Shown: piece after piece, positions 1 to 34,965 of the stretch
Layout of the letters: each line of letters starts with the position of its first letter
Numbering within the stretch: the first letter of the stretch is position 1
NCBI GenBank assembly: GCA_028287765.1
Contig: JAQBPA010000269.1
Location: 1 to 34,965, forward strand
Source: Bacteriovoracaceae bacterium
Lineage (GTDB): Bacteria; Bdellovibrionota; UBA2394
Length of the DNA: 34,965 bases
Direction: 5' to 3'
Notes under the pieces: model-generated
What the model saw: only the letters and a program-made list of their open reading frames with translations
What the model was told of the DNA's origin: nothing
Databases searched by the model: none
Made by a program: the position numbers and the translations under genes

Positions 1-1
1 T

Positions 2-1078
2 GTTCTGGTGGATGTGCAAGAAGCCGCGCGACTTCGATTTGAAATGGGACCGGGATACGGCACTCTCGACGGGCTTCGAGGAGTTTTCAAAGCTACTTGG
101 GCGAATATCAACGGAACCGCTCGCAGACTTACTCTTTATACCAAGGTAAGTCGTCGGTTTGCAAAATCAGTAAAACCTGACGAGACCGTTTTTACGAATC
201 CAAAGACAGTTCCCTTTGTTCAAAGTCGTGTGAGCATAGAATATTTTGAACCAAGCTTTTTAAATTTTCCGGTCGACGGTCGACTCAACTATACTTTTTC
301 GAAAGAAGAGCAAAGTCGATTTGGGGAAGAAAATAGTTTTACGGCTTCGCTCGATTACCGTTGGACTCGGCACTGGATTTTTACGACGAGTTACCAGCTC
401 GCTTTCTCAGATCCGTTTAATATTCGAACGGCGAATTTGCAACCGGGTGATGCCGATCCTAAGCGTCTTACGAATGTCGGAGAAGTCGTATTGATTGATT
501 ATTTAAATGATTCCTTTAATCCGACACGTGGATCCCGAACAAGGCTTGAGGCGGACCTTTATGACGCACGTCTTGGTGGCGAAGAAAACTTTTGGTCAAC
601 CAATGGGCGACAGGAATTATTTGTGCCGATCTGGGTTTTTAGAAAGGGGCGACAGATTGGGCTCGGGCTCAATTTAGGAGCAGGTTTTTCTGAAAGTTAC
701 CGACCGTCAATGGAGGTTCCGCTCGAAAAACGCTCCGAAATTGGAGGGGAGACGACCGTTCGTGGGTTTGGACAGAGTGCCATTAATCCCTTTACGAAAA
801 ATGGGTTGCCACAAATTGGCGGAAATTCTTATTTTTTCTTTCAAACCGAGCTCAACATTCCCATTGCGGGCGGCGTGGATCTTCTTGGTTTCTTTGACGG
901 CGGAAATGCCTATCTGAAAAACAAAGACTTTAAACCCTGGGATCTCCGCTACGGTGCAGGCCCAGGAATTCGGTGGAATACTCCTGTTGGTCCTCTAAAG
1001 ATTGGCTATGGATTTGTTCTGGGTCCACGCGATGACGAACCTGCCGGGCACCTATTTATCGGCGTTGGCGCAATCTAA
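2..1078 (+). CDS. Omp85/BamA-family outer membrane protein, C-terminal part (5' truncated by window)
   Basis: Omp85 proteins insert beta-barrels into the outer membrane. The visible part starts at the end of the last POTRA domain (a VxVDVQE-type strand) and continues as the transmembrane barrel. The barrel has alternating aromatic strands, the conserved VRGF motif of loop 6 (about residue 250 of the listed ORF) and a C-terminus typical of the family. The reading frame is open to the first base, so the GTG used by the ORF track is not the start; signal peptide and POTRA domains lie outside the window. A BamA or TamA-like assignment is likely. BamA is favoured by the following secreted coiled-coil-like gene, which sits where skp often sits, but that is only context. 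Family assignment is strong; the exact paralogue is uncertain. Confidence 0.85.
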   Translation, partial: VLVDVQEAARLRFEMGPGYGTLDGLRGVFKATWANINGTARRLTLYTKVSRRFAKSVKPDETVFTNPKTVPFVQSRVSIEYFEPSFLNFPVDGRLNYTFSKEEQSRFGEENSFTASLDYRWTRHWIFTTSYQLAFSDPFNIRTANLQPGDADPKRLTNVGEVVLIDYLNDSFNPTRGSRTRLEADLYDARLGGEENFWSTNGRQELFVPIWVFRKGRQIGLGLNLGAGFSESYRPSMEVPLEKRSEIGGETTVRGFGQSAINPFTKNGLPQIGGNSYFFFQTELNIPIAGGVDLLGFFDGGNAYLKNKDFKPWDLRYGAGPGIRWNTPVGPLKIGYGFVLGPRDDEPAGHLFIGVGAI

Positions 1079-1261
1079 AATTACAAAAACGTTATATTGG
1101 AAATATTACAAACAATTAATGTCCAATTTAAGTCTTCATTTCTACTGGGGATTTAAGGAAACTTAAGGGATGAGTTCAGCGCGAGCACTTCTCTGATTTA
1201 GGGTAGCTGCTAAACTGAGCTCATAGGAAAAACAATAACTTTATAAACAAGGAAAAAATTT

Positions 1262-1603
1262 ATGAAAAAAAATCTAACTCTCGCAATTTTAAGTGCCGCG
1301 CTTCTCTTGAGTGCTGCTTCAGTAAAAGCCCAAGGTAATGCTCCTGCAGTTCCGGGACAAGCCGACGTGGTCAAAGATCAAAAAGAAAAAATGAAACTCA
1401 CCAAGGATCAACTCAAGGACGAAAGAGCTAAAGTTCAAGCGGCCCGCACAAAGCTCAAGACTGATAAAGCCAACAATGCCGACGCCGCTACGATCGCTGC
1501 CGACAAAAAGGCACTTAAAGCAGATATTGCTGAAAAACATGAAATTAGAAAAGAACTCAGAGAAGAACGAAAAGATTTAAAAAAAGATCGTAAAGACAAA
1601 TAG
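1262..1603 (+). CDS. small Lys-rich secreted protein, function unknown
   Basis: 113 residues with a clear Sec signal peptide (MKKN, hydrophobic core, cleavage near AKAQ/VKAQ at about residue 24). The mature part of about 89 residues is almost entirely Lys, Glu, Asp and Ala with heptad-like spacing, so a long charged helix or coiled coil is expected in the periplasm. An AAGGA-type ribosome site precedes the ATG. It lies just downstream of the BamA-like gene, where Skp/OmpH chaperones are often encoded. However, it is shorter than Skp (about 140 mature residues) and too low in complexity for homology to be claimed by eye. A strong intrinsic terminator follows, so it ends its transcription unit. 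Existence is well supported; function is unknown. Confidence 0.75.
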   Translation: MKKNLTLAILSAALLLSAASVKAQGNAPAVPGQADVVKDQKEKMKLTKDQLKDERAKVQAARTKLKTDKANNADAATIAADKKALKADIAEKHEIRKELREERKDLKKDRKDK

Positions 1604-1629
1604 TCAATCGATTCAATTTGTTTGCAGAA

Positions 1630-1661
1630 AGCCCCACTCGAAAGAGCTGGGGCTTTTTTTT
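1630..1661 (+). terminator. Rho-independent terminator
   Basis: Stem AGCCCCA/TGGGGCT, extended by CTC/GAG with one bulged C, capped by a GAAA tetraloop and followed by eight T residues. It ends the transcript of the small Lys-rich secreted protein and insulates the next gene. Confidence 0.9.
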
Positions 1662-1697
1662 GTACCAAAGGCAACTCGGACTTGTTAGCCTTACGAT

Positions 1698-2390
1698 ATG
1701 AAAAAACTGGCTCTCCTTTTCTCTTTTATTTTTCCGGCAATAACAACCGCTTCTGCGATTCCTGATCTTTCACAACTCAAATGGAAAGAAATCGAAGATC
1801 AAGATGGAATAAAAACTTTTGAGGCGGATGTTCCAGGATTTTCTCGTCCCGCTTTTAGAGCAGAGGCAATCATTGAGAGTGAGATCTCAAAGGTGGTTTC
1901 GGCCATCACCGATACGAATAGAAGGCAAGAATGGACACCCAATTTGAAGGTGTCGAAAATCATTCAGCCCATTTCAAAAGTAGAATGGGTTGAATATTGG
2001 CAAATGACTGCGCCCCTTGTTGACGATCGAGACCTCGTTTTTTCAACGGGCTTTGATTTCGACTGGAGTAAAAAAAGACTCATCGTGCCTTTCCATTCGG
2101 TAGACTCTCCTTCGTCACCCAAAACAAAAAATGTACTCGCTATCGTGAATGCGGGTTCTTATGTTCTTTGGCCAACAGAAAATAAATCTGGAACAAATAT
2201 CATCTACGAATGTCTATTTGATTTTGGTGGCAGTGTTCCCGGCTGGTTTGCTTCGAGTTTTCAACGAAGTAACCCGAGAAAAGTTTTACAGGGATTAAGA
2301 AAACAGGTGAACAAATCGGATATCGTTTCGAGTCCGAAGATCCATTTGCTATTCGAAGATAAGGTTAAAAAGTTGGCGGATATTTTCTGA
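1698..2390 (+). CDS. secreted START-domain (lipid-binding fold) protein
   Basis: 230 residues. An N-terminal signal peptide (MKKLALLFSFIFPAITTASA) is followed by a single START/Bet v1-like domain. Family-typical blocks are a WKEIEDQDGIKTF strand near residue 30, a segment around TDTNRRQEWTPN near 75, and VEYWQMTAPLVDDRDLVF near 105. START domains form a hydrophobic pocket that binds lipids or other apolar ligands; the ligand here cannot be deduced. It is probably periplasmic. The ATG follows the terminator of the previous gene, so it is likely transcribed from its own promoter in the roughly 35-bp gap or by readthrough. Its stop lies 4 nt from the convergent neighbour. The fold is fairly certain; a role in membrane lipid handling is inference. 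Confidence 0.75.
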   Translation: MKKLALLFSFIFPAITTASAIPDLSQLKWKEIEDQDGIKTFEADVPGFSRPAFRAEAIIESEISKVVSAITDTNRRQEWTPNLKVSKIIQPISKVEWVEYWQMTAPLVDDRDLVFSTGFDFDWSKKRLIVPFHSVDSPSSPKTKNVLAIVNAGSYVLWPTENKSGTNIIYECLFDFGGSVPGWFASSFQRSNPRKVLQGLRKQVNKSDIVSSPKIHLLFEDKVKKLADIF

Positions 2391-2394
2391 TCGG

Positions 2395-3306
2395 TTAAAA
2401 ATTCACGATCAAATTGCCGGCATAGATATTTCCGGCGGATGATCCAAAGTCTCTTTCATAGCTCGCTCCGAAACTAATCGCCTTGGCTACATCATAGGTT
2501 GAACTAAAGCGAAGAGTTTTTGACCAAGATTTATCGCTCGCTAATCTTAAAAGTTCTCCGTCGAGTTCAATTTCTAACGCGTCGAGCGGATGAAAAGTGA
2601 TTTCTGTATCAACAGAGTTGTCAGGCAGGCTGGAGAGAGTATCCGAAAATTGAGAGGTCTTTTTCTTTAGAGCGGCTGCAGAATCGAGCTGAGTGAGGAA
2701 GTGATTTACATTTCTCGAATACCAGTAGTGTTTTACTCCTGCAGAAATATCCAGCCATTCCAAAACTGTAGAATCCAATGAAAAGCCAGGCGCAAATTGA
2801 TAGAGGGAGTTCACACCGCCGGCCACTTTTCTAAGAGAGCTCTTCTTCCGAGTCACCCCCGCAGCGTATTTTTGATAATATCTTTCTAATGCAAAAGAAA
2901 ATCTGGGCATAAGTGTGGGAACGAAGGCTTCCGGAGAGGCGGGCTTTCTAAGATCAAAATCTTTTGAAGCATAAAACGACGGTCCAAAGCTCTGTAATTT
3001 TTCTGCCGGACTTAACGAATAATTTCCAGATATTCCTATTTTCCAAATTTTTTTTACGCCCAAGCCTCCTGTAAAAGTATAAGTATTATCTTTAAGCTTC
3101 ACACCAGAAGTGATTGTAGAACTCTTGGTGTAGTCAAACCCACCATTCCAATTGAACTTTTCGCCGGAATCGAGTTTCTTTTTCCCAGAATAAGTGACTT
3201 CTTCTCCGAATTGATTCTTGCCGATAGAAGTTTCAGATTCAATCGAATGAGCTGAAAGCATCTGGGAAGACATTATTAAACTAAAAACCAGAAAGTGAAA
3301 TTTCAC
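2395..3306 (-). CDS. predicted outer-membrane beta-barrel protein, unknown function
   Basis: 303 residues with a signal peptide (cleavage near LSAHS, residue 20). The remainder is rich in alternating polar/hydrophobic strands with Gly, Ser, Tyr and Phe, for example FNWNGGFDYTKSS, YTFTGGLGVKK and ISFGASYERDFG. It ends in ...NLIVNF, a C-terminal Phe typical of outer-membrane barrels recognised by BamA. No named family was recognised. It starts directly after the stop of the upstream minus-strand Ppx/GppA gene (1-nt gap), so the two are probably one operon. A role as channel or structural barrel is inference. Confidence 0.65.
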   Translation of the reverse strand: MKFHFLVFSLIMSSQMLSAHSIESETSIGKNQFGEEVTYSGKKKLDSGEKFNWNGGFDYTKSSTITSGVKLKDNTYTFTGGLGVKKIWKIGISGNYSLSPAEKLQSFGPSFYASKDFDLRKPASPEAFVPTLMPRFSFALERYYQKYAAGVTRKKSSLRKVAGGVNSLYQFAPGFSLDSTVLEWLDISAGVKHYWYSRNVNHFLTQLDSAAALKKKTSQFSDTLSSLPDNSVDTEITFHPLDALEIELDGELLRLASDKSWSKTLRFSSTYDVAKAISFGASYERDFGSSAGNIYAGNLIVNF

Positions 3307-3307
3307 T

Positions 3308-4213
3308 TTATAATCCTAACATTTCATAGATGAGTCCAAACCGAACGCCGGAATCCATGCAAATAACTTCGTTCCATTTAAAGTAGTCCATAAGAACAGA
3401 AATAATCGTAACGCCGCCGCCAAAGACATCGGCACGATCGAAAGGAAGGCCGGGAAGATCTCTCCGCTCATCGAGATTTCGAGAAAGAATCTCTTTTCGC
3501 CAAAACTCGATTCGATCTCGTGATATCGATTGGCCATGAACTTTTGACCGCTGGTACTGAGTCATTTTCATCTCGACAGCGAGTGCGGTCGTTATGGTGC
3601 CTGCTACGCCAAAGCCAAGGCAAGGTTCTGTTTTCCAGTTGAGCGGCTTCAGAAGTTCCCAAACATATTTAGAAGCTTCAGATCCGTCAGATTTATTTTT
3701 CAAACCAAACTTTTCGCTTAGCAGAACGCTTCCCACTTTGAGTGAGATGCGATGCTCAATTCCTCGATCGGAGCCATAGCAGAGCTCAGTACTTGCACCA
3801 CCGATATCAAAAACTAATTTCTTCGCCTTACGGTCAGCAAAATCCTTTTGCACACTCCAAAACGAAAGCTCTGCTTCGCGATCCCCAGGAATCAAATCGA
3901 CAGGAAGTTTTAGAACTTGCTCAATCTGCTTCCGCACCTCTTCACCATTCTTAGCTTTTCTTAAAGCTTCTGTAGCAGCGACTTTGACTTCTTTCACATC
4001 GTGCTCATCAAGGAGCGCGCGATATTTTGAAAGAGTATCGAGAGATTTTTTTAGACGGTCAGGTTGAATGAGGCCTTCTTTTGAAAGTCCTTTCGAAAGA
4101 CCAGTCACCGTAGCCTCATCAACTAATATATGAAGCGGAGTTCTCGCCTCAACAATCGTCAGCAAAATGGAGTTTGAACCAATATCTATTGCCGCCACTC
4201 GCCGATTTGACAT
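3308..4213 (-). CDS. ppx: Ppx/GppA family phosphatase (exopolyphosphatase/pppGpp phosphohydrolase)
   Basis: Hydrolyses inorganic polyphosphate and/or pppGpp. The ASKHA-fold phosphate loops are visible: AAIDIGSNS immediately after the start and VFDIGGASTELCYG about 140 residues in. The length (301 aa) fits single-domain Ppx proteins that lack the C-terminal HD-like domain. The ORF track begins 34 codons upstream at a GTG. The ATG at 4213 (MSNRRVAAIDIG) is preferred because family members start there and because the extension would run into a 12-bp inverted repeat and has no ribosome site. Polyphosphate versus pppGpp as substrate cannot be decided from sequence. It is followed after 1 nt by the barrel protein gene. 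Confidence 0.85.
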   Translation of the reverse strand: MSNRRVAAIDIGSNSILLTIVEARTPLHILVDEATVTGLSKGLSKEGLIQPDRLKKSLDTLSKYRALLDEHDVKEVKVAATEALRKAKNGEEVRKQIEQVLKLPVDLIPGDREAELSFWSVQKDFADRKAKKLVFDIGGASTELCYGSDRGIEHRISLKVGSVLLSEKFGLKNKSDGSEASKYVWELLKPLNWKTEPCLGFGVAGTITTALAVEMKMTQYQRSKVHGQSISRDRIEFWRKEILSRNLDERRDLPGLPFDRADVFGGGVTIISVLMDYFKWNEVICMDSGVRFGLIYEMLGL

Positions 4214-4292
4214 TCGGAGAGCGTAACGAAGAGCTTGGGCTTTGTCATCTTTGGGCGTAACGGGGATCTGCGGAACAAGAGTTTCATCAGTT

Positions 4293-4342
4293 GGGGAAAA
4301 TCGGGGCCGACACACTGACGAATGTCAGCTCCGATTTTCCCC
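4293..4342. repeat. 12-bp perfect inverted repeat with nested hairpin upstream of ppx
   Basis: The arms GGGGAAAATCGG and CCGATTTTCCCC match perfectly. The intervening 26 nt contain a second perfect hairpin, CTGAC-GAAT-GTCAG. It lies 80-130 nt upstream of the preferred ppx ATG in the divergent ppx / 4461 intergenic region. It could be an operator, a 5' leader structure or a palindromic repeat. There is no T-run on either side, so a simple terminator is unlikely. Confidence 0.6.
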
Positions 4343-4460
4343 CACATCTGAAACGCCTCTTCCCCAGACCCCTTATTAAATCGATATCACACGGGAAGAA
4401 AAGTCAGCTTGCTAATCCAAGCATGCACTGAATATCCTGAGCGCCATGGAGGAAATGGGA

Positions 4461-4862
4461 ATGAAAAAATTATTCTGGATCGGAAGTCTTATGGGGTCTC
4501 TTTTCTCAGTCGCAGTTCATGCGTCGAGTTTTAAGATCGAAATGTTCACGGAATATGAGAATCGATTTGGAAGAGTAAATATTTCTTCCCTCGACAGTGG
4601 GCAAATTCAGGTAAAAATTATTCCTTCTGGCTGCGGTTACGATAAACAAGGAAATGAGCGGTTGTGTTTGACACCCCAAATCGTTCTTCCCACTTATACC
4701 GTGAGCGTAACGAAGACAGATTTTGGTGGAGACTTCGAAGTTCCAGGATATAAATTTCGCATTGTCACTCACAGCGATTCGCCGAAGTTGTTGAGTTTAA
4801 ATAACGAAGGCGCAGTCGAAGCTGTTCATTCGCTTAACTACCGATACGTCTTGCAGAATTAA
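4461..4862 (+). CDS. small secreted protein, unknown function
   Basis: About 133 residues from the ATG at 4461. This start was chosen because a GGAGG ribosome site lies 8 nt upstream, whereas the first ATG in the ORF track (4446) overlaps that site. A signal peptide (MKKLFWIGSLMGSLFSVAVHA) is evident. The mature part looks beta-rich (VNISSLDSGQIQVKIIPSG, YTVSVTKTDFGGDFEVPGYKFRIV) and has one Cys pair (CGYDKQGNERLC), possibly a disulfide in the periplasm. No family was recognised. It is divergent from ppx. Its TAA overlaps the reverse-strand stop codon of tolB by 2 nt, so the two transcripts are convergent with no gap. Confidence 0.6.
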   Translation: MKKLFWIGSLMGSLFSVAVHASSFKIEMFTEYENRFGRVNISSLDSGQIQVKIIPSGCGYDKQGNERLCLTPQIVLPTYTVSVTKTDFGGDFEVPGYKFRIVTHSDSPKLLSLNNEGAVEAVHSLNYRYVLQN

Positions 4863-6160
4863 TACCCAAGTCGTGGCGACCAAACCGGCTGGGAAGCATC
4901 GCCAGGAATTTGAATTTGCGTGGACTGAGTTCCATCGGCTTTTATGATATAAATTTGATTTCGACCTGTTCGCTTGGAACTAAAGACAACGAGCTTTCCG
5001 TCAGGACTAAAGGAAGGGCTTTCGTTTGTTTTTGCATCATAAGTGAGTCGCTCCATTTGCTCGCCTTTATGATTCATCGAAAAAATATCGAACGCACGAT
5101 CGGTATCCATTCCTGAAAACAAAATATCGTTGTTCGGTCCCCAAACGCAGGAGTCGTTTAATGTTCCTACACGAGTGAGTCTCTCCACTTCGAGCGTTTC
5201 GATATCGAGAGAAAACACATGAAGGTTTCCAAGTCGATCTGAACTAAAGCAGATTTTTTTTCCGTCCGGGCTCGGATAGGGCGATACGTTAATTCCACGA
5301 CGGGTTGTGAGTCGCTTTTTTTCTTTTCCGTCTAAGCCGAGCAGATAAATATCTGAATTTCCATCTTTAGAAAGTGAGACAACAAAATCTCTTCCGTTTG
5401 GCATCGTTGCAGGGCCGAGCGCGGAGCCTTTAAAGTGAGTGACCTGAGTGGCTTTTCCGTTCAAGTCGGTCTTCCAAATATGCCAATCGATTGTGGAAGA
5501 CGATGAATATAAAATATAATGACCGTCTCTTGTAAATTCAGGACTCATATTCGTTCTACCGTTTTGAACGAGTGGAACAGCATTCCTTCCGTTAAAATCC
5601 ATCACCCAGATTTCTTTTCCGTGCGCTCCTGGAGGAACATAAGAAAAAGCGATCTTTGTAGAGAAGAGTCCTTTTTTTCCTGTGACAAGTTCGACAATGT
5701 CATCACCAAATTCATGAGCGAGAAGGGGAATGTCTGACCTTCTTGTATGGTAAGTCTTTTGAATGACGAGCTTTCCGCTTGAAACGTCAAAAACATATCC
5801 TTGGAGAGAAGTTTGCCCCCCTTCTGAAAGAATTTTTCCTCGAACGACATATTGCGCTCCCAGCTGGCGCCAAGCATCGACTTTAATGAAATCGAGAGCT
5901 GTAATTTTACTATCTAAAAAACTTTCCGCCGGAATAACTTTAAAAATTCTCGAAAAAATTAAATCTGCCGTCAGCATCGCCTCTAAATCGGTAGCTGCTT
6001 TTGTAAGCTCTGGGACTTCAGATCCTTTTAAAAATCCTTGAATCGCAATCGGTGTCGGCGCATCTCGAGCATCTTTTATAATAACCGTTTGTGCATACGA
6101 CTTCGTAAGACAAAGCGAGATCAAAAAAAGGAGACGGCTAAAGTTTTTTAGGGTTGGCAT
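4859..6160 (-). CDS. tolB: Tol-Pal system translocation protein TolB
   Basis: Periplasmic beta-propeller of the Tol-Pal system; in known systems it binds Pal and the TolA C-terminus during outer-membrane constriction. 433 residues, the usual length. Signal peptide to about residue 24 (KSYAQ), then the N-terminal TolB domain. From about residue 190 there are six PD40-type propeller repeats recognisable by PxxSPDGKxI/xxVFSSxRxGxxQIY patterns (for example FSPDGKLVVFSSKR near 385). It overlaps the tolA stop by 13 nt, indicating translational coupling. The usual downstream genes pal and cpoB are absent; a convergent plus-strand gene begins the next block. Confidence 0.95.
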   Translation of the reverse strand: MPTLKNFSRLLFLISLCLTKSYAQTVIIKDARDAPTPIAIQGFLKGSEVPELTKAATDLEAMLTADLIFSRIFKVIPAESFLDSKITALDFIKVDAWRQLGAQYVVRGKILSEGGQTSLQGYVFDVSSGKLVIQKTYHTRRSDIPLLAHEFGDDIVELVTGKKGLFSTKIAFSYVPPGAHGKEIWVMDFNGRNAVPLVQNGRTNMSPEFTRDGHYILYSSSSTIDWHIWKTDLNGKATQVTHFKGSALGPATMPNGRDFVVSLSKDGNSDIYLLGLDGKEKKRLTTRRGINVSPYPSPDGKKICFSSDRLGNLHVFSLDIETLEVERLTRVGTLNDSCVWGPNNDILFSGMDTDRAFDIFSMNHKGEQMERLTYDAKTNESPSFSPDGKLVVFSSKRTGRNQIYIIKADGTQSTQIQIPGDASQPVWSPRLGY

Positions 6161-6882
6161 ATAATTTGTGTTTCTTTCCCGGTGAGTTCAGTGATCACGT
6201 CTTTTGCAAATGTTTCTTGATCAATCGCTTGCCTCACCGCTACTTCGCACTTTCGATCTACAATATTAAATCCTGTGGACTCCGATAAGACAAGAGAGAC
6301 GATTTGAAACTGATTTCCAACTCCCACTAACTTAAGCGCAAGATAGCCTTTTGCGTCAGGAAACTTTTTTTTGATCGCATCGGCACCTTCGACTTCATAA
6401 TATTTTCGCATCGCTGCCTGAAGGGCCTGCTCGGCCGGACTCAGAGTTCGCTCTGCCCAGCCTCCCGTACCATGGGCATTTTTTTCACCCTTTTCATGCG
6501 TCGGGAAGTTTTTCTCTTTGGGCGGCGGCCGTTTTTCTTCCGCAGAGTCTTTACGAATTTTATTTAAAATATCTTTGAGAGCTTTTTTTCCATCAGGCTT
6601 TTTCTCTTGAGTCTTTGATTTTTTAAGCTTCTTGCTCACTTCAGGAAGATCTTCTTTTTTTGGAGGTTCGATTTTGGGCGGAGGGAGGTTTTTATCGTTC
6701 GTCCCTTTTTTCATGGCTGTATCCGTCGGTTTATAAGATTTATCCATGAGAAGTGTGGCACTAACGATCTGGCGCTCGCGATGAGAAGCTTTTATAAACT
6801 GAAGATAAATTTTATCGGACCAGATGAGTCCTGCAATCAGAATCGCGTGGAGTAAAATCGAGTAAAGAAAGGCCTTACCCAT
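6148..6882 (-). CDS. tolA: TolA-like periplasm-spanning protein
   Basis: 244 residues. Residues 1-20 form one N-terminal transmembrane anchor (FLYSILLHAILIAGLIW). A Lys/Glu/Pro-rich linker (PPPKIEPPKKEDLPEV, KKPDGKKALKDILNKI) follows to about residue 130. The C-terminal domain resembles TolA domain III: SPAEQALQAAMRKYYEVEG, VVDRKCEVAVRQAI-type helix and a final CQP, with two Cys that could form the conserved disulfide. TolA couples TolQR proton-driven motion to TolB/Pal. The linker is short and Pro-rich rather than the long Ala/Lys helix of E. coli TolA, so generic TonB/TolA annotation is possible; the operon position makes TolA the best call. Two nt separate it from tolR. Confidence 0.85.
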   Translation of the reverse strand: MGKAFLYSILLHAILIAGLIWSDKIYLQFIKASHRERQIVSATLLMDKSYKPTDTAMKKGTNDKNLPPPKIEPPKKEDLPEVSKKLKKSKTQEKKPDGKKALKDILNKIRKDSAEEKRPPPKEKNFPTHEKGEKNAHGTGGWAERTLSPAEQALQAAMRKYYEVEGADAIKKKFPDAKGYLALKLVGVGNQFQIVSLVLSESTGFNIVDRKCEVAVRQAIDQETFAKDVITELTGKETQIICQP

Positions 6883-6883
6883 C

Positions 6884-7297
6884 TCACTTGGTCGGATCCG
6901 TTAGAAACGAAATACGAAAGATTCCGGCGTTTTGAATGGCGGCCATGACTTTAATAATGAAGCCGTGAAGAACTCTCTCATCCGCGCGAATGATCACTTC
7001 CTTTTTTTCGCGATTGGCAAAGACGCTATCGAGTTTTTTCGGAAGTTCATCGAAGGTAACCTTCGTTTTTCCGATCATAATCGTATTGTCTTTTTGGATA
7101 TCGATCGTGACGTTCTTTTCTTGAACGTCGGCTTCTTTTGTTTTGGCTTTTGGCAGCTTAATATCGACCGCATTATTCATCAACGGAGCTGCGACCATAA
7201 AAATGATCAGAAGCACGAGCATAATATCCACCATGGGAATGATATTAATCTCGGCGTTTAGATCTCCATTATCAGAATTTTTGGCGTTAAAGGCCAT
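6884..7297 (-). CDS. tolR: TolR/ExbD-family proton-channel subunit
   Basis: 137 residues with one transmembrane helix at about 20-40 (INIIPMVDIMLVLLIIFMV). The helix carries the conserved Asp in VDIMLVLL that binds protons together with TolQ. The rest is a periplasmic domain with the ExbD-like KNVTIDIQKDNTI and RADERVLHGFIIKVMAAIQNAGI segments. It works in the inner membrane with TolQ to energise TolA. It sits 9 nt downstream of tolQ and 1-2 nt upstream of tolA, so it belongs to one operon. Confidence 0.92.
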   Translation of the reverse strand: MAFNAKNSDNGDLNAEINIIPMVDIMLVLLIIFMVAAPLMNNAVDIKLPKAKTKEADVQEKNVTIDIQKDNTIMIGKTKVTFDELPKKLDSVFANREKKEVIIRADERVLHGFIIKVMAAIQNAGIFRISFLTDPTK

Positions 7298-7306
7298 AAT
7301 GTAACC

Positions 7307-8014
7307 TCAAATATTTCTTTTGGCGGTGTTCAAAAAATCCGAAGAAAAATTATCCATGGCCGATCGAAGACCACGAATTCGATTAATAAAAAAATTGTAA
7401 AAGAGAACAGCAGGAATCGCTGCAAAGAGACCCATGGCTGTTGCAATGAGAGCTTCTGCAATACCTGGAGCGACTACGGCCAGATTACTTGCACCTGAAA
7501 CTCCGATATTAATAAAAGAAGTCATAATTCCCCAAACTGTTCCAAAGAGTCCGATGAAAGGAGCTGTACTCGCCGTACTCGCAAGAAAAGCCAAATAGCT
7601 ATTCAGACCTTCAGCTTCCACTGCCGCCGCTTTATTGAGCGTGCGTACAATATTTGTTTCCATCAGTTCGATCGTATGATCGCGATCGAGCTTCAGAGCT
7701 TTGATCTGATTAAATTCCTGAAGTCCCGATTCAAAAACGCGGGTGAGCGGTGCCTTTGGAAAGCTTTTACTAGCTTTCTGAGCTCCTTCAAGCGTGCCAG
7801 CCGACCAAAATGTGTCGGCAAACTTACGATTGTCGTCTGACGCATCGCGCAAATTCCACCACTTCCAAAAAATAATTACCCAGCTGATGATCGATGCTGA
7901 AAAGAGAAGGATCATCACGCCCTTTACGACCCAACCTGCTTGCGAGATTAGGTCAAGAGGATTCAGAGAGGCAGACGTATCGCCAACTAAGAACATCAAA
8001 AATATATTCTTCAT
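7307..8014 (-). CDS. tolQ: TolQ/ExbB/MotA-family proton-channel protein
   Basis: About 235 residues from the ATG at 8014. It has the TolQ layout: a first transmembrane helix (VKGVMILLFSASIISWVIIFWKWW), a large cytoplasmic loop, and two C-terminal helices that include the family signature TAPFIGLFGTVWGIMTSF and GIAEALIATAMGLFAAIPAVLFYN. It forms the inner-membrane motor with TolR. The ORF track extends 38 codons further upstream to 8128, but that segment overlaps ftsE on the other strand and is not TolQ-like, so it is rejected. The ATG at 7996 is an alternative start. It is the first gene of tolQRAB. Confidence 0.9.
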   Translation of the reverse strand: MKNIFLMFLVGDTSASLNPLDLISQAGWVVKGVMILLFSASIISWVIIFWKWWNLRDASDDNRKFADTFWSAGTLEGAQKASKSFPKAPLTRVFESGLQEFNQIKALKLDRDHTIELMETNIVRTLNKAAAVEAEGLNSYLAFLASTASTAPFIGLFGTVWGIMTSFINIGVSGASNLAVVAPGIAEALIATAMGLFAAIPAVLFYNFFINRIRGLRSAMDNFSSDFLNTAKRNI

Positions 8015-8083
8015 AATGACTAAAATGATTACATTAGAAGAAGAGGTTTGCAACGAGAACAACGAACCAAAAAAGGAGAACCT
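8015..8083. promoter_or_regulatory. compact divergent promoter region between tolQ and ftsE
   Basis: Only 69 bp separate the chosen tolQ ATG (minus) and ftsE TTG (plus), so the promoters of both operons must lie here or overlap the gene starts. The region is AT-rich. I could not define -35/-10 boxes with confidence. The ftsE ribosome site AGGAG is at its right edge. Confidence 0.45.
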
Positions 8084-8827
8084 TTGCTCTTTGAATTTAA
8101 GCGAGTAAATAAGACTTTTGGTGGTCATCGAATCTTTAAAGATCTGAATTTCTCGCTGGAGCGAGGAACTTTTTCGATTCTGACGGGGCCGAGTGGCTCG
8201 GGTAAGACGACACTCTTTAGAATGCTCTGCGGAATTGAACAGCCAAGCGATGGCCAGATTGTTTTTTTAGGTCGGAAGATGTTTCAGCATAGTCCGCAAC
8301 ATTTAAAGCAGATCGGATTTGTATTTCAACATCCTCGCGGGCTGATGGATAAAACCGTTTTTGAAAATGTGGCTCTCCCCTTGGTGATCGATGGCGTGCA
8401 AAAAGCAGAAATCGCCAAGCGAGTAAATTTTTGGCTCGATAGTCTTGGTCTTCGTCCACGAGCACAATCCCTTTACCGCGAGCTCTCTGGCGGCGAGCGA
8501 CAAAAGGCCGAATTCGCTCGAGCGCTCATTCGAAAACCGCGACTTATTTTGGCTGATGAGCCGACGGCTCACCTCGACAGCGTTCAGGCCGATCTTCTGT
8601 TAGATATTCTTTGGGATCAGTATCAAGACGGAGCGACAGTCTTTATTTCCACACATTATCCTCCTACTTTTCATCATCCAAAAATCTTGCGATATCGAAT
8701 TGCTGATTTTTCGGTTGCGAATTTGGAGTCTGAGCTCGCCAAAGTGAATGAGCCGGTCGCTTCTGAGCCCTCTGTTCAAAGTATTTCGGATCAGGCGATC
8801 AACGCCTTTGTTGAAGGAGGTTTCTAG
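8084..8827 (+). CDS. ftsE: cell division ATP-binding protein FtsE
   Basis: ABC ATPase that, with FtsX, transmits the cell-division signal to periplasmic murein hydrolases. From the chosen start the protein is 247 aa. Walker A is GPSGSGKTT (35-43), the ABC signature LSGGERQ (134-140), Walker B LILADEP (154-160) and the switch His lies in STHYPP near 190. The ORF track starts at a TTG at 8048. The TTG at 8084 is preferred because AGGAG precedes it by 5 nt and the protein then starts at the family position (LFEFKRVNKTFGG). About 30 residues after the ATPase fold form an unusual C-terminal tail. It is followed by ftsX after 2 nt. Confidence 0.9.
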   Translation: MLFEFKRVNKTFGGHRIFKDLNFSLERGTFSILTGPSGSGKTTLFRMLCGIEQPSDGQIVFLGRKMFQHSPQHLKQIGFVFQHPRGLMDKTVFENVALPLVIDGVQKAEIAKRVNFWLDSLGLRPRAQSLYRELSGGERQKAEFARALIRKPRLILADEPTAHLDSVQADLLLDILWDQYQDGATVFISTHYPPTFHHPKILRYRIADFSVANLESELAKVNEPVASEPSVQSISDQAINAFVEGGF

Positions 8828-8829
8828 AC

Positions 8830-9624
8830 GTGCTGCGATTTATTTTAAAAGAGGCAGGGATGTTAGTGGCGTTCGTAGTTCTTGGCGGCCTTCTTCTTCT
8901 TTGCATCTGGTTAACCCACCATATGAACGAAAGTGTTCTTCGAGAATTTAAGGACACTCAGATTTCTGTGATTCTCAAGAGCGAAGCCGAAAATTCGTTT
9001 AGAGAGTGGGTTGAAAAAGCTCCCGACGTCATCCGATTTCAAATTCTAAATCCGTATGAGAATAAAGGCCGCCTGGGTGAATATTATCCAGAGCTAAAAA
9101 ATCTAATCTCGCCTCTCGAGCAGAAATTTTTTCCGGCATCGGCTTTGGTGACTGTCGCTAAGCCAGATGCTTTTTTAAAGGCGCTTTCGCAGGTGAACGG
9201 AATTGTTGAAACCCAAGTTTTACATCAACCGCCCACTCAGTTGAGACAATTTTTAGAATTTCTCACAGGTATTTTTTCGTGTTTGTGGCTCCTCACGCTG
9301 ACACTTGTGCTCTACTTTCATTTGGAGCGACTGGCGATCGTTGAAAATCAAAAGTGGTCACTTCTGAAAATGCTTGGATCTAAGACCGGATCGATTTTCT
9401 TACCACTTTGGTATGGGCAGGTGGTTCGGGTGGGGATTGCCTCTCTTTTTGCCATTTTGTTTGCGGTCATTGCTACTCGGCAGATCCAAAACTTTTTTAC
9501 GTGGGACTGGGTAAAACTTCCTACGTCTATTTGGATTGGATTTTTTCTTGCTTCCATCGGACTTACGTCGGCTATCTCGTTTTCTCTTTTTTACTACCGA
9601 TATAAGCAGGTTCCGCTCGGATGA
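8830..9624 (+). CDS. ftsX: cell division permease-like protein FtsX
   Basis: 264 residues with FtsX topology: one helix near residues 12-30 (MLVAFVVLGGLLLLCIWLT), a periplasmic domain to about residue 150, then three C-terminal helices (IFSCLWLLTLTLVLYFHL; VRVGIASLFAILFAVIA; SIWIGFFLASIGLTSAISFSLF). The periplasmic loop binds hydrolase activators such as EnvC. The GTG start has a strong AAGGAGGT site 9 nt upstream, inside the end of ftsE. Its stop overlaps the next gene as ATGA. The assignment rests on topology and on ftsE directly upstream. Confidence 0.88.
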   Translation: MLRFILKEAGMLVAFVVLGGLLLLCIWLTHHMNESVLREFKDTQISVILKSEAENSFREWVEKAPDVIRFQILNPYENKGRLGEYYPELKNLISPLEQKFFPASALVTVAKPDAFLKALSQVNGIVETQVLHQPPTQLRQFLEFLTGIFSCLWLLTLTLVLYFHLERLAIVENQKWSLLKMLGSKTGSIFLPLWYGQVVRVGIASLFAILFAVIATRQIQNFFTWDWVKLPTSIWIGFFLASIGLTSAISFSLFYYRYKQVPLG

Positions 9625-10175
9625 AACTTTTTTTATCTTTTTTAGTTGCGGTGCTTTTGGCGGCGAGTTCGATGCCTATCTTTGCGGCAAAATCAAACGA
9701 TCCGCTTGATCTCCACAATCTAAAGCAAAAAATTAAATCTCTTCGTAGCGAAATTTCTGATATGCATAAGTCTATCGACGATCTCGAACGGCAGAATAAA
9801 AATTTTGTCATGGACATTTCTGACTTTGAAAGTCGATTTCAAAATCGGTTTTCTAAAATTTTGGTTCCGCTTTTGAGTTGGCCCAATTTGAGTCCTTCGT
9901 TTAATAAAGGATCTTGGATTGAAAGAGAAGAAATGAAGGCTGTCCTTCTGAGCTTGCGATCGCGATTGATTCATGAACCTCTAGAACTTATTTCAGCACG
10001 AGAGCTTATGATTTCTGGGGCTCAAAATAAAAAGGTAGAGCTTTCTGGAATTGTGAAGCAACTCGAATCAAAGAAAGATCTTCTTTCGCTGCAACTTGAG
10101 GAGCTACAGTTTTTACAAAATAAAATGGATCAAAACAAATTGGATCGAAAAATAAGTCGAGCAAAAAAAGGATGA
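9621..10175 (+). CDS. EnvC-like periplasmic coiled-coil protein lacking a LytM domain
   Basis: 184 residues with a signal peptide ending near MPIFAA (residue 23). Two predicted coiled-coil segments surround a central non-coil region: DLHNLKQKIKSLRSEISDMHKSIDDL and, near the C-terminus, VKQLESKKDLLSLQLEELQFL. EnvC and related FtsEX partners have such a coiled-coil hairpin followed by a roughly 120-residue LytM peptidase fold; here the protein ends after the second coil, so no catalytic or amidase-activating domain is present. It is translationally coupled at both ends (ATGA overlap with ftsX and with ctpA), the slot EnvC occupies in many genomes. A role as the FtsX-bound adaptor is inferred from position and coils. 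Confidence 0.7.
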   Translation: MKLFLSFLVAVLLAASSMPIFAAKSNDPLDLHNLKQKIKSLRSEISDMHKSIDDLERQNKNFVMDISDFESRFQNRFSKILVPLLSWPNLSPSFNKGSWIEREEMKAVLLSLRSRLIHEPLELISARELMISGAQNKKVELSGIVKQLESKKDLLSLQLEELQFLQNKMDQNKLDRKISRAKKG

Positions 10176-11500
10176 TGACTGTGAAAATGAAACGAACGTT
10201 CTCTGTAGTGGCCACGCTATCAATATGTGCTTTTCTTTTAGGAGGAGCGTGGACGTTCTTACTTTCAGAAAATACGGTGAAGGATGTTTATAAAAACCTT
10301 CAGCTGTTTGCGAAGGTTTACGATTTGGTAAAACGCCAATACGTCGAAGAACCTAAAGATGAAGTGCTCGTTCAAGGAGCGATTCGTGGAATGCTCGAGG
10401 GACTTGATCCTCACTCTGCTTTTATGAATAAAGAAGAGTTTACGGAGATGCAGTCGGATTCTAAAGGAGAATTCGGAGGTCTGGGTATCGAGATTGCAAA
10501 AAAGAATGGAATGCTGACCGTTATTTCTCCCATCGAAGATACTCCAGCATTTGAAGCGGGAATTAAAAGCGGTGATGTGATCGTAAAAATTGGCGATCAA
10601 CTGACGGATAAGATTTCTATTTTTGATGCCGTGAAAATTATGCGCGGAAAACCAGGAAGCCCAATCGAAATCTGGGTGCGACGCGAAGGTAAAGAAAATT
10701 TAATGCAATTTAAGATGAAGCGTGCGCGCATCAATGTGAAGAGTGTCACGGCAAAAGAAGTCGAAGGTTACCCCGTCATTAAAATTAAGCAGTTCTTAGA
10801 GAGAACGTCGGATGAAATGCATAAGAGCTTAAAAGAATATGCAAGTAAGGCGCCGATTAAAGGAGTCGTCCTTGACCTCCGAAATAATCCTGGCGGCTTA
10901 CTTCAGCAAGCTGTCGAAGTTGCCGACACCTTTATCGAAAAGGGTTTGATCGTTTATACGCAAGGTCGAGATAAAGCTCAGGTCGACAAAAAATTTGCAG
11001 TGGCCAAAGGAACTGAGCCCAATTATCCGCTCGTCGTTTTAATTAATGGCGGAAGTGCATCTGCAAGTGAAATCGTTGCCGGAGCTCTACAAGATCAAAC
11101 ACCTCCGAGAGCTCATATCATGGGAACTCAAAGCTTCGGAAAGGGTTCCGTTCAAAACGTGATTCCTCTTGAAGACGGAAGTGGGATTAAACTAACTGTC
11201 GCACTTTATTATACGCCGAAGAGTCGGATGATTCAGGGACTTGGAATAACACCTGATGAAATCGTAAAACCGCTTGATGACGCTGTGGCACTTCTTCGAG
11301 AGAAAGATCTTCCCGGCCATATTATTGGTAAAAATGAAACCAAGGATGAAAAGGGCGCAGAGAAGTTGATTGAGAAGGCAGCAGCTAAAAAGGCTGCCGA
11401 TACGAGTAAGTTGACTGCGCTTGAAAAAGAGGATTTTCAGTTATCGAAAGCAATCGCTTACTTAAAAAGTAAACAGCCAAATATAGCGGTTAAGAAGTAA
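10172..11500 (+). CDS. ctpA: carboxy-terminal processing protease (S41 family)
   Basis: Periplasmic serine protease with a Ser-Lys dyad. 442 residues: N-terminal signal/anchor helix (residues 9-30), Ctp N-terminal helices, a PDZ domain (about 95-180, FGGLGIEIAKKNGMLTV ... AGIKSGDVIVKIGD) and the S41 core. The core contains VVLDLRNNPGGLL, the nucleophile Ser in INGGSASASE (about 295-299) and the Lys in SFGKGSVQ (K324). After the core, an Ala/Lys-rich C-terminal tail of about 70 residues follows. It is the last gene of the ftsEX operon. Family members degrade or trim envelope and murein-hydrolase-related proteins, which fits the neighbourhood, but the substrate here is not known. Confidence 0.93.
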   Translation: MMTVKMKRTFSVVATLSICAFLLGGAWTFLLSENTVKDVYKNLQLFAKVYDLVKRQYVEEPKDEVLVQGAIRGMLEGLDPHSAFMNKEEFTEMQSDSKGEFGGLGIEIAKKNGMLTVISPIEDTPAFEAGIKSGDVIVKIGDQLTDKISIFDAVKIMRGKPGSPIEIWVRREGKENLMQFKMKRARINVKSVTAKEVEGYPVIKIKQFLERTSDEMHKSLKEYASKAPIKGVVLDLRNNPGGLLQQAVEVADTFIEKGLIVYTQGRDKAQVDKKFAVAKGTEPNYPLVVLINGGSASASEIVAGALQDQTPPRAHIMGTQSFGKGSVQNVIPLEDGSGIKLTVALYYTPKSRMIQGLGITPDEIVKPLDDAVALLREKDLPGHIIGKNETKDEKGAEKLIEKAAAKKAADTSKLTALEKEDFQLSKAIAYLKSKQPNIAVKK

Positions 11501-11515
11501 TCGAGAGTTTTAGCA

Positions 11516-11806
11516 GTGGATCGTTTTCAATTTGTAAAAAAACATCGCGAAGACATTCTAAAGTTAGCTGCTTTACATGGTGCTAATCATATTCGCGTTT
11601 TTGGTTCGGTAGCACGTGGAACCGCTGGACCGAACAGCGATATTGATTTTTTAATTCGTTTGGATCCTGGCCGCAGTCTACTGGATCACGCTGGCTTTCT
11701 GAGCGACCTTGAGGATCTGCTAAAATGTCGCGTAGATGTTGTTACAGAAAAAGGCCTTCGATCGATCTATAGAGAGCAGGTCCTTAGGGAAGCGAAGCCC
11801 TTGTGA
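11516..11806 (+). CDS. mntA: MntA-type nucleotidyltransferase antitoxin
   Basis: 96 residues forming a minimal nucleotidyltransferase: the GSVARG motif (30-35) and the metal-binding SDIDFL motif (D42, D44). In characterised MntA/HepT systems the antitoxin AMPylates a tyrosine of the HepT toxin to neutralise it. The stop overlaps the GTG of the next gene by 4 nt (GTGA), the usual arrangement. The GTG start is 16 nt after ctpA, with no own promoter seen. Confidence 0.88.
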   Translation: MDRFQFVKKHREDILKLAALHGANHIRVFGSVARGTAGPNSDIDFLIRLDPGRSLLDHAGFLSDLEDLLKCRVDVVTEKGLRSIYREQVLREAKPL

Positions 11807-12129
11807 GAGATGACAAGCAGCGCCTTCTCGATATTTTAGAAGCCATCCATAAAATTGAAGAAAAAGCTAAACTTGGAAGAGAACGTTTTGATTTGGATGA
11901 AACGATTCAGGTTTGGTTTGTTTTTCATCTTCAAATTATCGGTGAAGCTTCTGCGAAAATGTCCGAGGCTTTCAAAAACGCGAATGCAGAAATTCCGTGG
12001 AATAAAATGAAAGCCATGAGAAATATACTCGTTCATGATTACTTTGCTATTGACCAAGATGAAGTGTGGGCAGTTATTGAAAAGGACTTGAAGACTTTGA
12101 AGAAGCTGGTTCAGGATCTTTTACGATAA
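11803..12129 (+). CDS. hepT: HepT-like toxin (HEPN RNase, DUF86)
   Basis: 108 residues, all helical HEPN fold. The catalytic/regulatory RX4HXY motif is intact as RNILVHDY (R73, H78, Y80). In known systems the toxin cleaves RNA and is inactivated when MntA AMPylates the motif tyrosine. The GTG start overlaps mntA. With both motifs intact the pair is probably functional. Confidence 0.9.
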   Translation: MRDDKQRLLDILEAIHKIEEKAKLGRERFDLDETIQVWFVFHLQIIGEASAKMSEAFKNANAEIPWNKMKAMRNILVHDYFAIDQDEVWAVIEKDLKTLKKLVQDLLR

Positions 12130-12198
12130 TCACAGGATCCATAACGCGAGTTCTTCACGCTAAAACGGATCAATTACGCAAGCTTTGCGAAATGGAAA

Positions 12199-12843
12199 TC
12201 AACAGTTTCCATCGAATAGACAAACTGGAGAGCCACTTAATAATTTTTGATTTGGAGTATTTGCATTAAAAATACTGTTTGCTCCAGATTCAGCGCTTGC
12301 TTGAGGTGCTAGCTTTTCTAGCTTCTTTTCTAAGGCTTTTACTCGATTTTCGAGATCTTCCATTTTTTTGTTCTGCTCTTCAGTTAGCTTCTTAGATAGA
12401 CGTTGGATCTGTGCGTCATTGTATTGTCTCAGCAGGAAAAAGGCATCATCATGTCGGTCGCGTTCAAGTTGGGCGAGGCGCTGCATTGCTGTAAGAGCTT
12501 CCATGTTGTCTTTCAAAGCCAAGTAAGAATCAAGATAGGTTGCTTCTATAACGGGCCCCCAAACATCATCAATAGAGCTTTTTTTTCCATCGAGTTTGAG
12601 GGGAAAATCCCGATTAGCCTTCGGATTGTACTCGGTCCTTTTTATCAAATCTCTAATTCGGCTCTCTAAGGCATCGACACTTGTAAGGTCGAGTTCAGGA
12701 TCTAATTGAGAAATAATTTTTCCCATATCTGTCCTCGTTCCATCAGCTTTCAAAATGGCGGGCAAGGTCGTTAGCACGACAATCGCCACAGTCAGTATTC
12801 GATTCATTTGAACTTTTATTGTGAATTTTTTTAAATCTTTCAT
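12199..12843 (-). CDS. secreted coiled-coil protein, unknown function
   Basis: 214 residues. An N-terminal hydrophobic segment (MNRILTVAIVVLTTLPAILKA, residues 13-33) looks like a signal peptide with a 12-residue basic extension. An AAAGGAA ribosome site lies about 9 nt before the ATG at 12843, which supports the longer start. The central part is polar and helical. Residues about 155-178 (LTEEQNKKMEDLENRVKALEKKLEKL) form a clear short coiled coil, suggesting oligomerisation. The tail ends with two Cys (PVCLFDGNC), possibly a disulfide or surface-exposed C-terminus. No family was recognised. It is convergent with hepT; 247 bp separate it from the next plus-strand gene. Confidence 0.6.
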   Translation of the reverse strand: MKDLKKFTIKVQMNRILTVAIVVLTTLPAILKADGTRTDMGKIISQLDPELDLTSVDALESRIRDLIKRTEYNPKANRDFPLKLDGKKSSIDDVWGPVIEATYLDSYLALKDNMEALTAMQRLAQLERDRHDDAFFLLRQYNDAQIQRLSKKLTEEQNKKMEDLENRVKALEKKLEKLAPQASAESGANSIFNANTPNQKLLSGSPVCLFDGNC

Positions 12844-13090
12844 TAACTAATTCCTTTCAATTTTAATGCGCGATTACAAATCGCTATAGCTGGTCTGAAT
12901 ATGAGTTTGCAAAAATCGTGCCAGGCACGCAGAAGGCTTAAGACATTAATAAATCGGTTTTACCGTTCAAAATGGACACCCATGTCTCAACAAAGCTGGG
13001 TAGCGGTTGCCCCATAGACCAGTTCCGTCAACGCGATTAAACGCTGACAAAGCGCCCCATTTTCCTCAATAATAGAGATAGTGGGGTATC
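12844..13090. other. divergent intergenic region with a CGTGCC-A-GGCACG palindrome
   Basis: 247 bp between divergent genes. The only clear structure is a perfect 6-bp palindrome with one central base at 12917-12929. Promoters for both flanking genes are expected here but were not pinned down. No ORF or RNA gene was recognised. Confidence 0.4.
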
Positions 13091-16000
13091 GTGGACATTG
13101 AAGCTGAACTCATTCGTGCGGAGAATTGGCCGGAGCTGAAGCGTTATTATGCTTCGAAGACGGGGCATTCGTGGGAACTCGGCTGGGTGAATTTTCTTCA
13201 AAAGGATCTCGAAAAATCGGTCGAACATTTCTCTAAGGCGCTGAACGATCCGAGGTACGAAGAAGCCGCTCATATTCTTCTTTGGAAATTGGGTCGACGA
13301 CCTTATATGCGACCTCTCGAGGGGCCTCCGAGTCTTCGACTCTACGACGCTTTTACTGCGGGACGAGCGGGACCTCTTCTCGCCTTTTTGCAGGAGTCGC
13401 ATTCGAATCGAGTTTATCTTCCGTTTATTTTTCAATCTATCGTCGAAAAAATGACTTTAACCGAGCTGGCGACTCTTGAAACTTTTGAGAGACCGGCTGC
13501 ATTCTCGCTACTTCTCGCAGAAGTTTTTGATCGAAAGTGGAAAAATTACGAAAAAGCTAAATTTTTCTACGACGAATTTTTTTCAGATCCTTGGACCAAA
13601 AAAGTTCTCGAAGAAAATCGAAGACAGATCTTTGATAACGAAACTTCACGGCGCATTCGAATGGCTTATGCTCAAAAAGACGGAGCTCATTTGAAAATTG
13701 CACTTGCTGCCGCTCTCGCAAGGAGTTCAAAACTTTCTTCAAACTGGATGAAGGCGATGGAAGCGGCGATCGCTTGGGATACAACGCATCTCACGCAAAA
13801 TATTCTTGGTTATGCATTTTGGAGAGAGTCGGAGTTGAGTCCTCGCGCTCTTCAAATCATGCGAGAAGTTTTATTTTCAAAGGAAGAGATTCCCGTTCCT
13901 CCTTTTGTAAAATTTTGGGCCGAATTTTTTGCTTCGCCTCATTTGATTCCGATTCCAAATGATTTAGATCCGAATTCACTCAGCCTTTGGCAGCTTCGGG
14001 TTGAAATGAATAAGGACTTACTTTCTGAAGCGCTTCTTCGATTTCCACAAGAAGAAAGATTTTTATTTTTATGGTCGCTTCGTCAAAGAGAAAAATCTTC
14101 CGAAGATCCTCGCAAGTGGCCGGCTGAAGAAAAAGAATCGAATGTTGTTCGTAAAAGCTTAGAGAAAGCTTTTGAGCGGAGTTCGAATAAGATTCTTTGG
14201 TTTGATCGGTTGAGAGCTTCGGGCTGCTCGCAAGACTTTTATGAATATGCAGTTCAGCGAGCTGCCGTTCCCATTTTGTGGGTGCTCGAAGATTTGGATA
14301 AAAACTTTTTATCCAATAGTCAGACCATCCGTTCTTATTTGCGCGATCAATTATCGCTCACGGCTCCGAGTGATTCAGATAGTCACCTTTTAAAGCCAAA
14401 AGAATTTTTAAAGACGATTTCTTTTTTAACGCCGTCTGAAAAACAACAAGTTCTTCTTTCGCGCTTTGTTCTCGCTGAAATTCCTGAAGAGATTTTAAAC
14501 GAAGAGTTTATGGATCTTTTTTATGAAGCGAGATCTCGCGTAAGCGCTGAGGCGTTTGAGAAATGGCAAAATGTTGTTCTCGATCATTTGAGCATGAAAA
14601 GCCAGCGAACGCTTTCTCCAAAAGACTGGCGATGGATAGAACTCGGTTGGGAAAAAAACTCGTTTGAGCTTGAGAGATTTGCGCCGGAGCTCGGTTTAGG
14701 ACTCGAGTTTCCTTGGGAGCCGTATTTAGAGAAGCTTCGGGCTCACGGTTTTTCTGATCTTTTAATGATGGCTCTTTCGCAGATTCCGGATGAAAGACTA
14801 AAAGAATCGTGGATCGTCACTCTGCTCGCCGAGTCGACGGACTACCGAATTTATAAAGCGATCACGACTCTTAAAACCGAGCATATTCGTTTTGGTCTTC
14901 TTGCCCATTGGCACGAACGTAAAAATGAAATCGAAAAAGCTCTCGAGCAAAGAGAGCTTGAACTTTCGGCGTCTCCGATTTTGAACGATCAGATTCGAAT
15001 TTCAAAACAAATGATTGAGCTATTAAAAAAACTTTCACCGGAAGTGCTTAAATCCGAAAGCTCTTTGAACGAGTCCTATCGCGTCTTGGAAGCGACTGGT
15101 GGATTAGATGAATTTACGTGTCGAGACCTGGCGGAGCTTTTTTCGAAGACGGGCCAATTTGATAAAGCTTTTAATGTGACCGTTAATCAGTGGAGCAGAA
15201 GCTCGCTCGTTCTAAAAGAAAGCCTACTTCCCACGCTTCTTGAGAGAGCTTTCCAAGCGAGAACGGTCGATGCGACTCAAAGACTTCTCGTCGATTTTGT
15301 TTTTGAGCAGGGAACGTCTGGACCACTTACTTACGAAATTTTACACGTTCTCTTGGACGGTGCGTCGGTATTTAAAATTCGACATTTAAGACGCGAATTT
15401 ATTGATCGTGCGAGTCAGCTCTTTCCACTTCACTGTGAAGTGCTGAAGGCGAGAGCGGCGTATGACTACCGCGCTCTTCTTCTTTGGAAGAGTTTTTATG
15501 GCGATCCGATTGAACAACAAGCAAATCCCACCTCTCACGAGCGAAAGCGTAAATATGAGCTTTGGGAGTTAACAGAATCGGTAAGCCATGTGGAAGCGGC
15601 GGCCGTGTTTTCAAAGTATTTAATTACGCTCAGTCGAGTTTCGCAAAAGAAAACAGAAGATAAGTCGCATGAATTTTTTGAGAAAGCGAAACGGCTTTCT
15701 CAAAGACTTTCAAAACTTTACGGGATTCGAAAGCCCTTCGAAATTTCACTTTCAGAAAATCTTACCAACCCGTTAGAAATTTCTTTTAAACCCAAGGGAA
15801 TAGAACTCAAAAAATCTTTCTTTGATGAGCTTGATGAAGAAATGTGGGCAGGGATTACGGTTGGACTGCTTCAGATTTTTGACGATTACGATAAGGGCTT
15901 ATTTGACGAGAGACATCTCATGGAAAGATTTTTCCAAGGAATGCTTCTTTCGGGAACGCCGATTGCTAAGCTGATTCGTCTTTGGGTTTGGCTTGCGATG

Positions 16001-16147
16001 AGCGAAGGGCTCATTGAGCCGACACTTCTTCAGTCGGATCCCGAAACTTTGATTGAAAAACTTCCGCTCATCAATTCGTTACTGATCTTTTATTTGGGTT
16101 CTGATTTTTCAGAAAAAATGGACGCTTGCGCGTTATCGATTTCTTAA
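13091..16147 (+). CDS. 1018-aa helical-repeat (TPR/alpha-solenoid-like) protein, unknown function
   Basis: A very long, uninterrupted reading frame with no signal peptide or transmembrane segment, so probably cytoplasmic. The whole length is predicted helical, with amphipathic helix pairs. The first 60 residues (ELGWVNFLQKDLEKSVEHFSKALNDPRYEEAA) and a region near 600-670 (HWHERKNEIEKALEQRELELSAS, FSKTGQFDKAFNVTVNQW) look like degenerate TPR units. No catalytic motif was seen. It begins with a GTG after GTGGGG and is transcribed alone; the next gene is convergent. Such solenoids usually serve as interaction scaffolds, but that is family-level inference and no named homologue was recognised. 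Confidence 0.7.
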   Translation: MDIEAELIRAENWPELKRYYASKTGHSWELGWVNFLQKDLEKSVEHFSKALNDPRYEEAAHILLWKLGRRPYMRPLEGPPSLRLYDAFTAGRAGPLLAFLQESHSNRVYLPFIFQSIVEKMTLTELATLETFERPAAFSLLLAEVFDRKWKNYEKAKFFYDEFFSDPWTKKVLEENRRQIFDNETSRRIRMAYAQKDGAHLKIALAAALARSSKLSSNWMKAMEAAIAWDTTHLTQNILGYAFWRESELSPRALQIMREVLFSKEEIPVPPFVKFWAEFFASPHLIPIPNDLDPNSLSLWQLRVEMNKDLLSEALLRFPQEERFLFLWSLRQREKSSEDPRKWPAEEKESNVVRKSLEKAFERSSNKILWFDRLRASGCSQDFYEYAVQRAAVPILWVLEDLDKNFLSNSQTIRSYLRDQLSLTAPSDSDSHLLKPKEFLKTISFLTPSEKQQVLLSRFVLAEIPEEILNEEFMDLFYEARSRVSAEAFEKWQNVVLDHLSMKSQRTLSPKDWRWIELGWEKNSFELERFAPELGLGLEFPWEPYLEKLRAHGFSDLLMMALSQIPDERLKESWIVTLLAESTDYRIYKAITTLKTEHIRFGLLAHWHERKNEIEKALEQRELELSASPILNDQIRISKQMIELLKKLSPEVLKSESSLNESYRVLEATGGLDEFTCRDLAELFSKTGQFDKAFNVTVNQWSRSSLVLKESLLPTLLERAFQARTVDATQRLLVDFVFEQGTSGPLTYEILHVLLDGASVFKIRHLRREFIDRASQLFPLHCEVLKARAAYDYRALLLWKSFYGDPIEQQANPTSHERKRKYELWELTESVSHVEAAAVFSKYLITLSRVSQKKTEDKSHEFFEKAKRLSQRLSKLYGIRKPFEISLSENLTNPLEISFKPKGIELKKSFFDELDEEMWAGITVGLLQIFDDYDKGLFDERHLMERFFQGMLLSGTPIAKLIRLWVWLAMSEGLIEPTLLQSDPETLIEKLPLINSLLIFYLGSDFSEKMDACALSIS

Positions 16148-16160
16148 ATTGGCAGTAAAA

Positions 16161-16580
16161 TTAATTGTTAGTCGTTTGAGCCGCATCGCCCACTCGGCTT
16201 TGGCTTCGACTATGGATGACTCTGTTGAGGGCCGATTGTAATCCTTTGATTTCTTTCAGTGGCGCGATAACGCCCGTTTTGAGATCCGTGTCGATTTCTC
16301 TTTTTCGAGAGATAAGAAATTGAGTGATATCGTCGCCTTCGACTTCGGCCAAACTTACCAACGCGCGAATTTTCTCTTTAAGCGAGATAGCCTTTGAATG
16401 ATTGAGCAAAATTTCTTTCCACTGGCTGACTTCGGCATCGTTTTTTCGATGATTTCTGGCAATGAGTTCTGCATTTGCCGTTGTGTCTATTTTAGCGACT
16501 TCTGATAAATGAGTCGTCTCCGCGTAAAGTCCAAAAGTAATTGTGAAGCCAACAAATGCTAAAGTAAGGAGTAGTTTCAT
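16161..16580 (-). CDS. small secreted helical protein, unknown function
   Basis: 139 residues from the ATG at 16580. This start gives a clean signal peptide (MKLLLTLAFVGFTITFGLYAE). The ORF track start 67 codons upstream would overlap the start of xseA and adds a non-signal-like leader, so it is rejected. The mature protein is helical and polar with many Arg/Lys/Glu. No family was recognised. It converges on the 1018-aa gene and diverges from xseA across about 195 bp. Confidence 0.5.
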   Translation of the reverse strand: MKLLLTLAFVGFTITFGLYAETTHLSEVAKIDTTANAELIARNHRKNDAEVSQWKEILLNHSKAISLKEKIRALVSLAEVEGDDITQFLISRKREIDTDLKTGVIAPLKEIKGLQSALNRVIHSRSQSRVGDAAQTTNN

Positions 16581-16774
16581 GCTTTTTATTAATGCAAAAT
16601 CCATACCGGAGGCGGGTTCCAAAATTCCAAAGTAATTTGCGGCTCTTATAGGAAGCGTCACTTTTTGACCGGGTATTTGTGCCCGAAAATTATGTAAAAA
16701 CTTCGATGGAAATGCCCTCCAACGCGAGAGAAAAAGCCTTGTGAGCCCATCTCCAAAAATGCGATACATTTGAT

Positions 16775-18079
16775 ATGCCATCGTTTCAAGAGCCTACCAC
16801 CTACGAAACAGCGACAAAGCTTACCGGCAGTCGAGAAGTGCCGCTCAGTATTTCTGAACTTACCGATCTCATTAAATCGAAGCTTGAGCGCACTTTTAGT
16901 GATGTCGTGATTGTGGGTGAGGTGAGTAATTTCAAGGCTCATCCGTCTGGGCATTGTTATTTCTCTCTTAAAGATGAGCGGGCAATGCTTTCGGCTGTCA
17001 TGTTTAGACATGATCATTCGAAAATAAAATTTAAGATGCAGGACGGCCAAAAGGTCATCGCCTTTGGAAAGATCACTGTCTATCCACCACGCGGAAATTA
17101 TCAGATTGTCCTTTCTCGAGTGGAGCCGGATGGTCTCGGAGCCCTTCAGCTTGCTTACGAGCAACTGAAGAAAAAGCTCGAAGCGGAAGGTTTATTTTCG
17201 CAGGATCGAAAACGTGCGATTCCTCTTTACCCGAAAAAAGTGGGCCTCGTCACTTCGTCATCAGGTGCGGCTGTTCGCGATATTTTGCAAATTTTAGATC
17301 GAAGATTTTCCGGTCTTCATATTGTTCTCTATCCGGTGAAAGTGCAGGGCGATGGTTCTGCTGAAGAAGTAACGAAGGGAATTGAAGACTTCAATTCGTT
17401 TTTTCCTGAGGTGGATGTGCTGATCGTTGGCCGTGGTGGCGGAAGCATTGAAGATCTTTGGGCGTTTAACGAAGAAATCGTCGCTCGCGCGATTTTTAAT
17501 TCGAAGATTCCGATCATCTCCGCTGTCGGACACGAAATCGATTTTACAATCGCCGACTTTGTCGCCGACTTAAGAGCGCCTACGCCGTCGGCGGCCGCTG
17601 AACTGGTGATTGCAAACAAAGTCGAAATTATTCACCGCGTGGATCAGTGGGTGAGAAGACTTCTGCAAATACGAAGTAAACTTGAAATGGTTCAGATGCG
17701 AGTGGACGATCTGATTCAAAAACTTCAAGGTCTTCTTGACGGAAAAATATCCAATTTGTTTTTAACCATTCAAACGCTCAAAGGAAAACTTTGGCAGCAT
17801 TCGCCGAAAGCGATACTCACAGGTTATCGACATCGTTTGGATGCACAGATGCAGAGACTTCTTGCTTCGCCTGAAACCTTTTTAGAAAAGAAAACGTGGA
17901 AGGTTGAACATCTAAACACCAAACTTAAACTTCTCAATCCTCGAGCGATCATGGAGCGCGGCTATAGTATCGTGAGAATTCTAGAGACCAAAAAAGTGGT
18001 GAAGAAGGTTTCGGATGTTCAAATGGGCGAGAAGCTTCTAATCGAACTCTCCAAAGGTAAAATTACCGCACGAGTATAA
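16775..18079 (+). CDS. xseA: exodeoxyribonuclease VII large subunit
   Basis: 434 residues, the usual length. An N-terminal OB-fold (VVIVGEVSNFKAHPSGHCYFSLKD, about residues 45-70) binds single-stranded DNA. The catalytic domain follows with GLVTSSSGAAVRDIL, DVLIVGRGGGSIEDLWAFNEE and the PIISAVGHEIDFTIADFVADLRAPTPSAAAE block. The C-terminus holds the long coiled coil and a RGYSIV motif. With XseB it degrades single-stranded DNA in repair. xseB is not adjacent in this window. Confidence 0.96.
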   Translation: MPSFQEPTTYETATKLTGSREVPLSISELTDLIKSKLERTFSDVVIVGEVSNFKAHPSGHCYFSLKDERAMLSAVMFRHDHSKIKFKMQDGQKVIAFGKITVYPPRGNYQIVLSRVEPDGLGALQLAYEQLKKKLEAEGLFSQDRKRAIPLYPKKVGLVTSSSGAAVRDILQILDRRFSGLHIVLYPVKVQGDGSAEEVTKGIEDFNSFFPEVDVLIVGRGGGSIEDLWAFNEEIVARAIFNSKIPIISAVGHEIDFTIADFVADLRAPTPSAAAELVIANKVEIIHRVDQWVRRLLQIRSKLEMVQMRVDDLIQKLQGLLDGKISNLFLTIQTLKGKLWQHSPKAILTGYRHRLDAQMQRLLASPETFLEKKTWKVEHLNTKLKLLNPRAIMERGYSIVRILETKKVVKKVSDVQMGEKLLIELSKGKITARV

Positions 18080-18211
18080 TATAAGGACGGGTTTTAACTC
18101 TCCCGGAGCCCTTCTTTGACCAGATCAGAAAGATCTTAGCGAGCCCTGTTGCTGGGTAACTGCGGCTGTGTTAATTAAGCTTTTTTAACCGTGTTTTAAG
18201 GAGCTTCTATC

Positions 18212-19474
18212 ATGACAAAAATGACCAAAATACTTTTATCTGTGGCTTTCGTTTTAAGCTGTTCTCACCTCTGCTCTGCCGCTGAATCGACTGTGAATGC
18301 CAAACTGACTGCCGAACAAATAGAGTTTGTGAAAAAGCACGCTCCGAATTTGATTCAGCCTAAATGCAATTTTAGCGTCGATGGCGCGGTGCCACTTGAT
18401 TATCGTAATCCAGGCGATTTTCGCGTTTGCGAAAATGATCCTTCAAAAAGTGGCAATGAAGACAAATTAAATGCTCTGAAAAAAAAGACAGTCGTTTATT
18501 TTATTTACCAAGAGCTGAATGGATTCGTGCTGGTTAATTATATGTTTTATCGCACTTGGAGCGCTGGATTCGGATGGACTCGCGGAGTGGGTTCGCATGT
18601 TAATGACACTGAGTCTGTGTATGAACTGTTCAAGAAAAAGAATCTTGGCTCGTCATATGAAAAACCTTTGGCAACCATGGAACCCGAACTCGTCGCCATT
18701 GTCACAAATTGGCATGGAGATTCGGTGAAGGCTGTCGCAAGTCGAAACTACATTCCGAATATTGGGGCACCGACAGACGAAGTCATTGCAGGACTTAATT
18801 CGATGACAAAATATATCGGCGAGTGGGGTTCGACCGTATTTAGTTTTTCTCCCGGAGATTCAGAGCGCCCGCTTATTTTTTCTGAATTTAGTCGGCATGA
18901 TCTCTATCCTGTCTATGATGTTTCGGTAGCTTCTGAAGCTCTCAACAAACCTGAAACTTATATTTTTTCTGAGGCTTCAAGTCTTACGACCACGAACGCT
19001 GCGTCGCCAGAGTTTATGTTTCAAAAAGCCACGCATGTTCCTTACGACCTTGTGGACCTTTCGGACATCGTTCTTGATCCTGCGAAAGATCAGAATGAAG
19101 GCACGAGCCGCAATGTTTTAACTAAGGCTGACGTCATGTTAGCTCCGAACACTGGCCTCAATTATACGAATGGCAAATCGGATTGGGATGGAAAAGATAT
19201 TCTCGGAAATGTGATTGTTCCACGCTCGGATGTGAATGGGGATTTGTTGGCTGGAAAAGGTGAAAGCAATGAAGCTAATCTTTCTTACAATTGGGGAGTG
19301 ACGAATGCAAAAATCAAATCTCCCAAAAATAAGAAGAGCGGCGATGCGATTGGCCTTCCAAGAACCGACGGAGCTTTTCCACATAAATGGGTAGAGAACG
19401 GCACGACAGGTCTCGTGAAGAATGCCGATGAACTCGATATCGTTCGAGCTCCATTTATGAAAGTACGACAGTAA
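18212..19474 (+). CDS. secreted protein with a possible Vps62/DUF946-like pattern
   Basis: 420 residues with a signal peptide (cleavage near LCSAAE, residue 24) and an AAGGAG ribosome site before the ATG. The middle third shows spaced blocks that resemble, from memory, the Vps62/DUF946 family: GVGSHVNDTESVYELF (compare family GEHVGDWEHVTL), VAIVTNWHGD, and RPLIFSEFSRHDLYP (compare family SSLHGHASYP). The last 150 residues have no recognised relation. Biochemical function of that family is poorly defined. The serpin gene begins only 13 nt after the stop, so the two are likely co-transcribed and co-secreted. The gene is certain; the family call is tentative. Confidence 0.55.
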   Translation: MTKMTKILLSVAFVLSCSHLCSAAESTVNAKLTAEQIEFVKKHAPNLIQPKCNFSVDGAVPLDYRNPGDFRVCENDPSKSGNEDKLNALKKKTVVYFIYQELNGFVLVNYMFYRTWSAGFGWTRGVGSHVNDTESVYELFKKKNLGSSYEKPLATMEPELVAIVTNWHGDSVKAVASRNYIPNIGAPTDEVIAGLNSMTKYIGEWGSTVFSFSPGDSERPLIFSEFSRHDLYPVYDVSVASEALNKPETYIFSEASSLTTTNAASPEFMFQKATHVPYDLVDLSDIVLDPAKDQNEGTSRNVLTKADVMLAPNTGLNYTNGKSDWDGKDILGNVIVPRSDVNGDLLAGKGESNEANLSYNWGVTNAKIKSPKNKKSGDAIGLPRTDGAFPHKWVENGTTGLVKNADELDIVRAPFMKVRQ

Positions 19475-19487
19475 AAGAATAAGAGAC

Positions 19488-20744
19488 TTGAAAAGAATAC
19501 TTTCGAAAGCGGTCGTGATGGCGACCGCACTTAATTTATGTGGTCAGTTTAAACTTTCTGAATGTTCGGCATCCGAGCTATGTGCTGAGGATCTTGCTCT
19601 CTTGATGCAAGATATCGGCTCTTCTCACAATACTTTTGGTTCGAATGTATTGAAAGAGTTCGTGAGTTCTGCTCCCGGAGAAAATATTCTCTTCTCACCG
19701 ATAAGTGCAGCACTTTCTCTGTCAATTCTTCAAAATGGAGCCCGGACACGTACACTTCGGCAAATCATAGAAGCTACTCAGACTCTATGGCGTCTTGATG
19801 ATCTCAATCTAGTCAACGCAAAGCTGATCGCAGAGCTTACTGAAAATAAGGGAGATGAAAAACTTTTCATTGCAAACTCGCTGTGGAGTGACATCGAACG
19901 ATTTGAATATGCTCCGCGATTCTTGGATTCTGTGCGGACCGCTTACTCAGCTCAGCTTGAACTCAGAAATTTTGCTGATCCAACAACCCTCATGGCGATC
20001 AACAGATGGGTGGATGACAACACAAATCAGATAATACCATTTATATTAGCCGAGTTAAATCCGGCGACGGTTGCCATTCTTTTGAATGCTCTTTCTTTTG
20101 AGGGGAAGTGGCGTGCTCCATTTTTACAATATGGAACTAAGGAAGAAGATTTTACACTTCAGTCCGGCGAAAAAACAAAAGCTAAAATGATGCGAAAAAT
20201 CGATACTGTTTCGTATGCCGAATTGAAAGGCGCTCAGTTCATTAGCCTTTCGTTTGCGGCTGACGACTTTACTGCAGGACGGTTTGTTTTGGATATTGCA
20301 CTACCTGCGACCAGAGTTACACTTCAAGATTTCATCAATGATCAAGTTGAGATCAGTCGTCTTCGAACTTCGGCGAAGCCTGAGGTCGTCAATCTCCTCG
20401 TACCAAAATTTAAATTTGATTTTCAGAAGTCTTTAAAACCCATTTTAATAAAATGGGGTATGGAAGATACATTTTCAGATCGAGCAGATCTAAGTGATTT
20501 GGGTCGATCAATTCATTATGGAGGCAATCTTTTTATTCAAGATGTCCTCCAAAAAACAGCGATCGAAATGGATGAAAACGGATTCAAGGCAGCAGCGGCA
20601 ACAACGGTTCTTACAGGGTTGAAGTCCATTCGTATGCCCACTAAAACTTTTGTCGCCAACAGACCTTTCGTCATTTCTTTAAGAGATACCAAAACAGACG
20701 TCGTTATATTTCTGGGAGTTGTTTCAAACCCTGAATGGAAATAA
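19488..20744 (+). CDS. serpin-family protease inhibitor, probably secreted
   Basis: 418 residues covering a whole serpin fold. Typical blocks are NILFSPISAALSLSILQNGA (67-84), LFIANSLW (126-133), LLNALSFEGKW (198-208), LVPKFKFD (304-311), WGMEDTFS (323-330), QKTAIEMDENGF (355-366) and NRPFVISLRD (391-400). The reactive-loop hinge is G365-F-K-A-A-A-A-T, an Ala-rich inhibitory-type hinge. Counting from P15 Gly puts P1 at K379 and P1' at S380, predicting inhibition of trypsin-like proteases; a Phe at P14 is unusual. The N-terminus has a hydrophobic segment consistent with export, but the TTG start has only a weak ribosome site, so GTG 19515 or ATG 19518 are alternatives. Confidence 0.9.
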   Translation: MKRILSKAVVMATALNLCGQFKLSECSASELCAEDLALLMQDIGSSHNTFGSNVLKEFVSSAPGENILFSPISAALSLSILQNGARTRTLRQIIEATQTLWRLDDLNLVNAKLIAELTENKGDEKLFIANSLWSDIERFEYAPRFLDSVRTAYSAQLELRNFADPTTLMAINRWVDDNTNQIIPFILAELNPATVAILLNALSFEGKWRAPFLQYGTKEEDFTLQSGEKTKAKMMRKIDTVSYAELKGAQFISLSFAADDFTAGRFVLDIALPATRVTLQDFINDQVEISRLRTSAKPEVVNLLVPKFKFDFQKSLKPILIKWGMEDTFSDRADLSDLGRSIHYGGNLFIQDVLQKTAIEMDENGFKAAAATTVLTGLKSIRMPTKTFVANRPFVISLRDTKTDVVIFLGVVSNPEWK

Positions 20745-20801
20745 TTTTAAACGTCATGGCTGTTAATCAGCAATCGCCAAAGAAAATTTCTCAAAATAAG
20801 A

Positions 20802-21608
20802 TCAGGGTAGGTAGTTAATAGCTTCGCTTTTTGGGAAGTAAGATTTGCCCAAGTAATCACGCGCATTCCAGTCGGGATGATAGTCGGGAATTTCTGTTCC
20901 TGGAGAGATCTGGCTTAAAACCGTTTTAATGAAATCGTGAAATAGAAGTCCAGAGAGATCAGAAGTCAGTACTTCGGTTTCGCTTCGAGAAAAAATATCT
21001 TTGATCGATAACTTATCCTTAAAAAAAATTATCCGGCGTCTCGATTCAAATATCTCAATAATTTTTTCGAGAAGCTCTTGAGAGGGCGGACTATCGAGCC
21101 ATGCTTGAACCGCCTTCTCAATCTCTGCTTCGTGCAGTGAATGCGCAGCTCTCGATCGGATCCATCTGATAAGTGTTCCGCTCGAAGGTAAGAGCATGAC
21201 GTTAAGATCATAATTCTCATTATGAATTTGTTGAAGATGCGTTTCAAGAGGCTCGTTCGAAAGTGATTTCTTAAAATCAAATGCAGCACCATGCACCGCT
21301 CCAACCAATACAAAGCTACTAAGATAAATGGTGATACTATGGATATAAGTGTGGATAGAAGTGTATTGAAGATTTTTGCCGAGGATTGTGCCTCCAACTA
21401 AGGTACTGAGTGCCACTGTACAGAGGGCGATTTGTTTTCCTCTCCTGCTTCTTGTCTCGGCTAAATTTAAATGATCTGAATTATAAACAACCGTTGCTTT
21501 AATGAGCCCACGCCGAGTTGGAAACAGTACGTCCGCGGCAAAGGTATGAGACAAACCAGAACTGAGAGAAATAAAAAATAGAATTGCGCCGACCTGTCCC
21601 TTAAGCAT
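20802..21608 (-). CDS. predicted membrane/secreted protein, unknown function
   Basis: About 268 residues from the ATG at 21608. This start gives an N-terminal signal-like segment (MLKGQVGAILFFISLSSGLSHTFAA); the track start is a TTG 13 codons further out without a ribosome site. Two adjacent hydrophobic stretches follow at roughly residues 60-85 (IALCTVALSTLVGGTILG) and 90-115 (SITIYLSSFVLVGAVHGAAF). Then comes a soluble, charged C-terminal half with helical repeats and a Trp/Tyr-rich end. No family was recognised. It is convergent with the serpin gene (about 57 bp apart). Confidence 0.5.
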   Translation of the reverse strand: MLKGQVGAILFFISLSSGLSHTFAADVLFPTRRGLIKATVVYNSDHLNLAETRSRRGKQIALCTVALSTLVGGTILGKNLQYTSIHTYIHSITIYLSSFVLVGAVHGAAFDFKKSLSNEPLETHLQQIHNENYDLNVMLLPSSGTLIRWIRSRAAHSLHEAEIEKAVQAWLDSPPSQELLEKIIEIFESRRRIIFFKDKLSIKDIFSRSETEVLTSDLSGLLFHDFIKTVLSQISPGTEIPDYHPDWNARDYLGKSYFPKSEAINYLP

Positions 21609-21675
21609 GCCACTACTTGGATACTCTAGAGAGAAATTAAACGACAAGTATTTAATGAATGGATGCCGATTTCAT

Positions 21676-22542
21676 CTAAATTTGAACGACAGGGCCTCGT
21701 TCGAAATGTTTTTTGCCCTTCAATACCCCGGTTGCAGGACTTACGGGGTCGTGCTCGTAAATAAAAATCCATTGATCCCGAACAGCTTCTTCTAAAAGCG
21801 CTTCTTTTTCTTCGAGAAGTTTAATGACGTGAATATCGTAGCCCATCACCCAGGGCACTGGAATATGAGACGCAGTCGGAATCATATCCGATGGATAAAA
21901 GAATTTTCGATTTCCTAAACTGATGAGCGGACATTGAAGTCCGATCGTGTGTCCGTAAGAAAGTCTTACGGTAATGCCTGGCCAGTGGATGGCTTTTTCA
22001 AATTCTTGAACGCCATTGCAAATGACGAGCTGTTTTGAATCCACAAGCGGCATGAAATTTTGCGGAAGATAACTCGCCGCTTCACGTGAGTTCGGTGCCG
22101 TAGCCCAATCAAAATTATCTTTTTGCACATAATATTTTGCATTCGGAAAAGTGGGAACAAACTTTCCTTCCGAGATTTCTTTAGTAGAGCCGCCGGTATG
22201 ATCAAAGTGAAGGTGAGTAAGAATCACATCTGTAATATCTTCAGGTTTGAGACCATGCTTTGCTAAATTTTTTTCGAGAGAATCTTGGGAGTGATCGATC
22301 GCATAAATACCGACCATCTTCTCCGTCCATTTTTCACCAATGCCGGTATCGACAATCAAATTTCTTTTTTGTTTAGAATCCTTCAATAAAATAACTCGCA
22401 GCGCCATCGGGATACGGTTTTGCCCATCCGGGGGAATGGCTTTCTCCCAAATCGGTTTTGGAACTGTTCCAAACATCGCTCCACCGTCGAGTTTAAATGT
22501 TCCCGTCTCTAAGGCATAAATTTCTGAGGAGTCGAATTTCAT
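21676..22542 (-). CDS. metallo-beta-lactamase-fold hydrolase
   Basis: 288 residues. The metal-binding set is visible: HLHFDH near residue 110 (HxHxDH), a downstream His in SYGHTIG near 195, Asp in PSDMIP near 217 and a final His in YEHDP near 262. The N-terminal LIVDTGIGEKW block is typical of the lactonase/quorum-quenching-like branch, which usually carries dinuclear zinc. No signal peptide, so likely cytoplasmic. The substrate cannot be deduced; lactones, thioesters and phosphodiesters are all possible in this fold. It is a single gene between unrelated neighbours. Confidence 0.85.
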   Translation of the reverse strand: MKFDSSEIYALETGTFKLDGGAMFGTVPKPIWEKAIPPDGQNRIPMALRVILLKDSKQKRNLIVDTGIGEKWTEKMVGIYAIDHSQDSLEKNLAKHGLKPEDITDVILTHLHFDHTGGSTKEISEGKFVPTFPNAKYYVQKDNFDWATAPNSREAASYLPQNFMPLVDSKQLVICNGVQEFEKAIHWPGITVRLSYGHTIGLQCPLISLGNRKFFYPSDMIPTASHIPVPWVMGYDIHVIKLLEEKEALLEEAVRDQWIFIYEHDPVSPATGVLKGKKHFERGPVVQI

Positions 22543-22626
22543 AAGTTAAGCGCAGAATAATCCAAGCTATTTGAAAATGAAATTTATAATTCGATGACGC
22601 GTGAGATCGCATAGCTGGACCCGTTT

Positions 22627-23013
22627 TCAGCCGAGTTTAGGGATCTGAGGGATCAGATCGAAATGGGCATCTCTAGTGAATAAGACGAGTTCGTGTTGAA
22701 GAACAAGGGCTCCGATCCATAGATCATTTGTGGGAATGGGTGTTCCTTTTTTTCTGAGATCATAGAAAATAGAAGCATAGAAAAAGGAAGTTTGGTCATC
22801 GGGGTGAAGCGGTCGAATCCCTGGCAAGTTTAAAAACTTGACCAAGTTCCTCTCATTCTTTTCTGAAGACTTTCCCAGTTTAAATCCCGCGCGAAGCTCT
22901 CCTAAGACGACAAATGGAATAAATATTTCATGCGCGCTCTGAAAAAGTTCGACAGTCGCCGGATCGTTTCTGCAAAAATCAGTATAGCGATTCGTGTCGA
23001 CGGCGAATCTCAT
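22627..23013 (-). CDS. PIN-domain toxin (VapC/FitB type)
   Basis: 128 residues from the ATG at 23013, which overlaps the antitoxin stop as ATGA; the track TTG two codons upstream is less likely. PIN-domain acidic residues are present: D6 (AVDTNRY), E39 (LGELRAG), D97 (PTNDLWIGA) and D115 (TRDAHFD). These build a Mg2+-dependent ribonuclease site. All are intact, so activity is plausible. The cellular RNA target is unknown. Confidence 0.9.
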   Translation of the reverse strand: MRFAVDTNRYTDFCRNDPATVELFQSAHEIFIPFVVLGELRAGFKLGKSSEKNERNLVKFLNLPGIRPLHPDDQTSFFYASIFYDLRKKGTPIPTNDLWIGALVLQHELVLFTRDAHFDLIPQIPKLG

Positions 23014-23261
23014 TTCCAAAGTTTCCCGTCAATCGTTCGTTGAGCAAGAATAGTTGCTTCGAGTTGCCGAGCTTCTGCACTGCTTAGACTGTCCCGCAAA
23101 AAATCCATATCCGCCCGTCTAGTAGGACGATCGCCAGATCCTTCGGAAAGCGCCTCTAATGCGATATCGTTGAGGCTCCTGCCTTCTCGCTTGGCTTTCC
23201 TCTTGAGAATTAGATCAACTCTCTCGGGCACATTTCGAATCGTATACTGTTTAGTATTCAT
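23010..23261 (-). CDS. FitA/VapB-like ribbon-helix-helix antitoxin
   Basis: 83 residues from the ATG at 23261. The N-terminal RHH domain (QYTIRNVPERVDLILKRKAKREGRSLND) is typical of FitA-type antitoxins that bind DNA as dimers and block a PIN toxin through their C-terminus. The track start at 23282 lies inside the palindromic operator and is rejected. It is directly upstream of, and overlapping with, the PIN toxin gene. Confidence 0.85.
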   Translation of the reverse strand: MNTKQYTIRNVPERVDLILKRKAKREGRSLNDIALEALSEGSGDRPTRRADMDFLRDSLSSAEARQLEATILAQRTIDGKLWK

Positions 23262-23264
23262 ATT

Positions 23265-23295
23265 ATGCCTACATTGAAACATAAAATGTAGGCAT
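23265..23295. promoter_or_regulatory. palindromic operator of the toxin-antitoxin operon
   Basis: ATGCCTACATT and AATGTAGGCAT form a perfect 11-bp inverted repeat with a 9-bp spacer, ending 4 bp upstream of the antitoxin ATG. RHH antitoxins with PIN toxins autoregulate through such inverted repeats, so this is the expected binding site. Confidence 0.8.
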
Positions 23296-23307
23296 TGTCA
23301 AGAGCCC

Positions 23308-23697
23308 CTATTTCAGGCCGCAAAAAATAGAAGTTTTACGTTTTGGCAGGTAAGGCCGGCTTCTCGAGAAAATAAAGTAGCCAATTTTCGCGAAAGGATA
23401 GACAAGCGGAAAGCCGAGCAGCTTTGAAAGCCATTGAAATCTTGGAAGTAAATGATAAATTTCTATTAACGCAGGAATTCCGTGAAGAATTTTCCCGTTC
23501 GGACAAATAATGTGCATTTCGGTGTCGACGGCTTTTTTTGAAAGCCCGTAAGACTCAGCTGAAAAGTTTGAATCCGCAATATCGATGAATTCCAATGTGT
23601 GGTTTGTATCGTATTTTTTTAACCAAAGGGCTTCGAGTGAGCAGAGATGACAAATGCCATCGAGAAAGACCCGATATTTTTCGGATGTAGCGACCAT
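23308..23697 (-). CDS. DCC-family thiol-disulfide oxidoreductase (DUF393)
   Basis: 129 residues. The N-terminal VFLDGICHLCS carries the DGxCxxC motif of the DCC family (thioredoxin-like fold), followed by FIDIADSNF and a downstream GIPALIEIYHLLPRF block as in relatives. The C-terminal half has a hydrophobic helix (FPLVYPFAKIGYFIFSR), perhaps membrane-associated. Members are thought to act in thiol redox chemistry; physiological partners are not established. It is on the same strand as the nuo operon downstream of nuoI (50-bp gap) and may be read through from it. Confidence 0.82.
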   Translation of the reverse strand: MVATSEKYRVFLDGICHLCSLEALWLKKYDTNHTLEFIDIADSNFSAESYGLSKKAVDTEMHIICPNGKILHGIPALIEIYHLLPRFQWLSKLLGFPLVYPFAKIGYFIFSRSRPYLPKRKTSIFCGLK

Positions 23698-23747
23698 AGA
23701 TGAATCACTCTATCAGAAGCTTAATCGAGCGTTGCTGTAAAAAGGTC

Positions 23748-24257
23748 TTATGCGGACTTCGTAATTTTCTTCGGCTCGTGAAAGACCGAAATATTTTTGC
23801 CTTGAAGCGACGGTCGATTCATTAAGAAATCGATTCCCACTACAAAATTTCTCTCGGCTAATTCGGCCATTTCATAATCTCGGCCCATACGAACCGCATC
23901 GACCGGGCAGGCGTCTTCGCAGTAGCCGCAGAATACACATCTGAGTAAATCGATCTCATAAATAGCTGGATATTTTTCGACTTGAGGATTCGGAGATTCG
24001 GCCGCCACGATATGTATACATTCAGCCGGACAAGCGGTCGCGCAGAGCATGCAGGAGGTACAGGCAATTTCACCATTATGCTTTTTAGTGAGTACATGCG
24101 TTCCCATAAACTTTTGCGAATATTTTCGCTTTTGCTCTGGGTACATAATCGTCGGACGTTTGGTGATACCGAGTAAGTTTTTAATAAAGTGCCCGCCGGT
24201 GATCATTAGGCCTTTAAAAATTCCGATGACGTAAGATTTACTCTCGAGTGTTGCCAT
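23748..24257 (-). CDS. nuoI: NADH-quinone oxidoreductase subunit I
   Basis: 169 residues from the ATG at 24257, 1 nt past the nuoG stop. The track start inside nuoG is rejected. Two 4Fe-4S motifs, CTSCMLCATACP and CVFCGYCEDACP, bind clusters N6a and N6b that relay electrons toward quinone in complex I. The N-terminal IFKGLMITGGHFIKNLLG segment is the usual membrane-surface helix. It is the last gene of the operon. Confidence 0.93.
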   Translation of the reverse strand: MATLESKSYVIGIFKGLMITGGHFIKNLLGITKRPTIMYPEQKRKYSQKFMGTHVLTKKHNGEIACTSCMLCATACPAECIHIVAAESPNPQVEKYPAIYEIDLLRCVFCGYCEDACPVDAVRMGRDYEMAELAERNFVVGIDFLMNRPSLQGKNISVFHEPKKITKSA

Positions 24258-24258
24258 T

Positions 24259-25776
24259 TTAATTCGCCATCCTTTCGCGACTCTCAGCACGTTTTGCTTG
24301 GGCCTCGAGAAGATCTTTCATTGTCTGTTGAATGGATCTCGATTCTTTAAACATTTGAAATCCCGCCTCTAGCGATTGCGAGATCTCGGCGTGGTTGATC
24401 ATAGTTCCCGCCTTTTCGTAATGGCTAAGTGTCGGGAGACTCAAAGCTGATGGGAACATTTCGATCGCCGCATTTTGGGGAGTGAGAATCACCACAAACT
24501 GAGACGGCTTCACCATTTGGGATATGCGGCTCATATGTGGAAATTGTCTTTCACCTTCGGGGCAAATGATGACGAGATGAGAAATGGTTTCTTTTTCGAG
24601 CGCTTTAATTAGATCTTCAATCGATTGAAGTTTAATTTTCTTTTCTTTGGACGTTTTTAAAAAGCCTCGGCTATTGGGATAAGGATCCGATCGGAGTAAA
24701 AACCCGTCGACCGCTTCGTCTTTTTGAACGAGCGTTTCTACCGATTCGCTATAAAATTTATTAGTCTTTAATTGCGTCGCGAAGGTTTCAAATATCGAGA
24801 CGAGCTCTTCATTCGTTTGATGCGGAGTAATCCAAACGCCGATTTCTTCGGTTCTTTCAGTGGCGATTAAAACTTTTAAATCTGCAGCCCAAGCAGCGAT
24901 GGCTTCAGCATGGGGGAGATCCACTCCGCCCAGTTTTGCATTTGAGAGTCTGCGATCAAAATTGGAATCTTTATAAGTGACGCGGCCCTTGTCGCACATC
25001 CAATACGAATTCACTTGCTCGTTATAGCGAGGTTTTAAACGATAGATGTGTTTTCCTTTTTTATGGTGCACATCCACATTGCAACCCTTGCTGCAACCGG
25101 AGCAAATCGATTGGGTTTCATCTAAGAACCAAACTCTTTGCTCAAATCTAAAATCTTTGGAAGTAAGCGCACCGACAGGACAAATATCGACGACGTTCGT
25201 TTGGTAATTTCCGGTGAGTGGAGAGTCGTTTACAGTTCCGATCACCGAGCGATCGCCGCGGCTAAAAATTCCGAGCTCACTTGTTTTTGAAATTTCTTGA
25301 GTGAAGCGAACGCAGCGACTGCAAAGAATACAGCGCTCTTTATCGAGCACCACTTGATCGCCAATATCGACGACTTTAGGCTTTAATTCTTTTTCTTCGT
25401 GCATCTCACTCTTATATTTGCCGTGCTTCATATAATATTCTTGAAGCCCGCATTCACCCGCTTGGTCGCAGATGGGGCAGTCGATCGGGTGGTTGATGAG
25501 ATGAAATTCTAAACTCCACTTCACAGCGTCGGTGACTTTGGGAGTATCGGTCTTCACTTTGAGTCCGTCGGAGCACTTCATATTGCAAGCAACTTGAAGT
25601 TTTGGATTTCCTTCTTGCTCGACGTAGCACATGCGGCACTGACCTGCGATCGAAAGCCCAGGATGGTAGCAATAGTGCGGAATTTCGAAGCCGTTTTCTT
25701 CTGCGGCATCGACGAGATTCTTGCCGGCCTCAACTTCAAGTTCTTTTCCGTTAACGGTGATTTTAACCTTAGCCAT
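24259..25776 (-). CDS. nuoG: NADH-quinone oxidoreductase subunit G (short form)
   Basis: 505 residues. The N-terminal 2Fe-2S ferredoxin domain is visible (HYCYHPGLSIAGQCRMCYV and VACNMKC). It is followed by the His/Cys cluster block (HPIDCPICDQAGECGLQEYYMKHG), a 4Fe-4S pair region (CILCSRCVRF ... VDICPVGAL) and the first part of the molybdopterin-oxidoreductase-like domain (CSGCSKGCNVDVH). The C-terminal domain is short and poorly conserved compared with canonical NuoG (about 700-900 aa). The iron-sulfur relay appears complete; the non-catalytic C-terminal fold is reduced. It lies between nuoF and nuoI. Confidence 0.93.
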   Translation of the reverse strand: MAKVKITVNGKELEVEAGKNLVDAAEENGFEIPHYCYHPGLSIAGQCRMCYVEQEGNPKLQVACNMKCSDGLKVKTDTPKVTDAVKWSLEFHLINHPIDCPICDQAGECGLQEYYMKHGKYKSEMHEEKELKPKVVDIGDQVVLDKERCILCSRCVRFTQEISKTSELGIFSRGDRSVIGTVNDSPLTGNYQTNVVDICPVGALTSKDFRFEQRVWFLDETQSICSGCSKGCNVDVHHKKGKHIYRLKPRYNEQVNSYWMCDKGRVTYKDSNFDRRLSNAKLGGVDLPHAEAIAAWAADLKVLIATERTEEIGVWITPHQTNEELVSIFETFATQLKTNKFYSESVETLVQKDEAVDGFLLRSDPYPNSRGFLKTSKEKKIKLQSIEDLIKALEKETISHLVIICPEGERQFPHMSRISQMVKPSQFVVILTPQNAAIEMFPSALSLPTLSHYEKAGTMINHAEISQSLEAGFQMFKESRSIQQTMKDLLEAQAKRAESRERMAN

Positions 25777-25800
25777 GTTTAGCCATCCTTTGACTCTGGT

Positions 25801-27153
25801 TCATAGTGCACGCCTCTGACGGGACGTATTAGAAGATGTTTCTAAATATTTTTGAAACTCTTGTGGAAACTTTTTCAGATAACTTTGAACAGGCATCGCA
25901 ATCGAATCGGCAAGAACACAAATCGTTCGCCCGAGCATATTCGATGAAATGCGATCAAGAAGTTCGATATCGGTTTTTAGAGCCTGCTTTTCAGTAAAGC
26001 TGTGAAGAATTTTTTCTAACCAGCCCGTACCTTCTCGGCACGGTGTGCACTGACCGCACGATTCATCGGCATAAAATTCAGACAAGTTTTTTAAAACTTG
26101 AACGAGATCTCGCGACTCATCGAGAATGATCATTCCGCCCGATCCAAGCATACTTCCTTTGCTCGCAATCGATTCATAATCGAGCGTCATCGCAAACGCT
26201 TCTTCGGCGGTCACAATCGGAGCCGAGGATCCGCCAGGAATAACGGCTTTTAATTTTTTTCCACCGCGAATTCCACCGCAGCAGTCATTTAACAGGACCG
26301 AAAACGGAGCTCCGAGTTCCACTTCGTAAACACCGGGTTGAGCCACATCACCGCTCACCGACCACATTTTAGTTCCCTTACTTTTTTCGGTTCCCATTTT
26401 GGCGTAAGCTTCGGGTCCGTTATTAATAATCCATGGAACACAGGCGAGCGTTTCGACATTGTTCACAACCGTGGGGCATTTTAAATAACCTTCGACTGCA
26501 GGAAAGGGCGGCTTTAATTTGGGCCAGCCTTTTTTTCCTTCGAGAGAAGAGATGAGTCCGGTTTCTTCTCCGCAAATATAAGCGCCCGCGCCACGATGCA
26601 CATACATATCGTGATCAAAGCCAGAGCCTAAAATGTTTTTTCCGAGATAGCCGACTTGGTAAGCCTCTTGAATGGCTTTCTCCACCATCATCGCTGCGTA
26701 AGTGTATTCGCCACGAATATAAACGTAAGATTTTCGTGCACCAAAAGAATAAGCGCCAATAATCATTCCCTCGATCATGAGGTGCGGAAGTTTTTCGAGA
26801 AGCACGCGGTCTTTAAAGGTTCCCGGCTCCGATTCATCCGCATTGCAAAGAAGATATTTGGGTTTGTCATTTCCCTTCGGAACAAATGACCATTTGGAGC
26901 CGGTAGGAAATCCTGCACCCCCGCGACCGCGAAGCCCTGAGGCTTTCATCAAATCGATAACAGAATCAGGAGTCATTTTATTTTGAAAAACTTTTTTGAG
27001 AGCGGAGTAGCCGCCTTTTGACGTATAGACGTCGATCTTATTAATTTCGGGAACATGCTCGTGCTCGAGTAAAATTCTTTTTTCAGATTTCAAAGGCGTT
27101 TGCTGAATCGCCATCGCACGCATATTTTTAAAATGATGGGTTTTTTTGATCAT
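25801..27153 (-). CDS. nuoF: NADH-quinone oxidoreductase subunit F
   Basis: 450 residues. It binds NADH and FMN: the GLRGRGGAGFPTGSKW motif is near residue 72, with the following CNADESEPGTFKDR block. The 4Fe-4S cluster N3 is bound through CGQCTPCREGT near residue 370 with a later Cys in GRTICVLAD. It starts at an ATG overlapping the nuoE stop. The first 15 or so residues precede the family core, and an internal ATG (MRAM/MAIQ) may be the real start. Confidence 0.95.
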   Translation of the reverse strand: MIKKTHHFKNMRAMAIQQTPLKSEKRILLEHEHVPEINKIDVYTSKGGYSALKKVFQNKMTPDSVIDLMKASGLRGRGGAGFPTGSKWSFVPKGNDKPKYLLCNADESEPGTFKDRVLLEKLPHLMIEGMIIGAYSFGARKSYVYIRGEYTYAAMMVEKAIQEAYQVGYLGKNILGSGFDHDMYVHRGAGAYICGEETGLISSLEGKKGWPKLKPPFPAVEGYLKCPTVVNNVETLACVPWIINNGPEAYAKMGTEKSKGTKMWSVSGDVAQPGVYEVELGAPFSVLLNDCCGGIRGGKKLKAVIPGGSSAPIVTAEEAFAMTLDYESIASKGSMLGSGGMIILDESRDLVQVLKNLSEFYADESCGQCTPCREGTGWLEKILHSFTEKQALKTDIELLDRISSNMLGRTICVLADSIAMPVQSYLKKFPQEFQKYLETSSNTSRQRRAL

Positions 27154-27665
27154 GGGATTAATGGCTCCCCTTCTTTGCAGGACGTAATCAGCCGATTGAG
27201 TTTTTCTGGATTTAAATTTTCGTAGTAAGTTTCGTTAATCTGAACAACAGGAGCAGAGCCACAACTTCCGAGACATTCCATTTTTGAGACGGTAAATTGG
27301 CCATCAGCCGTCGTTTCGCCTTCGCGAATACCCAGACGAGAGCACGCACTCTTCATCAGCTGATGCGAGCCGAACATCCAGCAGCTGAGAGTGACGCAAA
27401 ATTGAAAATGATTTTTTCCAACCGGCTTTTTATTATACATGGTGTAGAAGGTCACCACTTCTAAAACTTGAGCGGGACTCAAATCCATTATTCGCGCTAC
27501 GTATTCAATCACTTCATCGGAAACATAACCGAATTCATCTTGCGCCAAATGAAGGACGGGAAGGAGCGCCGATCTTTTAGAATCGTATCTCGATAAAATA
27601 TCTTTCATCTGAAGCATTGCTTTTTCAGAAAACGAAAAGGGCTTTAGTTGGGGATTTGCACTCAT
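27150..27665 (-). CDS. nuoE: NADH-quinone oxidoreductase subunit E
   Basis: 171 residues. A thioredoxin-like 2Fe-2S subunit with ligands in CVTLSCWMFG and ECLGSCGSAPVVQIN (Cys spacing as in cluster N1a). The N-terminal helical part (SALLPVLHLAQDEFGYVSDEVIEYVA) is typical. It overlaps both neighbours (nuoCD and nuoF) by about 4 nt, so translation is coupled. Confidence 0.94.
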   Translation of the reverse strand: MSANPQLKPFSFSEKAMLQMKDILSRYDSKRSALLPVLHLAQDEFGYVSDEVIEYVARIMDLSPAQVLEVVTFYTMYNKKPVGKNHFQFCVTLSCWMFGSHQLMKSACSRLGIREGETTADGQFTVSKMECLGSCGSAPVVQINETYYENLNPEKLNRLITSCKEGEPLIP

Positions 27666-29359
27666 CGATCAAGCTCTCCTGCGACGACATTAAATTGTCC
27701 GAGAGTGGCCACAGCGTCTGCGATCTGACCACCGGTAATCGTTTCTTCAAACGAAGAATAAATCGGAAAACACGGAGGACGCACTTTCACTCGGTAGGGA
27801 TATCCTGTGCCGTCCGATACGATATAAAATCCAAGCTCTCCATTTGCCGCCTCGGTATAAGAATAAATTTCGCCTTTTGGTGGCTGAATGCCGTTGATCA
27901 CCAGCATGAAGTGATTCATGAGCGCTTCGATATTGGTATAAACTTCAGCCTTTGGTGGAAGCACGATCTTTGGATCGTTCACTTGAATCGGACCGTCTGG
28001 AATTTTTGCAATCGCTTGCTCGACCAGTCGGCAGCTCTGTCTCATTTCTTCCATCCGAACCATATAGCGAGCAAAATTATCACTGTCGGTAAAAACGGGA
28101 ACATCAAATTCAAGTCGGTCGTAGTCGTAGTAAGGCTCTGCCTTTCGGAGATCGTGATCGACTCCCGCCGCTCTCAAGCACGGACCTGTAAATCCGTAAT
28201 CAATCGCGTTGGCTTGTGAGACGTAGCCCGTGCCCTTCATTCGATTGAGCCAAATTTTATTATTGGTGAGAAGACGATCCACTTCATCAATGGTTTCACG
28301 AAGGGTTTTAATGACTCCCGTGCAACGTCTCTTCCATTCATCATCGATATCGCCGTAGACTCCACCCACTCGAGTGATCGTCGTCAGCATTCGATTTCCG
28401 CAAAGGGCTTCGAAGAGTTCGTAAACATTTTCTCGTTGTCGAAAACAAAACCAAAAAGTCGTGAGCGCACCCATATCGACGGATGTTGTTCCAATGCAAA
28501 CAAGGTGATCGATGATACGAGAAAGCTCGTTCAAGATGACTCGAATATATTGTGCGCGTGCAGGAATTTCGATTCCGATGAGTTTTTCGACCGCGCGGCA
28601 ATAGCCTGCATTATTCATGGGAGCAGAAAGATAATTGAGTCGATCGGTGTAGGGGATGACTTGTTGATATTTATGGGTCTCCGCCATTTTTTCGAAACAG
28701 CGATGGAGATAACCGATCTCAGCTTTTGCTCGCATGATTCGTTCGCCTTGGAGCTCGGCGTAAATTCGAAATGTTCCGTGAGTAGCGGGATGGCTCGGGC
28801 CGATATTCACGAGCGTTCGCTGGTTAGTGAGAACGTCTTCATCTTCGTTCAGTGGAAGCGGCGGAAATGAAAAAACTTCCGGAGCATCACAGACTTGATT
28901 TTGAGTCGCGGGATAATCTTTTCGAAGTGCGTGACCTACAAATTGGTGATGGCAAAGAATTCGAGTGAGATCAGGATGGCCTTCAAATTTGAGACCCATC
29001 ATATCAAACGCTTCTCGTTCAAACCAATTCGCAGCTTTATAAACAGGTGTTAAACTCGGAACAGATTCGCCTTCTTTATGGGGAACTTTTAAACGAACTC
29101 TTTGCTTTTGATCACGATTATAAAAATGATAAACGGCTTCAAGAGTTTGTTCGCGGTTGGGATAGTGGACACCGCAGATATCCATCAGGTACTGAAAATT
29201 TCGCTGACCTTTTAGATATTCCGCGATCTTTCGAACATCTTCTCTTCGAACAACGAGAACACATTCAAAAGGATTTCCGATGCCCGTTTCGACGGATGTA
29301 ATCGCCTTGTCGCCTAGGCTTTCTTTAATTTGATGGACCAGTTGAAAGTGATATTCCAT
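27662..29359 (-). CDS. nuoCD: NADH-quinone oxidoreductase fused subunit C/D
   Basis: 565 residues. The N-terminal part, residues 1 to about 165, is NuoC (30-kDa subunit), with the ANWFEREAFDMMGLKFEGHPDLTRIL signature. A short linker is followed by NuoD (49-kDa subunit), starting at NIGPSHPATHGTFR and containing the quinone-site region and GYCRAVEKL/RAQYIRVI blocks. NuoD ends GQFNVVAGELDR, as in intact subunits. Fusion of C and D is known from some bacterial complexes, including E. coli. The frame is continuous with no sign of a frameshift. Confidence 0.95.
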   Translation of the reverse strand: MEYHFQLVHQIKESLGDKAITSVETGIGNPFECVLVVRREDVRKIAEYLKGQRNFQYLMDICGVHYPNREQTLEAVYHFYNRDQKQRVRLKVPHKEGESVPSLTPVYKAANWFEREAFDMMGLKFEGHPDLTRILCHHQFVGHALRKDYPATQNQVCDAPEVFSFPPLPLNEDEDVLTNQRTLVNIGPSHPATHGTFRIYAELQGERIMRAKAEIGYLHRCFEKMAETHKYQQVIPYTDRLNYLSAPMNNAGYCRAVEKLIGIEIPARAQYIRVILNELSRIIDHLVCIGTTSVDMGALTTFWFCFRQRENVYELFEALCGNRMLTTITRVGGVYGDIDDEWKRRCTGVIKTLRETIDEVDRLLTNNKIWLNRMKGTGYVSQANAIDYGFTGPCLRAAGVDHDLRKAEPYYDYDRLEFDVPVFTDSDNFARYMVRMEEMRQSCRLVEQAIAKIPDGPIQVNDPKIVLPPKAEVYTNIEALMNHFMLVINGIQPPKGEIYSYTEAANGELGFYIVSDGTGYPYRVKVRPPCFPIYSSFEETITGGQIADAVATLGQFNVVAGELDR

Positions 29360-29377
29360 CTCTCTCCTTCTAATTTT

Positions 29378-29920
29378 TTAGCTTCCGGTATTTTCTAAAT
29401 TGCCGGATGTAAGTTCTGCCATTTTCTTTTTAGCAACAAGACGCTGAGAAGGCGTGTCGCCTTTCGAAATTTTTTCTTGAAGCTTAATGACCGCCTGAAA
29501 CACAGCTTCGGGTGTTGGGGGGCAGCCGGGAACATAAGCATCGACCGGTACAATTGACTGAATTCCTTGAACGGTATGATAAGCGCGATAAAATCCGCCC
29601 GAAGAAGCACAAACTCCCATGCTGATGACCCATTTGGGTTCCGGCATTTGTTCATAAATTTGTCTGAGCACCGGCGCCATCTTTTCAGTGATGGTTCCCG
29701 CAACAATCAAAAGGTCGGCTTGTCGTGGCGAAAAACGAACTACTTCAGCACCCAGACGACTGATATCGTAGTGAGAGCCGACGACCGCCATATATTCAAT
29801 TCCACAACAGGCCGTTCCAAAAGGAAGCGGCCAAAGCGCATTTTTTCGAGTCCAATTAATAAATGCCTTAATTTGGGTAGTGAAAAGGGGGAGCTGTTCA
29901 ATCGGTGTCAGAGTTTTCAT
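29378..29920 (-). CDS. nuoB: NADH-quinone oxidoreductase subunit B
   Basis: 180 residues. It carries cluster N2, the last cluster before quinone: paired Cys in [11 protein letters not shown], Cys in [10 protein letters not shown] and Cys in [11 protein letters not shown]. The N-terminal 30 residues and C-terminal tail are normal. A GGAGG ribosome site lies 11 nt upstream of the ATG. It is the first gene of the peripheral-arm operon. nuoA, normally upstream, is not present here. Confidence 0.95.
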
Positions 29921-29955
29921 CTATATATATGCCTCCAAATTTTACGCCTGCACAC

Positions 29956-29985
29956 ATCCTAAAGCCTTAGCCGCCTGCTTATCAA
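29956..29985 (-). promoter_or_regulatory. candidate sigma-70-type promoter of the nuo operon
   Basis: On the minus strand TTGATA is followed after 18 nt by TAGGAT, resembling -35 and -10 boxes, about 35 nt upstream of the nuoB ATG. Placement is reasonable for an operon promoter; the match is imperfect. Confidence 0.35.
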
Positions 29986-30276
29986 CGATGGTTTCATGAT
30001 TTTAGGGGGTCGGAAGGGAGTAACCTTCGCATCAAAAGACTGGAAAGAATCCAAAATTTAGGGGAAGAGGTAATGAGCCAAACGTATCGAGCAAATAGAG
30101 CTCAGGCCCGAAAACAATAAAGAGAGGCATAAGAATAGAGTAGAAAAAAAGGTAGAAATAGCTCGGGCCCTAAGGGCCCATTCTGCCAAAGGCAGAAATA
30201 AAAACAAGTTAGAGCCCGCTCTACCAGCAAACGGTAAAAGTAATCGAAGTACCAGCACCCAAGTTTTCTCAAAGAT
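29986..30276. other. intergenic region upstream of tRNA-His with three small palindromes
   Basis: About 290 bp without a credible gene. Three perfect palindromes stand close together: GGGCCC-TAA-GGGCCC (30165-30179), TTCTGCC-AAA-GGCAGAA (30181-30197) and TAGAGC-CC-GCTCTA (30210-30223). They lie 50-110 bp upstream of the tRNA and could be leader structures or regulatory sites of its transcript. A hydrophobic minus-strand ORF across them has no ribosome site and is not called. Confidence 0.45.
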
Positions 30277-30350
30277 GGTGGATATAGCTCAGCTGGTAGA
30301 GCATCCGATTGTGATTCGGATGGTCACGGGTTCAAATCCCGTTATCCACC
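30277..30350 (+). tRNA. tRNA-His (anticodon GTG)
   Basis: A complete cloverleaf. The acceptor stem GTGGATA/TATCCAC has the extra 5' G(-1) paired with C73, a hallmark of tRNA-His. The D-arm is AGCTCAGCTGGTAGAGC, the anticodon stem TCCGA/TCGGA has loop TTGTGAT (anticodon 30311-30313), and the T-arm is ACGGGTTCAAATCCCGT. CCA is not encoded. It is transcribed away from nuo. Confidence 0.97.
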
Positions 30351-30503
30351 CGTCTTCCGCTTTGGACATTTTTCCCTGTGGACGGTTTGCTCCGCAAACC
30401 TCTTCGTTTTCTCCTCCTACTCGCTCGGTCAACGTGGATCTGACCACGTCTCTCTCGCTCGGGTGTCGTCGGCCTCGCCACAGGAAAAAATCGGAAGACG
30501 GGT
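30348..30503 (+). repeat. structured ~150-nt segment bounded by long inverted repeats, directly after tRNA-His
   Basis: ACCCGTCTTCCG pairs perfectly with CGGAAGACGGGT, and further in TTTTTCCCTGTGG pairs imperfectly with CCACAGGAAAAAA. Inside are two more perfect hairpins, GGTTTGC-TCC-GCAAACC (30384-30400) and ACGTGG-ATCTGA-CCACGT (30432-30449). The result would be a multibranched RNA or a small inverted-repeat element inserted at the tRNA 3' end. The paralogous site at copy C lacks this segment. ORFs crossing it include the tRNA or are Arg-rich shadows. Structured RNA versus mobile insertion is undecided. Confidence 0.6.
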
Positions 30504-30516
30504 TCCCCGTTTTTTT
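30498..30516 (+). terminator. probable Rho-independent terminator of the tRNA-His transcript
   Basis: ACGGG-TTC-CCCGT followed directly by six to seven T residues. The left arm is shared with the right arm of the long upstream stem, so the two structures are mutually exclusive. Confidence 0.6.
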
Positions 30517-30580
30517 CGGCTACGACGAGGAGCCTGTGCTTCATGAAAATTTTTTGCGACTCCATTTCATCTATTTTATT
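30510..30580 (+). repeat. dispersed repeat tail, copy 1
   Basis: A T-run followed by GGCTACGACGAGGAGCCTGTGC and then CGACTCCATTTCATCTATTT. The same arrangement with about 85% identity occurs at 32503-32570. In both places it follows an ATCCACCC motif (the tRNA 3' end here, repeat copy C there). Confidence 0.7.
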
Positions 30581-30590
30581 TATTTGCTCC

Positions 30591-30723
30591 GGAGGGGGTC
30601 AAGTTTGTTAGGAGCCAGGTCAATCGGACGCCTTATTGTTTCAATTTCCGTAATCCGCACAGCCCAAACATTTATTGGATAAATTTACGAGACCTGGCTC
30701 CTGACAAACTTGACCCCTCCTCC
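30591..30723. repeat. palindromic element 1 (GGGGTCA-headed inverted repeat, REP/MITE-like)
   Basis: GGGGTCAAGTTTGTTAGGAG continues into CCAGGTC and pairs with its reverse complement at 30691-30717 with one mismatch in 27 bp; flanking GGAGG/TCCTCC extends it. A 69-nt centre has no gene. The head GGGGTCAAG resembles element 2 at 33675, and similar heads are known to me from REP/RAYT-associated repeats. No transposase is in the window. Confidence 0.7.
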
Positions 30724-30731
30724 TCCATACA

Positions 30732-30820
30732 CAAACTCGTCCTGTCATCGCTAACGAAGTCCGCATTTAAGCGCATACGCGAGGCAAGCAGTTCCAAAAC
30801 TGTCTAACCATCCACCCATT
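30732..30820 (+). repeat. dispersed repeat, copy A
   Basis: First unit CAAACTCGTCCTGTCATCGC, then TAACGAAGTCCGC, then second unit GTTCCAAAACTGTCTAACCA followed by TCCACCC. The two units share GTTCCAAA-x-TCGTC-like starts, so each copy is itself a partial direct repeat. It resembles copy C most closely. Confidence 0.75.
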
Positions 30821-31011
30821 TTGATTCATCATGCGAGTACTCCCGACACTCATCAGGGATGGGCCGCGAGCGCCGGATAACGCTAAATTTGATAGACAGC
30901 ATGGCGACCGTTTACTACCCCTATTTGAAAAGTCTTTGAAAGAAAGTTTTGAAACTGTCAAAGCTGCTTGAAAAAATTCACGATTAATCGCTAACGATTA
31001 GGAGAAATCAT
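30821..31011. other. intergenic sequence between repeat copy A and the 66-aa gene
   Basis: 190 bp without a credible gene. Just before the ribosome site lies a small palindrome TAATCG-CTAA-CGATTA. The minus-strand ORF across this region is built largely from repeat copy A and is not called. Confidence 0.35.
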
Positions 31012-31212
31012 ATGGCATGTATTATTCATAAATCGAATAAAAACGCTAAACAAAGGGATTCTCGAAAACACGTTGATCATAATCTAAAAAAAACTCCTCA
31101 GTATCTCGGTGTTCCGGCCACTGTGACCAAACAACAATTTGGAATCCATTCTCAAGCTGAAGCTAAAAAGGTTTTTTCTGAAAAAAAAGAACTTTTGGAG
31201 CAAAAAAAATAA
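31012..31212 (+). CDS. 66-aa basic protein, unknown function
   Basis: Lys/Asn/Gln-rich, no signal peptide or transmembrane helix. A good ribosome site (TTAGGAGA) sits 7 nt before the ATG, which is the main reason to accept it. The N-terminus MACIIHKSNKNAKQRDSRKH and a central helix-prone KKVFSEKKELLEQKK tail suggest a small nucleic-acid- or protein-binding peptide, but no family was recognised. It lies between repeat copies A and B and may be a cassette-like accessory gene. Confidence 0.55.
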   Translation: MACIIHKSNKNAKQRDSRKHVDHNLKKTPQYLGVPATVTKQQFGIHSQAEAKKVFSEKKELLEQKK

Positions 31213-31300
31213 ATTGCCATTTCAAGAAGGTAACTGTTTGCAGAAAGAATTAGAAAAAGAATTCCGCCCAGAATGATACGTATGAGGATCGATACTTGGT

Positions 31301-31390
31301 AAACTCAAACCCGTCAATATCCACCAGAAATCCCAAACTCGTCCCGTCATCTCTAACTGAGCCGCCTTTAAGCCGCAGTTGTTCAGATAT
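31301..31390 (+). repeat. dispersed repeat, copy B (units in reverse order)
   Basis: It begins with a second-unit-like AAACTCAAACCCGTCAATAT then CCACC, followed after a few bases by the first unit CCCAAACTCGTCCCGTCATC then TCTAAC. It diverges after TTTAAGCCGCA. It ends about 35 bp before the next start codon. Confidence 0.65.
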
Positions 31391-31424
31391 TGTCGGGCCG
31401 ATCAAATCATGTTATCCCAGCTAA

Positions 31425-32438
31425 ATGCTCAGGGTTCTGGCCATTTTTCTTTTTTTATCGGTTCCTGTTTATGCTTCTCTACTGGATGGAGAACCGAGCA
31501 TTGACGACGACTTTGAGAAGATAGAACAGCTTCTCGATCTCGGATATCCTACGTTAGATCCGAGCGATAAGTTTCTTCATAAATTACTAGAAGAGAAAAG
31601 ATTTGATTTTTTTTATACTAAGTCCCCCGTTTTTGACAGATTAGTCCAAGATGTTTCTGAGCGATTTCGTCGAATACGTTTAAAAATCCTTAAGCAAGAA
31701 AATAACAAACTAGACACGGCTCGCTTCAATAATTTTTTAATCGTCGCAACCGAGAGAATGATTTACTGCCTCGATCGTCCTGAAACTTGGCCAATTGGAA
31801 GACGTCCTTTGCTATTTGCTGAAGATGCTTTGGAGTTGGCGATTCGGCCAAACGCTTCTTTCGTAAGCGCTCTCGTATCTCATGCTTGGGTGAGTGCATT
31901 TCGAAAGAAGCCTGATCCTGGTCTTGCGGAATATTTTCGATTGGCTGACCACGCTGTCTTTCAATTTTATGTGCAAATGCGCATGGACGATGATGCACCT
32001 CTTGCAAATCAAATTGCTTTTCTTAAAAAAATTAATGGTGCAGATCCACTTTGGAGAAAGTGGGCAATATCTATTTATAACGGCGCTGGTCCCTATGAAG
32101 AAGGGATGGAGATGTTAATGAGCGAAAAGATTCCAGATGATGTGATAAAAGTACTCACCCGAAATTGGAAACCCATCAGTGTGATTCAATCAAAGGAAAA
32201 GGCTCGCGCGAAAATTTGGGCAGGGAACGATGATTTTGATGAAAAGCTAGAAAAAATGCGCCGATTTATGATTACATTTAGAGAGCGAGCATTGTTACAA
32301 CTTGCGATGCATTTTGGGAAAGGTGTGATTTATTCAAAAGCATATGCCAATCCATTGAGGACTTGGGCAGCAGGCGTTTCACGAAGATGTAGCCTTTTTT
32401 TAAAAGGTTTAGTTCCAAGCTCGTCCCGTCATCCCTAA
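31425..32438 (+). CDS. secreted protein, unknown function, C-terminus encoded by repeat copy C
   Basis: 337 residues with a signal peptide (MLRVLAIFLFLSVPVYA) and a helical, acidic/aromatic mature part. No named family or catalytic motif was recognised. The final residues LVPSSSRHP and the stop codon come from dispersed repeat copy C, which begins at 32412. The native C-terminus may therefore have been replaced when the repeat arrived, or the repeat may be an integral 3' part of a cassette. No strong ribosome site was seen. It is flanked by repeat copies B and C. Confidence 0.6.
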   Translation: MLRVLAIFLFLSVPVYASLLDGEPSIDDDFEKIEQLLDLGYPTLDPSDKFLHKLLEEKRFDFFYTKSPVFDRLVQDVSERFRRIRLKILKQENNKLDTARFNNFLIVATERMIYCLDRPETWPIGRRPLLFAEDALELAIRPNASFVSALVSHAWVSAFRKKPDPGLAEYFRLADHAVFQFYVQMRMDDDAPLANQIAFLKKINGADPLWRKWAISIYNGAGPYEEGMEMLMSEKIPDDVIKVLTRNWKPISVIQSKEKARAKIWAGNDDFDEKLEKMRRFMITFRERALLQLAMHFGKGVIYSKAYANPLRTWAAGVSRRCSLFLKGLVPSSSRHP

Positions 32439-32502
32439 CGAAGTCCGCGTTTAAGCCGCATACGCGACGCAAGTGGTTCTAAAATCGTCTAACCATCCAC
32501 CC
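32412..32502 (+). repeat. dispersed repeat, copy C
   Basis: GTTCCAAGCTCGTCCCGTCA then TCCCTAACGAAGTCCGCG, a GT(C)CGCGT...ACGCGAC hairpin with one bulged base, then GGTTCTAAAATCGTCTAACC and ATCCACCC. It overlaps the last 27 nt of the preceding CDS. Confidence 0.8.
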
Positions 32503-32570
32503 ATTTTTTTTGGCTCCGACGAGGAGCCTGTGCTTGATGAACATTTCGCGCGACTCCATTTCATCTATTT
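32503..32570 (+). repeat. dispersed repeat tail, copy 2
   Basis: T-run plus GGCTCCGACGAGGAGCCTGTGC and CGACTCCATTTCATCTATTT, matching copy 1 behind tRNA-His. Here it follows ATCCACCC directly, without the 150-nt inverted-repeat segment. Confidence 0.7.
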
Positions 32571-32617
32571 CAATTTGAACCCTGACGAGATTGAACTCAT
32601 GATATAAGTTTGGATTA

Positions 32618-33586
32618 GTGTCGCTCTACCCGCCAATAGAACCATACAATTCCGGTCACTTGAAAGTGTCTGATCTTCATCAAATTTACTTTGAAGAGTG
32701 CGGCAATCCTAACGGAGTTCCAGTCGTTCATCTTCATGGCGGACCGGGGGCTTCCTCTCTTCCCGATCATCGAAGATTTTTTGATCCGAAATTTTATCGC
32801 ATTATTTTATTTGATCAAAGAGGATCTGGAAAAAGTATGCCTCTTGGTGAAATAAAAGAAAATACGACCTGGGATTTAGTCGAAGATCTTGAAAAGATTA
32901 GAATTCATTTAAATATTAATAAGTGGATAGTCTTCGGCGGATCTTGGGGGAGTTCTTTAGGACTGGCTTATGCTCAAACCCATCCACAATCTATTTCGGG
33001 AATTATTCTTCGAGGTATTTGGCTTCAGCAGAAATGGGAACTCGACTGGCTTTTTAAAAAAGAGGGCGCGGGCCAGCATCTTCCTGAGGCCTGGGATCGA
33101 TTTTCCAATTTTATTCCTCTTCAAGAACGTGATGACTTACTGAAAGCCTATCACTCTCGCATTCAAGCAGATGAAGGATCGATTCGAACCGAGGCAGTTT
33201 TGCGTTGGTATGAATGGGAAGCAGCTCGATATTCTTTGAAGCCAGAACCAGTGGAATCCTCGAAAGGAAATTCTCCGGCGCTCGTGGCGTTCGCAAAAAT
33301 TGAGTCACATTTCATGTTCAATAGAGGCTTTTTGAAGACAGAAGATCAGCTATTGAGAGGTGTTGATAAAATTCTCTCTATTCCAGCAAAAATTATTCAC
33401 GGACGCTTGGATATGACTTGCCCCGTAAGAGCAGCTGAATTACTTCATGCTAAGTGGCCAGAAGCAAGTTTGCAGATAGTCGAGAATGCAGCTCATTCAC
33501 CTTGGGATGCTGAGATGATCGAGGCATTGATAACGGCAACGGAAGAATTTAAAAAGAAAGTTCCAAACTCGTCCCATCATCCCTAA
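32618..33586 (+). CDS. pip: proline iminopeptidase (alpha/beta hydrolase, S33)
   Basis: 322 residues, the normal length. It releases N-terminal proline from peptides. HGGPG (40-44) forms the oxyanion region, DQRGSGKS follows, and the nucleophile is S109 in GGSWGSS. The acid is in HGRLDMTCP and the catalytic His in NAAHSPWD near the C-terminus. No signal peptide, so cytoplasmic. GTG start with a weak ribosome site. The last residues (VPNSSHHP) and stop codon are encoded by repeat copy D; the catalytic fold is complete before that. Confidence 0.93.
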   Translation: MSLYPPIEPYNSGHLKVSDLHQIYFEECGNPNGVPVVHLHGGPGASSLPDHRRFFDPKFYRIILFDQRGSGKSMPLGEIKENTTWDLVEDLEKIRIHLNINKWIVFGGSWGSSLGLAYAQTHPQSISGIILRGIWLQQKWELDWLFKKEGAGQHLPEAWDRFSNFIPLQERDDLLKAYHSRIQADEGSIRTEAVLRWYEWEAARYSLKPEPVESSKGNSPALVAFAKIESHFMFNRGFLKTEDQLLRGVDKILSIPAKIIHGRLDMTCPVRAAELLHAKWPEASLQIVENAAHSPWDAEMIEALITATEEFKKKVPNSSHHP

Positions 33587-33655
33587 CAAGGTCGCGGTTT
33601 AAGCAGCATACCCGACGCAAGCTGTTCCAAAATCGTCTAAGTACGCACTCGTTTT
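33560..33655 (+). repeat. dispersed repeat, copy D
   Basis: GTTCCAAACTCGTCCCATCA then TCCCTAACAAGGTCGCGG and TTTAAGCAGCATACCCGACG, then GTTCCAAAATCGTCTAAGTA. It overlaps the last 27 nt of pip and supplies its stop codon. The ATCCACCC end seen in copies A and C is missing. Confidence 0.78.
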
Positions 33656-33674
33656 TCTTCCCACTACCGCATAT

Positions 33675-33764
33675 GAGGGGTCAGGTCTGGTGGTTGCGAG
33701 AATTTAGGAGCTAGCAATTTCTGCAAGAGGGCGGTTTTTCGCAACCACCAGACCTGACCCCCTT
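33675..33764. repeat. palindromic element 2 (GGGGTCA-headed inverted repeat, REP/MITE-like)
   Basis: GGGGTCAGGTCTGGTGGTTG plus CGA (33677-33699) pairs perfectly with its reverse complement at 33739-33761 (23 bp), with a 39-nt centre. It lies between the convergent pip and the next gene and could act as a bidirectional terminator. It shares the GGGGTCA[A/G]GT head with element 1. Confidence 0.75.
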
Positions 33765-33776
33765 CCTTTGAATGGT

Positions 33777-34736
33777 TTATTTGCCCTGAACGTCTACGAC
33801 TTTGATATCATTGAAAGATTCGGAATAGTTTCGCCATGTATTTGGAATATTACTCCAAGTATAAACAAAATTTCCCATACCCATTACGAAGGCCGCTCCA
33901 AGGGCAGTTTTGCGAATCAAATTTAGCTGGGGAATTTCCGGGATAGTGTCTATATCGCGAGTAGCAGTAATCACTCGAACTTCCCCATCGGAGAACGCGC
34001 GAGCCAGTTCCTTTTGAAAGGACTGATCCTTTTCGTTGAATGGAGAACCACAAGAGACAGAACATGAGATAACTCGAATATCTAAATGAGATCCGCCGAA
34101 TTTTAAATTCGCTTTTTGGAGCACTTTTAGGTCTAGAAAATTATGATCTGCAGTCTTCAATTTGTTGAAATCTCCGTGCATGCTAGTTTCAATTCGATCG
34201 AACTTGGCAGTCGCAGGCAGACTTTTAAGCTTCTCAACAAGATCTTCGGTGCTTTGAAACGAAATGAAAATATTTTTAGGATTTGCTTTGGTGCTTTTTA
34301 GAAATTTGTTGCTGATAAACGATCCTGCATTATCAGGAGAAGAATATGAGATCAGATATAAGACGCGGTCAGGATCAGGTGCCATTACTTTTTCGCTCAC
34401 TTCATCAAATTTTTTGAAGTCTATCGTGTAAAAGTGGGAGTCGAACGAGTTTAGACCTGCGAAGATGAGGCCATAAAGTGCTAAATATTTTCGATATTCT
34501 TTAAAGGATTTTCCAAAAGCTTCTTTGGGCGAATCGCCGCTTGATTTGTGGCGAAGTGTGGTAAACAAAAACATCAATGGTGCAAACATGCTCTTTGCAG
34601 AGATCTCTGCGGATTTGCTCATAATGGCGGCTAAAGTTCGTTTGCAATTTTGAAGAGCACCAGCATCTGCCGGGGAACTTAAACTGAGGCTCAAACTGCA
34701 GATCGAAAGCAAAATGATTTTGCGGAGTGTTTTCAT
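33777..34736 (-). CDS. secreted protein with caspase-fold (DUF4347-like) His/Cys pattern
   Basis: 319 residues with a signal peptide (cleavage near SPADAG, residue 25) and a hydrophobic stretch near 50-60 and 84-95. The C-terminal half matches, by eye, the DUF4347 layout: a strand ending in SMHGDF (H187), NFLDLKVLQ, a strand LDIRVISCSVSCG (C225), then FQKELARAFSDGEVRVITATRDI. In caspase-fold proteins the His and Cys after two adjacent core strands form the catalytic dyad. Whether this one is active is unknown; in DUF4347 the domain often appears non-proteolytic. It stands alone beside palindromic element 2. Confidence 0.6.
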   Translation of the reverse strand: MKTLRKIILLSICSLSLSLSSPADAGALQNCKRTLAAIMSKSAEISAKSMFAPLMFLFTTLRHKSSGDSPKEAFGKSFKEYRKYLALYGLIFAGLNSFDSHFYTIDFKKFDEVSEKVMAPDPDRVLYLISYSSPDNAGSFISNKFLKSTKANPKNIFISFQSTEDLVEKLKSLPATAKFDRIETSMHGDFNKLKTADHNFLDLKVLQKANLKFGGSHLDIRVISCSVSCGSPFNEKDQSFQKELARAFSDGEVRVITATRDIDTIPEIPQLNLIRKTALGAAFVMGMGNFVYTWSNIPNTWRNYSESFNDIKVVDVQGK

Positions 34737-34940
34737 AAAAACTATTATCTATCAGTTCTCATCATCAGAAGTAAGAACGCTGTGCATGATAGAATCCATG
34801 CAATTTTCGTGCCATCCTCCACGCCCAAAAAATTTATACGAGCCGGCTCAAATTAAAGGTAACCGAGACCCCAAAGGACCTTTCATAATCACCTTACTGA
34901 AAACTTAATTTTAGAACCCACCAAGGGGAGGTGTTAGGAA

Positions 34941-34965
34941 ATGAGCTTTGGGGCAAGACGAGAGT
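34941..34965 (+). CDS. start of a gene truncated by the window end
   Basis: An ATG with an excellent GGGGAGG ribosome site 9 nt upstream, open to the window end (MSFGARRE...). Too short to identify. Confidence 0.45.

Follow-up and report, generated by a model that had tools for sequence, protein, structure and literature searches.

Behind a tRNA-His gene of a Bacteriovoracaceae bacterium (Bdellovibrionota), in the 34,965-nucleotide stretch of DNA analysed here as the window, lies an inverted-repeat segment that we consider, with a probability of about one half, to be one copy of a new dispersed, non-autonomous hairpin element targeting tRNA 3' ends. The broader proposal, which we put forward tentatively, is that the family to which it belongs represents an undescribed class of nucleic acid, a GA-zipper rod placed with fixed polarity at tRNA, and possibly tmRNA, gene ends across the phylum, acting either as a mobile hairpin that targets tRNA ends and reproduces them inverted on insertion, or as an RNA in control of tRNA maturation. 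The features at and around the locus are as follows.

30278-30351, plus strand: tRNA-His (GTG), called by ARAGORN and Rfam RF00005; its last four bases, ACCC (30348-30351), open the closing stem.
30348-30359, plus strand: outer left arm ACCCGTCTTCCG, the locus-specific closing stem (inverted-repeat search, statistics of tRNA-anchored arms).
30369-30490, minus strand: GA-zipper element, a member of family I (tRNA-Glu paralogue, covariance-model match).
30369-30381 with 30478-30490, read on the minus strand: P1 stem of the GA-zipper element, TTTTTCCCTGTGG with CCACAGGAAAAAA.
30384-30400, no strand given: extra small hairpin GGTTTGCTCCGCAAACC in the fold of the His copy, missing from the other 14 extracted copies.
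30432-30449, minus strand: terminal hairpin of the element, stem 30432-30437 with 30444-30449 (folds, covariation of helix 6).
30492-30503, plus strand: outer right arm CGGAAGACGGGT, the tRNA end together with 8 nt, inverted.
30498-30516, plus strand: ACGGG-TTC-CCCGT and then a T-run, a possible intrinsic terminator as read in the sequence.
30506-30581, plus strand: tail common to the tRNA-His locus and copy C, running into the family II fragment CATCTATTTTATTTATTTGCTCCG.
32411-32575, plus strand: copy C, a dispersed repeat ending AACCATCCACCC (to about 32502) plus the shared tail (32500-32575).

The inverted-repeat segment that the first-pass annotation had placed at the tRNA-His 3' end is real. 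Its arms, ACCCGTCTTCCG and CGGAAGACGGGT, show perfect 12-bp complementarity that includes the last four bases of tRNA-His and delimit a segment at 30348-30503, and an inverted-repeat search extended them to 16 nt at 94%. On either strand, the predicted fold of the 173-nt segment is more stable than those of its shuffles, with z-scores of -3.45 on the tRNA strand and -4.52 on the opposite one. The possible terminator hairpin (30498-30510) with its T-run, read in the sequence, and the outer right arm are mutually exclusive. On the 5' side of the tRNA gene (30180-30277), a small hairpin, CTGCCAAAGGCAG, precedes GCTCTACCAGC, which repeats the tRNA D-arm in inverted orientation, and sequence resembling this stretch is found 3' of tRNA-Thr(ggt) in the same genome (G000).

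The annotation had also taken copy C and tRNA-His to be the empty and the occupied site of one element, an explanation that we now regard as scarcely tenable. The tail shared by the two loci speaks for it, being 76 nt long and 87% identical (30506-30581 against 32500-32575), and to this extent the sites are indeed paralogous; the supposed correspondence at the tRNA end is of another kind. The match ATCCACCC comprises only 8 nt and is the terminal part of a separate dispersed repeat of about 90 nt ending AACCATCCACC, present in seven copies in the genome (in the window at 30732-30822, 31333-31377, 32411-32511 and 33559-33659, and at loci L055 and L056), whose ATCCACC end is kept at two loci without a detected tRNA, on contigs C240 and C37. 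Because ATCCACCC ends this other family, and does so away from tRNAs as well, copy C was rejected as an empty site, and the tail itself includes part of family II, a tRNA-linked repeat. Two ORFs (31425-32438 and 32618-33586) terminate within copies of the 90-nt repeat, and no paired GTTRRRY core that would mark attC sites was read at dispersed repeats A-D. The window also holds two REP-like palindromes, at 30595-30717 and 33677-33761 (beginning GGGGTCAAGTTTG and GGGGTCAGGTCTGG), with arms of 26-27 nt at 96%.

A comparison of the segment with its own genome, which is 76% complete, by blastn gave two weak matches on contig C67, spaced like the two arms, and thereby a paralogue directly behind tRNA-Glu in the same orientation as at tRNA-His. 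The two copies share an identical core, TTTTTCCCTGTGGAC ... TCGCCACAGGAAAAAATC, and differ in their interiors, while their outer arms are different in sequence, yet paired in both; in the tRNA-Glu copy, the left arm begins at the encoded CCA. A MAFFT alignment of the whole His and Glu segments put the left arm in the wrong place. Exact copies of the core number two in the genome and none was found near tRNAs elsewhere in the phylum genomes or the GTDB contigs, the patterns otherwise matching only palindromes that lack a tRNA and seem to lie in coding sequence. Across the phylum, BLASTN of the segment returned only weak matches shorter than 40 nt, so the family was recovered solely through tRNA flanks and covariance models. 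A phage or plasmid origin of the segment was rejected, blastn having given no match.

A survey of tRNA flanks covered the 40 tRNA genes of G000 and those of four genomes of the same family and of different genera, 168 tRNA genes in all. Perfect inverted repeats of at least 9 bp starting inside the tRNA 3' end were observed nine times in these five genomes against 0.85 expected, and those of at least 12 bp six times against 0.0 in dinucleotide shuffles. Reading of the flanks showed copies of the same design behind various tRNAs in various genomes of the five. At tRNA-His itself, the intact element is missing in two relatives (G001 and G002) and is apparently truncated in a third (G003); together with the further copies in the genome, this shows that the segment is neither a constant companion of tRNA-His nor confined to it.

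On the strand complementary to the tRNA gene, the sequence inserted at 30369-30490 forms a rod of about 100 nt in which a closing stem is followed by short Watson-Crick steps interspersed with GA/GA internal loops, and then by a small end hairpin. Most of the 15 extracted copies fold on that strand as the same rod, with a variable closing stem, 2-bp steps, GA/GA loops and a terminal hairpin. The loops, which read TC/TC on the tRNA strand, are predicted to form tandem sheared G-A pairs. GA is the most frequent dinucleotide in many internal-loop columns. The GA strand gave the lower-energy fold in 71 of 72 copies, and several copies have a G.U pair on it where the stem of the tRNA strand has a C.A mismatch.

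Covariation supports this rod. Model R1 (alignment A2, 13 copies) was trained on tRNA-flanking copies, His not among them, although it contains no tRNA sequence itself. Two-sided changes occur in 23 of its 30 pairs, a result equalled by none of 500 shuffles, and 82% of cells are paired against at most 47% when the alignment is slid; mean column identity is 65%, with no conserved doublet. R1 detects the His copy (30407-30490, minus strand) at an E-value of 0.0053 in 207 kb and other untrained copies at about 1e-11 to 1e-13. The larger alignments were fitted to the model and are thus biased towards it, although their slide and shuffle controls stay far lower: 28 of 30 pairs covary among 28 copies. 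The alignment of 53 matches, mostly new and drawn largely from other families within the phylum, has compensatory changes on both sides in 29 of 30 pairs; 88% of its cells pair, against no more than 47% after sliding, and its covariation score is 0.673 against 0.18 in shuffles, none of 500 of which reached it. No Rfam 15 family matches the element at gathering score, permissive E-values returning only tRNA and chance matches, and the 6S RNA model (RF00013) matches neither the segment nor its own genome; 6S RNA and other known RNAs were accordingly rejected.

Model R2 finds the family (E of at most 0.01) in at least 79 of 369 phylum genomes, a lower bound, as about 11 candidates were scored per genome, and at least eight times in the genome studied. 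By ARAGORN, which can miss tRNAs, 40 of 72 tabulated copies sit 2-21 nt from a tRNA, mostly 10-16 nt, and of the 49 copies at loci retrieved through the model search or later, 22 lie within 21 nt. In all 40 tRNA-adjacent copies the 3' end of the GA strand points to the tRNA, 34 lying downstream, with the GA strand antisense to the tRNA, and 6 upstream, with the GA strand sense. Some other copies abut, at about 9-16 nt, tRNA 3'-half remnants (L285), 3'-half copies (L254, L176 and L044), a tRNA-Met overlooked by ARAGORN (L328) or a tmRNA-like 3' end (L321). Part of the remainder lies between protein genes, including sense-strand copies upstream of what read, by sequence, as csrA, trmD and gcvT; at two loci (L298 in G222, L304 in G223), family I copies with the GA strand sense stand about 110-150 nt 5' of the putative csrA.

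Beyond the modelled stem, whose ends conserve chiefly short T/A runs, the flanks of most copies are complementary: 31 of 56 copies contain an exact run of 7 or more, against 1.2% of shuffles, and, where inspected, their similarity is inverted, not direct. As these complementary flanks fall outside the model and differ between copies, the outer arm is site-specific. Short tRNA-anchored hairpins that lack the element also occur in relatives (at Cys in G002, the longest, Ile in G003 and Gly in G004; 3 observed against 0.3 expected) and may plausibly be candidate empty targets. Occupancy is patchy: of the 37 isoacceptors for which three or more of the five genomes were sampled, 16 are occupied in one genome, and hence one genus, only, Glu alone is shared three ways, and sharing is no higher than under random placement. 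This patchiness suggests repeated gain and loss of the element between genera, and part of it could be due to loss, the compared genomes being of different genera. With the tRNA-Glu paralogue and the phylum-wide covarying family, it lends strong support to the original suspicion of a small mobile or structured element.

How such copies might arise can be outlined from these patterns. A hairpin, single-stranded or as a cruciform, would be recognised by a putative trans-acting enzyme and transposed, preferably to where the 3' end of a tRNA has a dyad or a terminator-like stem; the target's own stem would then become the outer arm, with ACCC included at tRNA-His. Most simply, a hairpin already present at the tRNA end would take up the element in its loop; alternatively, the insertion itself would duplicate the flank in inverted form. 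Once inserted, it would lengthen the hairpin of the tRNA trailer and may help to terminate or protect the transcript.

Several of these observations would also suit the chief alternative, a structured non-coding RNA family, with the GA strand transcribed towards the tRNA, or a part of the tRNA/tmRNA trailer controlling 3' processing or termination. The copies diverge widely in sequence but retain the structure, which suits a functional RNA no less than a mobile element, and the strong structural constraint is compatible both with a recombinase-recognised hairpin and with a functional RNA. The strong covariation with 88% paired cells, the unequal folding of the strands in favour of the GA strand, the fixed polarity and near-constant spacing to CCA ends, the copy beside a tmRNA-like 3' end and the sense-strand copies 5' of putative csrA, trmD and gcvT all point in this direction, and the fact that about half of the model-found copies are intergenic without a recognised tRNA counts against mobility. 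However, an RNA is awkward as a trailer at the 34 of 40 sites with an antisense GA strand, and the patchy occupancy between genera also speaks against it; we regard it as possible but rather doubtful. That an ordinary bidirectional or tRNA intrinsic terminator was enlarged by chance, the outer stem and T-run being the feature and the interior filler, is very unlikely. A T-run does follow the stem at both tRNA-His and tRNA-Glu, and relatives do carry short tRNA-anchored terminator-like hairpins, but the conserved, covarying part is the interior, in at least 79 genomes, whereas the outer arms vary by site, and the covarying interior already contradicts the idea of a filler.

Other repeats accompany tRNAs in G000. 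Family II (L140-L151), found in the flanks of tRNA-Val, Thr(tgt), Cys, Pro(cgg), Ala(cgc), Ala(ggc), Gln, Leu(caa) and Phe, has an 85-nt core in 12 copies, 11 of which are downstream of a tRNA and share its strand. At several tRNAs, the unit goes on to repeat the T-arm and 3' end of the tRNA, and at Cys and Pro it does so in tandem. A third family begins directly at the tRNA end (ATTTTTGCCAGCAAAAATTGGCATGGGACGAT) of Asn, Ser(cga), Ser(gct) and Leu(gag), its right arm at Asn pairing with six tRNA bases. Direct copies of a tRNA's own 3' half stand 80-300 nt downstream of about 13 of the 40 tRNAs, as well as at L031, L043, L044, L152, L161 and L167, and inverted T-arm copies were seen at Asp, Trp, Lys(ctt), Glu, Pro(ggg) and Leu(cag). 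A second tRNA-Lys(ttt) (contig C49, 215-516; L139, L124) has an apparent D-loop insert of about 130 nt with an inverted copy of neighbouring tRNA sequence.

Family I offers a clean case, open to testing, of a repeat conserved in structure that recognises the 3' ends of tRNAs with no obvious integrase, and a covariance model is ready for a family missing from Rfam release 15. If the family is mobile, it would insert at tRNAs in a new way that does not disrupt them; if it is an RNA, it would be a new class tied to tRNA and tmRNA maturation in the phylum.

Our search, mostly of open-access papers, found no description of such an element. REP/REPIN elements are mobilised by RAYT transposases; in REPINs, a spacer separates two short palindromes of highly conserved sequence, with compensatory changes reported on both sides of the hairpin (PMC3116915). 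Like them, family I is dispersed and non-autonomous and forms a hairpin with compensatory changes (here in 29 of 30 pairs); unlike them, it is weakly conserved in sequence, has no conserved palindrome doublet, forms a GA/GA rod and prefers tRNA ends. YPAL/RU-2, RPE and NEMIS are MITE-like palindromic intergenic repeats of about 100-170 bp, and YPAL targets span or adjoin dyad symmetry (PMC2229807); the main texts of both papers make no mention of tRNA. Family I resembles these repeats in its size, in its palindromic and intergenic nature and, for YPAL, in the dyad targets. Its copies, in contrast, share no terminal sequence, and the sequence-conserved terminal inverted repeats of MITEs are replaced by locus-specific outer arms; it also differs in its tRNA placement and polarity and in its phylum-wide conservation of structure. 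In Escherichia coli, the RtT RNA/tyrT 178-bp repeats are structured units right behind a tRNA gene, with copies of the tRNA 3' end. They resemble family II, whereas family I carries no direct copy of a tRNA, is found beside many tRNAs and lies mostly in antisense orientation. tRNA-targeting integrative elements favour tRNA and tmRNA 3' ends in a fixed orientation, both of which are also seen in family I, but the latter is just about 100 nt long and its flanks are inverted, not direct, repeats of the tRNA end.
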